NCBI RefSeq assembly: GCF_018717645.1 | Contig: NZ_JAFLHG010000001.1 | Span: 124,001-188,000, forward strand | Origin: Microbacterium flavum | Lineage (GTDB): Bacteria > Actinomycetota > Actinomycetes > Actinomycetales > Microbacteriaceae | Length of the DNA stretch: 64,000 nucleotides | Reading direction: 5' to 3' | In this document: positions 1 to 64,000 of the stretch, in pieces | Layout of the letters: every line of letters starts with the position of its first letter | How positions within the stretch are numbered: the first letter of the stretch is position 1 | Program-made: the position numbers and the translations under genes | Notes under the pieces: model-generated | What the model was told of the DNA's origin: nothing | The model's input: only the letters and a program-made list of their open reading frames with translations | The model's database searches: none

Positions 1-270
1 CTCGGCGCGATCGGTGTCATCCCGGGCTGGCCCGGGGAGGAGGTCGCCCCCGCCCAGCCGATGGTGTCGCAGACCCGCGACGTCCTCGAGGCCTACCGCA
101 CCGCCGGCGGCGACGTCGCCGAGGTCGTTCTGGAAGGTGTCGGCCACTCGCCGCATCTCGAGCGCCCGGCGGAGTTCCGCCGCGCCCTGCTCGAGCGCAT
201 CGGCTACATCGGCCGCCCGGCCGACCCCGCGCCGCCGACCGAGGCGATCATCCTCAGCTCCTGGGACTGA
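1..270 (+). CDS. Alpha/beta hydrolase, C-terminal part (5' cut by window edge)
   Basis: The frame is open from the first base and ends at a TGA at 268-270, so only the last 89 codons of the gene are present. The translation carries the end of an alpha/beta-hydrolase fold: a segment in which a residue count and Gly-Gly lead to the motif GVGHSPHLERP, where the His would be the catalytic histidine of the Ser-Asp-His triad, followed by a C-terminal helix (EFRRALLERIG). The nucleophile and acid lie outside the window, so the substrate cannot be inferred. It is convergent with tadA; about 90 bp with no gene separate them. Confidence 0.75.
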   Translation, partial: LGAIGVIPGWPGEEVAPAQPMVSQTRDVLEAYRTAGGDVAEVVLEGVGHSPHLERPAEFRRALLERIGYIGRPADPAPPTEAIILSSWD

Positions 271-360
271 ACTCCGGTCCCGGCAGCGGCGACACCACCC
301 CTCCGGGCGCCGTGCGTCGCCGAATCGGAGGAGTCCTGGCAAGTCGCGCGCGGGTGACGG

Positions 361-828
361 TCAGCGCCGCGCGTCGAAGAAGGCCCGCAGCAAGGCCTGC
401 GCCTCGGCTTCGCGCACTCCCCCGACGACCTCCGCCCGCACCGGCAGCCGCCGGTCCCGCAGCACGTCGTAGACGGACCCCGCAGCTCCGGCCTTCTCGT
501 CCCACGCTCCGAACACGACCCGGCCGACGCGCGCCTGGAGGATGGCGCCCGCACACATCAGGCACGGTTCGAGGGTGACCGTCAGCGTCATCCGCTCGAG
601 ATTCCACGATCCGAGCGCCGCCGCCGCCTCCCGCAGGGCGACGATCTCCGCGTGCGCGGTGGGGTCGTGGCTCTCCTCGCGGAGGTTCCGGCCTTCACCG
701 AGGGTCGCGCCGGCGGCATCCGTGACGACGGCCCCGACCGGGATCTCCCCCGCGTCGGATGCCTCGCCCGCGAGCACCAGCGCGCGGCGCATCGCCGCGT
801 CGTCGGCGGGGGCGGTCGGCAGGCTCAC
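361..828 (-). CDS. tadA: tRNA-specific adenosine deaminase TadA
   Basis: A 155-residue protein of the cytidine/deoxycytidylate deaminase superfamily. TadA converts adenosine 34 to inosine in the anticodon wobble position of tRNA-Arg(ACG). The zinc site is complete: HAE at residues 59-61 (His ligand and catalytic Glu) and PCLMC at 88-92 (two Cys ligands). The motif LGSWNLERMTLTVTLEPC is typical of TadA. The start is a GTG at 826-828; on the minus strand TACGCT lies 6 nt upstream, which suggests a leaderless transcript. Length fits the family (150-170 aa). It could in principle be another nucleoside deaminase (guanine deaminase-like), but the HAE/PCxxC spacing favours TadA. Confidence 0.9.
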   Translation of the reverse strand: MSLPTAPADDAAMRRALVLAGEASDAGEIPVGAVVTDAAGATLGEGRNLREESHDPTAHAEIVALREAAAALGSWNLERMTLTVTLEPCLMCAGAILQARVGRVVFGAWDEKAGAAGSVYDVLRDRRLPVRAEVVGGVREAEAQALLRAFFDARR

Positions 829-962
829 TGCTCCAGCGTAGGGGCGGCGCGCGGATCGCCCGGGTGGCGGGAGCGGATGGCGGCGCTCTCGGTCCTCGCA
901 CGCGGCGAACCTGCCTAGACTCTGCCTCCAGGAGGAGCCGTGGATGACCTGCGCAGGAGCTC

Positions 963-1322
963 GTGACGCCGCTCGAGCGACGCCGCTTCGACCACCGGAT
1001 CATCGTCGTCACGATGGACCCGCGATGGACGACGACGAGCGCCGCCGCCACGCTGCCGGTGCGGGCGGGCGAGGACTACCGCGGGTACATCCGCCTCGTC
1101 GCCGGCGACGCCGTCCGCTACGCCTTCGTCGGCGGACGGGGCCACTGGCTCGACGGCGGCCAGCCCGTCTCGGCGGGGCTGCTGTTCGAAGTGTCATCCC
1201 GGCTCCGCATCGATCCGCGGTCATACCCCTCCGACGGCCCGCGGTTTCGCGAGATCGGCGAGGTCGCCGTCGCCGGTGACATCGCCCTCTTCGATCGACT
1301 CTGCGCCGGCTATGCCCGGTGA
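963..1322 (+). CDS. Hypothetical protein
   Basis: A 119-codon frame with strongly GC-biased third positions, so probably coding, but I do not recognise the family. The product is a small soluble protein with no signal peptide or membrane segment; a mixed beta pattern (RRFDHRIIVVTMD, YRGYIRLVAGDAVRYAFVGG) and a C-terminal LFDRLCAGYAR are visible. The GTG at 963 overlaps by 4 nt (GTGA) the stop of a tiny frame at 940-966 that encodes MDDLRRSS and has a much better ribosome site (GGAGGAG at 931-937) behind a TAGACT -10 box (916-921), so translation may be coupled. Start and coding status are uncertain. Confidence 0.5.
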   Translation: MTPLERRRFDHRIIVVTMDPRWTTTSAAATLPVRAGEDYRGYIRLVAGDAVRYAFVGGRGHWLDGGQPVSAGLLFEVSSRLRIDPRSYPSDGPRFREIGEVAVAGDIALFDRLCAGYAR

Positions 1323-1424
1323 CAGCGACCCTCGCCTCGACACCGTCGGGCATGCACCGCACAGGATCTCGTCTGCGCCCACGCCGGCGGGGACCGACGG
1401 CCCGGACGCCGTAGGCTGAGTGCC

Positions 1425-2057
1425 ATGCGCGTGCACGTTGCCGATCACCCCCTCATCACCCACAAGCTGACGGTGCTGCGCGACCAGCGCACGCCCTCGC
1501 CGGTGTTCCGCCAGCTCACCGAGGAGCTCGTCACGCTCCTCGCGTACGAGGCGACGCGCAACGTCCGGGTCGAGGAGATCGAGATCCAGACGCCGGTGAC
1601 CACGACCACGGGCGTGAAGATCGGCGAGCCTCGGCCGCTCGTCGTGCCGATCCTGCGCGCCGGTCTCGGCATGCTCGACGGCATGGTGAAGCTGCTGCCG
1701 ACGGCGGAAGTCGGCTTCCTCGGCATGGCTCGCGACGAGGAGACCTTCGAACCCGTCACCTACGCGGAGCGCCTGCCCGCCGACCTGAGCGACCGGCAGT
1801 GCTTCGTGCTCGACCCGATGCTCGCCACCGGCGGCTCGCTCGGAGCCGCCATCGACTTCCTCTTCGCGCGCGGAGCGCAGGACGTCACCGCGATCTGCAT
1901 CCTCGGCGCCCCCGAGGGCGTCGCGAAGATCCGGGAGCAGGTCGGCGACCGCGACGTGACCCTCGTTCTCGGCTCGCTCGATGAGCGGCTCAACGAGAAG
2001 GGCTACATCGTGCCCGGCCTCGGCGACGCGGGCGATCGCCTCTACGGCACGGTCTGA
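1425..2057 (+). CDS. upp: Uracil phosphoribosyltransferase
   Basis: Converts uracil and PRPP to UMP in pyrimidine salvage. The 210-residue length is exactly that of the family. The PRPP loop is seen as [20 protein letters not shown] (around residues 127-146), and the uracil-binding end [16 protein letters not shown] closes the protein. The N-terminal [16 protein letters not shown] is the standard Upp opening. TAGGCT at 1412-1417 lies 7 nt before the ATG, and there is no Shine-Dalgarno sequence, so the mRNA is probably leaderless. The gene is monocistronic here and is followed immediately by a copy of the dispersed 22-bp repeat. Confidence 0.97.
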
Positions 2058-2079
2058 CCCTTCGGCAAGCTCAGGGACC
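2058..2079 (+). repeat. Dispersed 22-bp repeat copy, intergenic
   Basis: CCCTTCGGCAAGCTCAGGGA and the next two bases begin directly after the upp stop codon. It differs at two positions from the copy inside nadE (7574-7595) and is related to the copy inside pgi (43907-43928). The outer bases form a short inverted repeat (CCCT...AGGG), so it may also act as a weak hairpin after upp. Similar words are common in actinobacterial genomes; the mechanism that spreads them is not visible here. Confidence 0.7.
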
Positions 2080-2088
2080 GGCCGACGG

Positions 2089-2385
2089 TCAGGATGCCGT
2101 GCGCCCCGTCTCCCGCTCCCAGAACTCCAGCTGCTGCGTCAGGGCCTTCGCGAGCTCGAACACCTGCTGCGGAGGGATGCGCACCCGCTGCACGACCCGC
2201 CCGGGCACGACCGTGATCGCGTTGCCCTCGGCATCCGTCGCCGCCTGCGGCGGCCGCGCGAGTGACACGAAGTCCATCACGAACACGTCCGGCGTGTGCC
2301 AGACGTTCGCGAAGTCGGCGTAGCTGCCGGGCACCACCTCGGGCGGCACCTCGATCTCGAACTGGCGCGGGGCCTCATCGGTCAT
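2089..2385 (-). CDS. DUF3467 family protein
   Basis: A 98-residue soluble protein. The sequence FEIEVPPEVVPGSYADFANV followed by a central FVMDFVSL strand and the C-terminal RIPPQQVFELAKALTQQLEFWE matches the small DUF3467 family, whose function is unknown. TAGACT lies 6 nt before the ATG on the minus strand, suggesting a leaderless start. It is convergent with upp and 15 bp downstream of the stop of the big nuclease-helicase gene is its promoter region, so the two minus-strand genes may be read through in sequence, but nothing in the sequence links their functions. Confidence 0.8.
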   Translation of the reverse strand: MTDEAPRQFEIEVPPEVVPGSYADFANVWHTPDVFVMDFVSLARPPQAATDAEGNAITVVPGRVVQRVRIPPQQVFELAKALTQQLEFWERETGRTAS

Positions 2386-2400
2386 GCCGCGAGTCTACGG

Positions 2401-5400
2401 TCAGCCCGCGCCGACGAGGCGGGCGAAGGCACTCAGCCGGGTGACCCCGTCCGGGGTGCGCGGCAGGTCATCGAGCAGCCCCGTGCTGTACACGACGTAC
2501 GCGGTGTGCTCCGCGCGGGAGACGGCGACATTCAGCCGATTCTGCAGCAGCAGGAACTCCAATCCGCGGGGCGCATCTCGCCCGGAGGATGCCGCCAGCG
2601 TGACGATCGCGACGGCCGCCTCCTGCCCCTGGAACTTGTCGACGGTGCCCACCGACACGCGGTCGAAGCCCGCGCCGGTGAGCGCCTCCTCGACGATCAC
2701 CTGCTGCGCGTTGTAGGGCGTCACGACGATGAGATCGTCCTGCGCGAGCGGGCGCGCCGCGGCGCCCTCGGCCGGTGTCCAGTCGCGACCGATGAGGCTC
2801 CGAACGAGCGCCACGACGGTCTCCGCCTCCTCGGGCGACGCCGTCGCGTTGCCCGCGTGCCCGAGGGCGACGGGGAGCACGCCCGGCGCGATCCCGGCGA
2901 GATGCCGTCCGGAGGTGGAGGGGTGCGCCGCGAGTCGCCCCTCGTAGGAGAGCTCGGAGACGGGACCGGCGACCTCGGGACGCATGCGCCGCGTCCGAGC
3001 GAGGAAGTAGCCTCGGTCCGGTGCGATGACGGCGGCACCGTCCATCACCCAGCCGAGCGCCGATGTGTCCACGGGCTCGGGGTGGGTCCCCTGACTCACC
3101 TGCGGTAGCTGCTGGGGGTCGCCGAGGAGCATCAGGCGGTCGGCGGCGAGCGAGACGGCGATGGTGGATGCCAGGGAGAACTGACCCGCCTCGTCGACGA
3201 CGAGCAGGTCGAGGCTCCCGCGCGGGACCCGGCCGGGGTGGCTGAGATCCCACGCCGTCCCCCCGATGACGAACCCCTCGGGGTGCTCGGCCGCGAACGC
3301 GCCGTAGCCGTCCTTCGCGATCGTCGTGAAGGTCCGCTCGTCGGTCCCGCCGGGCTTCACCGCCTTCGCCACCCGGGATGCCGGGAGCCCGGCGGCGACG
3401 ACCCGCTCGAGCATGTGCTCGACGACAGCGTGGGATTGCGCCACGACTCCGACGCGGAAGCCCTTCTCGGCCACCAACCGAGCGATCACGTGCGAGCCGA
3501 CGTAGGTCTTGCCCGTTCCCGGGGGGCCCTGCACCGCGAGGTAGCTGTGATCGAGGTCGAGCACCGACGCCACGATGTCGGCGACGTCGTCGCCCGAACC
3601 GCGCGCGAGCGCGCCGGACCGGGTGCGCGGGGCGCGGCGCAGGAGCAGGTCGCTCGCGGCGTCCTGCGGGAACGCGTCGGCGACCGAGGGCGCCGCGGCG
3701 AGGACCGCGTCCGCCCAGGCGTCGATCGCCGCCTGCTGACTCCCCGCCTGCGGCGGCGCCGGCGGGGTGGCCGCGATCGGAAGCTCTCCCCAGGTGGACC
3801 CGTCGATCGCGTTCTCCTCGACGATCACCCCGTCGTCGAGCGCCTCGACGATCCGCACGGTCCGGGCCGCGTGGATCCAGCGCGGACTCGTGTCGATCGG
3901 GAACGGCGCCGGAAGCTCGTAGAGGAGGAACACCGGGGTGCCGACGGACAGCTTCGTCCCCGGGGCGAGATCGCCGCGGAGCTCGACGACGCGGCGCTGC
4001 ACCCGCGCACCCTCCGGCACGTGCCAGTCGGTGAGCACCCGCGAACGGTCGTGATCGAACACAACCACGTCGCGGGTGTCCTCCCAGATCGACACCGGCT
4101 CACGCAGCCGCAGGAAGTGCGTCGCCCAGAAGGTCTTCGCCTCGCGCGGGTAGTAGTCGATCGCCGCTGCGGCGAGGCCGAGCGCCCCGACGAGCCGCTC
4201 GTCCGCCTCGGGCTGCGCCGCGGCGTCAGCGGCGAGGCGGTTCAGGGCCTCAGCCCGAGCGGACGGTTCGTAGGGTCGCTCGCTCTGGTCGATGTCGGCG
4301 GACGGTACGAGGTCCGCCTCACGGGCGCGCGCGACGAGCCAGTCGCGCAGGCGGCGCGTGGACACGCAGTCGTAGCGGTTGTAGTCCGCGAGGTCGTCCC
4401 ACACAGCCTGCGCGGCGGCATCCTCACCGGCGTCGACGCGCGCGCGCCCCTCGACGTACTTCACGATCGAGTCGTCCCCGCGCTGCACGTCGCTCGTACG
4501 CACGTCGTCGCCCATGTAGAGGGGCTCGAGCTTCTTGATGGAGTACGACCGGGAGCCGACGCGCAGCGCCCGTCGGACGATCGGATAGAGGTCGACGAAC
4601 ACCCCCTCGCGCAGGAGCGTGTCGACGTCGGCCTCGCGGACCCCGTAACGGGCGGCCATCGCGAGGAGGTGCGTCGTCTCATACGGCGCGTAGTGATAGA
4701 TGTGCATGCCCGGGTGCGCGCGCCGGCGGAGCGCCACGAAGTCCAGGAACGTCTCGAGCGCCGCCCGCTCCTCCGCGTGCGAATGGGCCCACAGCGCCGT
4801 GTACTGCTCGCGGTCATCGACCCATCCGAACAGGTAGTCGATGCCCCACAGCGGCGTCATGCCCGGCCCGGGGGTCTCGGTGTACAGCGGATCGCCTTCG
4901 AAGTCGAAGAAGATGTCGCCGTGGTCCGGGCGCGGCAGAGTACCGATCGCGGTGGGGAGGACGACCTCGTAGGTCGGGATCGCATGGGGATCTCCGACTG
5001 CGCCCACGCCGCCCGCGGGGCTGTCGAGCTGCAGCCGCGCCTGGGTCCGCAGACCCGCGAAGGTGTCCCCCGACATCCGCTCAGGGGCGGCGGGAGCGGT
5101 CGCGAGGTCGTCGATCGTGCGGATGCCCGCGGCGCGCAGCCGATCGCGCTGCACCGGTCGCATACCGGCGACCAGGAGCAGGTCACGGTGGGCGACGACC
5201 TCCGCATCGCACGTCGCGCACCGCCCGCAGGCCACGACGCGCAGGGCGCCGCGGTCGTCGCCCCACGCGATCGGCGCCCCCGCGGCGCCGGCGGCGAGGT
5301 CGCGGTCGGCGATGAGGGCGCGCAGGCGGTCGCGGCGCAGGCGGAAGACCGGCATCAGGTCGCGGACGGCGTGGGTGGACGTGGTCCCGTCCCCGAGGAG

Positions 5401-5925
5401 GAGCTCGACCCGGTCGCTGTGCGCGACCCCCAGGCGATCGAGCTGATCGACGTATGCCGCAAGCTGCATGAGTGCGGTGACGCGGGCGTGACGGGCGAGC
5501 TTCGTGTCCTGAACGACCCACGCGCCGGCGTCGTCACGCACCAGGAAGTCCGCGAATCCGACGAACTCCTCGGTCGCGAACACCGCCTGGTAGATCACCT
5601 CGACGTCGGGATCGGCCAGCGCCGCCCCCGTCGCGGCGACCGCGGCGACGATGCCCTCGGCATCCGTCGAGCGTGTCTCAGGGAGTTCCACCACGCGCCC
5701 GGGGAACCGGGCGCGGTACGTGTCGAGCTGGCGCAGCTCGTGCTGCGTTCCGAGGCGCCCTGCGCGGGCCAGTGTGAGATCCTCCGGCTCCTCGACAGCG
5801 GCGATCCGCCCGATCTTCGCGTCGATGGCCCGGAGCCACGCGAACTCGCACTCGGCCGCCGCCTTCAGATCGGTCGCGCTCCAGACGATGCGGGCATCGT
5901 CGCCGTCGTCCTCGATGTATCGCAT
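2401..5925 (-). CDS. TM0106-type RecB-like nuclease fused to SF1 (Dna2/UPF1-like) helicase
   Basis: A 1174-residue, probably cytoplasmic DNA- or RNA-processing enzyme. The N-terminal third is a RecB-like PD-(D/E)XK nuclease: a conserved opening (IVWSATDLKAAAECEFAWLR) and the active-site strand WVVQDTKLARHARV near residue 150. The middle (about 345-540) looks like a DEDD/RNase H-fold exonuclease (IFFDFEGDPLYTE, YHYAPYETTHL, NRYDCVSTRRLRDWL). The C-terminal third is an SF1 helicase: Walker A QGPPGTGKT, Walker B LLVVDEAGQFSLA, LLGDPQQLPQVSQG, VDKFQGQEAAVAIV and NRLNVAVSRAEHT. Family knowledge assigns no precise substrate. A ribosome site (GGAAGGG) sits 4 nt before the ATG. It is divergent from nadE. 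Confidence 0.88.
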   Translation of the reverse strand: MRYIEDDGDDARIVWSATDLKAAAECEFAWLRAIDAKIGRIAAVEEPEDLTLARAGRLGTQHELRQLDTYRARFPGRVVELPETRSTDAEGIVAAVAATGAALADPDVEVIYQAVFATEEFVGFADFLVRDDAGAWVVQDTKLARHARVTALMQLAAYVDQLDRLGVAHSDRVELLLGDGTTSTHAVRDLMPVFRLRRDRLRALIADRDLAAGAAGAPIAWGDDRGALRVVACGRCATCDAEVVAHRDLLLVAGMRPVQRDRLRAAGIRTIDDLATAPAAPERMSGDTFAGLRTQARLQLDSPAGGVGAVGDPHAIPTYEVVLPTAIGTLPRPDHGDIFFDFEGDPLYTETPGPGMTPLWGIDYLFGWVDDREQYTALWAHSHAEERAALETFLDFVALRRRAHPGMHIYHYAPYETTHLLAMAARYGVREADVDTLLREGVFVDLYPIVRRALRVGSRSYSIKKLEPLYMGDDVRTSDVQRGDDSIVKYVEGRARVDAGEDAAAQAVWDDLADYNRYDCVSTRRLRDWLVARAREADLVPSADIDQSERPYEPSARAEALNRLAADAAAQPEADERLVGALGLAAAAIDYYPREAKTFWATHFLRLREPVSIWEDTRDVVVFDHDRSRVLTDWHVPEGARVQRRVVELRGDLAPGTKLSVGTPVFLLYELPAPFPIDTSPRWIHAARTVRIVEALDDGVIVEENAIDGSTWGELPIAATPPAPPQAGSQQAAIDAWADAVLAAAPSVADAFPQDAASDLLLRRAPRTRSGALARGSGDDVADIVASVLDLDHSYLAVQGPPGTGKTYVGSHVIARLVAEKGFRVGVVAQSHAVVEHMLERVVAAGLPASRVAKAVKPGGTDERTFTTIAKDGYGAFAAEHPEGFVIGGTAWDLSHPGRVPRGSLDLLVVDEAGQFSLASTIAVSLAADRLMLLGDPQQLPQVSQGTHPEPVDTSALGWVMDGAAVIAPDRGYFLARTRRMRPEVAGPVSELSYEGRLAAHPSTSGRHLAGIAPGVLPVALGHAGNATASPEEAETVVALVRSLIGRDWTPAEGAAARPLAQDDLIVVTPYNAQQVIVEEALTGAGFDRVSVGTVDKFQGQEAAVAIVTLAASSGRDAPRGLEFLLLQNRLNVAVSRAEHTAYVVYSTGLLDDLPRTPDGVTRLSAFARLVGAG

Positions 5926-5993
5926 GTCACCCTTCCGCGATCGACACTAGCCATCACGTCCGACACCCGCGGCCGAAGTGCCAGACTGGGGGC

Positions 5994-8144
5994 GTGAGCG
6001 AGCAGCTACCGTTCGAGAGCGTCTACCGCCACGGCTTCGCGCGCGTCGCCGCCTGCACGATCCCGGTCGCCATCGCCGACCCGGCGCGCAACGCCGCGGC
6101 CGTGGCGGCCTCCGCCCGCGAGGCGCACGACGCGGGCGTGGCGGTGGCCGTCTTCCCCGAGCTGTGCCTCACGGGGTATGCGATCGACGACCTCGTCATG
6201 CAGGACGTCGTCCTCGACGCCGCGCGCGCCGCGATCGCGGAGGTCGCGCGCACGACGGCGGATCTGCGTCCGCTCCTCGTCGTCGGCGCCCCCCTCCTGC
6301 TCGGCGGTCGTCTGTACAACTGCGCCGTCGTGATCCACCGCGGGGCCGTCCTGGGGATCGCCCCAAAGACGTATCTGCCGACGTATCGCGAGTTCTACGA
6401 GGCGCGATGGTACGCGAGCGGCGCCGATGCCCCGCGCAGCGCCATGATCGGGGATGCCGAGGTTCCCGTCGGGCCCGATCTGCTCTTCACGGCAACCGAC
6501 CTCCCCGGCCTCGTCGTCCACGCGGAGGTGTGCGAGGACATGTGGGTGCCGGTCCCTCCTTCCTCGCACGCCGCCCTCGCCGGGGCGACCGTCCTCCTGA
6601 ACCTCTCCGGGAGTCCCATCACCGTCGCGCGCGCAGAGGATCGCCATCTCCTCGCGAAGTCGCAGTCCTTCCGCTGCAACGCCGCCTATGTCTATGCCGC
6701 GGCGGGCCAGGGCGAATCGACGAACGACGTGTCGTGGGACGGGCAGACGATGATCTACGAGTCCGGCGCCCTCCTCGCCTCCACCGAGCGCTTCCCCGAC
6801 GGTCCGCGCACGGCGGTCGCGGACATCGACCTCGACCGACTGCGGCAGGATCGCCTCCGCCAGGGCACCTTCGACGACAACCGCGTGCAGGACGCGCCGG
6901 CCGTCCGGACCATCCCGTTCACCGTCGATGCGCCCTCCGACACCACGAGCCTGCGACGTCCGCTCGACCGCTTCCCGTTCGTCCCCGACGACGCCGCGCG
7001 GCTCGACCAGGACTGCTACGAAGCCTTCAACATCCAGGTGTCCGGGCTCGAGCAGCGGATGCGCGCGATCGGCGCTCCGAAGCCGGTCATCGGCGTCTCC
7101 GGCGGGCTCGACTCGACCCACGCGCTCCTCGTCGTCGCCCGCGCGATGGACCGCATGGGACGCCCGCGCAGCGACATCCTCGCGTACACGATGCCGGGAT
7201 TCGCGACGAGCGATCACACCAAGTCGAACGCCATCGCCCTCGCCGAGGCGATCGGTGCCACGACCTCCACGATCGACATCCGCCCCATGGCGACCGAACT
7301 GCTCAAGGGCATCGACCACCCCTTCGCAAGCGGCGAGCCCGTCTACGACGTGACGTTCGAGAACGTCCAGGCGGGCGCGCGCACGGACTTCCTGTTCCGC
7401 CTGGCGAACCAGAACGGCGGGTTCGTCGTCGGGACCTCCGACCTCTCCGAACTCGCGCTCGGCTGGGCGACCTACGGCGTCGGCGACCAGATGAGTCACT
7501 ACGCGGTCAACGCGGGTGTGCCGAAGACGCTCATCCAGCACCTCATCCGCTGGGTCATCGCCCACTCCGACGACCCTTCGACAGGCTCAGGGACCGTGGC
7601 CGCGGCGGGCTCAGGGACCGTGGCCCCGACGGGCTCAGGAACCGGGGCCGCGGCATCCGGGGCCGGGACGCTGACGCAGGATGCCAAGGAGGTCCTGCAG
7701 TCGGTCCTCGACACCGAGATCAGCCCGGAGCTCGTCCCCGCCGGACAAGACGGCAGGGTGCAGTCCACCGAGGACACGATCGGCCCCTACGCGCTCCACG
7801 ACTTCGCGCTGTTCCACGTGCTCCGCTACGGGCTGCGGCCGTCGAAGATCGCCTTCCTCGCCGAGCAGACCTGGGCGGACGCCCTCGCGGGTGCGTGGCC
7901 GCCCGGGTTCCCCGCTGAGGACCGCTACTCCTACGACCGCGAGACGATCGTGCGCTGGCTGCGGGTCTTCCTGAAGCGGTACTTCGGGTTCGCTCAGTTC
8001 AAGCGGACCGCGATCCCGAACGGCCCGAAGGTCCTGCCCGCAGGCTCGCTCTCGCCGAGGGGCGACTGGCGCGCGCCGTCCGACGGCAACGCCGAGGCGT
8101 GGCTCGCCGAACTCGACGCGGCCGTCGGAGACGCCGCGCGCTGA
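5994..8144 (+). CDS. nadE: Glutamine-dependent NAD(+) synthetase
   Basis: Last step of NAD synthesis: deamido-NAD + ATP + glutamine to NAD. The N-terminal nitrilase-fold glutaminase has its triad at Glu56 (FPELCLTGY), Lys125 (APKTYLP) and Cys180 (EVCEDMW). The C-terminal synthetase holds the ATP loop GVSGGLDSTHALL near residue 367 and GTSDLSELALGWATYGVGDQ. At 716 residues it is longer than the usual ~680 because residues ~527-563 are a Gly/Ser/Thr/Ala linker encoded by a dispersed repeat and three 24-nt tandem copies (see repeat entry). CAGACT lies 6 nt before the GTG start, so the transcript may be leaderless. It is divergent from the nuclease-helicase gene. Confidence 0.95.
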   Translation: MSEQLPFESVYRHGFARVAACTIPVAIADPARNAAAVAASAREAHDAGVAVAVFPELCLTGYAIDDLVMQDVVLDAARAAIAEVARTTADLRPLLVVGAPLLLGGRLYNCAVVIHRGAVLGIAPKTYLPTYREFYEARWYASGADAPRSAMIGDAEVPVGPDLLFTATDLPGLVVHAEVCEDMWVPVPPSSHAALAGATVLLNLSGSPITVARAEDRHLLAKSQSFRCNAAYVYAAAGQGESTNDVSWDGQTMIYESGALLASTERFPDGPRTAVADIDLDRLRQDRLRQGTFDDNRVQDAPAVRTIPFTVDAPSDTTSLRRPLDRFPFVPDDAARLDQDCYEAFNIQVSGLEQRMRAIGAPKPVIGVSGGLDSTHALLVVARAMDRMGRPRSDILAYTMPGFATSDHTKSNAIALAEAIGATTSTIDIRPMATELLKGIDHPFASGEPVYDVTFENVQAGARTDFLFRLANQNGGFVVGTSDLSELALGWATYGVGDQMSHYAVNAGVPKTLIQHLIRWVIAHSDDPSTGSGTVAAAGSGTVAPTGSGTGAAASGAGTLTQDAKEVLQSVLDTEISPELVPAGQDGRVQSTEDTIGPYALHDFALFHVLRYGLRPSKIAFLAEQTWADALAGAWPPGFPAEDRYSYDRETIVRWLRVFLKRYFGFAQFKRTAIPNGPKVLPAGSLSPRGDWRAPSDGNAEAWLAELDAAVGDAAR
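7574..7655 (+). repeat. Dispersed repeat plus three tandem 24-nt units inside nadE
   Basis: CCCTTCGACAGGCTCAGGGA (with CC following) starts at 7574. Its second half then repeats three times in register: 7584-7607, 7608-7631 and 7632-7655, each beginning GGCTCAGG. Because the unit is 24 nt, the nadE frame is kept and the protein gains three octapeptides of the type GSGTVAAA, GSGTVAPT and GSGTGAAA. The insertion sits in a surface region of the synthetase domain, after HLIRWVIAHS and before the conserved TLTQDAKEVLQSVLDTE, so it is probably tolerated as a flexible loop. Confidence 0.85.
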
Positions 8145-8207
8145 TCCCCTGCGTCACGCGCGTGCCGCCACCGCGCCGCGCGGGACACCGCGGCGGAAGT
8201 TCGCGGG

Positions 8208-8798
8208 TCAGACGGCCTGCGGAAGGATGCCGACGGCGATCGTGATGATCCAGCTATCGCGGGAGGCGTCCACGAGCTGGTAGCGCATGTTGCGGTCGCG
8301 GAACCAGCCGTGCTCGCGCGAGGAGTCCAGCCGCACGCGCTCGGGCGCCATGCGCACGCCGCGTCCATCGGCTTCGATCACGGCCTGCACGTTCGTCCAG
8401 TGGTGGAGGAGATCATCGAGATCGTTCTCATCGAGCAGGTGCGAGTGCTTGCGCATGAGGCGGAGATCGGCGGGCTCGGGGTGCGAGTCGCGGATATCGA
8501 TGCCGAGCGGGAGGCCAGGGTCGCAGATGGCGACGACGGTCGCGGCGCGGAAGCTCGCCGTCACGATCGCGATGGGGAGCTCCTGGCCGTCGCGGGAGGC
8601 GATGAGGCGCGTGTGGTAGCCGAAGCCGCGCGGCGCCTCGCGCTCGATGCGCACGTCGGTCGGCTCGCAGCCGAGCTTCGCCGCGATCAGCTCCTTGGCG
8701 ATGATCCGACGCCGGTCGTGCACACTCGTCCCGGGATCCCAGCCCAGGCGTGCACTGACCCCGGCCGGGGCGGTGAGAGGAACCGTCTGCAAAGCCAT
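8208..8798 (-). CDS. 4'-phosphopantetheinyl transferase-like protein (divergent active site)
   Basis: A 196-residue protein. The pattern HDRRRIIAKELIAAKLG, a Gly-Phe-Gly-Tyr-His segment, LGIDIRDSHPEPADL and HHWTNVQAVIEADGRGVR follows the order of motifs in Sfp-type PPTases, which attach phosphopantetheine to carrier proteins. However the usual GIDIE is GIDIR and the usual WxxKEAxxKAxG is WTNVQAVIEADG, so metal and base residues are altered and activity is doubtful. I chose the ATG at 8798 (ribosome site CGGAGC 4 nt upstream); a longer frame upstream is low-quality. It is divergent from the nucleosidase gene. No carrier-protein or polyketide genes are near. Confidence 0.55.
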   Translation of the reverse strand: MALQTVPLTAPAGVSARLGWDPGTSVHDRRRIIAKELIAAKLGCEPTDVRIEREAPRGFGYHTRLIASRDGQELPIAIVTASFRAATVVAICDPGLPLGIDIRDSHPEPADLRLMRKHSHLLDENDLDDLLHHWTNVQAVIEADGRGVRMAPERVRLDSSREHGWFRDRNMRYQLVDASRDSWIITIAVGILPQAV

Positions 8799-8913
8799 GT
8801 CGCTCCGATCGTCGAGTCGGCGGGAAACGCTGCCCGATGACCCATCTTTGCGCACGCAGCCGCCGCGCGGTGCCTCTGGGGAGGGGAAAAACAACCCATG
8901 CGAGACTGGCAGG

Positions 8914-9468
8914 GTGAAACTCCTCGTCGCCGCCCTGGACTCGGAACTCGTCGCCTTCGACGTCGATCCCGAAGGCTTCGAACGCCTCGTGACCGGGATC
9001 GGCAAGCTGAACGCGACCTACGCCCTGACGCGGCGCCTGGATGCCGGGGGGATCGACGAGATCGTCGTCGTGGGCACGGCGGGCTCACTGGACCCGGAGA
9101 TCCGCGGGGTCCACGAGATCTCGGCGGCGATCCAGCACGACGTCATCGACCTCGACGGGGTCGCGGGCCAGCACATCTCGCTCCCCGCCCGCGTGGAGAC
9201 CGGCGGAGGAACGGCGGCCATCGCGACCGGTGATCACTTCGTCGACGGGGCGGAGGCGGTAGCCGTCATCCGCGCGCTCGGCGCGACCCTGGTGGATATG
9301 GAGACCTACGCCTACATCTGGGTGGCGCAGCGTTTCGGCATCCCGATCACGGTCCTCAAGGCCGTCTCCGACAACGCGCAGGACGATGCGATGACCGACT
9401 GGGATGCGGCGGTCGCGGGATGCAGCGTCGTGCTGCGCGACGAGGTCCGCTCCCGCTGGGGCGTCTGA
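8914..9468 (+). CDS. 5'-methylthioadenosine/S-adenosylhomocysteine nucleosidase-like protein
   Basis: A 184-residue nucleoside phosphorylase-fold protein. Motifs: short N-terminal VKLLVAALDSELVAF, VVVGTAGSLDP (the G[ST]AG loop), and the nucleoside/ribose-binding LVDMETYAYIWVAQRFGIP followed by LKAVSDNAQDDAMTDWD, where the final acidic residue is the expected catalytic Asp. It would cleave adenine or another base from a nucleoside such as MTA or SAH. It is shorter than canonical Pfs (about 230 aa), so substrate is uncertain. GTG at 8914 has GAGACT 6 nt upstream and no good ribosome site, consistent with a leaderless start. Confidence 0.8.
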   Translation: MKLLVAALDSELVAFDVDPEGFERLVTGIGKLNATYALTRRLDAGGIDEIVVVGTAGSLDPEIRGVHEISAAIQHDVIDLDGVAGQHISLPARVETGGGTAAIATGDHFVDGAEAVAVIRALGATLVDMETYAYIWVAQRFGIPITVLKAVSDNAQDDAMTDWDAAVAGCSVVLRDEVRSRWGV

Positions 9469-9593
9469 GCGCAACACGCAGGTGCCGGAGACACAGGCGC
9501 AGCGTCGGTCCGACGATCCATCGGGGGAGGCGGGCCGGCGGCTCGCGCGCGACGCGGGCGCGGCAGGCCGGGCGAGGTGCGTAACGTGAGGGC

Positions 9594-10649
9594 ATGAACT
9601 GGTCGCTGCGCGCCCCGCGGCGCTCGCCCCTGCTGCAGGTCGCGAAGTCCGCCGCAGCGACCTTGTGCGCCTGGCTGGTGGCGGGCTGGCTGATCCCCGG
9701 GCCGCCGCCCGTGTTCGCCGCGATCGCGGCCCTCCTGACGGTGCAGCCGAGCATCAACCAGTCGTTCGGCCGCGGCATCGAACGCACGGTGGGTGTCGTC
9801 GCGGGCGTCGTCGTGGCGTCGGCGATCGGCCTCCTCCTCGGCGGCGGGTTCTGGGCGATCGCGCTCGCGATCGCCTGCGCGCTGCTGCTGTCATGGGCCC
9901 TGCGCGCCACGCCCGGGACGGCGAACCAGGTGGCGATCAGCGCGATGCTCGTCCTCGCCCTCGGGACGGCGACGCCCGGCTACGCCGCCGACCGGATCCT
10001 GGAGACGCTGCTGGGGGCGGCGATCGGCCTGCTCGTCAACATCGCGTTCGTCCCGCCGCTGGCCCTCGGGCCCGCGCGTGCCCGCGTCGCGGCGCTGACC
10101 GCGGATGCCGCGGACGCACTGGATCGGCTGGGGGATGCCCTTGTACGCCCTCAGGACGGCGACGCGCTCCCCCTGCTGCTCGCGCAGGCGCGCGCTGTCC
10201 GCGGTTCCGTGTCCTCCGCCGAGCAGGTCATCGCCGACGCCCGCGATTCGCTCGCATTGAACCCGCGGGCGCGCCGAGCGCGGGCGGACGTCGACGCGTT
10301 CGAAGAACATGTCGCGCGCCTGTCGGCGATCGTGACGCAGGTGGCCGGGATGACGCGGGCCTTCGTGGACGACTACGACGCGACCATCTCAGCGGATGCC
10401 GAGGTCGTCGCGATCGCGGAGCAGCTCCACCGCGCGGCACACGACCTGCGCCTGAGCGATGCCGGGATCGGCGACGGCGTTCACGTGGACGGCGCGGCGG
10501 ATGATGCCGGGGCCGGACGGGCGCCCGAGCCCCCGGCGCTCACCCGACCGCTCGAAGTCCATGCGGCGCCGCCGCGCCATTGGGTGCTGATCGGCTCGCT
10601 CATGGTCGACCTGCGCCGCATCCACGACGCCCTCGCCCCACAGGACTGA
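9594..10649 (+). CDS. FUSC-family (aromatic-acid exporter-like) membrane protein
   Basis: A 351-residue inner membrane protein. The first ~155 residues hold about four to five hydrophobic segments (TLCAWLVAGWLIP, VFAAIAALLTVQPSINQSF, VGVVAGVVVASAIGLLLGG, AIALAIACALLLSWAL, LETLLGAAIGLLVNIAF) with the FUSC-type signature LTVQPSINQSFGRGIERTVG. The rest is a cytoplasmic, mostly helical domain. Family members are linked to efflux of aromatic acids or to unknown envelope roles; here substrate is unknown. It is about half the length of AaeB-type pumps. TAACGT lies 6 nt before the ATG, suggesting a leaderless mRNA. Convergent with sbcC. Confidence 0.82.
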   Translation: MNWSLRAPRRSPLLQVAKSAAATLCAWLVAGWLIPGPPPVFAAIAALLTVQPSINQSFGRGIERTVGVVAGVVVASAIGLLLGGGFWAIALAIACALLLSWALRATPGTANQVAISAMLVLALGTATPGYAADRILETLLGAAIGLLVNIAFVPPLALGPARARVAALTADAADALDRLGDALVRPQDGDALPLLLAQARAVRGSVSSAEQVIADARDSLALNPRARRARADVDAFEEHVARLSAIVTQVAGMTRAFVDDYDATISADAEVVAIAEQLHRAAHDLRLSDAGIGDGVHVDGAADDAGAGRAPEPPALTRPLEVHAAPPRHWVLIGSLMVDLRRIHDALAPQD

Positions 10650-10703
10650 CGGCCCTCGGCGCCCGTGTCCGTCCACAGGGGCAGCCCCGGCCGCACGCCC
10701 GCC

Positions 10704-13700
10704 TCAGGCCAGGGCCGACGTCTCCTGCCGGATGACGCTCGGGCCCTGCGCGGTCGCCTCGACGACCACCTGGGCGGGCAGCTGCTCCTTCATCGCCTCG
10801 ACGTGGCTGATCACGCCGACCGTCCGCCCGCCCACGCGCAGCTCATCGAGGGTGCGCATCGCGAGATCGAGGGTCTCCGGGTCGAGCGACCCGAAGCCCT
10901 CGTCGACGAACAGCGTGTCGAGGCGGATGCCGCCCGCCCGCGCCGTGACGACTTCGCCGAGTCCGAGGGCGAGCGCGAGGGAGGCGAGGAAGGTCTCGCC
11001 GCCGGAGAGCGACTGGGGCGAGCGGGATCGGCCGGTGTGCGCGTCGAGCACCTCGATGCCGAGGCCGGAGGCTCGCCCGCGTGCGGCGCGCGCGTCGGTG
11101 TGGTGCAGCGTGTACCGACCCGCGGACATCTCGCCCAGCCGTACGTTCGCCGCGGCGACGATCTCTTCGAGCTCCGCGGCCAGCACGAAGGTCTCCAGGT
11201 CCATCTTCATGGTGTTGGGCGCACGTCCGGCGACGGTGTCGGCGAGGCGGGTGACGGCGCGCGTCGCGGCGGCCGTCTCGGCGACACCGGCGTAGGCCGC
11301 GTCGCTCTGCTCGGACAGATCGCGCAGCCGGCGCGCCGCGTTCTGCGCGTCGCGCTCCGCCCCGATCGCGGCGGCACGCAGCTCGTCGGCGGAATCCACG
11401 CGCGCCTGCGCGGCGCGCAGCTCATCAGCGGTGACGTCCGCGCCGACGGCGGCGAGCTCCAGCTCGAGGAGGCGCTCCCGCGTCGCCGCCAGGTCGGCGG
11501 CGTAGGTCGCGATCTCGTCCTCGAGCGCGGCGAGCTCCGGGGCCGATCGCACCGCGGCACGGGCCTCATCCATGCCCCCGAACGGGCTCGCTCCGAGCCT
11601 CGCGTCGAGGTCGGCGGATGCCGCGGTCGCTGCCCGACCTCGCTCGTCCACAGCCGCGCGGGCTGCGATGACGGCGCGGCCCGCGCTGCGCAGCGCCTCT
11701 CCGGCGGCGATGCGGTCGGCGACGGAGGCATGATCGCCGCGTGCGTCGGCGACGGAGGCTTCCGCGCGTGCGACCTCCGCTCCGAGTGCGGCCTGACCCT
11801 CACGCTCGGTGAGGCGGCGCGCCAGCGCCGCGGTGTGCGCGGCCTGCGCGTCCGCAGCGGCCTCGTCGAGGTCGTCCGCTTCACGGGCGAGCCGGTCGGC
11901 GAGCCGCGCGGCCTCCTCCGCCGCGGCGAGGGCCGTGCGCGCGGCGTCGAGCAGCGGTTCGAGCTCCTCGACGTCCGCCCCCGCGGCATCCGCGCGCGCG
12001 GCCGCCAGCAGATCCCGCGACCGACGCGCGGTCGCCGCCGCCTCGCCGGCGACCGCGTCGGCGGCGTCCCGGGCCTGCTCGGCGTGGGCGAGATCGTCCT
12101 CGGTGACCGCGTCCGGCCCGGGCGCGGCGGGGTGCGGATGAGCCGGCGAACCGCAGACCGCGCACGGCTCGCCGTCCCGGAGGGCGGCGGCGAGCTCACC
12201 GGCGAAACCGGCGAGGCGGCGCTGCAGCAGGTCCGTGACCGCGGCGCCGGCAGCTGCGGCGGCGGCGCTGGCCGCCAGATACGTCCGCTCCGCGTCGGCG
12301 GCAGCGGGGGCGAGTCGCGCGGCGAGTCGCGCCGCATCTCGCTGAGCCTCGAGTCGCGCGGCATCCGCGCGGAGTCCCTCGAGCCGCGCCGCGACGGCGC
12401 GCACGTCGGTGAGCCGCGCACCCAGATCGGCGCGGCGGAGCGGGATGTCGGCCACGCGCTCGGCGAGCGCCCCGATGAGGTCCTCCGTCGCGGAGGCCGC
12501 GGCCGCGCCCTCAGCGAACCGTGCACGGAGCCCCCCGAGCGCGCGCTCGTGGGCAGCGGCATCCGTCCACCGACCGAGGTCGGTCGTGATCTCGTCGACG
12601 CGGGTCGCGAGGTCATCGCCCGGGCCGCCCCCTGCCTCCGTCCACGCGGTGAGGGCACGGGCGTTCTCCGCGTCGGCTGAGGCGAGATCCGCGCTCGTGC
12701 GGTCGACGGCATCGAGGGAGGCTCGGAGACCCTCGGCGGCGCGCGCCCCGTCGAGGACGCGGCGCTGGTCGGCGATGTGCGGGGCGCGCGCCTCGAGCTG
12801 GGCGAGCCGTTCCCGTGCGGCCGTTCGCTCGCGCAGAAGCCGCGCCCGCTCGGCGAGGGCGGCGTGGTCGGCGACGGCGCGGCGGCTCTCCTCCTCGGCG
12901 CGTTCTCGCGCGGTCGCGGCCTGCTCGACGCGGTACTCGGCCCGCCCGACCGCCGCCAGGATCGCGTCACGCCGCGCGGCGAGGTCGCCGGCCGCGTTCT
13001 CGGACCCGGACGCGCCCTCTCCGGGGGCCTCATCGGCGACGAGGGACTCGGCGAGCTCGAGAAGCGTGCGCGCGTGTTCGGCGGCGGTGTCGAGGCGCTT
13101 CTGCGCGTCGCGGCGGCGCTGGTCGAGGTCGTCGCGGTACTGCTCGAAGCGGCGGGTGCCGAAGAGGGTGCGCAGGAGCGTCTGCCGCTCCTCGCCCGGG
13201 GCGAGGAGGAACCGGGAGAACTTGTTCTGCGCGAGCAGGATGACCTGCTGGAACTGCTGCGCGCCGAGCCCGAGCGCCTCACCGAGGGCCAGGCCGACGT
13301 CACGGGGGCCCGCCGCACGCCCCACCCACGCACCACCCGTGAACTCCTCGAGCTCGGCTCGTGCGGGCTCGGTGGTCAGCCCGCCGCCGCGCTTCGCGGG
13401 ACGGTCGTATTCGGGAGCCCGGGTGACGCGCCAGCGCGTATCGCCCACGGTGAACGTGAGGCGTACCTCGCTCGGATCTCCGGGCACGCTGTGATCGCTG
13501 CGAAGGCGTCGCTCGCCGCCCTCGTAGCGCGGCACCGTGCCGTACAGCGCGAAGCTCACCCCGTCGAGGATGCTCGACTTGCCGGCGCCCGTCCGCCCGG
13601 AGATGAGGAAGACCCCGTCGCGGTCGAAGGCGTCGAAGTCCACGCGCTGCGTCTGGCGGAACGGGCCGAAGCCGGTGAGTTCGAGCAGGTGCAGCTTCAT
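10704..13700 (-). CDS. sbcC: Exonuclease SbcCD subunit C (Rad50-like ATPase)
   Basis: A 998-residue SMC-like ATPase that, with SbcD, opens and degrades hairpins and blocked DNA ends. N-terminal MKLHLLELTGFGPFRQTQ and Walker A GRTGAGKSSILDG, long Ala/Glu/Arg-rich coiled coils on each side of a zinc hook (CAVCGSPAHPHP near residue 515), and the C-terminal signature SLSGGETFLASLALALGLGE and Walker B LFVDEGFGSLD are all present. Its ATG overlaps the sbcD stop by 4 nt, so the two subunits are translationally coupled in an sbcDC operon. Confidence 0.96.
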   Translation of the reverse strand: MKLHLLELTGFGPFRQTQRVDFDAFDRDGVFLISGRTGAGKSSILDGVSFALYGTVPRYEGGERRLRSDHSVPGDPSEVRLTFTVGDTRWRVTRAPEYDRPAKRGGGLTTEPARAELEEFTGGAWVGRAAGPRDVGLALGEALGLGAQQFQQVILLAQNKFSRFLLAPGEERQTLLRTLFGTRRFEQYRDDLDQRRRDAQKRLDTAAEHARTLLELAESLVADEAPGEGASGSENAAGDLAARRDAILAAVGRAEYRVEQAATARERAEEESRRAVADHAALAERARLLRERTAARERLAQLEARAPHIADQRRVLDGARAAEGLRASLDAVDRTSADLASADAENARALTAWTEAGGGPGDDLATRVDEITTDLGRWTDAAAHERALGGLRARFAEGAAAASATEDLIGALAERVADIPLRRADLGARLTDVRAVAARLEGLRADAARLEAQRDAARLAARLAPAAADAERTYLAASAAAAAAGAAVTDLLQRRLAGFAGELAAALRDGEPCAVCGSPAHPHPAAPGPDAVTEDDLAHAEQARDAADAVAGEAAATARRSRDLLAAARADAAGADVEELEPLLDAARTALAAAEEAARLADRLAREADDLDEAAADAQAAHTAALARRLTEREGQAALGAEVARAEASVADARGDHASVADRIAAGEALRSAGRAVIAARAAVDERGRAATAASADLDARLGASPFGGMDEARAAVRSAPELAALEDEIATYAADLAATRERLLELELAAVGADVTADELRAAQARVDSADELRAAAIGAERDAQNAARRLRDLSEQSDAAYAGVAETAAATRAVTRLADTVAGRAPNTMKMDLETFVLAAELEEIVAAANVRLGEMSAGRYTLHHTDARAARGRASGLGIEVLDAHTGRSRSPQSLSGGETFLASLALALGLGEVVTARAGGIRLDTLFVDEGFGSLDPETLDLAMRTLDELRVGGRTVGVISHVEAMKEQLPAQVVVEATAQGPSVIRQETSALA

Positions 13701-14896
13701 GCGGACACCCGCACCGGCCGCTCCGCGCGCGCCGCGTCGTCGCGCTCCGCGCGCACGCGCTCCTCCAGGACGGCGTGGACGAGCTCCGCCTCGGGCTCAG
13801 TGGCGCCCTCCCCCGCGCGCACGTGGACGAGGAACGCCTCGACGAGGTCCGCATCGCTGCGCGCCGCGCGCACTCGCTGCACGTACGTGCGCGCGTCGTC
13901 CGACGCGCTCCGGGGCGGCGTGTGCACGACGCTCGCGCAGTGCGGGAAGCGCTCCTGCAGCCGGCGCAGCGCATCGGGCTCGGGCAGCGCATCGGTGTAC
14001 TCGACCGAGACCCACGCATCCTCGGCGCCCCGATGGTCGGGACTGTGCAGGATGTCATCGAAGGCGCCGCGGAGGCTCTGCAGCGCTCGCGGGACGGGCA
14101 GGGGAAGCCACGCGGCCCCGGCGAAGCCCTCGGCGTCCAGGTCGACCAGCCAGGATCCACGGGGTTTCGCTCCCTCGCCGAAGCTGTAGTGCAGGGGCGC
14201 GCCGGCGTAGCGGACCTGCTCGGAGAGCTGCTGGCGTCCGTGGATGTGGCCGAGGGCGACGTAGTCCATGCCGTCGAACGTCGACAGGGGCACGACGTCC
14301 AGACCGCCCTGCTGGATGTCGCGCTCGAGGTGCGGTGTCGGCTCGACGCCGGCAGCGAAGCAGTGCGCGATCGCGATCCCGCGCGACGCGCCGTCCTGCG
14401 CGCGCCGTGTCGCGGCGTCGGCGCGGACGAGATCCATCGCGTGGGCGAGCGCCCCCGCCTGCGAGCGCACTCCCGGCCACTCGTGGCGCAGGAGCGCGGG
14501 CTCGAGGTACGGGATGCCGTACACCTGCACCGGACCATGGGCATCGTGCAGAGTGATGGGTGTGCCCACGGCGGCAGGATCGGTGAGGACGTGGATGCCG
14601 CTGCGCAGAAGGCGCGCCTGGAACCCGAGACGGGCCGCCGAATCGTGGTTCCCGCTCGTCACGACGACCTGCGCGCCGGTGTCGGCGAGGGCCGCGAGCG
14701 TGTCGGAGAGCAGTCCGTAGCAGGCGGCGGCGGGCGTCGCCGAGTCGAAGACGTCACCCGCGACGATCACGAGGTCGACCCCTTCCTCGCGCACCTGGGC
14801 GACGAGGACGTCGAGCACACCCCGGAGCGCGTCGAGCGTGGAGTGGCCGTGGAAGGTCCGCCCGATGTGCCAGTCGGAGGTGTGCAGGATCTTCAT
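13697..14896 (-). CDS. sbcD: Exonuclease SbcCD subunit D (Mre11-like nuclease)
   Basis: A 399-residue manganese-dependent metallophosphoesterase. The phosphoesterase motifs are MKILHTSDWHIGRTF (Asp and His ligands), VIVAGDVFDSATP, VVVTSGNHDSAARLGF and later YVALGHIHGRQQL. It forms the catalytic half of the SbcCD complex for DNA repair and replication of palindromes. It is the first gene of the two-gene operon. TAGCGT lies 6 nt before the ATG on the minus strand, with no Shine-Dalgarno sequence, so the operon mRNA is probably leaderless. The 103 bp upstream (14897-14999) contain no gene. Confidence 0.96.
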   Translation of the reverse strand: MKILHTSDWHIGRTFHGHSTLDALRGVLDVLVAQVREEGVDLVIVAGDVFDSATPAAACYGLLSDTLAALADTGAQVVVTSGNHDSAARLGFQARLLRSGIHVLTDPAAVGTPITLHDAHGPVQVYGIPYLEPALLRHEWPGVRSQAGALAHAMDLVRADAATRRAQDGASRGIAIAHCFAAGVEPTPHLERDIQQGGLDVVPLSTFDGMDYVALGHIHGRQQLSEQVRYAGAPLHYSFGEGAKPRGSWLVDLDAEGFAGAAWLPLPVPRALQSLRGAFDDILHSPDHRGAEDAWVSVEYTDALPEPDALRRLQERFPHCASVVHTPPRSASDDARTYVQRVRAARSDADLVEAFLVHVRAGEGATEPEAELVHAVLEERVRAERDDAARAERPVRVSA

Positions 14897-14999
14897 GCTT
14901 CCACGCTATGCGGAGCCGCGGACATCGCCCGGGCGGCCCGCCGCCGCACGCCGTCCTGACCCGTCTCGGGATGCGCTGCGCCGCGGTCGCGCCGCGACG

Positions 15000-16475
15000 T
15001 CAGCCTGCGTCGGTCTTCCTGGTCCGCCGACGGGCGGCGAGGTCGAACACGCCGAGGCCGAAGGCGAGGAGCACGAACCCTCCGACCGCGGCCATTCCGA
15101 AGGCGTACGCGTCGTGGAACACGTCGATCCCGTGGCTGCCGGCGTCCTGATCGCGGTAGATCGCGGAGTAGAAGAGCGACAGCGCGACGGCGGTGCCGAT
15201 CGCGGTGCCGATGCGCTGACCGAGCTGCCCGACGGAGCCGGCGAGCCCGCCCGAGCGGGTCGGGATCTCGGCGAGGGTCAGCGTCTGGTTCGGAGCGACG
15301 ACGAGGCCCGCGCCGATGCCGGCGACGAGCATGACGCCGGCCATGGCGTAGGCGACGACCTCGACCGGCACGGTGTACGCGACGACGGCGAGAACGACGA
15401 CCGAGACGAGGACCGTCCCGAGCCCCCACACGACGAGCGGACGTCCCAGCCGGCCGACGAGGTTGCCGCCGTACCACGCGCTGACCGCGCTCGCGAGGGC
15501 GAAGCCGATCGACACCATCCCCGCGAAGACAGGTTCGAGCCCGACCCCGAGCTGCAGGAACAGTGTCGTCAGCAGGAACATCGCCGGGATCGCGGTGAAG
15601 TACGTCGCGGCGATCAGCGTGCCGTTCCGGTAGGAGGCGATGCTGAAGAGCCCGAGCGGAATGAGCGGCGCCCGGCCGGATGCCGCGTAGCGGTGCTCCC
15701 ACCGGAAGAACGCCACCGCGAACACGGCGAACAGGGCGAGAGTCCACCAGCGCCGCGGATCGTCGTCGGGCGAGCCGGTGGTGAACAGGAACGGCCACAT
15801 GAGGGTCACGACGGTGATCGCGAACAGGAGCAGGCCGGTGGGGTCCAGTTCGAGCCGGGACGCGCTCGGCTCACGAGTCCGCGGGAGCAGCCAGATGACG
15901 CCGGCGAGCACGGCGAGGCACAGCGGCACGTTGATCCAGAAGATGAAGCGCCACCCGTCCTGCGGACCGCCGAGGGCGATCATCAGTCCGCCGAGCGTCG
16001 GACCGAACGCGGTCGCGATGCCGATCGTCGCCCCGAACAGCCCGAAGGCGCGTCCGCGCTCCTTCCCGGTGAACAGCTGCTGGATCGTGCCGATGACCTG
16101 CGGCATCTGGATGCCCGCGGCGAGCCCCTGCACGAGGCGCCCGGCCAGGAGGATCTCCGTCGTGGGAGCGAGAGCGCAGATGATCGAGGTGACGGTGAAG
16201 AGGCTCAGTCCGATGACGAACAGCTGCTTGCGCGAGCGCTGGTCGCCGAGCCTCCCGAAGGGCACGAGCGCGAGCCCGAAGAGCAGGACGTAGCCCGAGA
16301 CGACGATCTGCAGCTCGGTGGACTGCGCCCCGAGCGCCTGCTCGATGGAGGGCAGTGCGACGTTGACCTTGCTGAGGTCGAGGATCGTCAGCGCGGCGAC
16401 CGAGACGCAGACCCAGAAGGCGCGCCAGCGCTGCCTCGGGGCGAGCGGGATGCTGGAAGTCGCCGGAGAAGTCAT
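15000..16475 (-). CDS. MFS drug exporter, DHA2 (EmrB/QacA) type, 14 TM segments
   Basis: A 491-residue inner membrane proton antiporter. It shows the DHA2 pattern: LTILDLSKVNVALPSIEQAL in TM1 (the VNVALP motif), LVPFGRLGDQRSRKQLFV in loop 2-3, and GATIGIATAFGPTLGGLMI in TM5 (motif C of antiporters). About fourteen hydrophobic stretches are seen. The product is likely a multidrug or metabolite exporter; the substrate is unknown. TACCCT lies 7 nt before the ATG, overlapping a GGGAGGG run directly at the start codon, so leaderless initiation is likely. It is downstream of araA but separated by 51 bp with its own promoter-like sequence, so it is probably not part of the ara operon. Confidence 0.92.
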   Translation of the reverse strand: MTSPATSSIPLAPRQRWRAFWVCVSVAALTILDLSKVNVALPSIEQALGAQSTELQIVVSGYVLLFGLALVPFGRLGDQRSRKQLFVIGLSLFTVTSIICALAPTTEILLAGRLVQGLAAGIQMPQVIGTIQQLFTGKERGRAFGLFGATIGIATAFGPTLGGLMIALGGPQDGWRFIFWINVPLCLAVLAGVIWLLPRTREPSASRLELDPTGLLLFAITVVTLMWPFLFTTGSPDDDPRRWWTLALFAVFAVAFFRWEHRYAASGRAPLIPLGLFSIASYRNGTLIAATYFTAIPAMFLLTTLFLQLGVGLEPVFAGMVSIGFALASAVSAWYGGNLVGRLGRPLVVWGLGTVLVSVVVLAVVAYTVPVEVVAYAMAGVMLVAGIGAGLVVAPNQTLTLAEIPTRSGGLAGSVGQLGQRIGTAIGTAVALSLFYSAIYRDQDAGSHGIDVFHDAYAFGMAAVGGFVLLAFGLGVFDLAARRRTRKTDAG

Positions 16476-16526
16476 CCCTCCCAGGGTATTCCCGTCGCGG
16501 CCGCCGCGGGCGAGACCCCGCGTGTC

Positions 16527-18029
16527 TCAGAGCCCCTGTGCGAGGCGGTAGTACGCCTGGTTCCAGCGCAGCTCCTTCTGGAATCCGCGGACGGTGGTGT
16601 CCTCGTCGATGACGAGCAGCTCCGTGCCGGCGATGTCGGCGAAGTCGCGGAACACGTCGATGCCGACCGCGGTCGTCATCACGGTGTGGTGGGCGGCGCC
16701 GGCGGTCAGCCAGCAGGCGGCGCTCGTCGCGAAGTCCGGCGCGGGCCGCCAGATGGCGCGGCCGACCGGCAGCTTGGGCAGATCGGGCGCCTCGACGTTC
16801 TCGACGACGTTCGCGACCAGGCGGAAGCGGTCGCGCATGTCACTCATCGCGACGACCAGGGCGGGGCCGGGGTCGGCCGTGAACACCAGACGGACCGGGT
16901 CGTCCTTGCCGCCGATCCCGAGCGTGTGGATCTCCAGGCGCGGCTTCTGCGAGGTGAGCGAGGGCGAGACCTCGAGCATGTGCGCGCCGAGGATCTTCTC
17001 GTCGCCGGGAGCGAGGTCGTAGGTGTAGTCCTCCATGAGGCTTGCCCCGCCGGGGAGGCCCGCGCCCATGACGTTCGCGACGCGCACGAGGATCGCCGTC
17101 TTCCAGTCGCCCTCCGCGCCGAAGCCGTAGCCCTCAGCCATGAGGCGCTGGACGGCGAGCCCGGGCAGCTGCGTGAGCGCGCCGAGGTCCTCGAACGAGG
17201 TCGTGAAGGCGCCGAAGCCGCCCGCCTCGAGGAACGAGCGCAGCCCGACCTCGATGGCGGCACCGTCCCGCAGGGACTGGTGGCGCGCAGCGCCCGGCAG
17301 CAGCTCTGCGGCGACGTCGTACTCGGCGAGGTAGGTCTGCACCAGCGCGTCGACGTCGGCGTCGGATGCCGCGGCCACGGCATCCGCGAGCTCGTTCACA
17401 CCCCACGTGTTCACCTGCACGCCGAAGCGCAGCTCCGCCTCGGTCTTGTCGCCCTCGGTCACCGCGACGTAGCGCATGTTGTCGCCGAACCGCGCGAGCT
17501 TCAGGGTGCGCGCGGCCTGCCATCCGGCGGCGGCGCGCTGCCAGTGCTCGACCTGCTCGAGGACTGCCGGGTTCGAGACGTGACCGACGACGGTCTTGCG
17601 CGGCACGCCGAGCCGCGTCTGGATGTACCCGAACTCGCGGTCGCCGTGGGCGGCCTGGTTGAGGTTCATGAAGTCGAAGTCGATGTCCTCCCACGGGAGT
17701 TCGACGTTCGCCTGCGTGTGCAGGTGCAGCAGGGGCTTGCGCAGCGCATCAAGGCCCGCGATCCACATCTTGGCGGGGCTGAAGGTGTGCATCCACGCGA
17801 CGATGCCGATGACGCTGTCGTCACTGTTGGCGTCGAGGGCCAGCCGGCGGATGCTGTCGGAATCGGTCAGCACGGGCTTCCACTCGACGCGCACGGGCAG
17901 GCCCGCGAGCCCCGCGGCGACCTGCTGGGACTGCGCGGCGACCTGGCGGAGGGTCTCCTCGCCGTAGAGCCCCTGGCTGCCGGTGACGAACCAGATGGTG
18001 TAGGTCTCGAGGGTGGTGAAGAGGGTCAT
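16527..18029 (-). CDS. araA: L-arabinose isomerase
   Basis: Converts L-arabinose to L-ribulose. The 500-residue length is that of the family. Typical features are the start [20 protein letters not shown], the region [19 protein letters not shown], the catalytic/metal motif [13 protein letters not shown], and LMEDYTYDL with HMLEVSP (Glu and His ligands of Mn2+). It is the last gene of the ara operon, 18 bp after araB, with a ribosome site (GAAGGA) 7-8 nt before the ATG. Confidence 0.97.
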
Positions 18030-18047
18030 ATCGAGGTCCTTCGGGAT

Positions 18048-19655
18048 CTAGAGGGCAGTGATGGCGGCGGCTTCGACAGCGAGGCCGGCGCGGTAGCGGT
18101 CGAGGTAGGCGGCGAAGCCGGCGACATCGCCCGGAGCAGGGTCCGCGACGGATGCCACGGCATCCGCGAACACGACGTCGTCGAGGTAGGCGTCGAGCCC
18201 ACCGGCGGTGCCGGCGGCGGCGGCGGCACGCCGGAAGGCGGCGAGCACCGCCATGCCCCAGGGCCCGCCTTCGGAGGCGGTCTCGCCGACCGCGACCGGT
18301 GCCGCGAGCGCCGCCGCGAGGAAGCGCTGCGCGACCCCCGCCGTGCGGAAGAGCCCGCCGTGCGCGAACATCCGGTCGATCGCGACCCCCTCCGCCGACA
18401 GCACGCGCATGCCGAGGGCGAGGATCGCGAAGACCCCGTATACCTGCGCACGCATGAGGTTGGCGAGGTCGAGCGTGGAGTCCGGCGTGCGGACGAAGAG
18501 CGGGCGCCCCGCGGTGAGGCCCGCGATGGGCTCACCCGCGAGGTGGTTGTACCCGAGCAGTCCCCCGGCATCCGCGGCTCCCGACAGCGCCTCGCGCAGC
18601 AGGACGTCGAAGACGGCGTCGGGGTCGAGCGGGCTCCCAGATGCCTCGGCGAACCGGCCGAACAGGGCCGCCCAGGCGCCAAGCTCGCTCGCGCCGTTGT
18701 TGCAGTGGACCATCGCGACCGCGTCGCCGGACGGCGTCGTCACGAGATCGAGCTCGTGGTGGCGCTCCGTCAGGGGACGCTCGAGCACGACCATCGCGAA
18801 GATGCTCGTTCCCGCGCTCACATTGCCCGTCCGCGGCGAGACGGCGTTCGTGGCGACCATGCCGGTCCCGGCATCCCCTTCCGGCGGGCAGGCGACGGCG
18901 CCCGGGCGCAGGGTTCCGGCCGGGTCGAGCAGGGCCGCACCCTCGGCGGTGAGGGCACCGGCGTCGGCACCGGCGGGGAGCACCGCGGGGAACAGGTCGC
19001 GCAGCGGCGGGATCCCGCCCGGGGCGAGCGCGTCGAAGCGCGCGACGAGGGCTTCGTCGTAGTCGGGGGCGCCGGCCGCGATCGGGAACATGCCCGAGGC
19101 ATCCCCGACGCCGAGCACGCGGCGGCCCGTCAGGCGCTCGTGGACGTACCCGGCGAGCGTCGTGACGGATGCCACGTGCGCGACGTGCGGCTCGTGGTCG
19201 AGGACCGCCTGGCGCAGGTGGGCGACCGACCAGCGGAGCGGGATGTTGACGTCGAACAGGTCGGACAGCTCTTCCGCCGCGGGGCCCGTGTTCGTGTTTC
19301 GCCAGGTGCGGAAGGGGACGAGCAGCTCGCCGGACGCGTCGAAGGCGAGGTAGCCGTGCATCATGGCGGAGATGCCGAGCGCGCCGATCGTCTCGAGGGT
19401 CACGCCGTGCCGGTCCCGGAGGTCGGCGGCGAGGTCGGCGAACGCGGCCTGGACGCCCGCCCACACGGCATCCAGTGAATAGGTCCACAGGCCGTCCTCG
19501 AGCCGGTTCTCCCAGGCGTGCGACCCGACACCGAGCACCGTCGCCGGGGCGTCGGCATCCACGAGGCACGCCTTGATGCGGGTCGAGCCGAACTCGATGC
19601 CGAGACTCGTCCGCCCGGTGCGCACCGCCTCCGCGGGCGAGGACTCCCCGGTCAT
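18048..19655 (-). CDS. araB: Ribulokinase (FGGY carbohydrate kinase)
   Basis: Phosphorylates L-ribulose to L-ribulose-5-phosphate. The 535-residue protein starts MTGESS at the ATG (19653-19655) that overlaps the araD stop by 4 nt; the frame extends further upstream but only antisense of araD. FGGY features: phosphate-1 motif LGIEFGSTRIKACLVDADAP, substrate-side FRTWRNTNTGPAAEELSD, GDASGMFPI, and the C-terminal ATP domain with GNVSAGTSIFAMV and FAHGGLFRTAGVAQRFLA. Assignment as ribulokinase rather than xylulokinase rests on its place between araD and araA. Confidence 0.88.
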   Translation of the reverse strand: MTGESSPAEAVRTGRTSLGIEFGSTRIKACLVDADAPATVLGVGSHAWENRLEDGLWTYSLDAVWAGVQAAFADLAADLRDRHGVTLETIGALGISAMMHGYLAFDASGELLVPFRTWRNTNTGPAAEELSDLFDVNIPLRWSVAHLRQAVLDHEPHVAHVASVTTLAGYVHERLTGRRVLGVGDASGMFPIAAGAPDYDEALVARFDALAPGGIPPLRDLFPAVLPAGADAGALTAEGAALLDPAGTLRPGAVACPPEGDAGTGMVATNAVSPRTGNVSAGTSIFAMVVLERPLTERHHELDLVTTPSGDAVAMVHCNNGASELGAWAALFGRFAEASGSPLDPDAVFDVLLREALSGAADAGGLLGYNHLAGEPIAGLTAGRPLFVRTPDSTLDLANLMRAQVYGVFAILALGMRVLSAEGVAIDRMFAHGGLFRTAGVAQRFLAAALAAPVAVGETASEGGPWGMAVLAAFRRAAAAAGTAGGLDAYLDDVVFADAVASVADPAPGDVAGFAAYLDRYRAGLAVEAAAITAL

Positions 19656-20374
19656 CGCCGCGCGTCCGTTCCCTGGCCGTACACGTTCTGGTAGCGGTTG
19701 TAGAGCGCGTCGATCCTGTCCTGCGGGATCGGGATGAGCTCCCCGGCCTGGCGCGCGAGGTGCACCGTCCGCGCGACGTCCTCGCACATGACGGCGGCCT
19801 TGACGGCATCCTTTGCGGTGGCGCCGATCGTGAACGGGCCGTGGTTCTGCATCAGCACGGCGCGGGAGCGGTGCCCCCGCAGCGTGTCGACGATGCCGCG
19901 CCCGATCGCATCGTCGCCGATGATCGCGAACGGGCCGACCGGGATGGGACCGCCGAACTCGTCGGCCATCGCCGTGATGACGCAGGGGATCTCCTCCCCG
20001 CGCGCCGCCCACGCGACGGCGTAGTCCGAGTGGGTGTGGACGACGCCGCCCACGTCCGGCATGTTCCGGTAGACGTACGCGTGCGCCGCGGTGTCGCTCG
20101 AGGGGCTCCGGTCGCTCCCCGGCGTGCCCGGGACGACGTTGCCGTCGAGGTCGCACAGGATCATGTTCTCGGGCGTGAGGTCGTCGTAGGAGACGCCGGA
20201 CGGCTTGATGACGAACAGGTCGCTGCCGGGCACCCGACCCGACACGTTGCCGCCGGTCCAGACGACGAGCCCGTAGCGCACGAGCTCCCCGTGGAGGGAT
20301 GCCACGTCGGCGCGGACGGCGTCGATGTCCGCCTGCACCCGGGCCTCGAACACGCCTGTCGGCTGGCCGCTCAT
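19652..20374 (-). CDS. araD: L-ribulose-5-phosphate 4-epimerase
   Basis: Class II aldolase-fold, zinc-dependent epimerase giving D-xylulose-5-phosphate, the entry to the pentose phosphate pathway. 240 residues from the ATG at 20374. Seen motifs: TGGNVSGRVPG, IKPSGVSYDDLTPE, the zinc site VVHTHSDYAVAWA (two His), and the third ligand LMQNHGPFTIGATAKDA. The start overlaps the stop of the upstream permease gene (ATGA) and its stop overlaps the araB start, so araD-araB are translated from the same polycistron as the importer. This fusion of transport and catabolic genes is the best evidence that the ABC importer carries L-arabinose. Confidence 0.95.
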   Translation of the reverse strand: MSGQPTGVFEARVQADIDAVRADVASLHGELVRYGLVVWTGGNVSGRVPGSDLFVIKPSGVSYDDLTPENMILCDLDGNVVPGTPGSDRSPSSDTAAHAYVYRNMPDVGGVVHTHSDYAVAWAARGEEIPCVITAMADEFGGPIPVGPFAIIGDDAIGRGIVDTLRGHRSRAVLMQNHGPFTIGATAKDAVKAAVMCEDVARTVHLARQAGELIPIPQDRIDALYNRYQNVYGQGTDARR

Positions 20375-21438
20375 TCGCTCTTCCGTTTCGTGAGGACGCG
20401 CTGCAGCAGCACGAAGGCCAGCAGGATGCCGCCGGTGATGATCGTCAGGTACTCCGGCTTGATCGAGCCGTCCTTCGTGATGATCATCCAGAGCGCGGCG
20501 AGGACGAGGGATCCGACGACAGACCCGAGGACGTAGCCGACGCCGCCCGTCAGCAGCGTTCCGCCGATGACGACCGCGGCGATGGCATCCAGCTCCCAGC
20601 CGATGCCGGTGACGTTCTGCGCCTTCCCGCCCACCTCGGCGGTGTAGACGACCCCGGCGAGACCGGCCAGGGCGCCGCTGATGATGTAGATCGAGACGCG
20701 GGTCCGCGCGACCGGCAGGCCCATCAGCTGCGCGGAGGACTCCGCGCCGCCGATCGCATAGACCGTGCGGCCGGTCCGGGTCCGGTGGAGGAAGAACACG
20801 GCGCCCACGACGACGACGACCGCGATGAAGAAGCCGGGGGTGAGGACGAGGTCGTTCACCTTCGGACCGTCGATGAGCTTCCAGTCCGTGGCGAGCAGTT
20901 CGATGGGCGCACCCTCGGGCGCGTGCACCGGGACAGTGGACAGCATCGAGGCGAGGCCCCGCGCGAGGAACATCATCGCCAGCGTGGCGATGAACGGCTG
21001 CACGCTGAAGTATTGGATGAGAACGCCCGACGCGAGTCCGAACAGCGCTCCGAAGGCGATCATCAGGACGATCGCCAGCCACCCGTTGACCCCGGCGCCC
21101 ATGAGCATGACGCCCGAGACCGAGGTGAAGGCGACCACGGCGCCGACCGAGAGGTCGATCCCGCCGGAGAGGATGACGATCGTCATCGCCACGGCGAGGA
21201 TGATCGTCGGCGCGAAGCTGACGAGCAGACTCGACATCGTGCCGAGGTGGAAGACGCGTCCGTACGCGATCTCGGCGTAGACGAGCATGCTGACGAAGAG
21301 CACCACGGCGGCGAGCGTCGGGATGAGCGACTGGCTGCGCCCCCAGAAGCGCGACCAGGTCTCGCCCGCATCGGCGGCGGTGGCGACGGCCGGGGTGTTC
21401 TCGTCCACGGGGCGTCTCGTGGTGGGTGCGCCCCTCAT
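20371..21438 (-). CDS. Sugar ABC transporter permease (RbsC/YtfT/YjfF type), second of two
   Basis: A 355-residue inner membrane permease of the BPD_transp_2 (carbohydrate uptake 2) family. It contains about nine to ten hydrophobic helices and the conserved segments VILSGGIDLSVGAVVAFTSV, IGGAESSAQLMGLPV (the EAA-like loop) and AIAAVVIGGTLLTGGVG. The start ATG at 21438 overlaps the upstream permease stop by 4 nt. It pairs with the 21435-22505 product to form a heterodimeric channel for a pentose, inferred to be L-arabinose from the linked araDBA. Confidence 0.92.
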   Translation of the reverse strand: MRGAPTTRRPVDENTPAVATAADAGETWSRFWGRSQSLIPTLAAVVLFVSMLVYAEIAYGRVFHLGTMSSLLVSFAPTIILAVAMTIVILSGGIDLSVGAVVAFTSVSGVMLMGAGVNGWLAIVLMIAFGALFGLASGVLIQYFSVQPFIATLAMMFLARGLASMLSTVPVHAPEGAPIELLATDWKLIDGPKVNDLVLTPGFFIAVVVVVGAVFFLHRTRTGRTVYAIGGAESSAQLMGLPVARTRVSIYIISGALAGLAGVVYTAEVGGKAQNVTGIGWELDAIAAVVIGGTLLTGGVGYVLGSVVGSLVLAALWMIITKDGSIKPEYLTIITGGILLAFVLLQRVLTKRKSE

Positions 21439-22505
21439 GCGACGACCTCCTTCGGCTGTGCGGGTTCGGCGAGGGGCGCCGCCGGTGTCTGCGGCCGGTT
21501 GCCGCGGTGGAGGACGAGCGCCCGGACGCGCTCGGACTGCAGAAGGACGAGCGCGACGATCACGATCGCCTTGAAGGCGGGGGTGGCCGCGGCGGAGACG
21601 CCGAGGAAGAGGACGGTCTTGTTCAGCGTCGCGATCAGCAGCGCTCCGACGGTCGAGCCGACGATCGAGAACTTGCCGCCGGCGAGCGATGTACCGCCAA
21701 TGACGACGGCGAGGATCGCATCCAGCTCCATCTGGTACCCGGTGCCCGAGACGTCGACGGTCATCACCTCCGACACCGTGAACAGGCCACCGGTCGCGGC
21801 GAGCACGGCGGACAGGACGTACACCGTGATGAGGATCGGTCGCGGGCGGATGCCGGCGAGCCTGCTGGCCCGGGGGTTGATGCCGATCGACTCGATCATG
21901 AGCCCGAGCGCCGTCCGGCGCATGACGACCGACACCGCGATGACGATCACGATCGCGAGGACGAAGCTCAGCGGGAGGCCCAGGAACTGACCGTTCGCGA
22001 GGGCGCGGAACGGGGCGTTCTCGGCGTTCGTGTTCTGCCCGCCGGTGATGACACGGGCGATGCCGCGACCGGCGAGCATCATCACGAGGGTCGTGATGAA
22101 CGGCTGCAGCCCCACCACGGACACGAGGAATCCGTTCACGGCGCCGAGCAGGGCGCCGAGCGCGATCGCGAGGCCGATGGCGGTGAGCATCGCGCCGACC
22201 GAGTCGGGCTGACCGAGGTTCGACAGCGTCACCATCGCGACGGCGCCGCCGACGGCCATGACCGAGCCGACCGACAGATCGATGCCGCTCGTGGCGATGA
22301 CGAAGGTCATGCCGAGGGCGATCATCACGATTGGCGCCGACACGCGCAGGATGTCGAGGACGTTGCCCGAGAGCTGGCCGGTCGTCGGGTTGATCCCGAC
22401 GGCGAGGTAGGTCGGATCCTTGATCGTGTTGACCAGGAGCAGCACGGCGATGCCGACGATGCCCCAGAACCACGGGGTGCGGGTCAGCGCGCGGAGGCGG
22501 TTCAT
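21435..22505 (-). CDS. Sugar ABC transporter permease (RbsC/YtfT type), first of two
   Basis: A 356-residue paralogue of the next gene, about ten hydrophobic helices. It carries VIATSGIDLSVGSVMAVGGA, a loop with IGINPRASRLAGIRPRP and the C-terminal ILAVVIGGTSLAGGKFSIVG, all typical of CUT2 permeases. It starts at an ATG overlapping the ATPase gene stop by 4 nt. Two permease genes per importer, rather than one, is the arrangement of the galactofuranose (ytf) and several arabinose importers. Confidence 0.93.
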   Translation of the reverse strand: MNRLRALTRTPWFWGIVGIAVLLLVNTIKDPTYLAVGINPTTGQLSGNVLDILRVSAPIVMIALGMTFVIATSGIDLSVGSVMAVGGAVAMVTLSNLGQPDSVGAMLTAIGLAIALGALLGAVNGFLVSVVGLQPFITTLVMMLAGRGIARVITGGQNTNAENAPFRALANGQFLGLPLSFVLAIVIVIAVSVVMRRTALGLMIESIGINPRASRLAGIRPRPILITVYVLSAVLAATGGLFTVSEVMTVDVSGTGYQMELDAILAVVIGGTSLAGGKFSIVGSTVGALLIATLNKTVLFLGVSAAATPAFKAIVIVALVLLQSERVRALVLHRGNRPQTPAAPLAEPAQPKEVVA

Positions 22506-24088
22506 GCGTGTTCTCCTTCACCGTCGATGACGCGGGGATCGGCGACGAGGGTCTCGGCGCGCTCATCGGAGTCGGCGGCGATGATCGAGACGATCCGCTC
22601 GGCCGTGACATCCGGTCCGCCGGCGACCTCGCCGATCTTCCGGTGGTCCTTCATGACGACGATGCGCTCCGAGAGGCGGACCACCTCTTCGAGCTCGGAG
22701 GAGATGAAGACGACGCTCATCCCGCCTTCCGCGAGCTCCGCGACGGTCTCCTGGATGTCGGCCTTCGCGCCGACGTCGATGCCGCGGGTCGGCTCATCGA
22801 GCAGCAGCAGTTCGGGGTCGGTGGCGAGCCAGCGGCCGAGGAGGACCTTCTGCTGGTTGCCGCCCGAGAGGAGGCGGATGGGACGGTCCGGGTCGTTCGG
22901 CCGAACGCTGAAGCGCTCCATGTACATCGTGACGAGGCGGTCGACCTCGCGCGCGGGCACACGCCGCAGCCATCCGCGCTGCGCCTGGACGGCGAGCATG
23001 ATGTTCTCCCGGATGCTGAGGTCGCCGACGATCCCGTCCTCGCGGCGGTTCTCGGTCGAGTAGGCGATGCGGTGGGCGAGTCCCGCGACCGGCGAGGCGA
23101 TCGTCGCCGTGGTGCCCGCCAGGCGGACGGTGCCCGCATCGGGCTTGTCGGCGCCCACGATGAGGCGGGCGAGCTCCGTGCGGCCAGAGCCGAGGAGGCC
23201 CGCGAAGCCGACGACCTCTCCCCGGTGGATGTCGAGGTCGGTGGGGGCGAGGGCTCCCGTGCGGGCGAGGCCCTCGGCGGAGTAGACGGGGGTCGCCGTC
23301 CGGTCGCGCTCGTCGATCTGACGGTTCGAGCCCAGCGCGCGGAGCGCGCCGAGGTCCTTGCCGATCATCTTCGAGATGAGTTCGGTGCGGTCGAGCTCGC
23401 GCGTCAGGTACTCGCCCACGAAGCCGCCGTTGCGCAGCACCGTGATGCGGTCGCTGATCGCGTAGACCTGGTCAAGGAAGTGGGAGACGAAGAGGATCGC
23501 GACACCGCGGTCGCGCAGGCGCCGGATGACGCCGAAGAGCACGTCCACCTCGGCGGCGTCGAGGCTCGAGGTCGGCTCGTCGAGGATCAGGACCTTCGAC
23601 TTGCGCACCATCGCGCGGCTGATCGCGACGAGCTGCTGCAGCGCGATGGAGATGGAGTCGAGCGGCGCACGCGTGTCGAGGTGGCCGAGGCCCATCTCCT
23701 GCAGGGCCTCCCGGGCCCGCGCGTGAGTGGCCCGCCAGTTGATCCCGAAGACCGAGCGGATCTCCTGCCCGAGCATGACGTTCTCGCCGATGGACAGGTT
23801 CGTGCAGAGGTTGACCTCTTGGTAGACGGTGGAGATGCCGGCATCCTGCGCCGCGCCGGTGTTCGCGAAGCGCCGCTCCTCACCGAAGACCGCGATGGAG
23901 CCGGAGTCGATCTGGTAGACCCCGGTGAGCGCTTTGATCAGCGTCGACTTGCCCGCGCCGTTCTCGCCCATGAGGGTGTGGACCTCGCCGGGCAGGAGGC
24001 GGAAGTCGACGCCGTCGAGCGCTTTGACCCCGGGGAAGGCGATCGAGGCGCCGCGCACCTCGACGACCGGGAAGATTTCGTTCACCAC
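22502..24088 (-). CDS. Sugar ABC transporter ATP-binding protein (double NBD, AraG/YtfR type)
   Basis: A 528-residue cytoplasmic ATPase with two nucleotide-binding halves. Half one: Walker A GENGAGKSTLIKALTGVY (around residue 40) and Walker B VLILDEPTSSLDAAEVD. Half two: a degenerate Walker A (GLLGSGRTELARLI), signature LLSGGNQQKVLLGRWL and Walker B LLLDEPTRGIDVGAKAD. The degenerate second P-loop is normal for CUT2 ATPases. It powers the two permeases encoded just after it. An intergenic gap of about 100 bp separates it from the binding-protein gene. Confidence 0.95.
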   Translation of the reverse strand: MVNEIFPVVEVRGASIAFPGVKALDGVDFRLLPGEVHTLMGENGAGKSTLIKALTGVYQIDSGSIAVFGEERRFANTGAAQDAGISTVYQEVNLCTNLSIGENVMLGQEIRSVFGINWRATHARAREALQEMGLGHLDTRAPLDSISIALQQLVAISRAMVRKSKVLILDEPTSSLDAAEVDVLFGVIRRLRDRGVAILFVSHFLDQVYAISDRITVLRNGGFVGEYLTRELDRTELISKMIGKDLGALRALGSNRQIDERDRTATPVYSAEGLARTGALAPTDLDIHRGEVVGFAGLLGSGRTELARLIVGADKPDAGTVRLAGTTATIASPVAGLAHRIAYSTENRREDGIVGDLSIRENIMLAVQAQRGWLRRVPAREVDRLVTMYMERFSVRPNDPDRPIRLLSGGNQQKVLLGRWLATDPELLLLDEPTRGIDVGAKADIQETVAELAEGGMSVVFISSELEEVVRLSERIVVMKDHRKIGEVAGGPDVTAERIVSIIAADSDERAETLVADPRVIDGEGEHA

Positions 24089-24190
24089 GTGCAGGCGTCC
24101 TCATCGGATCGGTGATCGGTGGGAGATGGTTCGGGACGGGCGACGACGTGGATGCCGTCGCCCGCCCCGGGTCGGATCGTGGAGGAGGGC

Positions 24191-25210
24191 TCAGAAGCCC
24201 TTGCCCTCGTCGAGCGCCTTCTGGGCCGCCTCGGCGGAGTCGAACGTCGCGCTCTTGACGATGATGGTCGAGTCGACCTTCTCGCCGGCGAGCGTCTTGG
24301 TGACCGCGTCGACCGCGTCGGTGCCGAAGAACGGGTTGTACTGGGCGACGAAGCTCAGGTCGCCCTTCGCGAGCGCCTCGAGGGCGCCCTTCGTGCCGTC
24401 GATCGTCGCGATCTTGACGTCGGTGCCGGGCTTCAAGCCCGCCGCGGCGACGGCCTGCGCCGCGCCGATGCCCATCTCGTCGTTCTGCGCGAAGATGAAC
24501 TGGATGCCGTTGTTGCTGGCCTTCAGTGCGGTCTCGATGACCGACTTGCCCTCGTCGGTCTTCCAGTTGGCGGTCTGTGCGCCGACCTTGTTCCAGCCCG
24601 ACTTGCCCGCGATCGCCGCGTCGAAGCCCTCGTTGCGCTCGTTGACGACGGAGAGGCCGGGAACGCCCTCGAGGACGAAGTAGTTGGCGCCGGATGGGAA
24701 GGTCGTGGCCGCCCACTCGCCGACCGACTTCGCGACCTGCGTGTTGTCGGGCGCGATCCGGGTGACGTAGAGGTCGGAGGGCGCGTCGACGCCGCGGTCG
24801 AGGAGGATGACCGGGATCTCGGCCTCCTTCGCCTTCTTCAGCTCGTCCTCCCAGCCCGACGCCTCGGTGGCGGTCAGGAGGATGACGTCGACCTCGTCGT
24901 TGACGAAGGTCGAGAAGGCGTCCAGCTGCGACTTCTGGTCGCTCGGGCTCGCCGCGGGGGCGTATTTGAGGTCGAAGCCGGCGTCCTTCGAGAAGGCATC
25001 CTTGATCGCCTGCTCGTTGGCGTTGCGCCATCCCCCTTCGGGACCGACGGCGACGAAGCCGACGGTCGTGAGCTCCGTGCCGGGACCCGCGGAGTCACCG
25101 CTGCTCCCGGCGCCCGTAGATCCGCCGGAGCAGGCGCTCAGGCCGGCGACCAGCGTGCCGGCGGCGACGATCGTGACCAGTCCACGGAATCCGCGCTTGC
25201 TGATGTGCAT
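24191..25210 (-). CDS. Sugar ABC transporter substrate-binding lipoprotein
   Basis: A 339-residue exported lipoprotein, first gene of the ara transport-catabolism operon. The signal peptide MHISKRGFRGLVTIVAAGTL leads to the lipobox VAGLSAC; the mature part is a periplasmic-binding-protein type 1 fold (YtfQ/RbsB-like), with LLTATEASGWEDELKKAKEA and IFAQNDEMGIGAAQAVAAAG. The ATG at 25210 has a strong ribosome site (GAGGAGGAG). Its promoter and two LacI-type operators lie in 25315-25384. Ligand inferred to be L-arabinose from the genes behind it. Confidence 0.94.
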   Translation of the reverse strand: MHISKRGFRGLVTIVAAGTLVAGLSACSGGSTGAGSSGDSAGPGTELTTVGFVAVGPEGGWRNANEQAIKDAFSKDAGFDLKYAPAASPSDQKSQLDAFSTFVNDEVDVILLTATEASGWEDELKKAKEAEIPVILLDRGVDAPSDLYVTRIAPDNTQVAKSVGEWAATTFPSGANYFVLEGVPGLSVVNERNEGFDAAIAGKSGWNKVGAQTANWKTDEGKSVIETALKASNNGIQFIFAQNDEMGIGAAQAVAAAGLKPGTDVKIATIDGTKGALEALAKGDLSFVAQYNPFFGTDAVDAVTKTLAGEKVDSTIIVKSATFDSAEAAQKALDEGKGF

Positions 25211-25314
25211 TGTTCTCCTCCTCGAGAAATCCCCGCCGTCGTGGCGAGGCCTGGTGTGCGCCGCCGGGTCGGTTCTCTTCGGGAAAAAGTCATCGAACCA
25301 GCGGCTGCTCACCG

Positions 25315-25343
25315 ATTGTGCGCGCTAACATTCCCGGTCGCAA
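25315..25343 (-). promoter_or_regulatory. Promoter of the arabinose operon
   Basis: On the minus strand TTGCGA (25343-25338) and CACAAT (25320-25315) are separated by 17 bp, a good match to a primary-sigma promoter. The transcript would carry a leader of about 100 nt before the binding-protein start at 25210. The -10 box is inside the first operator palindrome, so repressor binding would block polymerase. Confidence 0.6.
25317..25330. promoter_or_regulatory. LacI-family operator O1 (arabinose operon)
   Basis: TGTGCGCGCTAACA matches 12 of 14 positions of the palindrome TGTTAGCGCTAACA, a common shape of actinobacterial LacI-family operators. It overlaps the -10 region of the operon promoter. 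The next gene upstream encodes the LacI regulator, which is the natural candidate to bind it. Confidence 0.65.
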
Positions 25344-25370
25344 GTCCGCTCCGACCACTCGTTACCGATT

Positions 25371-25384
25371 TGTTACCGCGAACA
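25371..25384. promoter_or_regulatory. LacI-family operator O2 (arabinose operon)
   Basis: TGTTACCGCGAACA also matches TGTTAGCGCTAACA at 12 of 14 positions. It lies 54 bp centre to centre from O1, close to five helical turns, so the two sites face the same side of the DNA and could support looping or cooperative binding. It sits between the lacI stop codon and the promoter. Confidence 0.6.
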
Positions 25385-25398
25385 AGACCGGTGTGGCG

Positions 25399-26424
25399 TC
25401 ACGGCCGGTGCAGAGACCCGGAGGTGGAATCGCGGACGATGAGGTGCGGCGCGATGAGCTCGTGCTGCGGGGTGTCTTCGCCGTCGATCGCCGCCATCAG
25501 GAGGCGAAGCGCGAGGGCGCCCAGCGCGGTGAAGTCCTGACGGACAGTGGTCAGCGGCGGGAGGAAGTGCCGCGTCTCGGGGAGGTCGTCGAATCCGATG
25601 ATGCTCACATCGTCGGGAACGCGGATGCCGCGGTCTGTGAACGCGTGGACGAGCCCGAGCGCCGTCTGATCGTTGCCGGCGAAGACGGCGGTCGACCCGT
25701 CCAGCTGACCGGACAGCCCGATCTCGTAGCCGGTGTCGGAGGTCCAATCCCCCTGCACCAAACGCCCTTCGCGCAGGCCTGCCGCGCGCAGCTCGTCACG
25801 CCAGCCGTGCGAGCGCGCACGGGCGTCGTACCAGTCGAGCGGGCCGGAGGCATGGGCGATCTCGCGATGTCCCAGATCGATCAGGTGCCGGACGGCCATC
25901 CGCGCGCCGGCGTACTGGTCGACGCCGACCGTGTGCAGGTGCGGATCGGGCTCGGCCTTGATGACGAGCGTCGGCATGTTCGATCCGTGCTCTCGGAACA
26001 GCTCCAGAGCGGAGGAACGGGGCGCGATCACGCACAGCGCATCGATCCCCTGCGCGACGAGGTCCGCGATGCCCGCGGCGATGGTCTCGGCATCCTCGTC
26101 CGAGGTGGCGAACGAGCTGACCGAGTAGTGCCGCGCGCGCGCCGCGCTCTCGATCGCCCGCAGCGTGCTGTTGGGGCCCCACTGCACGGGGCTGTCGACG
26201 AGGACGCCGATCCGCATGGTGCGGTTCGTGGCGAGCGCCCGGGCGATCGAGCTGCGCGTGTACTGCATCTCGTCGATCGCCGTGAGGACCCGCGAGCGGG
26301 TGGATTCGCGGATGTTGGGATGACCGTTGAGCACGCGGGAGACCGTCATGTGCGACACCCCGGCGGCGCGGGCGACGTCGTAGATGCTCGGCTTCTGCGG
26401 TCCCCGCGAGCCGTCCTCGGACAT
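25399..26424 (-). CDS. LacI-family transcriptional repressor of the arabinose locus
   Basis: A 341-residue DNA-binding protein. The N-terminal helix-turn-helix and hinge are SIYDVARAAGVSHMTVSRVL and NGHPNIRESTRSRVLTAID; the remainder is a sugar-binding domain (RIGVLVDSPV, GIDALCVIAPRSS, VFAGNDQTALGLVHAF, DDVSIIGFDDLPE). I chose the ATG at 26424, which has the ribosome site GAGGAGGGGG 6 nt upstream, over an in-frame ATG six codons earlier. It lies directly upstream of, and in the same direction as, the ara operon, with operators both before its own promoter and before the operon, so it probably represses both until arabinose or a derivative binds. Confidence 0.92.
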   Translation of the reverse strand: MSEDGSRGPQKPSIYDVARAAGVSHMTVSRVLNGHPNIRESTRSRVLTAIDEMQYTRSSIARALATNRTMRIGVLVDSPVQWGPNSTLRAIESAARARHYSVSSFATSDEDAETIAAGIADLVAQGIDALCVIAPRSSALELFREHGSNMPTLVIKAEPDPHLHTVGVDQYAGARMAVRHLIDLGHREIAHASGPLDWYDARARSHGWRDELRAAGLREGRLVQGDWTSDTGYEIGLSGQLDGSTAVFAGNDQTALGLVHAFTDRGIRVPDDVSIIGFDDLPETRHFLPPLTTVRQDFTALGALALRLLMAAIDGEDTPQHELIAPHLIVRDSTSGSLHRP

Positions 26425-26475
26425 CGTCGTCCCCCTCCTCATGGCACCCTCGGCCGCGACCTCCGCGTCCGCCCA

Positions 26476-26489
26476 TGTTAGCGAGAACA
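26476..26489. promoter_or_regulatory. LacI-family operator O3 (upstream of lacI)
   Basis: TGTTAGCGAGAACA matches the same palindrome TGTTAGCGCTAACA at 12 of 14 positions. It overlaps a minus-strand -10-like TAACAT (26480-26475) about 50 nt before the lacI start, which suggests autoregulation. It also lies 32 bp before the divergent -10 box of the hydrolase gene (26521-26526), so it could touch that promoter too. Confidence 0.55.
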
Positions 26490-26532
26490 CCTCTCGACGA
26501 GGGCCGTCTGCGCGTCCCGATATCGTGGAGGG

Positions 26533-27408
26533 ATGGCGAAACGTGAGATCGATCGCGCCGCCGCGGCCGTGGCGAACGCCGTCGATGAGGCGACCGACGC
26601 CGCCGCCGCGGCGATCGACCGCGCCGTCGACCAGGCGACCGGCATGCCCCTGGATGACGGCGAGATCGAGAGCTTCACGCACGACGGCGCGAGCATCGTG
26701 GTGGAGCGGCGGGGGGATGCCTCGGCATCCGGCACCGTCGTCCTCGTCCATGGGATCGGGATGGGACGGAAGGTGTTCGGCGACCTCGTGCAGCGCGTCG
26801 AGGAGCGGGGCGTCGTCGTCACCCTCGACCTGCCTGGCTACGGTGACGCACCGGAGCCCGAGCGCACGCCCACGATCGAGCGGATGGCCGACCTCGTGGC
26901 CGCGTACCTGCGCCAGCTCGGGCGCGGACCGGTGATCCTGCTCGGACACTCGATGGGGACCCAGGTCGTCACCGAGGTGGCGGTCCGGCATCCGGACACC
27001 GTGTCGCACCTGGTGCTGGTCGCGCCGACGGTCGACCGGGCCCACCGGCGCGCGCTCACCCAGCTCCGCCGCCTCGGCCGGGACCTCCTCGGCGAGAGCG
27101 GCAAGGTGCTCCTCCTCGGCGCACGCGAATACGTCCGCGCGGGCCCGAACCTGCGCCGCAAGATGCACGCCATGCTCGTGCACCGGCCGGAGGAGGCGTA
27201 CCCGAGGATCGCCGTGCCGACCCTCGTCATCCGCGGCGAACGCGATGTGGTCGTCCCGCAGGAATGGTTCGACGAGGTCGTCGCCGCGATCTCCGGCGCC
27301 GCATCGTTCGTCGTACCCGGGCACCACCACGAGACGCTCATCCGCGACGCCGCACCGGCCGGTCGCGAGATCGCCCGCTGGCTGCGTGCGACCGGCGCCC
27401 GGCGCTGA
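26533..27408 (+). CDS. Alpha/beta hydrolase
   Basis: A 291-residue hydrolase of unknown substrate. The fold is clear: oxyanion strand VVLVHGIGMGRKVFGDL, LDLPGYGDAP, nucleophile elbow LLGHSMGTQVVTE (Ser), acid strand LVIRGERDVVVPQEW (Asp) and a C-terminal GHHHE with the catalytic His. The first ~35 residues are an unusual Ala/Asp-rich amphipathic helix (AAAAVANAVDEATDAAAAA) not part of the fold. TATCGT lies 6 nt before the ATG, so the mRNA is probably leaderless. It is divergent from lacI. Confidence 0.88.
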   Translation: MAKREIDRAAAAVANAVDEATDAAAAAIDRAVDQATGMPLDDGEIESFTHDGASIVVERRGDASASGTVVLVHGIGMGRKVFGDLVQRVEERGVVVTLDLPGYGDAPEPERTPTIERMADLVAAYLRQLGRGPVILLGHSMGTQVVTEVAVRHPDTVSHLVLVAPTVDRAHRRALTQLRRLGRDLLGESGKVLLLGAREYVRAGPNLRRKMHAMLVHRPEEAYPRIAVPTLVIRGERDVVVPQEWFDEVVAAISGAASFVVPGHHHETLIRDAAPAGREIARWLRATGARR

Positions 27409-27475
27409 CGGGTGGGATCGGCCCGCCGGCCGGTACCGGCATGCACGCCGGATCAGCGGACGGGTGTCTGCCGGG

Positions 27476-27703
27476 TCAGTCTGCCGGCGCCGTTCCGCAG
27501 ATCTCCGCCGCCAGTCGCGCGATCTCCGCGTCGTCCAGCGTCATCCCGATGTCCGCCAGGCGGTGGCGCAGGGCCTGTTCGATGACCGCGGGGCTCTCTG
27601 CCGACAGGTCGGCGCGCATCTGCGCGACGAGGCCCTCGCGGCGCTCCGCCTCGGTGGTCTCGTGCTGGTCGAGCACCGGCTCGTCCTGCGTCTCCTCACT
27701 CAT
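27476..27703 (-). CDS. Small acidic hypothetical protein
   Basis: A 75-residue soluble, acidic protein from the ATG at 27703. The N-terminal MSEETQDEPVLDQHETTEAE is disordered-looking, followed by two predicted helices (LVAQMRADLSAESPAVIEQA and TLDDAEIARLAAEICG). I do not recognise a family. Its start lies inside the last codons of the upstream 93-residue gene (8-nt overlap), so the two are co-transcribed and probably coupled. Confidence 0.65.
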   Translation of the reverse strand: MSEETQDEPVLDQHETTEAERREGLVAQMRADLSAESPAVIEQALRHRLADIGMTLDDAEIARLAAEICGTAPAD

Positions 27704-27977
27704 CGCCCGCCGCCCCCTCGTCATCGTCGGTCGCCAGATCGGGATCGATTCCCTGCGTGACCTCGGCGGTCTCGACGTCGTCCACCGCGTCGGCGTCGTA
27801 CCCGGTCGCGGCATCGGACGGCGCATCGGAGGGCTGGCCGGCGGCCGCGGCGTCCGCATCCGAGCGTTCGCGCGTCTCGGCATCCGCGGCGTCGGCGCTC
27901 TCCCAGCCGGCCGCGGGCAGCGCATCGACCACCCCCTCCGGAAGGTCACTCTGCGTGCCCGGTGTTTCCTGTGACAT
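27696..27977 (-). CDS. Small acidic, Ala/Asp-rich hypothetical protein
   Basis: A 93-residue, strongly acidic, low-complexity protein (repeated Ala-Asp runs such as ADAADAETRERSDADAAAAG) ending in TDDDEGAAGDE. It has no membrane segment or known domain and looks intrinsically disordered. It overlaps the following 75-residue gene by 8 nt and both point away from the hydrolase. Coding is supported by the coupling and clean start/stop, but low complexity leaves some doubt. Confidence 0.55.
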   Translation of the reverse strand: MSQETPGTQSDLPEGVVDALPAAGWESADAADAETRERSDADAAAAGQPSDAPSDAATGYDADAVDDVETAEVTQGIDPDLATDDDEGAAGDE

Positions 27978-28078
27978 GTCGGCCCCTCACCTCTCGATAG
28001 CGCCAGTGTCGCCGTCGCCACCAGCGGATCGCAGGGCCTTGACGGAGACGGTCGCGCCGGGTAAGCGCTGAGACCGCC

Positions 28079-28378
28079 TCAGCCGGCGGAGCGCCGGGCG
28101 AGAAGACCCGCATGTCCGGGGTGCGCGTCGAACCAGTCGGCGACGTACCAGCAGACGGGGCTGACCACGCGATCACCGCGGCTCTCGAGGTCCTCGACAG
28201 CGCGCGACACGATCTCGCCGGCGTACCCGTGCCCTCGGAAGGAGGGGATCGTGTACGCCCGGGTGAGTGAGACGGTGCGCCCGTCGTCGCGGTAGTCCAG
28301 CACGCTCACGAGGTCCCCCGCATGGTGGAGCGTGTACCGCGAGGCGTCCTTCTCATCGGTGAAATCGAACCCGGTCAT
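28079..28378 (-). CDS. Small GNAT-type N-acetyltransferase (YjdJ-like)
   Basis: A 99-residue single-domain acetyltransferase-like protein. The core SLTRAYTIPSFRGHGYAGEI holds the acetyl-CoA loop (R-G-H-G-Y-A), followed by VSPVCWYVADWFDAHPGHAG, the usual ending of the short GCN5-related family (DUF7671/YjdJ-like). Start: the ATG at 28378 has TAGCGT exactly 7 nt upstream on the minus strand, the leaderless arrangement seen elsewhere here; an in-frame GTG three codons earlier overlaps that box and is unlikely. Confidence 0.83.
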   Translation of the reverse strand: MTGFDFTDEKDASRYTLHHAGDLVSVLDYRDDGRTVSLTRAYTIPSFRGHGYAGEIVSRAVEDLESRGDRVVSPVCWYVADWFDAHPGHAGLLARRSAG

Positions 28379-28468
28379 GACCTCCACGCTACGCCGCGCC
28401 GACGACCCCGGCGCGGGTTGTGCACTCTGTCACATTTCGATCGGGGAGCACCCTCGAAGGTGTGCGGT

Positions 28469-28498
28469 TTGACACAGTCGGGCACGGTTCGTCATAAT
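28469..28498 (+). promoter_or_regulatory. Strong sigma-70-like promoter of the leader peptide/regulator unit
   Basis: A perfect -35 box TTGACA (28469-28474) and a -10 box CATAAT (28493-28498) are 18 bp apart. Transcription would start 7-8 nt after the -10 box, at or within a base or two of the ATG at 28506. This is the best consensus promoter I see in the window, and it points to a leaderless short frame. Confidence 0.72.
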
Positions 28499-28505
28499 CA
28501 GGCAC

Positions 28506-28604
28506 ATGACTGACAACGCACGCTTTCTGTCCGCCCGGGAGGCGAACGGATCTGCCGGCATCATGATGCCGCGCGTTGCCATGTGTTGCCGAATGTGTAT
28601 CTGA
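28506..28604 (+). CDS. Probable Met/Cys-rich leader peptide (attenuator uORF)
   Basis: A 32-codon frame beginning at the predicted transcription start. The peptide is MTDNARFLSAREANG followed by SAGIMMPRVAMCCRMCI and stop: seven of its last thirteen residues are Met or Cys, including a Cys-Cys pair. Leaderless poly-cysteine short ORFs are known in mycobacteria as cysteine-responsive attenuators of downstream genes, and this one has the same logic (a run of sulfur amino acids just before the stop). The next gene is a winged-helix regulator 218 nt downstream. Function is inferred; the sequence shows only the frame, the promoter and the composition. Confidence 0.6.
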   Translation: MTDNARFLSAREANGSAGIMMPRVAMCCRMCI

Positions 28605-28822
28605 CGGTCATCCCCGCCGGGTCCGCCCTCCGCCTCTGACGTTCCTCTCGGAACAGGAGCAGCGACCCCCGAGTCACCGCACACCTCCGCCCACGACGCG
28701 GATGACGGATGCCTCGACACCGGCCCGCCCGCACGACGCGGACCGCCCTCGCAACACACGCTCGAACCCGACCTTCCGCGCACGGTGCGCCGTACGGGTT
28801 CCGCCCCGAAGGACCTCTCCTC

Positions 28823-29602
28823 ATGTCGACCACCGCCCTCCTCGCCCCGCCCGCTCCGCGTCTCGCCCCGCCCGCGACCCCCGCCGCTGCGCCGCGTCAT
28901 CTGCACGCGATCGATCCGGCATCCACCGCTCCGGCCGCCCCGGCATCCGCCCCGGCGCCCGCGTCGCCGGCCGCCACGGGCGCCGCGACCCTGCCGGCGG
29001 GCACCGCCCCGCGCGGCTTCGCCCTCTACGTGGGCCTCGACGAGCTCAAGGCCGCCGCCGACGGCGTCTCGCTGCAGACGATCGTGACCGCTCTCCGCCA
29101 GACCCTCGCCGACCTCGCGCCGCACGCCGAGAGCTATGCGACGGTGGCGCTGGCCCCGGCGTCCGCCGGCGGACGCGACGTCGACGTCGTGCGGCTCGCG
29201 CTCCACGAGCCGAGCGCCGTCGCGCGCACGAAGGCCGATGAGCCCGACCCCGATCACGTCCCCGGCGGCGTCACGATCGACATCTCGCGCCGTCGGGTGC
29301 ACATCGACGGCGAGGGCGCTGCGCTCACCTTCAAGGAGTTCGAGCTGCTGCAGTACCTCGTGCTGCGCGAGGGTCGCACGATCGAGCGCACCGAGCTCGT
29401 CGGATCGCTGTGGAGCCACGCGGATGAGGACGAGGTGCCCGGCGAGCGCACGATCGACGTCCACGTGCGGCGCCTGCGCGCGAAGCTCGGCCGCTATGAG
29501 GACATCGTGCGCACCGTGCGCGGCATCGGCTACCGGTTCGATCGTCACGCCGACGTCGTCATCCGGTTCGGCCACGGAACGCCCTCGCCCGACCGCTTCT
29601 GA
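28823..29602 (+). CDS. Winged-helix (OmpR/PhoB-type) DNA-binding regulator without receiver domain
   Basis: A 259-residue protein. Residues 1-65 are a Pro/Ala-rich disordered tail; 66-135 form an uncharacterised domain (RGFALYVGLDELKAAADGVS...); about 155-250 form an OmpR/PhoB-type winged helix: GVTIDISRRRVHIDGEGAAL, LTFKEFELLQYLVLREGRTI, RTIDVHVRRLRAKLG and TVRGIGYRF. There is no phospho-accepting receiver, so it is not a classical response regulator. ATG chosen at 28823 with GAAGGA 9 nt upstream. The long leader with the Met/Cys-rich uORF suggests control by sulfur amino-acid supply. Confidence 0.85.
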   Translation: MSTTALLAPPAPRLAPPATPAAAPRHLHAIDPASTAPAAPASAPAPASPAATGAATLPAGTAPRGFALYVGLDELKAAADGVSLQTIVTALRQTLADLAPHAESYATVALAPASAGGRDVDVVRLALHEPSAVARTKADEPDPDHVPGGVTIDISRRRVHIDGEGAALTFKEFELLQYLVLREGRTIERTELVGSLWSHADEDEVPGERTIDVHVRRLRAKLGRYEDIVRTVRGIGYRFDRHADVVIRFGHGTPSPDRF

Positions 29603-29621
29603 CGGGTCGCCGCCGGTTCGC

Positions 29622-29701
29622 AGGTGCCGAAATGCGGGTGCCGCGCCCCGCCACCCGCACGATGGCGCCTCCGGATACGGGCCATGCGCACATCGGCGCC
29701 T
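29622..29701. repeat. Cluster of three ~18-bp palindromic units after the regulator gene
   Basis: AGGTGCCGAAATGCGGGT (29622-29639) pairs imperfectly with ACCCGCACGATGGCGCCT (29653-29670) across a 13-nt loop, and a third unit in the same orientation as the second, ATGCGCACATCGGCGCCT, follows at 29684-29701. The inverted pair is a likely terminator of the regulator gene. The same unit type forms the hairpin at 49817-49869, so this looks like a REP-like family. Confidence 0.6.
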
Positions 29702-29741
29702 CGGAACGTCCGGTGTCGACGGCGTGACGTAGGGTGACGGC

Positions 29742-30770
29742 ATGACGAGCGGCGCGGTGACCCGACCGCGGGTGGGCGCGCCGTCGGGCGGGATGACACC
29801 CGGCGGGATGCCGCGAGGTGCGGCGTCGGCGCGCGCGACGCGCGACCCGCGCCCTGCGGCCGGGCGCCCGATCGAGGCGGAGTACCGCCCGCGCACGCCG
29901 ATCGACGCACACCGGGCGATCGCGCTGCAGCAGCGCGGGGCCCACGATCCGGCGCAGACCACCGCCGCCGGGGTCATCTGGCGGGCGAGCCGGACGCCGC
30001 AGGGCATCGCGACGATCGCGGTCCGCGTCGAGCGGACGCGCGTGCGGGCCGCCGCATGGGGTCCCGGCGCCGAGTGGATGCTGGACCAGCTCCCCCGCCT
30101 GTGCGGCGCCGACGACGACCCCGCGGGCTTCGACCCCGGCCGCCATGCGCTCGTCGCCGACGTGCACCGTCGACACGCTGATCTGCGGCTCGGGCGCACC
30201 GACCTCGTCTTCGATGCGCTCGCCAGCGCCGTCTTCGAGCAGAAGGTGACGGCTCTGCAGGCCTTCGGCGCGTGGCGGATGATCCTCACCTGGTGCGGCG
30301 AGCGCGCACCGGGGCCGACCCCCCGGCCACTGTTCGCGCCGCCCGCGGACTGGCACCTCGTGCCGAGCTGGACGTGGCATCGTGCCGGGCTCGAGCCGCC
30401 GCAGTCCCGCACCATCGTCGCGGCCGCGCGGCGCCGGGGCGGGGTCGAGAGCGCCGCGGCATCCGCCGACACCGGCGAGGCGCGCGATGCCGTGTTCACA
30501 AGCCTGCCGGGAGTCGGGGTGTGGACGAGCGCGGAGGCCCGCATCCGCGCGTTCGGCGACCCCGATGCGGTGAGCGTCGGGGACTACCACCTCGCGCACC
30601 AGGTCGGCTACGCGCTCACCGGGCATCGCGTGGACGACGACGGCATGGTCGAGCTCCTCGAACCGTGGCGGGGGCACCGCCAGCGCGTCATCCGCCTCCT
30701 CGCGCTCAGCGGCGTCTTCGAGCCGCGCCGCGGCCCCCGACTCGCCCCCGAGGATCACCGCCGCAGGTGA
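29742..30770 (+). CDS. DNA-3-methyladenine glycosylase II-like (AlkA family) protein
   Basis: A 342-residue base-excision repair glycosylase of the HhH-GPD superfamily. It removes alkylated purines from DNA. The middle contains the helical core (LVFDALASAVFEQKVTALQA), then the helix-hairpin-helix SLPGVGVWTSAEARIRAFGD and the catalytic segment DPDAVSVGDYHLAHQVGYAL, where the Asp of VGDYH is the expected catalytic residue. The first ~45 residues are Pro/Arg/Gly-rich and not conserved. TAGGGT lies 6 nt before the ATG, so a leaderless transcript is likely. Confidence 0.85.
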   Translation: MTSGAVTRPRVGAPSGGMTPGGMPRGAASARATRDPRPAAGRPIEAEYRPRTPIDAHRAIALQQRGAHDPAQTTAAGVIWRASRTPQGIATIAVRVERTRVRAAAWGPGAEWMLDQLPRLCGADDDPAGFDPGRHALVADVHRRHADLRLGRTDLVFDALASAVFEQKVTALQAFGAWRMILTWCGERAPGPTPRPLFAPPADWHLVPSWTWHRAGLEPPQSRTIVAAARRRGGVESAAASADTGEARDAVFTSLPGVGVWTSAEARIRAFGDPDAVSVGDYHLAHQVGYALTGHRVDDDGMVELLEPWRGHRQRVIRLLALSGVFEPRRGPRLAPEDHRRR

Positions 30771-30802
30771 CGCAGCTCGCCGCACGACCGTACAGTGGAG
30801 TC

Positions 30803-31036
30803 GTGAGCTCCCCCGAACCGAGACCCTCCGGCTGGCCGCGCGGCCGCTGGGGATGGCTGGCCGGCACCGTGCTGCTGCTGGTGGTCGGCATCGTCGTGGG
30901 GCTCATCCTCGGCAGCGTCTGGATCGGGCTCACGCTCGCGGTGATCGTGTCGATCGGGTGGCTCATCGCCTACGAGTCCTGGCGCGGTCGCACGCCGGAC
31001 ATGGACGACCCCTGGGACGACGGCGCTCAGCTCTGA
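30803..31036 (+). CDS. Small membrane protein, two TM segments
   Basis: A 77-residue protein starting at GTG 30803, 7 nt after TACAGT (30790-30795), so probably leaderless. After a short polar N-terminus come two hydrophobic stretches (LAGTVLLLVVGIVVGLILG and WIGLTLAVIVSIGWLIAY) and an acidic tail (DMDDPWDDGAQL). No family recognised; function unknown. It lies between the glycosylase and the iron-uptake operon and is not obviously coupled to either. Confidence 0.7.
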   Translation: MSSPEPRPSGWPRGRWGWLAGTVLLLVVGIVVGLILGSVWIGLTLAVIVSIGWLIAYESWRGRTPDMDDPWDDGAQL

Positions 31037-31130
31037 GGCGCGGCCGCGTCCTCCGACGCGAGCGATACGGGTGACCTCGGATGACGGGGCCTGGTTTGCC
31101 TCGGCATCGCGATGTCCGACATAGTGGAAC

Positions 31131-31149
31131 TTAGGTATGCCTAACCTTC
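31131..31149. promoter_or_regulatory. DtxR/IdeR-type iron box
   Basis: TTAGGTATGCCTAACCTTC matches the 19-bp consensus TTAGGTTAGSCTAACCTAA at nearly all positions and forms a palindrome around TTAGG...CCTAA. It lies 44 bp before the start of the siderophore-binding protein gene, over its predicted promoter. A DtxR/IdeR-family repressor with Fe2+ would bind here, shutting the uptake operon when iron is plentiful. No such regulator is encoded in the window. Confidence 0.8.
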
Positions 31150-31192
31150 CTTCGTGACATCCGTCGCACCCAGCCCCTACCAAGGAGTTCCC

Positions 31193-32182
31193 ATGACCAT
31201 GCGCCGACTCAGCGTCGCTGCACCCCTGGCTCTGGCTTCCCTGCTCGCCCTCTCCGCCTGCGCCAGCACGCCCGGAGCAGCCGAGACGACCGCGCCCGCC
31301 GCCTCCGCGCACTTCCCCGTGACCGTGACCGACCTCGGCGGCAACCAGGTCACGATCGAGAGCGCGGACAGCGTCGCGATCACCGACAACCGTCTCTTCC
31401 AGCTCGCGGCCGACTGGGATGTCCCCGTCACCGTCGCCCCGCGCGACCTGATGAGCCCCGCCAACCCGATGAAGGACGACGAGAAGATCCTCAACATCGG
31501 CACCCACGGCGAGCCGGACTACGAACAGATCGTCGCGGCCGACCCCGACCTCGTCATCACGGGGTACCGCTTCGGCGGCGAGGAGACCGCCAAGGGCGTG
31601 CGCGACGCCGCTCCGGATGCCGCGATCGTCGACACGAACACGCCGGCCGGCATGTCTGCCGACGAGTACCTCGTGAAGAGCGTCACGCTCATGGGCGAGA
31701 TCTTCGGCAAGGAGAAGGAGGCAGCCGACCTGGTCGACGAGTTCCACGACGCCGTCGCGACCGCCAAGGATGCCTATGACCCGTCCACGACCGTGATGGG
31801 GCTCATCACCTCCGGCGGCGAGATCAACTACTCCAACCCCACCGACGGTCGCGGCGCGCGCATCTTCTTCAGCCTCCTCGGCATGACGCCCGCCCTGGAA
31901 TCGGCCGGCTCGGAAACCGACAAGGGCGACAGCGTCTCCCTCGAGGCCCTGTCGGCGGCGAACGCCGACGCCTTCCTGGTCCTCGATCGCGACGCGGCCG
32001 TGGGTTCGGGCCAGGTCACGCCCGCGCTCGATCTGATCAACGGATCCGCCGCCCTCGCGAACGTGCCGGCCGTGAAGAACAAGGCCATCTACGTCTTCCC
32101 GTCGGACTACTACCTGACCGAGGACGTGTACGCCTACATCTCCGTGCTGAACGGCCTGACCAAGGTCTTCACCCAGAGCTGA
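31193..32182 (+). CDS. Iron-siderophore ABC transporter substrate-binding lipoprotein
   Basis: A 329-residue lipoprotein with signal peptide MTMRRLSVAAPLALASLLAL and lipobox LSAC, then a FecB/BtuF-like type III binding fold (VTVTDLGGNQVTIESADSVA; EPDYEQIVAADPDLVITGYR). The ATG at 31193 has AAGGAG 5 nt upstream; an earlier ATG in frame is unlikely. It captures a ferric siderophore outside the membrane and hands it to the two permeases. A GC-rich hairpin after the stop codon separates it from the permease genes. Confidence 0.93.
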   Translation: MTMRRLSVAAPLALASLLALSACASTPGAAETTAPAASAHFPVTVTDLGGNQVTIESADSVAITDNRLFQLAADWDVPVTVAPRDLMSPANPMKDDEKILNIGTHGEPDYEQIVAADPDLVITGYRFGGEETAKGVRDAAPDAAIVDTNTPAGMSADEYLVKSVTLMGEIFGKEKEAADLVDEFHDAVATAKDAYDPSTTVMGLITSGGEINYSNPTDGRGARIFFSLLGMTPALESAGSETDKGDSVSLEALSAANADAFLVLDRDAAVGSGQVTPALDLINGSAALANVPAVKNKAIYVFPSDYYLTEDVYAYISVLNGLTKVFTQS

Positions 32183-32191
32183 TGCGCTGAT

Positions 32192-32235
32192 CCCGCGCCG
32201 CCGCGCCGCTCCGTCCGGAGCCGGGGCGGCGCGGG
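32192..32235 (+). promoter_or_regulatory. Intercistronic hairpin between binding protein and permease genes
   Basis: CCCGCGCCGCC (32192-32202) pairs perfectly with GGCGGCGCGGG (32225-32235), and the loop contains a second small palindrome (GCTCCG..CGGAGC). No T-run follows. Such hairpins between the first and second genes of ABC operons often stabilise or terminate part of the mRNA and so raise binding-protein output over permease output; this is inferred from position. Confidence 0.6.
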
Positions 32236-32256
32236 CCGCCGACCTGGAACTCCCCC

Positions 32257-33276
32257 GTGTCCCTGATCTCCCTCCCCCGCCGCGTCACCACCGTGGACGC
32301 CGTGTCGGGCGCGCGCCGCGCCCGGTCGGCGCGCACGCCCTGGTGGGTGCTCGCACTCGGCATCCTGGCGACCGTGGGCCTCCTCGCCGTCTCGGTGTTC
32401 GTCGGCGTCGCCGACATCACCGGCGACGGGGGCGACTTCCTCTGGATCACCCGCGTCCCCCGCACGGCGTCGCTCATGCTCGCCGGCGCCAGCATGGCGA
32501 TGGCCGGACTCGTGATGCAGCTCATGACGCAGAACCGATTCGTCGAGCCGACGACCGTCGGCACGACCGAGTGGGCGGGCCTCGGCCTGCTCCTCACCTC
32601 CATCCTGGCGCCCTCCGCGGGCATCGTGACCAAGATGCTTGTCGCCGTGGTGTGCGCCTTTCTCGGCACCCTCGTCTTCTTCGCGTTCCTGCGCCGCGTG
32701 ACGCTGAAGTCCTCCCTGATCGTGCCGATCGTGGGCATCATGTTCGGCGCGGTCGTGAGCGCGATCACGACCTTCCTCGCGATCCAGACGGGCCTGCTCC
32801 AGGTGCTCGGCGGCTGGTTCCTCGGGCGCTTCACCGGCGTCGAGGTCGGCCGCTACGAGCTGCTCTGGATCGTCTTCGCGGTCGCCGTCGTCGTCGTGAT
32901 CGCCGCCGATCGGTTCACCGTCGCGGGCCTCGGGAAGGACGTCGCGACCGGCGTCGGGCTGAACTACGAACGCGTCGTGCTCCTCGGGGTCGGACTCGTC
33001 GCGATCACCACGGGAGTCGTCACCGTCGTCATCGGGATGCTCCCCTTCCTCGGCCTCATCGTCCCGAATCTCGTCTCGATGGTCCGCGGTGACGATCTGC
33101 GCTCCAACCTGCCGTGGGTGTTCCTCGCCGGCATCTGGGTCGTCACGGTGTGCGACATCATCGGACGGGTCGTCATCATGCCCTTCGAGGTGCCCGTCTC
33201 CCTCGTCCTCGGGGTCGTCGGCGCCACCGTGTTCATCGCGATGCTGCTGCGCACGAGGAGGACCGGTGCTCGCTGA
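32257..33276 (+). CDS. Iron-siderophore ABC transporter permease (FecCD family), first
   Basis: A 339-residue permease starting at GTG 32257. It has about nine to ten hydrophobic helices and FecCD landmarks: TRVPRTASLMLAGASMAMAG (membrane entry of the RxPR motif), GLVMQLMTQNRFVEPTTVG, and IGMLPFLGLIVPNLVSMVRG. It overlaps the next permease gene by 11 nt. Together they form the inner-membrane channel for ferric siderophore. Confidence 0.93.
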   Translation: MSLISLPRRVTTVDAVSGARRARSARTPWWVLALGILATVGLLAVSVFVGVADITGDGGDFLWITRVPRTASLMLAGASMAMAGLVMQLMTQNRFVEPTTVGTTEWAGLGLLLTSILAPSAGIVTKMLVAVVCAFLGTLVFFAFLRRVTLKSSLIVPIVGIMFGAVVSAITTFLAIQTGLLQVLGGWFLGRFTGVEVGRYELLWIVFAVAVVVVIAADRFTVAGLGKDVATGVGLNYERVVLLGVGLVAITTGVVTVVIGMLPFLGLIVPNLVSMVRGDDLRSNLPWVFLAGIWVVTVCDIIGRVVIMPFEVPVSLVLGVVGATVFIAMLLRTRRTGAR

Positions 33277-34318
33277 TCCGCACCTCGCCGCGTCGCGCGG
33301 GCCGTCGGCGGGCGGCGTCCCCGCGGCCGCGACCCGCCCTGCGCCGCCGCGCCGGATGCGCGCCCGGATCCTCCTGCCCGCCCTCCTCGCCCTGGCGGTC
33401 GTGCTCACCGTCCTCCTCCTGGCCTGGGACAACCCGTTCGAGCCGTTCACCGATCGCTGGTGGCGCATCTCGGCGATGCGCACCTCGACGATCGTCGTGA
33501 TCGCCCTCGTCACGTACTGTCAGTCCCTCGCGACGGTGTCGTTCCAGACCGTCACGAACAACCGGGTCCTGACCCCGTCGATCATGGGATTCGAGTCCCT
33601 CTACGTCCTCATCCAGACGAGCGTCGTGTTCTTCTTCGGCACGACCTCCGTCGCGGGGCTGGACCCGACCGTGCGCTTCGTCCTGCAGAGCGCCGCGATG
33701 GTCGTCTTCGCGGTCCTGCTCTACTCCTGGCTCCTCTCCGGGCGCTTCGGGAACCTGCATGTCATGCTCCTCGTCGGCATCGTGCTCGGGGCGGGGATGG
33801 GATCCCTCTCGACCTTCCTGCAGCAGCTGCTCGACCCGAACGAGTTCGACCTCCTCCGCGCACGCCTGTTCGGCAGCATCGGCAATGCGAACACCGACTT
33901 CCTCTGGATCGTCGTGCCCGTCTGCCTCGTCGTCGGCGGCGTGGTCCGGCTCAGCGCCCGGCGCCTGGACGTCCTCTCGCTCGGGAGCGACATCAGCACG
34001 AACCTCGGCATCCGCCACCGCCGTCAGGTGATGGTGATGCTCACCCTCGTGGCCGTGCTCATGGCGATGAGCACCTCGCTCGTCGGACCGATGACCTTCC
34101 TCGGATTCCTCTCCGCCACTCTCGCGTACTCGATCGCCGACACCTACGAGCACCGCCGGATCCTCCCGGTCGCCTGGCTCGTCGGATACCTCACGCTCGC
34201 CGGCGCCTACTTCCTCCTCCGCCACGTCCTCTCGCTCGTCGACAGCGTCTCGATCGTCGTCGAGCTGGTCGGCGGGCTCGTCTTCCTCTTCGTCGTCTTC
34301 CGGAAGGGACGCCTGTGA
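33266..34318 (+). CDS. Iron-siderophore ABC transporter permease (FecCD family), second
   Basis: A 350-residue permease. I chose GTG 33266 (ribosome site GAGGAGG 4 nt upstream), within the last codons of the first permease gene. A Pro/Ala/Arg-rich cytoplasmic tail of ~45 residues precedes the first helix (ILLPALLALAVVLTVLLLAW). Typical segments: RTSTIVVIALVTYCQSLATV, NNRVLTPSIMGFESLYVLI and GPMTFLGFLSATLAYSIADT. It ends with a 4-nt overlap (GTGA) with the ATPase gene. Confidence 0.93.
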   Translation: MLADPHLAASRGPSAGGVPAAATRPAPPRRMRARILLPALLALAVVLTVLLLAWDNPFEPFTDRWWRISAMRTSTIVVIALVTYCQSLATVSFQTVTNNRVLTPSIMGFESLYVLIQTSVVFFFGTTSVAGLDPTVRFVLQSAAMVVFAVLLYSWLLSGRFGNLHVMLLVGIVLGAGMGSLSTFLQQLLDPNEFDLLRARLFGSIGNANTDFLWIVVPVCLVVGGVVRLSARRLDVLSLGSDISTNLGIRHRRQVMVMLTLVAVLMAMSTSLVGPMTFLGFLSATLAYSIADTYEHRRILPVAWLVGYLTLAGAYFLLRHVLSLVDSVSIVVELVGGLVFLFVVFRKGRL

Positions 34319-35097
34319 TCCGCCTGAACGGCGTCGTGAAGCGCTACGGCGCCACGCGCATCGGACCCGTCGACCTCGAGCTGCCCGCGGGCGGGATCAT
34401 CGCCCTCGTGGGTCCCAATGGCGCCGGGAAGTCGACGGTCCTCACGATGATCGGGCGGCTGCTGTCCCCCGACGGGGGCACGATCACCATCGACGGCGTC
34501 GACGTGCACACCGCTCCCTCGCGGGAGGTCGCCCGGATGGTGTCGATCCTGCGGCAGGAGAACCACTTCGTCACCCGCCTGACCGTCCGCCAGCTCGTCG
34601 GCTTCGGCCGCTACCCGTACAGCGCCGGCCGGCTCACCGCGCACGACGAGGAGAAGATCTCCGAGGCGATCGACTTCCTCGACCTCACGGATCTCGAGCA
34701 GCGCTTCCTCGACGAACTCTCCGGCGGTCAGCGCCAGCGCGCCTACGTGGCGATGGTCCTCGCGCAGGACACCGACTACCTGCTCCTCGACGAGCCGCTG
34801 AACAACCTCGACGCGCAGCACTCGGTGCAGATGATGACTCGGCTCCGGCACGCCGCCGACACCCTCGGCCGCACGATCGTCATCGTCCTGCACGACATCA
34901 ACTTCGCCGCCGCCTACAGCGACCGCATCGTCGCGATGGAGGACGGCGCGGTCGCCGTGCACGGCACCCCGGACGAAATCATCCGCGACGACGTCCTCAC
35001 CCGCGTCTTCCGCACGCCCGTCACGGTCGTCGACGGTCCGACCGGACGATTCGCCGTCTATCACCGCGCCCCCGCCGAGAACGGAAGCCCCCGATGA
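34315..35097 (+). CDS. Iron-siderophore ABC transporter ATP-binding protein
   Basis: A 260-residue FecE-type ATPase starting at GTG 34315. Walker A is LVGPNGAGKSTVLTMIGRLL, Q-loop RQENHF, signature ELSGGQRQRAYVAMVLAQ, Walker B YLLLDEPLNNLD, and switch His in VIVLHDINFAAAYSDRIVAM. It drives import through the two permeases. Tightly packed, with 4-nt overlaps on each side. Confidence 0.96.
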   Translation: MIRLNGVVKRYGATRIGPVDLELPAGGIIALVGPNGAGKSTVLTMIGRLLSPDGGTITIDGVDVHTAPSREVARMVSILRQENHFVTRLTVRQLVGFGRYPYSAGRLTAHDEEKISEAIDFLDLTDLEQRFLDELSGGQRQRAYVAMVLAQDTDYLLLDEPLNNLDAQHSVQMMTRLRHAADTLGRTIVIVLHDINFAAAYSDRIVAMEDGAVAVHGTPDEIIRDDVLTRVFRTPVTVVDGPTGRFAVYHRAPAENGSPR

Positions 35098-35945
35098 ACC
35101 CTGTGCCCTTCCACCTCGAGCGCCGCAGCCACGACCTGCGCTTCCGCCGCGTCCGCCTCGCCGCGCGTCGCTGGCTCACGCCGACATATGTGCGGGTGCG
35201 CCTGGCCGGCCCGGAACTCCGCGGCTTCGACTCCCCCGGCGCCGACGACCACATCCGCGTCTTCTTCCCGGATGCCGAGGCGGCGACCATCGACGAGCTG
35301 CGTGCCGCGCCGAGCCGCGAGTACACCCCGCTCGCCTGGGGCGAGGACGAGGCCGGCGACGGGTGGCTCGACCTGGAGTTCGCGATCCACGGCATCCAGC
35401 CGCACGGCGGACACGGCGGACACGGCGGACCGGGCGGACCAGGCGGCGCGGACGGGGTCGCCGCGGCCTGGGCGGCGACCGCCGAGATCGGCGCGCCCGC
35501 CGGGATCGGCGGGCCGCGCGGCTCGATGACCATCTGCGGCCGGCCCGACGCGTGGCTTCTCGCGGGCGACGAGACGGCCGTCCCGGCGATGCGGCGCTTC
35601 GCCCATCGGATGGATGCCGCGGCGGTCGGACGCATCCTGGTGGAGGTGCCGGATGCCGCTCACGAGCTGCCGATCGACGCCCCTCCCGGGGTCGCCGTCG
35701 AACAGCTGCACCGCGCCGGTCGGGGCGGCGACGCGCGGCCCGGCGGTGCGCTCGCCGCGCGCCTCGATGAGCTCGGGACGACGGAGCGCCCGGCGGGCGA
35801 CGTGTTCGCCTTCGTCGCTGCGGAGCAGGCGATCGTGAAGACTGCGCGCAGAGTGCTTCTGGACCGCTGGTCGCTGGATGCGGACCGCATCGTGGTCAAG
35901 GGGTACTGGAAGAACGGGGAGACCGAGTACCACGCACCGCACTGA
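35094..35945 (+). CDS. Siderophore-interacting FAD protein (SIP-type ferric reductase)
   Basis: A 283-residue cytoplasmic reductase of the ViuB/SIP family, the last gene of the iron operon; it reduces Fe3+ bound to imported siderophore so that iron is released. The FAD-binding N-terminal half includes TPTYVRVRLAGPELRGFDSP and DDHIRVFFP; the C-terminal half has WLLAGDETAVPAMRRF and ends with VVKGYWKNGETEYH, a family signature. It begins with a 4-nt overlap with the ATPase gene. A 45-nt tandem repeat puts a His/Gly-rich linker between the domains. No siderophore synthesis genes are in the window, so the system may use siderophores made elsewhere. Confidence 0.93.
   Translation: MNPVPFHLERRSHDLRFRRVRLAARRWLTPTYVRVRLAGPELRGFDSPGADDHIRVFFPDAEAATIDELRAAPSREYTPLAWGEDEAGDGWLDLEFAIHGIQPHGGHGGHGGPGGPGGADGVAAAWAATAEIGAPAGIGGPRGSMTICGRPDAWLLAGDETAVPAMRRFAHRMDAAAVGRILVEVPDAAHELPIDAPPGVAVEQLHRAGRGGDARPGGALAARLDELGTTERPAGDVFAFVAAEQAIVKTARRVLLDRWSLDADRIVVKGYWKNGETEYHAPH
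35403..35447 (+). repeat. Five tandem 9-nt units in the SIP gene
   Basis: CACGGCGGA occurs three times in a row (35403-35429), followed by the variants CCGGGCGGA and CCAGGCGGC. It encodes HGGHGGHGGPGGPGG, a flexible linker. Copy number can change without loss of frame. The His residues could bind metal, but this is only a possibility. Confidence 0.85.
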
Positions 35946-36000
35946 CGCCGTGCCCGCGCGCGATTCCGGCGGCCAGGCCACGGGCTCTACGATGTCAGCC

Positions 36001-36711
36001 ATGGCCATTCCCCAGCGCACCGCCGCATTCGCCTACCGCGCGGCGGCATCCTTCGTCATCCTCATCGGGATCGCGCGCGTCTCCGGCCTGTGGAGCGGTT
36101 CGCCCACGTGGGGGTCGTTCCTCTACTACACCGTCTTGAGCAACGTCCTCTGCCTCGTATGGATGGTGTGGTCGGCCATCCTCACGCTCCGCGATGCCCA
36201 GAGCAAGGGATGGTACGGCTTCTCGACTCCGTCGGTGCGCTTCGCCGCCGCCGTGATGGAGGCCATCACGGTCACCATGCTGATCTACCTGTTCGTCCTG
36301 GCACCGGCCCTGTTCACCCAGCCCGGCGCCTACGAGCCGTTCACCCTGACGGACAACCTGGTGCACATCATCACGCCGATCCTCGTGATCATCGATTGGC
36401 TGCTGTTCATTCCGAAGGGAAGGCTGGGGCGATTCGACCCGGTGCTGTGGGCCCTGATCCCGTGGGGCTACCTAGTCTTCGCCTATACGTTCAGCGCCCT
36501 CGGCGGAACATTCGCGGGCCAGCCCGTGCCGTATCCCTTCATGAACGTCGAGAAGAACGGGCTCGGCGGTGTCGTGCTCTGGATCATCGGCCTGTCGATC
36601 GCCCTCATCGGCGTCGGCTACCTGTTCTACGGCCTCGACCGTCTGCTCGCCCGCGTCGGCGCGGGCCGCGAGGAGCGGCGCCGCGTCGAGCGCGGAGCGC
36701 ACGCGGCGTGA
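36001..36711 (+). CDS. Pr6Pr-family integral membrane protein
   Basis: A 236-residue protein with about six hydrophobic helices, starting at ATG 36001 with TACGAT 7 nt upstream. The family signature is FTLTDNLVHIITPILVIIDW followed by LLFIPKGRLG and an aromatic GYLVFAYTFSALGG segment. The Pr6Pr family (FAR-17a/AIG1-like) has no settled role in bacteria; eukaryotic relatives hydrolyse fatty acid esters of hydroxy fatty acids. The stop TGA and the stop of the opposite gene form a TGATCA palindrome with no bases between. Confidence 0.85.
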   Translation: MAIPQRTAAFAYRAAASFVILIGIARVSGLWSGSPTWGSFLYYTVLSNVLCLVWMVWSAILTLRDAQSKGWYGFSTPSVRFAAAVMEAITVTMLIYLFVLAPALFTQPGAYEPFTLTDNLVHIITPILVIIDWLLFIPKGRLGRFDPVLWALIPWGYLVFAYTFSALGGTFAGQPVPYPFMNVEKNGLGGVVLWIIGLSIALIGVGYLFYGLDRLLARVGAGREERRRVERGAHAA

Positions 36712-36891
36712 TCAGGCCGGGGCTTCCTCGTCCTCTTCGGGGTTGAAGTTCGATGGTTCGTCGCTGAGCCCGGCGGCGACACCGTCGGGGTCCGCGGGAA
36801 TCGTGCCTTCGTCGCCGAGCCCCCCGGGCTTGGTGGTCGCGTCCTCATCGGACGTGACATCCGACGGCTCACCGCTGTTCTGGTCGGTCAT
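36712..36891 (-). CDS. Small acidic hypothetical protein
   Basis: A 59-residue acidic protein from the ATG at 36891 (GGAGAGGA 9 nt upstream). Sequence is Asp/Glu/Pro-rich (MTDQNSGEPSDVTSDEDAT) ending in NFNPEEDEEAPA, with no recognisable domain; probably disordered. Similar short acidic proteins occur at 27.5-28 kb. It is tail-to-tail with the Pr6Pr gene. Confidence 0.6.
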   Translation of the reverse strand: MTDQNSGEPSDVTSDEDATTKPGGLGDEGTIPADPDGVAAGLSDEPSNFNPEEDEEAPA

Positions 36892-37008
36892 GTCGACTCT
36901 CCTCTCCGGGCCGCCCCAGGAGGAGGCGGACGCCCGTACCGCCACGCTAGGGACCCTCGGCGCCCCGGTCAGGGGGATTGACCGGCGCGGCCGCGCAGGG
37001 TAGCCCGC

Positions 37009-37839
37009 TCACATCTCCTCGTGGGTGTCCGGATCCCCGTCCCAGAGCCGCCCGCGCTCGAGGCCCGAGATCGCCGCGAGTTCGTCGCCCGTGAGGTCGA
37101 AGCCGAAGACGTCCGCGTTCTCGATCTGCCGCGCGGGTGTGGCCGATTTCGGGATCGGGGTGGATCCGAGCTGCGTGTGCCACCGCAGCACGGCCTGCGT
37201 CGGCGTGACGGCATGCGCGGCGGCGATGTCGCCGATGACCTGCTCGCCCAGCAGCTCGCTGCGTCGGGCGAGCGGACTCCAGCTCTCGGTCCGGATGCCG
37301 AGAGAGGAGTGGACGGCGCGGAGCTCATCCTGAGGGAAGTAGGGGTGCATCTCGATCTGGTTGACCGCGGGCGTCACGCCCGTCTCCTCGATCACGCGCG
37401 TGAGCATCGCCGCGGTGAAGTTCGAGACGCCGACGGTGCGGACGAGCCCCTCCTTCTGCAGGTCGATCATCGCCTGGAAGGTCTCGACGTAGCGGTCGAC
37501 GCGGGGATTCGGCCAGTGGATGAGGTACAGGTCGATGCGCTCGAGCCCGAGCCGTTCGAGCGAGCCGCGGGCGCTCCGGCGGGTCTCGTCGTACCCGTGA
37601 TCGCGGCCCGGGACCTTCGTCGTGACGAGGAGTTCGTCGCGGATGCCGCTGCGCCGCACCGCCTCCCCGACCTCGCGCTCGTTCTCGTAATTCACCGCCG
37701 AATCGAGCAGGCGATACCCGTTCCCGATCGCCTCGACGATCGCGTCGGTCCCCTCCGCGCCGGTGAGGGTGTACGTGCCGAATCCGAGCTGAGGAAAGGC
37801 GATGCCGTCGTTCAGCGTGACCGTGGGGATCGTGACCAT
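37009..37839 (-). CDS. Aldo/keto reductase
   Basis: A 276-residue NADPH-dependent oxidoreductase with a TIM-barrel fold. The AKR motifs are LGFGTYTLTGAEG, the catalytic Asp-Tyr stretch GNGYRLLDSAVNYENEREVG, VTTKVPGRDHGYDETRR (Lys), YLIHWPNPRVDRY (His) and the cofactor site IPKSATPARQIENADVFGFD. It resembles 2,5-diketo-gluconate reductases. I chose the ATG at 37839, since TAGCGT lies 7 nt upstream; an in-frame GTG three codons earlier overlaps this box. Confidence 0.93.
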   Translation of the reverse strand: MVTIPTVTLNDGIAFPQLGFGTYTLTGAEGTDAIVEAIGNGYRLLDSAVNYENEREVGEAVRRSGIRDELLVTTKVPGRDHGYDETRRSARGSLERLGLERIDLYLIHWPNPRVDRYVETFQAMIDLQKEGLVRTVGVSNFTAAMLTRVIEETGVTPAVNQIEMHPYFPQDELRAVHSSLGIRTESWSPLARRSELLGEQVIGDIAAAHAVTPTQAVLRWHTQLGSTPIPKSATPARQIENADVFGFDLTGDELAAISGLERGRLWDGDPDTHEEM

Positions 37840-37849
37840 GGCATCCACG

Positions 37850-38707
37850 CTACGCGCCGTGGGCGAGGGCGGGGCCGGGGGCGGCCGTGGGGGGCGCCTC
37901 GCCGATGAGCTCCGCGATGACGCTCACCACGCCGGCCTCCGCGTTCGACGGCGCGCGGTAGCGGGCGACGGCGACGACGTCGGGGTGCGCGTCACCCATC
38001 GCGTAGGACCACTCCGCTGCCTGGAGCAGCTCGATGTCGTTGAGGTAGTCGCCGAACGCGGCCGTCTGCGCAGGGGTCACGCCGAGCGCCGCCTGCAGCG
38101 CGCGCAGGGCGACGCCCTTGTCGACGGTCGTGTTCATGATGTCGACCCAGTGCGCGCCCGAGACGACCACCTGATGCGTCGCCGCCGCATCCGCGAAGGC
38201 GGGCGCCGTGTGGTCCTCGCCCCCGTCGAAATCGTAGATCGCGAGCTTCAGCACCTGGTCGTCGACCGCGAGGAGGTCCGGCACGATCTGGAGCCGCGCG
38301 TAGTACTTCTCGACCTCGGAGACGAACGCGGGGCTCTGCTCCTCGATGTAGGCGGACCGTTTGCCGCACACGACGATCGCCGCATGCAGCTCGCCGCGGG
38401 CGACGAGGTCGCGCAGTCGCTCGACGACCGATGCCGCGAACGCCGGGTCGACCGCGTCGGAGGAGACCTCGACGTCGCCGCGGACGACGTACGCACCGTT
38501 CTCGGCGATGTAGTCGAGGTCGCCCTCGACGTGACCGAACATCGTCTGGAGGGTGGCGAGCTGGCGCCCGCTCGCCGGCGCGAAGGCGATACCGCGCTGA
38601 CGCAGCCGCTCCAGGAGCGGCCAGAGGCCGCCGGGGATCGTCCCATCGGGGAGGAGCAGGGTGCCGTCCATGTCGACGGCGATGAGTCGGATGTCACGGG
38701 TCGTCAC
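37850..38707 (-). CDS. Cof-type HAD hydrolase (sugar phosphatase-like)
   Basis: A 285-residue phosphatase of the HAD superfamily, IIB (Cof) subgroup. Motif I is RLIAVDMDGTLLLPDG (Asp nucleophile and acid/base Asp), motif II FAPASGRQLATLQ, motif III Lys in KGVALRALQ and motif IV TAAFGDYLNDIELLQAAEW. It probably dephosphorylates sugar phosphates or a flavin precursor. The GTG start at 38707 has GAGGAT 6 nt upstream. It runs in the same direction as the aldo/keto reductase with only 10 bp between. Confidence 0.92.
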   Translation of the reverse strand: MTTRDIRLIAVDMDGTLLLPDGTIPGGLWPLLERLRQRGIAFAPASGRQLATLQTMFGHVEGDLDYIAENGAYVVRGDVEVSSDAVDPAFAASVVERLRDLVARGELHAAIVVCGKRSAYIEEQSPAFVSEVEKYYARLQIVPDLLAVDDQVLKLAIYDFDGGEDHTAPAFADAAATHQVVVSGAHWVDIMNTTVDKGVALRALQAALGVTPAQTAAFGDYLNDIELLQAAEWSYAMGDAHPDVVAVARYRAPSNAEAGVVSVIAELIGEAPPTAAPGPALAHGA

Positions 38708-38719
38708 CCGTCCATCCTC

Positions 38720-39247
38720 TCAGGCGCGTACGGGTGGGGGCTTCTCGCCCCGGCGGGCGTAGGCGGCCGCGCTGCGACTGGACAGCGCCAGGAGGACCAG
38801 CACGTCGATGGCGATCGCGGCGAGTCCCGCCTTGACGGTGAACTCCTGCCCGCTCGACCACCAGGCCACGAAGCTCGACGAGACGGAGATGACCGACCCG
38901 AACATGACGACCACGCGCGGCCAGTTCCACCCGAGCCAGATGAAGAACGCCAGCGCGGCGTCCACGAGGAGGACGACCGCCGTGACCACGACGGCGAGCG
39001 TCGTCCCGAACGACTCCCCGTCGACCGTGACCTCGAGGGAGGAGGGGTGGGTGAGGATGGCCTCGACGATCACGAAGATCCCTGTGATGACACGCAGCGC
39101 GAGCAGTCCCACGCCCGCGATCGTCGTTCCCGGGCGGCGCATGGCCGGGTCGTAGCCGGTGGGCCGCAGGAGGCGGGTCGCCGGTTCGTAGGCGGGGCGC
39201 TTGGCGGGCGTGGGGGGCGTGGCGGGTTCGGCGGTCTCACGGGTCAC
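38720..39247 (-). CDS. Four-TM membrane protein
   Basis: A 175-residue protein. I chose the GTG at 39247, which overlaps the stop of the LssY_C gene by 4 nt. After ~40 polar residues there are four hydrophobic stretches: TIAGVGLLALRVITGIFVIV, LAVVVTAVVLLVDAALAFFI, VVVMFGSVISVSSSFVAW and AGLAAIAIDVLVLLALSS. No family recognised. The tight coupling suggests it works with the LssY_C protein in the membrane. Confidence 0.75.
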   Translation of the reverse strand: MTRETAEPATPPTPAKRPAYEPATRLLRPTGYDPAMRRPGTTIAGVGLLALRVITGIFVIVEAILTHPSSLEVTVDGESFGTTLAVVVTAVVLLVDAALAFFIWLGWNWPRVVVMFGSVISVSSSFVAWWSSGQEFTVKAGLAAIAIDVLVLLALSSRSAAAYARRGEKPPPVRA

Positions 39248-40164
39248 GGGGCATCCCCCTCTCCCTGGTTCGCGGCGGTCGCGATGGGCCCGGCGGGCAC
39301 GGGCGCGGCGGCGGCACCGGCGGTCCCGGATCCCGCGGACAGCGCGCGCAGGTCGACGACGGGCAGGTCGCCGTCGGTGCGGATCGAGTCGCCGCCGCCG
39401 TTGCGCGCGTGGTAGCCGGTGGCGAAGTCCTTCAGGATGTCGAGGGAGACGGCGGCGTCGGCATCCATGAGGGTGCGGACCACGTGATCGCGCTCCACGT
39501 CGGTGTCCGCGTCGATGCGGTGCGTGATCTGGAGGGTGAACAGCGACAGACCGACGGAGGTGTCGAACGTCGCCGCAGCGAGCCAGTCGACCTGGCGTCC
39601 GCCCGGCAGCAGCCACCCCTCGGGGCACCGCCAGAATCTCACGTGGTGGCGCTGTGCGGGGTTGCCGTCGACCTCCTGCTGGAACGCCAGGTCCTGCTGA
39701 TGACCGAACAGGAACAGCGGGCTCACCGGCGCCTCGTCGTAGCTGCGGCGCAGCACCGTCGAGGTGACGATCCGCCACGAGCTGCGCAGCGTCACCGGGT
39801 CGGCGGCCCTCCACCCCGCGGCGCTCAGCGCCGCGAGGAGCTGGTCCTGCGAGCCCATGAGGGCGAGGTTGACCGGGTCGCCCAGCAGTCCGTCGCTCGT
39901 CCGCGCGCGCCCGATGAAGTAGTCGGGCACGTAGATCGTCGTGAGGATGCGGTGCAGCCGCGGAAGCACGAGGTACGCCAGGAGCACCCAGAAGGCGACG
40001 CCCAGGCCGATCCCCCACCAGCCGATGTGGAAGGTCTCGGTCAGACTCAGGTAGGCGAGCCAGACCGCCGCGAGGCCCGCGAAGGTGAAGAAGAACCAGT
40101 CGAGGGCGACACCGATCGACCAGCGGCGACGCTGGTGCGCGACGTGCGTTCCCGAACCGGTCAT
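39244..40164 (-). CDS. LssY C-terminal domain membrane protein
   Basis: A 306-residue protein with two N-terminal membrane helices (WFFFTFAGLAAVWLAYLSL; WGIGLGVAFWVLLAYLVLP) and a soluble domain with the LssY_C pattern: LGDPVNLALMGSQDQLLAAL, SAAGWRAADPVTLRSSWRI, PLFLFGHQQDLAFQQEV and QRHHVRFWRCPEGWLLPGG. The domain is found in Legionella LssY and in many actinobacterial membrane proteins; the role is unknown. The ATG at 40164 has TAGCGT 7 nt upstream. Confidence 0.83.
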   Translation of the reverse strand: MTGSGTHVAHQRRRWSIGVALDWFFFTFAGLAAVWLAYLSLTETFHIGWWGIGLGVAFWVLLAYLVLPRLHRILTTIYVPDYFIGRARTSDGLLGDPVNLALMGSQDQLLAALSAAGWRAADPVTLRSSWRIVTSTVLRRSYDEAPVSPLFLFGHQQDLAFQQEVDGNPAQRHHVRFWRCPEGWLLPGGRQVDWLAAATFDTSVGLSLFTLQITHRIDADTDVERDHVVRTLMDADAAVSLDILKDFATGYHARNGGGDSIRTDGDLPVVDLRALSAGSGTAGAAAAPVPAGPIATAANQGEGDAP

Positions 40165-40284
40165 ACGGGTCACGCTACCGGGGCGACGCCGCGCGCGGAG
40201 GAGGGTTTCCGGGGGTTATCCCGACCCTCGATCGTCCGGCTGGCTCCCGTGTGCCGCATGCCGCCGCGCCCCTACCGTGGGAGC

Positions 40285-41637
40285 ATGACCACGACCGCCC
40301 CGCCTCCGCCCCCTTCGCCGCAGGATGCCGCGGCATCCGTCGCGACGCCGAGCGGCCCCGCGATCCCGCTCGGAGCGAGCGCACGCCGCCCGTCCCGGGG
40401 TCGCCGGGTCGCGGAGACCTGCGGCGCCCTCGCACAGCTGGCCGCCGTCGGTGTCGTGGGCAGTCTCATCTTCGGCCTGCTCGTCACCCTGCTCAGCGCC
40501 GGGATCGGCCTCCTCCCGGTACTCGGGATCGGGCTCCTGTTCCTCGTCGCGTTCGTGTACGCCCTGTACGCCACCGCCTGGCTCGAGTACGAGCGGGTCG
40601 AGGGCCTCTCCCGCCTCGGCCTGCGGCCGCTGCCCCCCGTGCGGCGCGACCGTCCCGGCTTCGGCGGATGGCTGCGCAGCCTCTGGCGGCAGCTCATCGA
40701 CGGCGCGATGTGGCGCGGCATCGCGTCGGCCGCCATCGCCACCATCCTCGGCCTCTTCGTCCTGCCGCTCGTGGGCGCCCTGGCCTCGAGCATCGCCCTG
40801 CTGTTCGCCCCGCTCTTGGGCGGCGACACCATCGTGCTCCCGATCGTCCGCACGGATGTCGCCGCGGAATGGGCGATCGTCGCCGGCATCCTGGGCATCC
40901 TCGTGACCGTCGCCCTGCTCATCGGGATCGCCCTCCTCCACGCGGTGCTCACGCGCGCCATCCTCGTGCCCTCGCGCGAGGCGCAGTTCGCCGAGCAGGC
41001 CCGCACCGCGGGCACCCAACGGGCGAGCGCCGTGCGTGCGGGCGAGGTCGAGCGCACCCGCATCGAGCGCGACCTGCACGACGGTGTCCAGCCGCGGCTC
41101 GTGTCGGTGGCGATGACGCTCGGTCTCGCGCAGCAGAAGATCGACGACGACCCGGCCGCCGCCAAGGAGCTCATCGACGAGGCGCACACCTCGACGAAGG
41201 CGGCGATCACCGAGCTCCGCCAGCTGGCCCGCGGCATCCATGCATCGGTCCTCGACGATCGGGGGCTGGATGCCGCGCTCAGCGCCCTGGCCGCCCGTTC
41301 CCACGTCCCCGTGCAGCTGGACGTGCGCGTCGACGGTCGGTGCAGTCGCACCGCCGAGGCGGCGGTGTACTTCGCGATCGCCGAATCCCTCACCAACGCC
41401 GCGAAGCACTCCCGCGCCGCGGAGACCCGCGTCGTCGTCCGCACCCGCGACGAGGGGGGCGCACGAACGCTCTGGGCGCGAGTGGAGGACAACGGCGTCG
41501 GGGGGGCACGCGTCCTTCCCGGCGGCGGCCTCGACGGCATCACGAATCGCGTCGTCGCCGCCGGCGGCACGACCCGCCTCGACAGCCCCGCCGGGGGCCC
41601 GACATCCCTGGAGGTGAGCGTCCCGTGCGCATCCTGA
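40285..41637 (+). CDS. Sensor histidine kinase (LiaS/DesK type)
   Basis: A 450-residue membrane kinase. About four hydrophobic helices lie between residues 45 and 225; then a HisKA_3 dimerisation helix with His265 in RIERDLHDGVQPRLVSVAMT, and a HATPase with the N box ESLTNAAKHSRA and G box VEDNGVGGARVLPGGGLDGI. Pairs with the response regulator that overlaps its end by 13 nt. The signal is not evident; linkage to a DUF4097 protein suggests envelope stress. TACCGT lies 6 nt before the ATG, consistent with a leaderless transcript. Confidence 0.93.
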   Translation: MTTTAPPPPPSPQDAAASVATPSGPAIPLGASARRPSRGRRVAETCGALAQLAAVGVVGSLIFGLLVTLLSAGIGLLPVLGIGLLFLVAFVYALYATAWLEYERVEGLSRLGLRPLPPVRRDRPGFGGWLRSLWRQLIDGAMWRGIASAAIATILGLFVLPLVGALASSIALLFAPLLGGDTIVLPIVRTDVAAEWAIVAGILGILVTVALLIGIALLHAVLTRAILVPSREAQFAEQARTAGTQRASAVRAGEVERTRIERDLHDGVQPRLVSVAMTLGLAQQKIDDDPAAAKELIDEAHTSTKAAITELRQLARGIHASVLDDRGLDAALSALAARSHVPVQLDVRVDGRCSRTAEAAVYFAIAESLTNAAKHSRAAETRVVVRTRDEGGARTLWARVEDNGVGGARVLPGGGLDGITNRVVAAGGTTRLDSPAGGPTSLEVSVPCAS

Positions 41638-42302
41638 TCTGCGAGGACTCCGCGCTGCTGCGCGAGGGACTGGTCCGACTCCTCCAGGACGCGGGGCACG
41701 AGGTCGTGGCGGCCCTGCCCGATGCGGGCGAGCTCACGGCGCGCGTAGCCGAGACGGCCCCCGAGCTGTGCATCCTCGACGTGCGTCTGCCGCCGACCTT
41801 CACCGACGAGGGCATCCGCGCCGCGCTGGCCCTCCGCGCGGTGCAGTCCACCCTCCCGGTGCTGGTGCTCAGTCAGTACGTCGAGGAGCGCTACGCGAGC
41901 GAGCTCATCACCGGCCAGGCCGCCGCGTTCGGCTACCTCCTGAAGGATCGCGTGGCCGACATCCGCGACTTCCTGGGCGCGGTCGCGCGGATCGGCGCGG
42001 GGGCGACCGTCCTCGACCCCGAGGTCGTCGCACAGCTGCTGACGCGGCGCGCACGGGACGAGCGGATGAGCCGCCTGACCGAGCGCGAACGCACCGTCCT
42101 CGCGCTCATCGCCGAGGGCAAGAGCAATCAGGCGATCGCGCAGACCCTCTTCATCACCGAGGCGAGCGTCGAGAAGCACATCACCTCGCTCTTCCAGAAG
42201 CTCGGCCTCGAACAGGACGAGCACGGCAACCGCCGCGTCCTCGCCGTCCTCGTCCACCTCGAGCACGGCGACCAGACCCCTCCGAACGGAGCACTCCGAT
42301 GA
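41625..42302 (+). CDS. NarL/LiaR-type response regulator
   Basis: A 225-residue two-domain regulator from GTG 41625 (GGAGGTGAG upstream). Receiver: acidic pair ICEDSALLREGL, phospho-Asp52 in ELCILDVRLPP, Thr/Ser region VLVLSQYVEERYA and Lys in FGYLLKDRVADI. Output: LuxR helix-turn-helix LTERERTVLALIAEGKSNQA and ASVEKHITSLFQKLGLEQDE. It is translationally coupled to the kinase and overlaps the following DUF4097 gene by 4 nt. Confidence 0.95.
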   Translation: MRILICEDSALLREGLVRLLQDAGHEVVAALPDAGELTARVAETAPELCILDVRLPPTFTDEGIRAALALRAVQSTLPVLVLSQYVEERYASELITGQAAAFGYLLKDRVADIRDFLGAVARIGAGATVLDPEVVAQLLTRRARDERMSRLTERERTVLALIAEGKSNQAIAQTLFITEASVEKHITSLFQKLGLEQDEHGNRRVLAVLVHLEHGDQTPPNGALR

Positions 42303-43102
42303 CTCTCACCACCCCCTCCCGCCCTCGCTCGTCGGCGCGCGTCATCGCCGTCCTGGCGATCGCTTTCGGCGCCCTGCTCATCGTCGGCACCCTCGTCCTG
42401 GGGGCGGTGTCGTCGGCGCGGGCCGCCGCGGTGCGCACCGACGTCCTGACGACGGATGCCGCCGGCATCCGCGACCTGGACGTCGACGTCGCTGCCGCGG
42501 ATCTCACGATCGTCTACCGCGGCGACGGCGTCAGCCTGCAGGTGACCGGCGCCGCGTCGGACTGGACGCTGCGCCGCGACGGGGAGCGCCTCGTGGTCTC
42601 GACGGATCGCACCTGGTGGGGCGGCTGGAGCCTGTTCGGGCGCGAGGCCGACGTCGCGACCCTCACTCTCCCCGCTTCGCTGGAGCGGACCGCGCTCGAT
42701 GCCGACCTCGCGATGAGCGGCGGGATGCTGCGGGCGGAGGGGACCTACGGCGAGCTCTCCCTCGATCTGAGCGCGGGCGCGATGGACGTCTCGGGGTCGG
42801 CGACCGATCTCGACGCCGACGTGTCCGCCGGCCGGCTCAGCTTCGACCTCTCCGGAGCGCGCGGCGCCGACCTCAAACTCAGCGCCGGATCGGTCACGGG
42901 GAACCTCAGCGGCTCCGCGCCGCGTGCCGTCAGCATCGATGCGAGCGCCGGCCGACTCGACCTCACGCTCCCGAGCGGCGCATACGCGGTCGCCTCCGAC
43001 GTGTCCGCGGGCGAGTTCCGCAACGATCTGACCGTCGACCCCGACTCGCCCGACCGCGTCGAGGTGAGCGTCTCGGCGGGGTTCGTGCGTCTCGGGTCGT
43101 GA
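42299..43102 (+). CDS. DUF4097 beta-repeat membrane-anchored protein
   Basis: A 267-residue protein with one N-terminal membrane segment ([20 protein letters not shown]) and an extracellular DUF4097/LiaI-like beta-helix made of short repeats with the theme D(V/A)SAG(R/S)L, for example [30 protein letters not shown] and [16 protein letters not shown]. Adjacent to a LiaS/LiaR-type pair (4-nt overlap with the regulator gene), so it is probably the accessory output or sensor-modulating protein of that system. Confidence 0.88.
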
Positions 43103-43193
43103 CGGGATGCTCCTCGCGCTCGGCATGCGGGCGCCGGAATCTTCCGCTGTCACGCACTGCCGACGAGCGACCGCGCGCGCTACCGTGGACCTC

Positions 43194-44891
<1,698 letters not shown>

Positions 44892-44909
44892 GGCACGTCC
44901 GCAGCGGGC

Positions 44910-45461
44910 TCACTCGGACGTGCGGGTGTGCAGACGCTCGCCGTCGGGGCTGAAGATGCTCACGACCTCGGCGACTCCGTCCGCGGTCGCGCTGAGGGAG
45001 TGCGGCATCCGCGTGTCGAACTCGGCCGCCTCGCCGCGCTCGAGGATGAGCTCGCGACCCTCCAGGAGCAGCCGAATGCGGCCGCTGAGCACGTACAGCC
45101 ACTCGAAGCCGTCGTGCACCCGCGGGGCGGGAGCGGCATCCCGCGCCGGGTAGGTGACCTTGTACGTCTGGACGGGTGAGTCCGCCCGCGTCAGCGGTGC
45201 GACGACGTAGCCGTGCCGGCGCGTGGGCGCGCGGCGCACACGCGGGTCGGCGGGCTCGGCGACCAGGTCGTCGAGGCGGATGCCCAGGAGTCGCGTCAGC
45301 GGCACCAGCAGCTCGAGGCTCGCCTGCCGCTTGCCCGACTCCAGGCGGGACAGGGTGCTCGTCGACATCGCGGCGCGGCCGGCGAGATCGTCGAGCGTCC
45401 ACCCCTTCGCCTGCCGTGCGGACCGGAGCCGTGGGCCGACGTGATCCAGTGCTGTTGTCAT
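44910..45461 (-). CDS. XRE-family regulator with C-terminal cupin domain
   Basis: A 183-residue regulator. Helix-turn-helix at residues ~8-60: LRSARQAKGWTLDDLAGRAAM and STSTLSRLESGKRQASLELL. Cupin at ~105-180: TYPARDAAPAPRVHDGFEWL, YVLSGRIRLLLEGRELILE, GEAAEFDTRMPHSLSATAD. Such proteins bind DNA and a small ligand. The ATG at 45461 sits 67 bp from, and divergent to, the start of the thioredoxin-reductase/methyltransferase fusion, which is its likely target. An in-frame GTG lies three codons upstream. Confidence 0.9.
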   Translation of the reverse strand: MTTALDHVGPRLRSARQAKGWTLDDLAGRAAMSTSTLSRLESGKRQASLELLVPLTRLLGIRLDDLVAEPADPRVRRAPTRRHGYVVAPLTRADSPVQTYKVTYPARDAAPAPRVHDGFEWLYVLSGRIRLLLEGRELILERGEAAEFDTRMPHSLSATADGVAEVVSIFSPDGERLHTRTSE

Positions 45462-45528
45462 GGCCTCCACTTTGCCATACCTGCAAGATCACTTGCCCTT
45501 CCCGCATACTCCGTCGCAGACTGCCGTC

Positions 45529-47121
45529 ATGACAGAGAACGAATGGGATGCGATCGTCGTCGGCGGCGGGGCCGCGGGGCTCAGCGCCGCGCAGATGCTG
45601 GGGCGCGCCCGGCGACGCACGCTGGTGATCGACGCCGGGGCTCCGCGCAATCGGTTCGCGGCGCACATGCACGGCGTGCTCGGCCACGACGGCATCGCCC
45701 CGGCAGATCTGCTCGCCCGTGGCCGCGCCGAGGCGCGGGCCTACGGGGTCGAGATCGTCGTCGGCGAGGTCGTCGCCGCCCGGGATCTCGGCGATCGTAT
45801 CGAGGTCACGCGACAGGACGGCGCGGTGGACGTCGCGCGAACGGTCGTGCTGACGTCGGGCCTGGTGGACGACCTGCCCGACATCCCGGGGCTCGCGGAG
45901 CGGTGGGGGCGCGATGTGCTGCACTGCCCGTACTGCCACGGCTTCGAGGTCGCCGACAGCCGCATCGGCGTCCTCGTGACGTCGGCGATGGGCCTGCACC
46001 AGGCGGGTCTTGTTCGGCAGTGGAGCGACGAGGTCACCGCGTTCACGGCGCTGGCGGGTGCCGTCCCCGACGAGGTCGCGGAGGCGCTCCGGGCGCGCGG
46101 GATCCGCATCGTCGCCTCGCCCGTCGTGCAGCTCGACGTGGAGCAGGACCGTCTGGCCGGCATCCTCACCGCCGACGGCGTCCGCCACGACGTCGATGCG
46201 CTCTTCACCGCGCCGACGCCGCGGCTCGACCTCGCGTACGCCGAACCGCTCTCCCTTGCGCGCGTCGATGGACCCGGCGCCCCGCTGGCCGTGGATGCGA
46301 CCGGCGCGACGAGCCACCCGCGCGTCTGGGCGGCGGGCAACCTCGTGGCGCCGTTCGGCAACGTCCCCCTGTCGATGGGCTCTGGGTCGATGGCCGGCGC
46401 CGGAGCCAATGCGGGCCTCGTCGCACAGGATGCCGCGCAGGCGGTCGCCGCGCGACGCCGCGAGCGGAACGCGCGCTGGGAGGAGCGCTACGCCGAGCTC
46501 GACCGGGTCTGGTCGGGTCGGGTGAACGCCACGACACGCGACGTCCTCCGGGGCCTTCAGCCCGGGTCGGTGCTGGAGATCGGATGCGGCGAGGGAGCCG
46601 ACGCCCTCTGGCTCGCCGAGCAGGGGTGGACGGTGACGGCGGTGGATGTGTCGCCGACCGCGATCGCGCGCGCCCGAGCCGCCGCGCACGAGCGCGGGCT
46701 GGGCATCGACTTCCGAGTCGTGGACGCCGCGGGCGAGCCGCCCGGCGCAGAGCCCGGCGCTCTTCCGGATGGTCCGTTCGACCTCGTCGTGTCGAGCTTC
46801 CTGCACTCGTGGGAGGTCGAGTTCCCGAGGGCGGGCATCCTGCGCGCCGGGATGTCGCGCGTAGCCCCGGGCGGCGCGTTCGTCTCGGTGTCGCACGCCG
46901 CCTCGCCGCCGTGGGCCACGGAGGCGCACGGCGACAGACCGCCGCTGCGCACCCCTCGAGAGGAGCTCCCTCTCCTCGGCGTCGACGAGGAGGGTCTTCG
47001 CGACCGGGAGGACGGATGGACCGTCGAACTCGCCGAGGTGCGCGGACGAGATGTCGTCGACCCTGACGGCGCGCCCGCCGTCATCGAGGACGGGGTGCTC
47101 GTCCTCCGTCGGCATCCGTGA
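45529..47121 (+). CDS. Fusion: thioredoxin reductase-like flavoprotein + class I SAM methyltransferase
   Basis: A 530-residue fused protein. Residues 1-~310: FAD/NAD(P)-binding oxidoreductase with Rossmann loop IVVGGGAAGLSAAQMLGRA, redox motif HCPYCHGFEV (CxxC) and FAD end GSGSMAGAGANAGLVAQDAA. Residues ~330-530: methyltransferase with SAM motif VLEIGCGEGADALWLAEQG, VDVSPTAIARARA and a core FDLVVSSFLHSWEV. The combination is known in Actinobacteria and linked to small-molecule or tellurite-type detoxification, but no substrate is established. Start at ATG 45529 (CAGACT 6 nt upstream); an earlier ATG in frame is inside the promoter. Its 3' end overlaps the convergent YdeI gene by 41 nt. Confidence 0.9.
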   Translation: MTENEWDAIVVGGGAAGLSAAQMLGRARRRTLVIDAGAPRNRFAAHMHGVLGHDGIAPADLLARGRAEARAYGVEIVVGEVVAARDLGDRIEVTRQDGAVDVARTVVLTSGLVDDLPDIPGLAERWGRDVLHCPYCHGFEVADSRIGVLVTSAMGLHQAGLVRQWSDEVTAFTALAGAVPDEVAEALRARGIRIVASPVVQLDVEQDRLAGILTADGVRHDVDALFTAPTPRLDLAYAEPLSLARVDGPGAPLAVDATGATSHPRVWAAGNLVAPFGNVPLSMGSGSMAGAGANAGLVAQDAAQAVAARRRERNARWEERYAELDRVWSGRVNATTRDVLRGLQPGSVLEIGCGEGADALWLAEQGWTVTAVDVSPTAIARARAAAHERGLGIDFRVVDAAGEPPGAEPGALPDGPFDLVVSSFLHSWEVEFPRAGILRAGMSRVAPGGAFVSVSHAASPPWATEAHGDRPPLRTPREELPLLGVDEEGLRDREDGWTVELAEVRGRDVVDPDGAPAVIEDGVLVLRRHP

Positions 47122-47758
47122 TCCCTCCGGCCGCGGCCGCGGCGGCCTCGGCCGCACGGGCGAGCCAGGCGGGCTCGGCCCCGTAGCGCTGCGAGGGGAT
47201 CAGCCGACCCGCCGCGCTCTCGGCGATCAGGGCGGCGAGGCGATCCGCGCGCGTCTGCTCGCGCTTCGCGGTGTGCAGCCAGTTGGCGCAGATGCGGCGG
47301 TACCCCGGCGTCGCCGCGTCCCAGAAGGAGCGTGCGGCGGGATCGGCCTCGATCGCGGCCGCTTCGGCGCCGGTCACCTCGTCGCGCCGCTCGAACGAGT
47401 ACACGCCGGTGCGCTCGGGGCTGCGCCGCTCGTAGGCCGCAAGGCCGGACGGGCGCATCCGCCCCTGCGCGAGGAGCCGCTCCACGTGCGCGACATTGAC
47501 CGCGCTCCAGTTCGAGCGAGGGCGTCGCGGCGACCAGCGCTGGGCGCGGACCCCCCTGATGAGGCGGGCGGTCGAATCGATCCAGCCGAAACACAGCGCC
47601 TCCGGAACCGCGTCCTCCCAGGTCAACCCCTGGTCGGGGTGCCCTTTCGGACGTCGCTCCATCCACAGCTCGGACGCCGTCTCGTGGTGCTCGTCGAGCC
47701 AGGCACGGAACGCGGCGGCATCCGCGAAGAAGACGATCTCCGGGTCCGCGCTGTCCAT
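47081..47758 (-). CDS. YdeI/OmpD-associated family protein
   Basis: A 225-residue soluble protein of the YdeI family: IVFFADAAAFRAWLDEHHET, ELWMERRPKGHP, LTWEDAVPEALCFGWIDSTA, WSPRRPRSNWSAVNVAHVER, and the C-terminal FWDAATPGYRRICANWLHTA with KREQTRADRL. The function is poorly known (a link to peptide or stress resistance has been reported for relatives). ATG chosen at 47758, with TAGCGT 7 nt upstream. The last 41 nt are antisense to the end of the fusion gene. Confidence 0.9.
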   Translation of the reverse strand: MDSADPEIVFFADAAAFRAWLDEHHETASELWMERRPKGHPDQGLTWEDAVPEALCFGWIDSTARLIRGVRAQRWSPRRPRSNWSAVNVAHVERLLAQGRMRPSGLAAYERRSPERTGVYSFERRDEVTGAEAAAIEADPAARSFWDAATPGYRRICANWLHTAKREQTRADRLAALIAESAAGRLIPSQRYGAEPAWLARAAEAAAAAAGGITDADGGRAPRPR

Positions 47759-47790
47759 GACCGCGACGCTAGCAGCCGCTGCCGACACCG

Positions 47791-48522
47791 TCAGACGAGG
47801 TCGGGACGGCTCCATGCGCCGGGCTCGGCGAACTCTCCGTACCGGACGTCGACGCCGTCCGCCCCGATCTCGGCCGCGCAGACGAGGAGCGACAGCGTCG
47901 GGTAGCCGAAGGGGCGGTTGTCGCGGACGATCGCCCGGTCATCGACCGGACCGACGGCGCTCGTGCGCTCGAGGACATCGAGCCATCCCGTCCACCAGTC
48001 GCCGTCGCTTCTCGCGGGCGGCGCGAAGGCATCCCGCCACGCGGCGATCCGTGCGGTGCCCGGATCGTCGAGGTCGTCGTGGGCGATCATGTGCACCCCC
48101 GGGGCGAGGCCGATGCGCCGGATGCGCCGGCCGTCCCACATCGTGACGGATGCCCCGTCCGCCGTCGCCTCGACGAGGTTGAACCCGTGCGTCCGCGGCG
48201 AGCCCGCGAGCTCGACACCGGCGACCGCGTCCAGCACGACCCGCCCGCGCGAGAGCGGTGCGGGGCTCTCCCCGTCCGCGGTCAGGACGTCCGCGCGATT
48301 CAGGATGACCGCGAGTCGCCCGGCCGCGTCATCCACCGCGAGCCAGGCGCCTCCGGCGCGGCGGTCCCGGACGCCGCGGACGTCGGGGAGCTCCGGCCAC
48401 CACGGGCCGAGCGGGTCCCAGGCGCGGGTCGGATTCTCGTCGCGGACGGCGAGGAGGCGCACCGGGGCGGGGGTCTCGCCGAGCGCAGGGGCCTCGGGGA
48501 CGTGGACGATGACGGTGCACAC
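47791..48522 (-). CDS. NRDE/TANGO2-family protein
   Basis: A 243-residue protein of the NRDE superfamily. The start was set at GTG 48522 so that the protein begins M-C-T-V-I-V-H-V: Cys2 is the conserved residue that becomes the N-terminal nucleophile after Met removal in relatives. The family motif NRDE is degraded to AVRDENPTRAWDPLGPWWPE, and GFNLVEATADGASVTMWDG is seen later. Function is unknown. The promoter region is shared, in opposite directions, with coaBC (61 bp between starts). Confidence 0.83.
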   Translation of the reverse strand: MCTVIVHVPEAPALGETPAPVRLLAVRDENPTRAWDPLGPWWPELPDVRGVRDRRAGGAWLAVDDAAGRLAVILNRADVLTADGESPAPLSRGRVVLDAVAGVELAGSPRTHGFNLVEATADGASVTMWDGRRIRRIGLAPGVHMIAHDDLDDPGTARIAAWRDAFAPPARSDGDWWTGWLDVLERTSAVGPVDDRAIVRDNRPFGYPTLSLLVCAAEIGADGVDVRYGEFAEPGAWSRPDLV

Positions 48523-48583
48523 GGTGCTCGTGACCTCTCCGCCGATCCGGGCCCGGGGCTCGGGCACATGGGAGGATCGGTCC

Positions 48584-49807
48584 ATGTTCGTTGTCGTAGG
48601 CGTGACGGGCGGCATCGCCGCGTACAAGACGGTGCACCTCGTGCGCGCACTGGTGACGAACGGACACGAGGTGCATGTTGTTCCCACCGAGAACGCCTTG
48701 CGCTTCGTCGGGACGGCCACGTGGGAGGCCGTCTCCCGGCATCCTGTCACGACCAGTGTCCACGACGGCGTCGCGGAGGTCCGCCACGTCGCCCTCGGCA
48801 CCTCTGCCGACCTCGTGATCATCGCACCCGCCACCGCGAACACACTGGCGAAGATGGCGGCCGGGATCGCCGACGACCTCCTCGGCGTGACGCTGCTCGC
48901 GAGCACCGCGCCGGTGGTCGTCGCCCCCGCGATGCACACCGCGATGTGGCAGCACGCCGCAACGCAGGCGTCGATCCGCACGCTGCGCAGCCGCGGCGTG
49001 CACGTCATCGGCCCGGCCGATGGACCCCTCACCGGGGGCGACAGCGGCCCGGGCCGGATGGTCGAGCCCGACGCGATCCTCGTCGCCGCCCTCGATGCCG
49101 CCGCGGCCCGCCCCCTCCGCTCCGACCTCGCGGGGCTGCGGGTCGCAGTGTCGACCGGCGGGACGCGCGAGCCGATCGACCCGGTGCGGTTCCTCGGCAA
49201 CCGCTCGAGCGGGCGGCAGGGCGCCGCCCTCGCCGTCTCCGCCGCGGAGCGGGGAGCCGCGGTGACCCTCGTCGCCGCGCACGTCGACGACGGCGTGCTC
49301 GACGACGCTCTCTCGCATCCGGGCGTCGCGCTCGTGCGCGTGTCCAGCGCCGCCGACCTGCACGCGGCGATGACGGATGCCGCGGCCTCCGCCGACGTGG
49401 TCGCGATGGTCGCGGCGGTGGCGGACTTCCGCGTCGCCGAGGTGTCGCAGGGAAAGCTCCGCAAGGAGGACGGCGTGCCGGAGCTGCGCCTCGTCCCGAA
49501 CCCCGACATCCTCGCCGATCTCGCGGCATCCCGCGGGAGCGGCCCGGCTCGTCAGACCGTCGTGGGCTTCGCTGCGGAAACGGCGTCGGACGACGACGAG
49601 CTGCTCGAGCGCGGGCGACGGAAGGCCGCGCGCAAGGGCGCCGACCTCCTCGTGGTCAACCGCGTCGACTGGGACCGCGGGTTCGAGGCCGTCGAGAATC
49701 GCGTTCTCATCCTTGCGGCAGACGGCACGCTCGTCGCGGATGCCGCCGGCACCAAGCGCGCTGTCGCCGATGCCGTCTGGGACGCCGTGGTCGCGTCGCG
49801 TCCCTGA
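48584..49807 (+). CDS. coaBC: Bifunctional phosphopantothenoylcysteine decarboxylase / phosphopantothenate-cysteine ligase
   Basis: Two steps of coenzyme A synthesis. Residues 1-~185: FMN-dependent CoaC decarboxylase with VGVTGGIAAYKTVHLVRAL, the histidine of RHPVTTSVHDGVAEVRHV, LVIIAPATANTLAKMAAGIA-type motif and PAMHTAMW. Residues ~186-407: CoaB ligase with STGGTREPIDPVRFLGNRSS, AAVADFRV and a LLVVNRVD core. The 407-residue length fits. ATG at 48584 with GGAGGA 8 nt upstream. A strong palindrome after the stop codon forms its terminator. Confidence 0.96.
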   Translation: MFVVVGVTGGIAAYKTVHLVRALVTNGHEVHVVPTENALRFVGTATWEAVSRHPVTTSVHDGVAEVRHVALGTSADLVIIAPATANTLAKMAAGIADDLLGVTLLASTAPVVVAPAMHTAMWQHAATQASIRTLRSRGVHVIGPADGPLTGGDSGPGRMVEPDAILVAALDAAAARPLRSDLAGLRVAVSTGGTREPIDPVRFLGNRSSGRQGAALAVSAAERGAAVTLVAAHVDDGVLDDALSHPGVALVRVSSAADLHAAMTDAAASADVVAMVAAVADFRVAEVSQGKLRKEDGVPELRLVPNPDILADLAASRGSGPARQTVVGFAAETASDDDELLERGRRKAARKGADLLVVNRVDWDRGFEAVENRVLILAADGTLVADAAGTKRAVADAVWDAVVASRP

Positions 49808-49816
49808 ACCCTCTGC

Positions 49817-49869
49817 GGAGGCGTCATGGTGCGGGTCAGCCGTGTCGGCCCCCGCACGATGACGCCTCC
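49817..49869. terminator. Bidirectional hairpin terminator between coaBC and the PTS gene
   Basis: GGAGGCGTCATGGTGCGGG (49817-49835) pairs with CCCGCACGATGACGCCTCC (49851-49869) with one mismatch across a 15-nt loop. It lies between two convergent genes and would end both. The arm sequence is of the same type as the units at 29622-29701. Confidence 0.78.
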
Positions 49870-49879
49870 GGGGCGGCGC

Positions 49880-52021
49880 TCAGGCCTTCTGCTGGACGTC
49901 CAGGAGCGGGTCGCCGTGCGTGACGGGGCCGAGCTTCACCGGGTCGACCGTGTCGAACGCGTCCGCGTTGAGCACGATCACCGGGGTGACGAGCGGGTAG
50001 CCCGCCTTCTCGATGACGGCACGGTCGAACGTGACGAGCGGAGTCCCGGCCTCGATCCGGTCGCCGGTCTTCACCTTGACGTCGAACCCCTCGCCCTTCA
50101 GGTTCACGGTGTCGATGCCGACGTGGATGAGCAGCTCGATGCCGTTGTCCAGCTGCAGGCCGAACGCGTGGCCGGTCGGCTGCGCGGCGGCCACCGTTCC
50201 GGCGCCGGGCGAGTACACGGTGTCCCCCGAGGGTTCGATGGCCACACCCGGGCCCATCACGCCGCCGGCGAAGACGGGGTCCGGCACCTGGTCGAGGGCG
50301 ATCGCGGTCCCGTCGATCGGCGCGGCGAGCTGCAGAAGCGCGCCGACCTCCGCCGTCGCCCCCGGGGCCTTGGTGGCCACCGCCGTCGCGGCACCGGCGG
50401 CTGCAGCCCCAGGCAGGAGTTCGCTGCCCCCCGCGACGTTCGAGACCGAGGCGGCCTCGTCGGCGTCGCGCGCCACGGTGCCCGGACCGGCGGCGGCAGC
50501 CGCGACGGCGGTGGCGCCGGCCTGCTCGGGCGTCTTGTAGCCCGAGAGGATCACGAGGATCATCGCGACCGCGAAGGCGGCGATGACCGCGAGGGAGTAC
50601 AGCCCGATCGGGTTGAACGCCGGAATCGTGAGCAGCGAGGTGAAGACGAACGCCTGCGTCGTGATGCCGTTCTTCAGACCGAGCACGAGCGAGCCGATGC
50701 CGATGATCAGGCCTCCCGTGAGGCATCCGACGAGCATGCGCGGGTAGATCCGCTTGTACCGCAGGTGGATGCCGTAGAGAGAGGGCTCGGAGATGCCGCC
50801 GAGCAGTCCCGCCGCCAGCGCGCCGGTCGCGGTCTGCTTCATGTCCTTGTCCTTCTCACGCCAGGCGAGGAAGAGGACACCGGCCGTGGCGCCGAAGCAC
50901 GCGAAGTTCCATGCGCCCATGGGGCCCTGGATGAAGTCGTAGCCGAGGGTCTGGATGTTGAGGAGCATGATCGCGTTGATCGGCCAGTGGAGGCCGAGCG
51001 GAACCATGAACGGGTAGGCCAGCGGGATCACGATCGCGAAGATGAAGGGCGAGAACGTGTTGATCGCGGCGAGCGCGCTCGCCAGTCCCGCGCCGACGTA
51101 GACGCCGATCGGACCGATCAGGAAGGCCGTCAGCGGGATCATGATGAGCATCGCGAGGAACGGGACGAAGATCAGCTGCAGGTTCTCCGGGATGATCCGG
51201 CGCAGGAGCTTGTACAGCGGGCCGAGGACGGCCGCCATGAGAAGCGGTGGGAAGACCTGCGACGAGTAATCGGCGATCGGCATCGGCAGGCCCCAGACCT
51301 GGACGATCGCGACCTGGGCCTGTTCGAAGCCGAACAGCGGGGTCTTGTCCACGCCGGTGGCGAGCCCGGCGAATCCGGGCAGCATCAGCACCGCCATGAT
51401 CGCGAATCCGACCCACGGGTCGGCTCCGATCTTCGCGGACGCGTTGTAGGCGACCATCAGCGGCAGGAAGACGAACACGCACTGCCACATCAGGTTCACG
51501 AAGGCCCAGGACGGCTCGAGCGTCACACCGGGCGCGTTCCACGCGGGGATCACCCCGAGGGTCGCCATCAGCGCCATGAAGGTGATGAACAGGGATGCCC
51601 CGAGGAGCGCGCCGAGGATCGGGCGGAACGAGTCGGAGAGGAATTCGAAGAGGCTGTCGAGCCAGGCGTTCGTCCCGCGCGGGCCCTTCGAGCGCTCGCG
51701 GGCTTTGATGTCGGCGTCGCTGTCCGCGCCGCCGCCGGCGGCCGCCGCTCCGCCGCCACCCGCTCCGACACCGGCCATCACGGGGAGAGCCATGATCTCG
51801 TTGTAGACGTTCTGCACGCCGCCGCCGATGACCACCTGGAAGCGGTCGCCGGCCTGCGGAACGGCGCCCATCACGCCCGGGATCGCCTCGGCCTTGGACT
51901 TGTCCGCCTTGTCGCCGTCATGCAGCTGGAACCGGAGCCGCGTGGCGCAGTGCGTGAGGCTCGCGACGTTCTCGGGCCCCCCGACGGCGTCGATGATCTC
52001 CGCTGCGGAATTGGATGCCAT
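49880..52021 (-). CDS. PTS beta-glucoside/sugar permease, domains IIBCA
   Basis: A 713-residue phosphotransferase-system transporter. IIB (about 1-90): phospho-Cys in SLTHCATRLRFQL. IIC (about 120-480): about ten hydrophobic segments, including ILGALLGASLFITFMALMA and GFAIMAVLMLPGFAGLATG, GISEPSLYGIHLRYKRIYP. IIA (about 580-713): APIDGTAIALDQVPDPVFAG and the active-site HVGIDTVNLKGEGF, where the phospho-His is HVGIDT. Order BCA and length match BglF-type permeases. Substrate is unknown; no glucosidase or antiterminator gene is adjacent. A ribosome site GGGGAGAG lies 6 nt before the ATG. Confidence 0.94.
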   Translation of the reverse strand: MASNSAAEIIDAVGGPENVASLTHCATRLRFQLHDGDKADKSKAEAIPGVMGAVPQAGDRFQVVIGGGVQNVYNEIMALPVMAGVGAGGGGAAAAGGGADSDADIKARERSKGPRGTNAWLDSLFEFLSDSFRPILGALLGASLFITFMALMATLGVIPAWNAPGVTLEPSWAFVNLMWQCVFVFLPLMVAYNASAKIGADPWVGFAIMAVLMLPGFAGLATGVDKTPLFGFEQAQVAIVQVWGLPMPIADYSSQVFPPLLMAAVLGPLYKLLRRIIPENLQLIFVPFLAMLIMIPLTAFLIGPIGVYVGAGLASALAAINTFSPFIFAIVIPLAYPFMVPLGLHWPINAIMLLNIQTLGYDFIQGPMGAWNFACFGATAGVLFLAWREKDKDMKQTATGALAAGLLGGISEPSLYGIHLRYKRIYPRMLVGCLTGGLIIGIGSLVLGLKNGITTQAFVFTSLLTIPAFNPIGLYSLAVIAAFAVAMILVILSGYKTPEQAGATAVAAAAAGPGTVARDADEAASVSNVAGGSELLPGAAAAGAATAVATKAPGATAEVGALLQLAAPIDGTAIALDQVPDPVFAGGVMGPGVAIEPSGDTVYSPGAGTVAAAQPTGHAFGLQLDNGIELLIHVGIDTVNLKGEGFDVKVKTGDRIEAGTPLVTFDRAVIEKAGYPLVTPVIVLNADAFDTVDPVKLGPVTHGDPLLDVQQKA

Positions 52022-52334
52022 GGTGTCTCTCCCCTGGGTTTCGCACCTGATGCTTCGCTTCGGAGGCGTCTGAGATGTGGCCTGTCACCGCCCCTTCGCC
52101 CGTGACTCTATACCGGTGCACGGGCCGAGAACAGGGGGAAGCGCCCGGAGAAAATGAGGTCCGGCGGGGCCCCTCCGACCCGCATTCTCGGGCTGCGCAC
52201 TCAGGGAACGTCCAGGCTTCACACCTGTTCTGTCCAGAGAACGTTGCAAACCTGTGACCTTCGCGCCCACCCGAGGACGCACACCGTGGCTGATGCCCAG
52301 CACCCTGCGGTCCAGGTTCACCGGAAGTCTCTCT

Positions 52335-53291
52335 ATGCCCCGTTTCTCTCTCCGCTCCTTCACGCCCGCGATCGTCTGCGCCGGGCTCGTCGTCGGAATG
52401 ATCACCACGACCGGAGCGGCGCTTCCGCACGCCGCGTCGACCTCGTCCTCCCCCGCGTCCGCGCGTGCCGAGGCCGTATCGGCGCCGCTCGCCGAGATCG
52501 CCTCGCAGGGCCGCTCCGCCCTCCTGGACGCGCGTGCTGCGATCGATGAGGCCCGACAGGTGACGGTCGACATCCGCACCTCCGGGCTCGACATCGGCGC
52601 GAGCTCCACGGTCGTGAACACCGCTCCGCTCGGCGAGGTCGTCGAAAAGCTCGAGGCGCTCGATGTGACGCCTGCGCTGCTGGTGCCGAGCCTCACCGCC
52701 GAGGCCTCCACCGCGACGCAGACGGTGCGCGAGCAGGCCGCCATGCTCCGCGGTCGCCTCGACGCGGCCGTCGCGAAGAAGGCGGAGGAGGAAGCTGCTG
52801 CGAAGGCCGCCGCCGAAGCCGCCGCTGCCGCCGCCGCGCAGGCCGCCGCCGAAGCCGCGGCCGCGCAGGCCGCCGCCGAAGCCGAGGCGGCCGCCGCTGC
52901 GAAGGCGGCGGAGGAGCAGTCGTCCTCGTCCTCGTCCTCGTCATCCTCCGGGGGCAGCTCCGCCCCCTCCGTCGACGTGAACGTCGACCCCGCGTCGGCA
53001 CAGGGCATCGGACGCTCGATGGCCGCCTCCAGCTACGGCTGGGGCGACGACCAGTTCGCCTGCCTGCTGTCGCTGTGGAACCGCGAGTCGGGCTGGCGCG
53101 TCAATGCGGCCAACTCGAGCGGCGCCTACGGCATCCCGCAGGCTCTCCCCGGCAGCAAGATGGCCTCCGCCGGCGCGGACTGGCAGACGAACCCTGCGAC
53201 GCAGATCGCGTGGGGCCTCGGCTACATCGCCGGCCGCTACGGTTCGCCGTGCAGCGCGTGGGACCACTCGGAGTCCAACGGCTGGTACTGA
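52335..53291 (+). CDS. Secreted lytic transglycosylase-like cell-wall protein
   Basis: A 318-residue exported protein, if started at ATG 52335 (MPRFSLRSFTPAIVCAGLVV signal; GGAAG weak ribosome site). In-frame GTG 52254 or ATG 52293 are alternative starts. After ~110 residues comes a Lys/Glu/Ala-rich coiled coil (AVAKKAEEEAAAKAAAEA), a run of ten serines, and a C-terminal transglycosylase-like domain (~235-318): YGWGDDQFACLLSLWNRESG (catalytic Glu), VNAANSSGAYGIPQALPGSK, GLGYIAGRYGSPCSAWDHSE. Relatives act in peptidoglycan turnover and resuscitation. The 313 bp before it (52022-52334) hold the PTS promoter and this gene's leader, with no gene or recognised riboswitch. Confidence 0.83.
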   Translation: MPRFSLRSFTPAIVCAGLVVGMITTTGAALPHAASTSSSPASARAEAVSAPLAEIASQGRSALLDARAAIDEARQVTVDIRTSGLDIGASSTVVNTAPLGEVVEKLEALDVTPALLVPSLTAEASTATQTVREQAAMLRGRLDAAVAKKAEEEAAAKAAAEAAAAAAAQAAAEAAAAQAAAEAEAAAAAKAAEEQSSSSSSSSSSGGSSAPSVDVNVDPASAQGIGRSMAASSYGWGDDQFACLLSLWNRESGWRVNAANSSGAYGIPQALPGSKMASAGADWQTNPATQIAWGLGYIAGRYGSPCSAWDHSESNGWY

Positions 53292-53417
53292 CCGGCGACC
53301 GTCCACGCCGCGACAGTCACGAACGGCCCGGAGCGACATGCGTCGAGCATGCTCCGGGCCGTTCGGCGTCTGCGGGTGACGCCGCCGCGGCTCCGAACGC
53401 GCGGATAGGGTGGCGAC

Positions 53418-53957
53418 ATGGCGTGGGAGACGCGCGGATCGCGCATCGTGTACGAGAACCGCTGGATCCGCGTCGAGGAGAATGAGATCCTCGGGCCGCA
53501 CGGAGAGGGCATCTACGGCGTCGTCGAGATGCGGCATCCGGCCGTCTTCATCGTCGCGATCGACGACGAGGACCGGGTCTGCCTCGTGTCGCTGGACAGG
53601 TACACGACAGGCGCCTCCGTCGAGGTGCCCGCCGGAGGCTCGGATGGGGAGGATCCACTGCTCGCCGCGCAGCGCGAACTCCTCGAGGAGACGGGGCATT
53701 CCGCCCTCGAGTGGACGTTGATCGGACAGATGGATGCGCTCAACGGCATCGCGCGCGCGCCGGAGTACGTCTACCTCGCCCGCGGCATCGCGCCGGCCGA
53801 GGATGCCGGCGCGACGCAGGGCGAAGAGGGCATCGATGCGGTGCGCTGGCTGCCGTTCGGCGAGGTCCTCTCGATGGTGCGCCGCGGCGAGATCACCGAC
53901 GGCGAGAGCGTGGCCGCGCTCGCGTTCGCCGGCATCCACCTGGGGCGCTTCGCCTGA
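53418..53957 (+). CDS. Nudix hydrolase (ADP-ribose pyrophosphatase-like)
   Basis: A 179-residue NUDIX-fold enzyme that cleaves nucleoside diphosphate derivatives. The Nudix helix is GEDPLLAAQRELLEETGHSA, a good match to the GX5EX7REUXEEXGU pattern. Preceding strands ENRWIRVEENEILGPHGEGI and AVFIVAIDDEDRVCLVS suit the ADP-ribose/8-oxo-dGTP type. Substrate not determined. TAGGGT lies 6 nt before the ATG. Confidence 0.9.
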   Translation: MAWETRGSRIVYENRWIRVEENEILGPHGEGIYGVVEMRHPAVFIVAIDDEDRVCLVSLDRYTTGASVEVPAGGSDGEDPLLAAQRELLEETGHSALEWTLIGQMDALNGIARAPEYVYLARGIAPAEDAGATQGEEGIDAVRWLPFGEVLSMVRRGEITDGESVAALAFAGIHLGRFA

Positions 53958-53984
53958 GCGCGCCACCCCCGGGGTGCGTGGCTC

Positions 53985-54107
53985 TCAGCCCTGACGGCCC
54001 TTGAAACGGGGGTTCTGCTTGTTGATGACGTAGACGCGCCCGCGACGGCGGACGACCTGGGCGCCGGGCTGCTCCTTGAGCGACTTGAGTGACGCACGGA
54101 CTTTCAC
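53985..54107 (-). CDS. rpmJ: 50S ribosomal protein L36, zinc-independent (C-minus) paralogue
   Basis: Forty residues from GTG 54107: [19 protein letters not shown], then [20 protein letters not shown] and G. It is L36 by its ends ([16 protein letters not shown]), but all four zinc ligands of the usual L36 (CxxC..CxxxxH) are missing. Such C-minus paralogues replace the zinc form in starved ribosomes and are normally repressed by Zur. A strong ribosome site (AAGGAGG) is 4 nt upstream. A Zur-like palindrome lies over its promoter, shared with the divergent COG0523 gene. Confidence 0.93.
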
Positions 54108-54120
54108 GATGCCTCCTTAT

Positions 54121-54135
54121 TGAGAACGTTTCTCA
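54121..54135. promoter_or_regulatory. Zur-like operator between L36 and the COG0523/MRF-like gene
   Basis: TGAGAACGTTTCTCA is a near-palindrome that agrees at 11 of 15 positions with actinobacterial Zur boxes (TGAAAATGATTTTCA). It lies 14 bp upstream of the L36 start, overlapping the start of its transcript, and about 55 bp upstream of the divergent gene, over its -35 region. This is the expected place for zinc-dependent repression of both genes. Confidence 0.6.
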
Positions 54136-54189
54136 CTATCAGGCTAGGCTGTCCCGGACCCCATCGTCAACGCGAAAGCAGGACCCCCC

Positions 54190-55251
54190 GTGCCCTCCTC
54201 CCCCATCGTCGTCGTCGGCCTCTGCTCCTCGGAGCGGCGCAGGTACGCTGCGGCCCTGGCGACGGCGATCGGTCGGGCCGTCGTGCGGGTGTCGGATCCG
54301 ACCTCCGGCGCCGCGTCGGGCTCGGCCCCGCAGCCCACCCCGGTGCGCATCGCGCGGACACGGAACGAGATCGACGGCGTCGTCCTCGACGTGGACGCCG
54401 ACGTCGACGCGCTCCACCTGGAGCCCTGCCTGCGCCGCCCCGCGCCCGACGTCATCTGCGTCGTCGACGCCCCGCACCTGCTCGACGACCTGCGCGACCG
54501 CTCCCGCCTGGTGCCGGGCGCGGGGCCGGGCGATGACCGCGGCGATGTCGGCGCGCGGGCTCGGCGCGGCGCGTCTCAGATCGAGACGGCCTCCCACGTC
54601 TGCATCGTGAACTGGGAGCGACTGGAGACGGCACGACTCTCCGTGCTCATGTCGCTGCTCGCCCACCTCGCGCCGACCGCGCGGGTGCGCCTCTCCCGCG
54701 GGGCCGCCGAGGACCTCGACGCCCTGCGCGGTGGCGGCCGAGCGAGCGCCGGGGATGCCGCCGACGAGATCCTCGAGCGCGCCGGATGGGTTCGCGCCCT
54801 GAACGACGAGCACGACCCGTACCTCACCGACCGGCGCGTGACGACGGAGCGCTACGAGCGGCTCCGCCCCTTCCACCCCGCGCGGCTCGTCGCCGCGCTG
54901 GATGCGCTCGACGCCGGTCGGGCCGGACGCCTCGTGCGCTCGGCCGGATTCTGCCGGATCGCCTCCCGCGCCCGCACCCTCGCACGATGGGACCAGGTCG
55001 GCCCGGCGATCTGGATCGATCCGCTCGATGCCGACATGGAGAGCAGCCTCACCGCACAGGATCTGGCGTTCACCGGCGTCGACCTCATGCCGGGCGCGGT
55101 CGCGCGTCTGCTCGACGAGGCGCTGGTGACGGATGCCGAGCTCGCCGCCGGCCCGCAGGCGTGGGCCACGTGGGCCGATCCGCTCCCCGTGTGGGCCGAG
55201 GAGGACGTGCTGGACCACGACCCCCACGGTCGTGACGGCGACGGCCATTAG
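54190..55251 (+). CDS. COG0523/CobW-family protein, MRF-like (ribosome hibernation under zinc lack)
   Basis: A 353-residue protein. The C-terminal half has the CobW C-terminal domain: ERYERLRPFHPARLVAALDA, RLVRSAGFCRIASRARTLAR, WDQVGPAIWIDPL. The N-terminal half keeps the general fold of a GTPase but shows VVVGLCSSERRRYAAALATA in place of the usual GxxGxGKT P-loop, so nucleotide binding is doubtful. In mycobacteria the Mpy-recruiting factor MRF is of this family and is Zur-controlled beside C-minus ribosomal proteins. The same pairing here, with a shared operator, supports the name. GTG start at 54190 (AGGA 7 nt upstream). Confidence 0.72.
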   Translation: MPSSPIVVVGLCSSERRRYAAALATAIGRAVVRVSDPTSGAASGSAPQPTPVRIARTRNEIDGVVLDVDADVDALHLEPCLRRPAPDVICVVDAPHLLDDLRDRSRLVPGAGPGDDRGDVGARARRGASQIETASHVCIVNWERLETARLSVLMSLLAHLAPTARVRLSRGAAEDLDALRGGGRASAGDAADEILERAGWVRALNDEHDPYLTDRRVTTERYERLRPFHPARLVAALDALDAGRAGRLVRSAGFCRIASRARTLARWDQVGPAIWIDPLDADMESSLTAQDLAFTGVDLMPGAVARLLDEALVTDAELAAGPQAWATWADPLPVWAEEDVLDHDPHGRDGDGH

Positions 55252-55339
55252 GCCCGGGCGCCCCACCGCGTCAACCCCCTGGCTCGCGCGTCCCGCGCGG
55301 GCGTACGTTCGAGGCATTCGCCAGCGAAAGGGGAACCCT

Positions 55340-55510
55340 ATGGGACTCGACGACAAGATCAAGAACGCAGCGGAAGACCTCGGAGGCAAGGTGAAGGAGG
55401 GCGTCGGCAAGGCGACGCACAACGAGCGCCTCGAAGCCGAGGGTGAAGCCGACCAGGCCAAGGCCAAGGTCAAGAAGGCCGGCGAAGACGTCAAGGACGC
55501 CTTCAAGTAA
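55340..55510 (+). CDS. CsbD-family stress protein
   Basis: A 56-residue, highly charged, helical protein: MGLDDKIKNAAEDLGGKVKE, then GVGKATHNERLEAEGEADQA and KAKVKKAGEDVKDAFK. This is the CsbD-like family, small hydrophilic proteins induced in general stress with no defined biochemistry. ATG at 55340 with GAAAGGGG 5 nt upstream. A strong hairpin terminator follows within 8 nt of the stop. Confidence 0.93.
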   Translation: MGLDDKIKNAAEDLGGKVKEGVGKATHNERLEAEGEADQAKAKVKKAGEDVKDAFK

Positions 55511-55517
55511 ACCGCCC

Positions 55518-55551
55518 ACGAACGCCCCTGTCTTCGGACGGGGGCGTTCGT
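55518..55551 (+). terminator. Intrinsic terminator after the CsbD gene
   Basis: ACGAACGCCCCTGTC (55518-55532), loop TTCG, and GACGGGGGCGTTCGT (55537-55551) form a 15-bp stem with one wobble pair and a stable TTCG tetraloop. No T-run follows, as is usual for high-GC bacteria. Confidence 0.85.
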
Positions 55552-55623
55552 GCGTCTGCGGGGTCGCCGTAGAGTGATCCTGTCGGGATCGCGACCTGAC
55601 CGGAACGAGGATGAGGGGGCCGC

Positions 55624-56064
55624 GTGGTCGACGGGATCGAATCATTCTTCACCGTGATCGCGGTGAGCTTCGAGGCGCTCGGTGCACTCGCGATGGTCGT
55701 CGGATTCATCATCGCCGTGGTGCTCGCCGTCCGTTCGCTGCGACGGTCACGCGACGGTCACGCCGCCTACCTGCTTCTACGCAACACGCTCGGCGCCGCG
55801 ATCCTCCTGGGCCTCGAGGTTCTCGTCGCGGCGGATCTCATCCGCACCATCACGTCGAAACCGTCGATCGAGGACGCCCTGATCCTCGGTCTCATCGTGC
55901 TGATCCGGACGGTGCTCTCGATGTCCATCCAGATCGAGATCGAGGGTGTCGCTCCTTGGCGTCGGGCCCTCCTCACGAGCGGCGGCCAGCTGATCGCAGA
56001 GAACGTCCGCCGGGACCGTGCCGCCGGGGCGTCGGGTGCGCCGCCCGAGGCACCGGCATCGTGA
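55624..56064 (+). CDS. DUF1622 membrane protein
   Basis: A 146-residue protein with three hydrophobic segments: VIAVSFEALGALAMVVGFII, AAILLGLEVLVAADLIRTIT and ALILGLIVLIRTVLSMSIQI. The motif GLEVLVAADLIRTI and RTVLSMSIQIEIEG is typical of DUF1622, small bacterial membrane proteins of unknown role. It starts at GTG 55624 and its stop overlaps the start of the methyltransferase gene (GTGA), so the two are co-translated. Confidence 0.9.
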   Translation: MVDGIESFFTVIAVSFEALGALAMVVGFIIAVVLAVRSLRRSRDGHAAYLLLRNTLGAAILLGLEVLVAADLIRTITSKPSIEDALILGLIVLIRTVLSMSIQIEIEGVAPWRRALLTSGGQLIAENVRRDRAAGASGAPPEAPAS

Positions 56065-56918
56065 GAGATCTGCGCGCGGCACTCTCGGACGGGCCTCTCC
56101 TCCTCGACGGAGGCATGGGCACCCTGCTGGAGTCGAGGGGCAACGACGTGAGCGGCAATCTCTGGTCGGCTCGGCTCCTTCGCGACGACCCGGACGAGGT
56201 ACGGCGCGCCCACGAGGAGTTCGTCGCCGCGGGGGCGGACATCCTCATCACGACCTCCTACCAGGTGGGTTTCGGCATTCAGCTGGCGGACGACGAGGTC
56301 GAGCTCCTGCTCCAGAACAGCGTCGCGGTCGCCCGCGACGCGGGTGCGCGCTTCGTCGCGGCATCCGTCGGCCCATATGGCGCCGTCCGCGCGGACGGGA
56401 GCGAGTACACCGGCGACTACGGCCTCTCGCGCACGGAGCTGCGCGACTGGCACCGTCGACGCCTCGAGGCCCTCGCCTCATCGGGCGCCGATGCGCTCGC
56501 CATCGAGACCGTGCCCTGCCTCACCGAGGTCGAGGCGCTGTGCGCCGAGGTGGCGGAGCTCGGCGCGACCGCGTGGGTCTCCCTCTCCGCGTCGAGCACG
56601 GGCTGGCGACCGGGAGAGCTCGCCGACGCGTTCGCCGTGATCGCCGCGACCCCGGGGATGGTCGCCGCCGGGGTGAACTGCTGCGCGCCCGAGGCCGTCG
56701 CGGGGGCTCTCGCCCTCGTCCCGCCGGGGCTGCCCGGCCTCGCCTACCCGAACAGCGGCGAGCGCTGGGACGCGCAGGCTCGCCGCTGGGAGGGGGATGC
56801 CGGCATCCCGACGGACGGCGCCCAGGAGTGGATCGCCTCCGGCGCCCGGATCGTCGGCGGATGCTGCCGCACCACCCCCGCGGACATCACTCGACTGGCG
56901 GCGATGCTCGGTCGCTGA
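56061..56918 (+). CDS. mmuM: Homocysteine S-methyltransferase
   Basis: A 285-residue TIM-barrel zinc enzyme that transfers a methyl group (from S-methylmethionine or SAM) to homocysteine, giving methionine. N-terminal LLLDGGMGTLLESRG and ADILITTSYQVGFG are typical; zinc is bound by Cys residues in AGVNCCAPEAVAGAL and VGGCCRTTPADI. The GTG start at 56061 is coupled to the DUF1622 gene. It could act on S-methylmethionine (MmuM) or another donor, which the sequence does not tell. Confidence 0.92.
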   Translation: MRDLRAALSDGPLLLDGGMGTLLESRGNDVSGNLWSARLLRDDPDEVRRAHEEFVAAGADILITTSYQVGFGIQLADDEVELLLQNSVAVARDAGARFVAASVGPYGAVRADGSEYTGDYGLSRTELRDWHRRRLEALASSGADALAIETVPCLTEVEALCAEVAELGATAWVSLSASSTGWRPGELADAFAVIAATPGMVAAGVNCCAPEAVAGALALVPPGLPGLAYPNSGERWDAQARRWEGDAGIPTDGAQEWIASGARIVGGCCRTTPADITRLAAMLGR

Positions 56919-56939
56919 GACCCGCGGCGACCGTCAGGG

Positions 56940-57443
56940 TCACGCCGGACCGGAGGCCTCGTCGATCACGCGAACCGTCCTGCCCATCGCGGCGCCCATC
57001 GCCCGCCGCCACAGCGGCGCGATGATCGCGGCGACGAGGACATGCCGGCCAGGACGCGGGTGGAACTCGTAGGTCCACCGCAGCACCGTTCCGCCACCAT
57101 CGGGCGTGAAGGTCCACTCCCCACGGACGCCGTGCACGAGCCGACCCAGGATATTCGTGAACCCCGTGATCTCGTACGCGAAGCTGGACGGCGCCGTGAG
57201 CTCTGTGATCCGCTCATCGGCGGTCGAGCCGTCGGTCAGAAGCGGCGTCCGGGTTCGCCCCACCGCATCCCAGGGTCCACCCTGATCGCGCACCCCGCGC
57301 ACACCCGGGAACGGCCCCCACCGCGTGAAGATCCGGGAGAGGTCGATCGGCACGACGATGTCGAAGGCCCGCGGCGGAGCGACGCGGCTTCTCGCCTGAA
57401 CGACGACCGGAACCGAAAGATCCGACTGACCGATGAGCGGCAT
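56940..57443 (-). CDS. SRPBCC-family protein (polyketide cyclase/START-like)
   Basis: A 167-residue protein of the Bet v 1/START helix-grip fold: VVVQARSRVAPPRAFDIVVP, IDLSRIFTRWGPFPGVRGVR, ITELTAPSSFAYEITGFTN and GGGTVLRWTYEFHPRPG. These proteins bind hydrophobic ligands; role unknown. I set the start at ATG 57443; a GTG nine codons earlier is possible. Convergent with the mmuM gene, 21 bp between stops. Confidence 0.78.
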   Translation of the reverse strand: MPLIGQSDLSVPVVVQARSRVAPPRAFDIVVPIDLSRIFTRWGPFPGVRGVRDQGGPWDAVGRTRTPLLTDGSTADERITELTAPSSFAYEITGFTNILGRLVHGVRGEWTFTPDGGGTVLRWTYEFHPRPGRHVLVAAIIAPLWRRAMGAAMGRTVRVIDEASGPA

Positions 57444-57553
57444 GAAGACATGCTGACATACCCCACCCACCGTCGACGCGCCCGAGGGCCCCTCGCGGGG
57501 GTACGTGGTTCACGGGGCGTCGCGGACGAGCTCGTTCCGCAGGCGCGGATCGC

Positions 57554-59122
57554 TCAGGACCCGACCGTCACGAGCACACGCTGCCACCCGCTCGAGCCGT
57601 TCGGCGCGATCGGCGCGCGCTCCTGGATCTGCAGGTCGCCGTTCTTGTTGCGGGCGCGCACGGCGATGTAGTGCGTGCCGGGCGTCGCATCCCACTCGTA
57701 CATCCACTGCACCCAGGTGTCGCCGTTCACCGGCGCGGAGAGCGTCACCGGCATCCACCCGGTGTCGTCGATGTTCACCTCGACGCGGTCGACGCCGACC
57801 GGCTGTGCCCATGCCATGCCCGCGACCGCGACGCGTCCTGCGGGAACGGCGTCCCCGGCTTTCGGGACGTCCACCCGCGACGCGAGCTTGATGGGGGCTT
57901 CGGCGCTGTAGCCGCGCGGGGTCCAGTAGGCCTCGTCCGCGGCGAACGTCGTCACCTTCAGCTCGGTCAGCCACTTCGTGGCCGACACGTAGCCGTACAG
58001 ACCGGGGACGACCATCCGCACGGGGAAGCCGTGCTCGGCGGGGAGGGGCTCGCCGTTCATCGCCACCGCGAGGATCGCGTCGAGCCCGTCGTCCGTGAGG
58101 GAGGAGAGGGGGGTGCTGGCCGTGTAGCCGTCGACGCTGCGGGAGAGCACCATGTCAGCGCCTGCCTGCGGCCCGGCCATGCGGAGGATGTCGCGCACGG
58201 GGACCCCGAGCCAGACGGCGTTGCCGACGAGCTGGCCGCCGACTTCGTTCGACACGCAGGTCAGCGTGATGCCGTACTCGTCGAGGCCCATGCCGACGAG
58301 GTCATCGAAGCTCAGCTCCACGCGCTGGTCGACCATGCCGTCGACGACCAGGCGCCACGTCGTCGGGTCGACTGTCGGCACGGTCAGTGCCGTGTCGACG
58401 CGGTAGAAGTCCGCGTTCGGAGTGAACAGGGGCGACAGACCGGGAACGTCCAGCTCTGCACCCGCCGGGACAGTCAGACGGGAGCGCGGGGGCGGGAGCC
58501 GGAGCGCGCTGCGCAGCGCTTCCACCGACGAGGTCGCCGCCGTGACCACGCGGGCCGCGACGCCGACGACGACCGCCGAGGCGCCGGCGATGCCCGCGAG
58601 CAGGAAGAAGCCTCGACGGTCGACCCCGCGTCGATCGGCGTCCGACTCGCTCCCCTCCGGCACACCGTTCCGCCACCGACGGAGGCGCCGGCCGAGGACG
58701 ATCAGCACGACGGATGCCGCGACGGTGGCGATCACGGGCGGCAGGAAGGAGAGGGGCGTGACACCCGTACGAGAGACGATCGCCGCGGTCGAAAGGACAC
58801 CGGCGATGGCGACGACCACGACGCCGAGCGGGCTGCGGAGATACTCCAGAACGCCCCCGATCGCCGAGGCGATGACCACCGCGAGGCCGAGGCCGGCGAG
58901 CAGGGCGATCTTGTCGTTGGCGCCGAAGGTCGCGATCGCGAACTCCTTGAACGGCTGCGGAACGATGTCGATCACGAAGCCACCCACCGCGAGGATCGGG
59001 CTGGCGCCCCGCGCCACGAGCAGCGCGAGAAGCTCCGCGACCCCCAGGAAGACGGCGCCGCTGACGATGCCTGCCAGGGCCGCCAGCGCGAGGGAACGGG
59101 CACGGCCGGTGTGCGTCGTCAC
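57554..59122 (-). CDS. Membrane-anchored molybdopterin oxidoreductase (sulfite oxidase-like)
   Basis: A 522-residue protein from GTG 59122 (AGGAG 6 nt upstream). Residues 1-~175 hold four or five hydrophobic helices (LALAALAGIVSGAVFLGVAE; IALLAGLGLAVVIASAIGGV). Then DRRGFFLLAGIAGASAVVVG looks like a twin-arginine type segment before a soluble domain. The molybdopterin fold shows YRVDTALTVPTVDPTTWRLV, LTCVSNEVGGQLVGNAVW (Cys ligand of Mo) and MVVPGLYGYVSATKWLTEL. A Mo-co dimerisation domain follows (WAQPVGVDRVEVNIDDTGW). Substrate unknown; relatives include sulfite and methionine-sulfoxide type enzymes. Confidence 0.88.
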   Translation of the reverse strand: MTTHTGRARSLALAALAGIVSGAVFLGVAELLALLVARGASPILAVGGFVIDIVPQPFKEFAIATFGANDKIALLAGLGLAVVIASAIGGVLEYLRSPLGVVVVAIAGVLSTAAIVSRTGVTPLSFLPPVIATVAASVVLIVLGRRLRRWRNGVPEGSESDADRRGVDRRGFFLLAGIAGASAVVVGVAARVVTAATSSVEALRSALRLPPPRSRLTVPAGAELDVPGLSPLFTPNADFYRVDTALTVPTVDPTTWRLVVDGMVDQRVELSFDDLVGMGLDEYGITLTCVSNEVGGQLVGNAVWLGVPVRDILRMAGPQAGADMVLSRSVDGYTASTPLSSLTDDGLDAILAVAMNGEPLPAEHGFPVRMVVPGLYGYVSATKWLTELKVTTFAADEAYWTPRGYSAEAPIKLASRVDVPKAGDAVPAGRVAVAGMAWAQPVGVDRVEVNIDDTGWMPVTLSAPVNGDTWVQWMYEWDATPGTHYIAVRARNKNGDLQIQERAPIAPNGSSGWQRVLVTVGS

Positions 59123-59260
59123 AGTGATCTCCTGCCGCCGGGGTCGGGGTACTTGAGTTGTTCGGCGCGGTCCTCGAATCGGATGGGTGCGCGTGGGGCG
59201 GCGCCGTCTCCACCGACCAGGGGGCTGTGGAACTCGACCGAGCGGCGAGAAGCTGACGCC

Positions 59261-59545
59261 ATGGCTGAGAAGACTCGTGGTCGGTGGATCGGCGTCGTCG
59301 GCGGCGCGGTGCTGGCCGCTGTGTCCCTCGCCTTTCTCGCGACGAACCCCGTGCTCGGCGCGACAGGGCTGGTCGCGGCGGTCGTTCTCATCGTGGCGTT
59401 CCTCGTGCCCGCGTTCGATCACCGCACTCCCACGACAAGGGCCGAGGGCCGAGGGCCGAGGGCGAGCCGGAGGTACGCGGCCGTAACCCTCCCCGCCGCA
59501 ATCCTCAAATGGGGCCGGCCTCGAGGCAGGGCGCGATACCCATGA
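59261..59545 (+). CDS. Small membrane protein with heptanucleotide repeat, C-terminus doubtful
   Basis: A 94-codon frame. The first ~57 codons look coding: two hydrophobic stretches (IGVVGGAVLAAVSLAFLATN, GATGLVAAVVLIVAFLVPAF) and high GC at third positions. The frame then meets a 3x7-nt repeat (59439-59459), after which the composition (RASRRYAAVTLPAAILKWG) no longer looks like protein of this organism, so the tail is probably shifted. The true gene may end earlier or in another frame. The last 41 nt overlap the opposite GNAT gene. Confidence 0.45.
   Translation: MAEKTRGRWIGVVGGAVLAAVSLAFLATNPVLGATGLVAAVVLIVAFLVPAFDHRTPTTRAEGRGPRASRRYAAVTLPAAILKWGRPRGRARYP
59439..59459 (+). repeat. Three tandem copies of a 7-nt unit (GGGCCGA)
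   Basis: GGGCCGA is repeated at 59439, 59446 and 59453, with a partial fourth unit (GGGCGA). Since 7 is not a multiple of 3, gain or loss of a unit changes the reading frame of the gene at 59261. Confidence 0.85.
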
Positions 59546-60035
59546 CCGACGAACGGGCTCCGAGAGGTCCGAGCACCACCCATCCCATCGACGCGTAGAG
59601 GGCCCGCGCCGGCACGTTCGTGTCAGCCACGCTGAGAAGGGCTCGGGGCCGATCAGAACGCTCAAGGATCCTCGCCAGAAGGGCCGCACCGAGTCCCCGA
59701 CGGCGGTAGGCAGGGAGAACGATCAATTCCACCACCTCGAAGTGCCCCCCGAGCCAGGCGTCGGCGACGTCCTCGGCGAGGGAGGCTGCGGCGAGGTCCG
59801 TCCAGAACTGCCCTCGCTCGCCGACGTAGCCCCAGACCAGGCCGGCAACCTCGTCACCCTCTCTCGCGATCAGGAGGTCGAAGCCTTCGCGAGAGCGATG
59901 CGCAGACCAGATACCTTCGCGCCACTCGTCGATCGGAGTCCCTGGCGGATACTGGCTCGCGTAGACGGCGTGCACGATGCCCACCTGCGTTGCCGCAGAT
60001 GCACCGTCGTAGGCGTCGATACGCATGCCGATCAT
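59505..60035 (-). CDS. GNAT-family N-acetyltransferase
   Basis: A 176-residue acetyltransferase. Acetyl-CoA motif A is VVELIVLPAYRRRGLGAALL (R-R-R-G-L-G), with LARILERSDRPRALLSVADT and the end PARALYASMGWVVLGPLGAR typical of the fold. The substrate is unknown. The start was set at ATG 60035 (MIGMRIDAYDG); ATG 60026 is also possible. Divergent from the truncated methyltransferase gene. Confidence 0.85.
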   Translation of the reverse strand: MIGMRIDAYDGASAATQVGIVHAVYASQYPPGTPIDEWREGIWSAHRSREGFDLLIAREGDEVAGLVWGYVGERGQFWTDLAAASLAEDVADAWLGGHFEVVELIVLPAYRRRGLGAALLARILERSDRPRALLSVADTNVPARALYASMGWVVLGPLGARSSVMGIAPCLEAGPI

Positions 60036-60129
60036 GGTTGCACGATCACCCGGGTCCACGAGCGGCAACCGTGCACACGGTGGAACGACGCCCGACGCGC
60101 AGGGCCCTTCCGACAGGTAGCTTCGGCGA

Positions 60130-60414
60130 ATGGCGTATGAGGACCCGCGGCTCGTCGAGCTGTACGACATCGACAACCCCGACGGGCCAGATGACGACTT
60201 CTACCGGTCCCTCGCTGATGAGATCGGTGCGTCCACGATCCTCGACGTGGGGTGTGGAACCGGAATGCTGACCGTGAGCCTCGCGGCGCCAGGACGCGAT
60301 GTCGTCGGCGTCGACCCGTCGGCGGCCGCGACCGAGCGCGTGAACCTATGCATCCGGAATGAGTCACGAAAAGATAACGACCGGGCCTTGTGGGTCGTTA
60401 TCTTTCCGTTATAG
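60130..60414 (+). pseudogene. Truncated SAM-dependent methyltransferase
   Basis: The first ~70 residues are a normal class I methyltransferase start: MAYEDPRLVELYDIDNPDGP, DDDFYRSLADEIGASTILDV and GCGTGMLTVSLAAPGRDVVG VDPS. Then the sequence turns into AAATERVNLCIRNESRKD and a short tail at a stop (60412-60414), while relatives go on for ~170 more residues. The change occurs at about 60330-60345, exactly where GC content drops. So the gene lost its 3' part by an insertion or deletion. TAGCTT lies 6 nt before the ATG, so the remnant may still be expressed. Confidence 0.75.
60370..60405 (+). terminator. 13-bp perfect hairpin in the low-GC stretch
   Basis: AAAGATAACGACC (60370-60382) pairs perfectly with GGTCGTTATCTTT (60393-60405), loop GGGCCTTGTG. 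It has an A-run before and T-rich arm after, so it can act as a terminator in both directions. It could instead be an end structure of a lost mobile element. Unlike the rest of the window it is AT-rich. Confidence 0.6.
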
Positions 60415-60421
60415 AGTGCTC

Positions 60422-60520
60422 GCACGGTAGTTGTTTTGCTGTGGCAGCTACCTCATGTGATTGCAGGACACTCTTGGTGCAAAGGGACAAGGGCCGGTCG
60501 GATGCCTCTCCGACCGGCCC
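60422..60520 (+). ncRNA. Candidate structured small RNA (unverified)
   Basis: A promoter-like pair (TTGTGG 60388-60393, TATAGA 60410-60415, spacer 16) precedes a stretch with three hairpins in a row: GGTAGTTG/CAGCTACC (60426-60433 with 60445-60452), TTGCA/TGCAA (60461-60465 with 60478-60482), and GGGCCGGTCGG/CCGACCGGCCC (60491-60501 with 60510-60520), the last a likely terminator. It holds no credible coding frame. I recognise no known RNA family. It may be a small RNA or a remnant of foreign DNA. Confidence 0.3.
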
Positions 60521-60559
60521 TCACTGCGTCCCGGCCCGGCACTGTGGTGGACTGGTCGG

Positions 60560-60883
60560 ATGACCGACCTCGCGATCTCCCTCACCCTCGACGGACGCCC
60601 GGATCTTCCGAGCGCCATCCTGCAGGCCCTGTATCGCATCACGGACCGGTCGACGGTGGAGATGCGCCACGCGATCCGCGCCGGCGAGCCGCTCTACACC
60701 GCGCGTCTGTTCGGCACCGCGCACATCGTGACGGCCCCCCGCCTCGAGAAGGCGATCGCCTTCCTCACCGACCACGGCCTGCCGTTCTCACTCACGGAGA
60801 GCATCGAGGGCGCCCAGACTCCGATCGACCTCGCCACGCTCCGCGAGATCCTCGAGCCGGGCAGTGGCGCCACCGCGCGCTGA
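60560..60883 (+). CDS. Hypothetical protein
   Basis: A 107-residue soluble protein starting at ATG 60560, with TGGACT 6 nt upstream. It looks like an alpha/beta fold (LAISLTLDGRPDLPSAILQA, YRITDRSTVEMRHAIRAGEP, TAPRLEKAIAFLTDHGLPFS). I do not recognise a family; the small size and the two-helix/strand pattern recall ribosomal L7/L12-C-terminal-like domains, but this is weak. Convergent with the DUF2207 gene (2 bp between stops). Confidence 0.7.
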   Translation: MTDLAISLTLDGRPDLPSAILQALYRITDRSTVEMRHAIRAGEPLYTARLFGTAHIVTAPRLEKAIAFLTDHGLPFSLTESIEGAQTPIDLATLREILEPGSGATAR

Positions 60884-60885
60884 GC

Positions 60886-62724
60886 TCACACCCCACCTCC
60901 GCCTCCGCCACCGCCCCCGCCCCCGGCCGACCCGCCGCCCGAGGAGCCGCCCGAGGTCGAAGACGAACTCGCCGCCGCCGCCGAGAGTGAGCCGATGCTC
61001 GACGAGAACCCCGATGCGTCGAAGGCGCCCGTCCCGTAGTACCAATACGGACCCGCCGCGCCCACCGCTGTGTAGAGGACGGCGAGCTGGCTCGACCACT
61101 CCTTCTCCTGCCCGAACACGACGGCATACGGCAGCAGCTTCTCGTACAGCGCCAGCTTCTGCCGCGGGTCGCTCACGTCGACCGGCACCCGCTCGGCGCC
61201 GGCGGGCGACTGAAGCATGCGGATGCGGTCGGCTTCCGCCCAGGCGATGAACTCCTCGAGACCTTTCAGGTGGTCACGCACCTCCGCACCCTGAGCCGAG
61301 AGCGGACGGCGGACGACGAGGCAGAGCGCGAGCACGACGAGCAGGCCGGCGGCGACCATGACGACCGTCGGGACGACGGCCTGCACCCCCGACCCGAGCG
61401 CCACCATTCCGAAGACGAACACCAGGGCGCCGGCGACGAGGGTCGCGACGATCGGCCATGCTCGCGTCCCCGTCGGCACCGCACGCCGCAGCCCGCGCGC
61501 GGTGAGGTCCTTGTCGGCGGCGGTGAGGATCTTCTGCGCCTTCGAGGCGAACCGCGAATCCTGTCGCCCGAACTGATAGGTCTCGCCCGCCTGCCCCGCC
61601 GGAAAGAGCGCGCCCAGCAGCAGACTGCCGTCGGCGTCTGCGCGGGAGGGGTCGACGAGTTCCGCGGTGAGCTTCGCCTTGCCCGTCCACCCGCGTTCGC
61701 CCTCGATGATGCGGATCGACCCGGCGACCGCCTGCTCCAGGATCTCGGCGGGGATCGCCTTGTCGCGTTTGCCGAGCAGCACTGCGCTCTCGAGCGCATC
61801 GACGCCGCTCGGCGGCGTGTACTCGGCGATGATGGTGGGCCGCCCCGGGTCGTCGGCGAGCCCCCGCCGCCTCGCGCGGAGAGCGAGCCCCGCGCCACCG
61901 AGGACCCCGAGGCCGGCGACCGCTTGCAGCCAGCCGAGGGGTGAGCCGAGGTACGACGAATCGAAGACGGTGAAGGTCCCCGGTGCGAAGCCCACCGCCA
62001 TCGTCAGCGTCTGCTGCGGCGCGAGGGAGCCGGCGGATGCCGTGATGACCACGCCCCCGTCCGGCCCGGGATCCGAGGTGATCGACGCGCAGGCATCCGC
62101 CGAGCCCTGCGCACCCTGGTAACAGGACAGCCTTCCGGTGAGCTGCGACGCCAGGTCCGACGCGAGGTGCAGGCGCGCGGTCACGGCGCTGAAGGGCTGC
62201 TCCCAGTCGACGCCGTTGACGTCCCAGTAGAACTCGAGGCCGGTGTCGGGGAAGTTCCAGGTGACGTTCTCGAGCGTGTAGGTCAGGACGTAGGTCTGCC
62301 GCCCGTGCACGTAGGAATCGGCCCGCGAGACGATCGAGAACACCCCACCGTCCTCCTCGACCTCGCTCTCCCGCGGCGCGCCGGTCTCGTCGGTCACCGA
62401 GACGAGGTGCGGGCGCACCGGCTGCGAGTTGTAGGTGTCGGGCACGAGACGCCGGATGCCGTGGTTCTGGTCCGTCTCGGGGAAGACCGCGACGATCGTC
62501 TCCACGACGCGCAGCCTGCTCCCCCCGTCCTCGGCCCGCGTGAGGGTGTAGTCCGCGTCGAACGAGTCGAAGACGAAGTCGTCGACTCCGGAGGGCACGG
62601 CGAGGGCGGCCTCGGTGGGGGTCTGCGCCCTCGCCGCAGTCGGCCCGATCAGGACGATCGCGAGCGATGCGGCCGTCGCGGCGACCGTGGTGAGGACGGC
62701 GGCGAGGACACGGTTCCGGCGCAT
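60886..62724 (-). CDS. DUF2207 membrane protein with Gly-rich tail
   Basis: A 612-residue membrane protein. N-terminal signal (VLAAVLTTVAATAASLAIVL), an extracellular DUF2207 beta domain (FDSFDADYTLTRAEDGGSRL, VAVFPETDQNHGIRRLVPDT, LEFYWDVNGVDWEQPFSAVT), one TM near 265-285, a cytoplasmic part (PTIIAEYTPPSGVDALESAV), two more TM segments around 430-480, and a low-complexity tail of Ser then Gly. Function unknown; YciQ-type relatives occur in many bacteria. The ATG at 62724 has TAGGGT 6 nt upstream. Confidence 0.9.
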   Translation of the reverse strand: MRRNRVLAAVLTTVAATAASLAIVLIGPTAARAQTPTEAALAVPSGVDDFVFDSFDADYTLTRAEDGGSRLRVVETIVAVFPETDQNHGIRRLVPDTYNSQPVRPHLVSVTDETGAPRESEVEEDGGVFSIVSRADSYVHGRQTYVLTYTLENVTWNFPDTGLEFYWDVNGVDWEQPFSAVTARLHLASDLASQLTGRLSCYQGAQGSADACASITSDPGPDGGVVITASAGSLAPQQTLTMAVGFAPGTFTVFDSSYLGSPLGWLQAVAGLGVLGGAGLALRARRRGLADDPGRPTIIAEYTPPSGVDALESAVLLGKRDKAIPAEILEQAVAGSIRIIEGERGWTGKAKLTAELVDPSRADADGSLLLGALFPAGQAGETYQFGRQDSRFASKAQKILTAADKDLTARGLRRAVPTGTRAWPIVATLVAGALVFVFGMVALGSGVQAVVPTVVMVAAGLLVVLALCLVVRRPLSAQGAEVRDHLKGLEEFIAWAEADRIRMLQSPAGAERVPVDVSDPRQKLALYEKLLPYAVVFGQEKEWSSQLAVLYTAVGAAGPYWYYGTGAFDASGFSSSIGSLSAAAASSSSTSGGSSGGGSAGGGGGGGGGGGV

Positions 62725-62773
62725 GCGACCACCCTACGGGGGCCCTCACACGGCACGCACTACAGTTGACGGC

Positions 62774-63202
62774 ATGACCGATCGCCGCCTCGCCGTGTCG
62801 GCGTGGGAGAGTCTCTTCCGCGCTCAGCACGAGGTGTTCCGTCAGATCAGCGGCGACTTCTCGGACTCCGATCTCGCGCAGGCGGAGTACGACGTGCTGC
62901 TCACGGTCGCGCGGGGCGAGAACGGCTCGGCGCGCCTGCGGGACGTGACGGCGAACATGCTGATCAGTCAGCCGAGCGTGTCCCGGCTCGTCGACCGGAT
63001 GGTCTCGCGGGGGCTTCTCTCCAAATGCCCCGACCCGCAGGACGGGCGCGGCGCGGTGCTCACCGCGACCGAGGACGGCCTCAGCGCGTTCCGCCGCGTG
63101 GCATCCGCCCACGCGCGATCGATCGCGGAGCGCATGTCGGTGCTCGACGATGTCGAACTCGCCCAGCTCCAGGCGCTGGCGCAGAAGCTGCGCTGCCGCT
63201 GA
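62774..63202 (+). CDS. MarR-family transcriptional regulator
   Basis: A 142-residue winged helix-turn-helix regulator. Core: FSDSDLAQAEYDVLLTVARG, RDVTANMLISQPSVSRLVDR, MVSRGLLSKCPDPQDGRGAV (the DxRG wing), LTATEDGLSAFRRVASAHAR. It is divergent from DUF2207 with only 49 bp between the starts, so it may control that gene as well as itself. TACAGT lies 7 nt before the ATG. The 273 bp after it (63203-63475) hold no gene. Confidence 0.93.
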   Translation: MTDRRLAVSAWESLFRAQHEVFRQISGDFSDSDLAQAEYDVLLTVARGENGSARLRDVTANMLISQPSVSRLVDRMVSRGLLSKCPDPQDGRGAVLTATEDGLSAFRRVASAHARSIAERMSVLDDVELAQLQALAQKLRCR

Positions 63203-63435
63203 CCTGGACTGACGGGGCGGGGCTGGGCGGGGCGCGGGATTCTGCGCCTGCATGTGACGCGTTCGCGCTTGTCGTGGCGCTGATTGCCCGCGTGCGACTC
63301 ACCTCGCTGCACATCCGGCGCGAGCACACCGACGTCGGGGTCCTGCGCGCCGCAATCGCACGCCGCGGGGGATGCCGCGATCCCCGCCATCGCGTCCACC
63401 TGGCGCATCGGCGGGGTTCGAGCCGCGCATTCCCG

Positions 63436-63465
63436 GGGAGCGCGCCCGGCGAACGGGCGCGCCCC
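63436..63465 (-). terminator. Terminator hairpin of sdaA
   Basis: GCGCGCCCG (63440-63448) pairs with CGGGCGCGC (63454-63462), extended by GGG/CCC with one bulged A, loop of 5 nt. It begins 11 bp after the sdaA stop on the minus strand. Confidence 0.75.
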
Positions 63466-63475
63466 GCCAGCACGC

Positions 63476-64000
63476 TCAGCACTCGATGACGTTGACAGCG
63501 AGGCCGCCCTCGCTCGTCTCCTTGTACTTCGTGGACATGTCGATCCCGGTCTGACGCATCGTCTCGACGACCATGTCGAGCGAGACGTAGTGCTCTCCGT
63601 CGCCGCGGAGCGCGAGACGCGCCGCAGTCACCGCGGTCGATGCCGCGATCGCATTGCGCTCGATGCAGGGGATCTGCACGAGCCCACCGACCGGGTCGCA
63701 GGTGAGGCCCAGGTGGTGCTCCATGGCGATCTCGGCGGCGTTCTCGATCTGGCGGTTCGTGCCGCCCATGACGGCGGTCAACCCGCCGGCGGCCATCGCG
63801 CACGCGGACCCGACCTCCGCCTGGCATCCGCCCACCGCACCGGAGATCGACGCGTTCGCTTTGAAGAGCGAGCCGAGGGCCGTCGCCGTGAGCAGGTAGC
63901 GGCGGATGCCGCGACGCCGGTTCGCGTCGGCGAGGGCGAGCTCCGCCGAGGCGTCGAGGACGGACGGCGGGCCGTCCGGGGCGTGCAGGCCGAGCAGCGC
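63476..64000 (-). CDS. sdaA: L-serine ammonia-lyase, C-terminal part (5' beyond window)
   Basis: An open frame enters from the right edge and ends at TGA 63478-63476; 174 codons are inside. The iron-sulfur serine dehydratase signature is clear: [57 protein letters not shown] and [20 protein letters not shown]. It deaminates serine to pyruvate with a [4Fe-4S] cluster, whose Cys ligands are in these motifs. The N-terminal beta domain is outside the window. Confidence 0.93.

Follow-up and report, generated by a model that had tools for sequence, protein, structure and literature searches.

Leaderless poly-Cys uORFs of mycobacteria are reportedly the subject of a study by Canestrari in 2020. Another paper presents Cys-rich leaderless uORFs as candidate attenuators in these bacteria (Shell 2015, PMC4633059). 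The uORF described here was found in the window, i.e. the whole 64,000-nt stretch of Microbacterium flavum DNA that was analysed, and it resembles the mycobacterial frames in that it is short, predicted to be leaderless, provided with C-terminal Cys codons and located upstream of a gene that it possibly controls. It differs from them in its sequence, with a CC-R(CGA)-M ending instead of a plain Cys run, and in what lies downstream, namely a transcription factor gene and not a Cys-metabolic operon, with a leader of 82-309 nt in between (79 loci). As for the whiB7/wblC attenuator, which answers ribosome-targeting antibiotics, the likeness lies in a transcription-factor gene of Actinobacteria controlled by a uORF, as is proposed here, and the difference in the Cys-CGA ending, which belongs to the uORF in the present case. 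Concerning ilvB1 of M. tuberculosis and the trp/his-type attenuators, as treated in PMC13236596, the features in common would be regulatory codons in a leader peptide and alternative pairings set by the position of the ribosome, whereas a terminator-like site was detected here in just 1 of the 79 leaders (vs. 5 in shuffled leaders) and the structural gene is not biosynthetic.

The regulator gene (28823-29602, plus strand) codes for a receiver-less OmpR/PhoB-type winged-helix protein of 259 aa, according to Pfam and profile searches. Its sole Pfam match is Trans_reg_C (PF00486, E 7.4e-21, residues 164-239), in agreement with the description of the downstream gene in the sequence-only reading. 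The winged-helix C-terminal domain is shared with GlnR and the OmpR/PhoB regulators, but no receiver was matched in Pfam, and the N-terminal stretch is conserved and covered by no Pfam model. In a profile comparison with solved chains, OmpR-family regulators came out best, with 8hml, 8hig and 8hih first, which we take to be GlnR; the structure model of the protein has a mean pLDDT of 49.3, too poor to judge the fold. All 199 genomes searched in the family Microbacteriaceae gave a match to the regulator, about 193 of them at E 1e-45 or better. None of the conserved neighbour genes could be named, simple ORF calling being too noisy in GC-rich DNA. Two side observations concern the homologues: a record named Planococcus sp. 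APC 4015 (L192) holds a Microbacterium-type regulator (83% identity) and is probably a misnamed or contaminated assembly, and two loci (L254, L299) have MPRLLLTQRRAVDLMRVASQLCR upstream of a distant homologue, a peptide that presumably resembles the actinobacterial leader peptides ending RxxVDLxRVxSxxCR.

Upstream of the uORF, the plus strand carries a promoter (28469-28498) made of a -35 box TTGACA (28469-28474), an 18-nt spacer and a -10 box CATAAT (28493-28498). A search of 28400-28900 for sigma-70-like sites gave this one and no other (0.0 in shuffles, sd 0.1), and TTGACA-N18-CATAAT has a single occurrence in the genome. The ATG of the uORF (28506) lies 7 nt downstream of the -10 box, and the frame (28506-28604, plus strand) encodes a peptide of 32 codons, MTDNARFLSAREANGSAGIMMPRVAMCCRMCI, with the C-terminal AMCCRMCI, before the stop TGA (28602-28604). 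It is followed by the 218-nt leader (28605-28822, plus strand), in which the Shine-Dalgarno (SD) GAAGGA of the regulator gene was read at 28808-28813. No terminator-like site was found in 28400-28900, and Rfam gave no match in 28300-29100 and none at gathering score in the whole window. On the minus strand, a 704-aa open frame (28430-30544) runs antisense to the uORF and the regulator gene, and is probably a high-GC artefact.

Promoter and frame are both present as the sequence-only reading had claimed, and the frame is kept in all 80 loci read across the family. In 76 of these 80, a -35-like box begins 35-38 nt 5' of the uORF ATG, a spacing that would suit a transcript start at the ATG itself; the leaderless arrangement claimed at the outset thus has a conserved geometry, and leaderless translation of the uORF is a well-supported prediction. 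Reading from the promoter-placed ATG leads in frame into the CGA-ATG ending in each of the 76 loci with a box, 32 of these frames having a length other than 33 codons, which speaks for conservation of the frame, a point that the sequence-only reading had proposed to check in other Microbacteriaceae. This promoter-anchored count is used because the finding that all ATG-to-CGA distances are multiples of three follows in part from the method by which the frames were picked.

The distribution of the uORF was followed with a profile built from 25 uORF peptides. At E<=0.05 it recovers the uORF in 152 of the 199 family genomes, which belong to 71 of the 85 genera, and at E<=0.001 in 97 of the 99 Microbacterium genomes, with one strong match per genome. 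Since the profile finds the frame across the genomes of the family and of the genus, the uORF is not due to chance, and the observation is confirmed as real, well beyond what a single genome could show. The uORF stands upstream of the orthologous regulator in each of the 80 loci (79 stretches taken plus the window, from about 70 genera). Ten of them (L130-L139) were included precisely because the uORF had escaped the profile or had not been placed by it; with the profile they reach low scores of 5 to 22 bits, and their assignment, which rests on the position and the shared ending, is weaker. Nineteen further loci, mostly from genomes missed by the profile, consist of 13 with a frame ending CGA-ATG, this ending being itself the search criterion, and six without, and a twentieth genome (0.9 Mb) gave no regulator match at E 1e-10. 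The uORF peptide belongs to no known family in NCBIfam, PHROGs or Pfam, the plasmids searched gave no match, and searches of open-licence PMC papers brought up nothing on this uORF.

Outside the family, matches to the uORF profile are weak (296 genomes of the class; best non-family E 0.004), and the frames inspected at 13 non-family loci with such matches looked like chance. Searching from the regulator, on the other hand, reveals diverged versions of the uORF in other families of the order. In family f2, a filter for an in-frame CGA-ATG ending retains 10 of the 18 loci (CCRMHA, CRRMQA, CCCRMQP, etc.); among the eight that fail it, one (L275) has TGTTGTCGAATG in a longer frame. Two of the seven f6 loci (L290, L291) have QRMPMLCVRDLTC, the rest showing diverged Cys-containing frames or none seen, while one of the two f8 loci ends RACCRS and the single f26 locus ends VASQLCR. 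The leaders of f6, f8 and f26 have a different look, yet Cys is present at the end of these frames, upstream of the regulator or its homologues.

In the window, the codons for Met-Cys-Cys-Arg-Met-Cys form ATGTGTTGCCGAATGTGT (28581-28598, plus strand), with CGA at 28590-28592. All 80 loci, in the choice of which CGA played no part, use CGA for the Arg that precedes the last Met, a codon that makes up 86 of the 1796 Arg codons (4.8%) within the matched portions of their regulator genes. CGA is also found in all 35 Microbacterium uORFs of another set (three shared with the 80). The stop follows it at a distance of four codons in 78 of the 80 loci, and the distance is likewise fixed in the 10 f2 uORFs with the ending. 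As for Cys, at least one falls within the last nine codons in all 80 frames, and exactly three in 59 of them; the codons are mostly TGT (62/75, 53/64 and 44/74 at the three positions). The C-terminal Cys stretch, whose conservation the sequence-only reading had proposed to check in relatives, is retained even where its position shifts (MCACRMCCCC, MMCCAGGACRMCR); L130 and L131 read RRRMCR and SRRMCR.

For 31 sequences of the genus, the pN/pS of the uORF is 0.51 overall, with 0.73 for codons 2-17 and 0.34 from codon 18, and for 77 sequences of the family it is 0.73 overall, with 0.95 in the N-terminal half and 0.53 in the C-terminal half. The C-terminal half is therefore kept as codons and nucleotides, and the N-terminal half hardly as a peptide. 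Entropy is alike at the three codon positions. Conservation of the nucleotides only, and not of the frame, had been named beforehand as a finding that would speak against a leader peptide: it applies in part, mainly to the N-terminal half (CGA always, TGT mostly, pN/pS of 0.51 and 0.73 in genus and family), but the frame is conserved as well.

Promoter geometry, frame, Cys cluster, CGA, complementarity to the leader (see below) and gene pairing are all conserved, and the reading that we favour, with a probability of roughly 0.55, is that the uORF is a cis leader-peptide attenuator of a transcription-factor gene that senses Cys codons. Transcription would start at the uORF ATG, where ribosomes would initiate without an SD. 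Near the end of the uORF, the ribosome would read the Cys cluster (mostly TGT) and then the invariant CGA and, when charged Cys-tRNA is scarce, it would wait at the Cys cluster, with Cys as the putative signal. The position of the ribosome would select the pairing of the 3' end of the uORF (UGUUGUCGAAUG) with a leader segment 5' of the regulator start, and the Met-run segment would form its own hairpin or pair with the region around the SD and AUG of the regulator. This choice of pairing would set how much regulator is made, with a possible contribution of Rho at the C-rich leader, and the regulon would thereby be tied to the decoding of Cys codons.

A bolder extension, to which we give a low probability, is that CGA itself is the timer in a family-wide, possibly order-wide, translation-gated switch of a master regulator. 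CGA is read by an inosine tRNA, and UGU-UGU-CGA would act as a series of slow wobble codons; the footprint of the ribosome would free the Met run and hide the Cys-Cys-Arg-Met segment, and Cys-tRNA charging and wobble decoding would be read jointly into the level of the master regulator.

The strictness of CGA bears on an explanation that we consider unlikely, in which the ribosome undergoes a programmed stall at Arg(CGA)-Met, caused by the nascent chain or by the codon, and the signal is not the charging of Cys-tRNA but, e.g., redox state, an inhibitor or inosine-tRNA wobble decoding; the Cys residues would then belong to the arrest motif. The most invariant elements are indeed R and M with CGA (80/80), stricter than any single Cys (cf. 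L130 and L131), and 78 of the 80 loci have the same spacing between CGA and stop. In a his leader assay, CGA is decoded slowly (PMC4046918), which would suit the attenuator as well, and the invariant CGA of the uORF is probably slow to read. Such a stall is at odds with the fact that only R and M are near-invariant, the N-terminal half being weakly constrained (pN/pS of 0.73 in the genus and 0.95 in the family), and that Cys stays enriched though its position moves. Arrest peptides usually require a longer conserved peptide.

The complementarity between uORF and leader was scanned with 16 sliding 14-nt uORF segments in 79 loci. The Met run exceeds the shuffles by 3.29 (sd 0.21) and the Cys-Cys-Arg-Met end by 1.73 (sd 0.29), two overlapping neighbour segments reach +0.8 to +0.9, and the other twelve range from -0.98 to +0.32. 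In the window, the self-complementary GGCATCATGATGCC (28557-28570, plus strand) lies around the conserved Met-codon run (ATC ATG ATG here), and codon-aware RNAalifold puts a hairpin at the Met-run position of the alignment. The sequence-only reading had given the Met codons a share in the sensing, a claim that finds no support in that form: the Met run is absent in several loci that otherwise keep the uORF (e.g. L132, L133, L135-L137) and stands out in its complementarity to the leader, for which reasons the Met codons may be an RNA element rather than a sensor.

CATCAT is present in 44 of the 79 leaders (6.4 expected from dinucleotide shuffles, 1.8 from simple shuffles) and 37 of 68 loci have it no more than 50 nt from the regulator start, compared with 6 of 179 other genes that possess an SD. 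The window's own leader is without a CATCAT partner, and L132-L135 retain CATCAT though their uORFs lack ATGATG. The complements TTCGAC and ATTCGA occur in 23 and 19 leaders (2.7 and 1.4 expected, simple shuffles), vs. 1, 7 and 5 leaders for the direct ATGATG, GTCGAA and TCGAAT (0.8, 1.8 and 1.3 expected), the last two being mildly enriched: complements are thus enriched far above direct copies. Outside the family, GCATTC is found in 7 leaders of 13 loci (11 f2 and 2 f6; 0.2 expected) and matches CGAATGC, the ending of most uORFs in those loci.

At the level of the window, GCAACACA (28751-28758, plus strand) is the exact complement of uORF positions 28582-28589 (TGTGTTGC). It was found with the 20-nt uORF end, not with the 14-nt end, and its pairing score of 20.0, vs. 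shuffled means of 16.9 and 17.1, is unremarkable alone. When uORF ends and leaders were swapped between loci, matched pairs scored above permuted ones over the last 110 nt (z 2.8, p 0.0014) and over the whole leader (p 0.0076), a modest effect; no covariation was seen for the Met segment (p 0.15), and the five segments used as controls were null. The idea that the CGAATG end has one constant partner at the start codon was abandoned, such a partner being limited to some clades (ATTCGACA in 11 of the 79). Just 5' of the SD, GAACCCG ... CGGGTTC (28764-28801, plus strand) would form a hairpin, for which other Microbacterium loci have the compensatory forms GAGCCC/GGGCTC and GATCCG/CGGATC. The best SD-proximal stem scores 17.1 vs. 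14.3 in shuffles (sd 0.5) for 33 loci and 15.6 vs. 13.9 (sd 0.1) for the 79 family loci, and hairpin scores over the 58 nt that follow the uORF stop are no better than in shuffles.

Two other repeated arrangements were observed in the leaders. In many genera, GCCGAGTTC ... GAACTCCCGG recurs within 60 nt 3' of the uORF stop and could form a hairpin. In a single clade (L069, L077, L090, L097, L122, L129 and L132-L135), a long block, CGAAGGATCACACCCTCATCATTAGAGGCCCTTCACC, precedes the regulator with small variations. Two nested stems, GAAGG/CCUUC and CCUC/GAGG, could form in this block and would leave CATCAT in the loop; it is retained without the Met run in L132-L135.

Counted against the attenuator are the partner sites, which are not universal, and the lack of such a frame in 8 of the 18 loci of f2 and in 6 of the 19 additional ones of the family. 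CGA, moreover, is stricter than its presumed pairing partner, so that pairing alone cannot explain it. Complementarity between uORF and leader would also suit a structured cis RNA or a DNA operator, in which the open frame would be of little import and conservation would serve base pairing or protein binding; the constraint on nucleotides (CGA always, TGT over TGC) and the like entropy at the codon positions go in the same direction. This explanation nevertheless appears distinctly improbable, given that CGA-ATG shares the frame of the promoter-placed ATG in all 76 loci with a box, 32 of these frames not being 33 codons long, and that the leaders are enriched mainly in complements. Furthermore, GTTGYCGAATGTG is present exactly once in 30 of the 39 genus genomes, more often in 6 and never in 3 (control zero) and, being mostly single-copy per genome, it is not a repeated operator. 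An operator for the regulator, or another DNA operator, inside the uORF was likewise rejected as the main cause, the motif being mostly single-copy and complements dominating the leaders.

As a whole, the 79 leaders contain 41.0% C and 23.6% G, vs. 32.7% and 35.0% in 176 control upstream stretches, and an 80-nt stretch with C-G > 0.25 is found in 43% of the leaders vs. 1.1% of the controls. C-rich and G-poor, they would be Rho-site-like by composition only. This composition, together with the terminator-like site seen in 1 of 79 leaders (5 in shuffles), would fit translational coupling or Rho control via any short translated frame, without amino-acid sensing, but the conservation of Cys and CGA would then be left unexplained, and we hold such control alone to be very improbable. 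Least probable of all is a functional small Cys-rich protein acting in trans, e.g. in metal or redox binding: the close-set Cys at the conserved C-terminus would suit it, but few C-terminal residues are kept, lengths vary from 22 to 44 codons, each genome has one strong match and the constraint acts on codons.

Returning to the Cys-sensing attenuator, a stall was modelled with RNA energies only, the ribosome being placed at the first Cys codon with an assumed 30-nt footprint. The modelled stall hides the Cys-Cys-Arg-Met segment, the local pairing of the Met run falls from 4.95 to 1.25, and its summed pairing with the start region goes from 2.56 to 5.92 in the 42 loci with CATCAT and from 0.74 to 2.2 in the 37 without. 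The opening cost of the start region is raised by 0.98 kcal/mol (sem 0.24; 79 loci); changes of more than 0.5 are upward in 43 of the 79 loci and downward in 16, the window having +0.26, and the controls gave -0.37 for an upstream block and -0.16 for a ribosome at the stop. The paired fraction from SD to AUG hardly changes (0.551 to 0.521 with CATCAT, 0.518 to 0.536 without) and rises somewhat in the genus sets (0.68 to 0.73 and 0.52 to 0.61). The effect of a stall would, in this model, run opposite to the usual direction of an attenuator. The result could be turned around by Rho or by coupled initiation, and the direction given by the model is provisional.

Concerning sulfur, a smaller NIR_SIR protein, read here as an assimilatory sulfite reductase of the SirA kind, was found, with open frames of 580-778 codons, in 7 of 16 Microbacterium genomes, the larger NIR_SIR alone (866-1148) in four and none in five. 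With the uORF kept in all 16 of those genomes but the smaller NIR_SIR in only 7, control of sulfate assimilation is unlikely as the regulator's only role. Such a patchy presence goes against what a putative Cys/Met regulon would lead one to expect. No Cys-rich uORF (by filter) was found before the SirA-like gene in the 7 Microbacterium loci that have it.

Cys-sensing leader peptides are known for a few mycobacterial operons. If the uORF is indeed a Cys-sensing attenuator, the ribosome would read the amino-acid supply before the regulon is set, and would do so in most of the Microbacteriaceae genera examined. An uncharacterised orphan regulator would thereby receive its first candidate signal, and the invariant synonymous CGA would provide a handle on codon-speed sensing in a natural attenuator.
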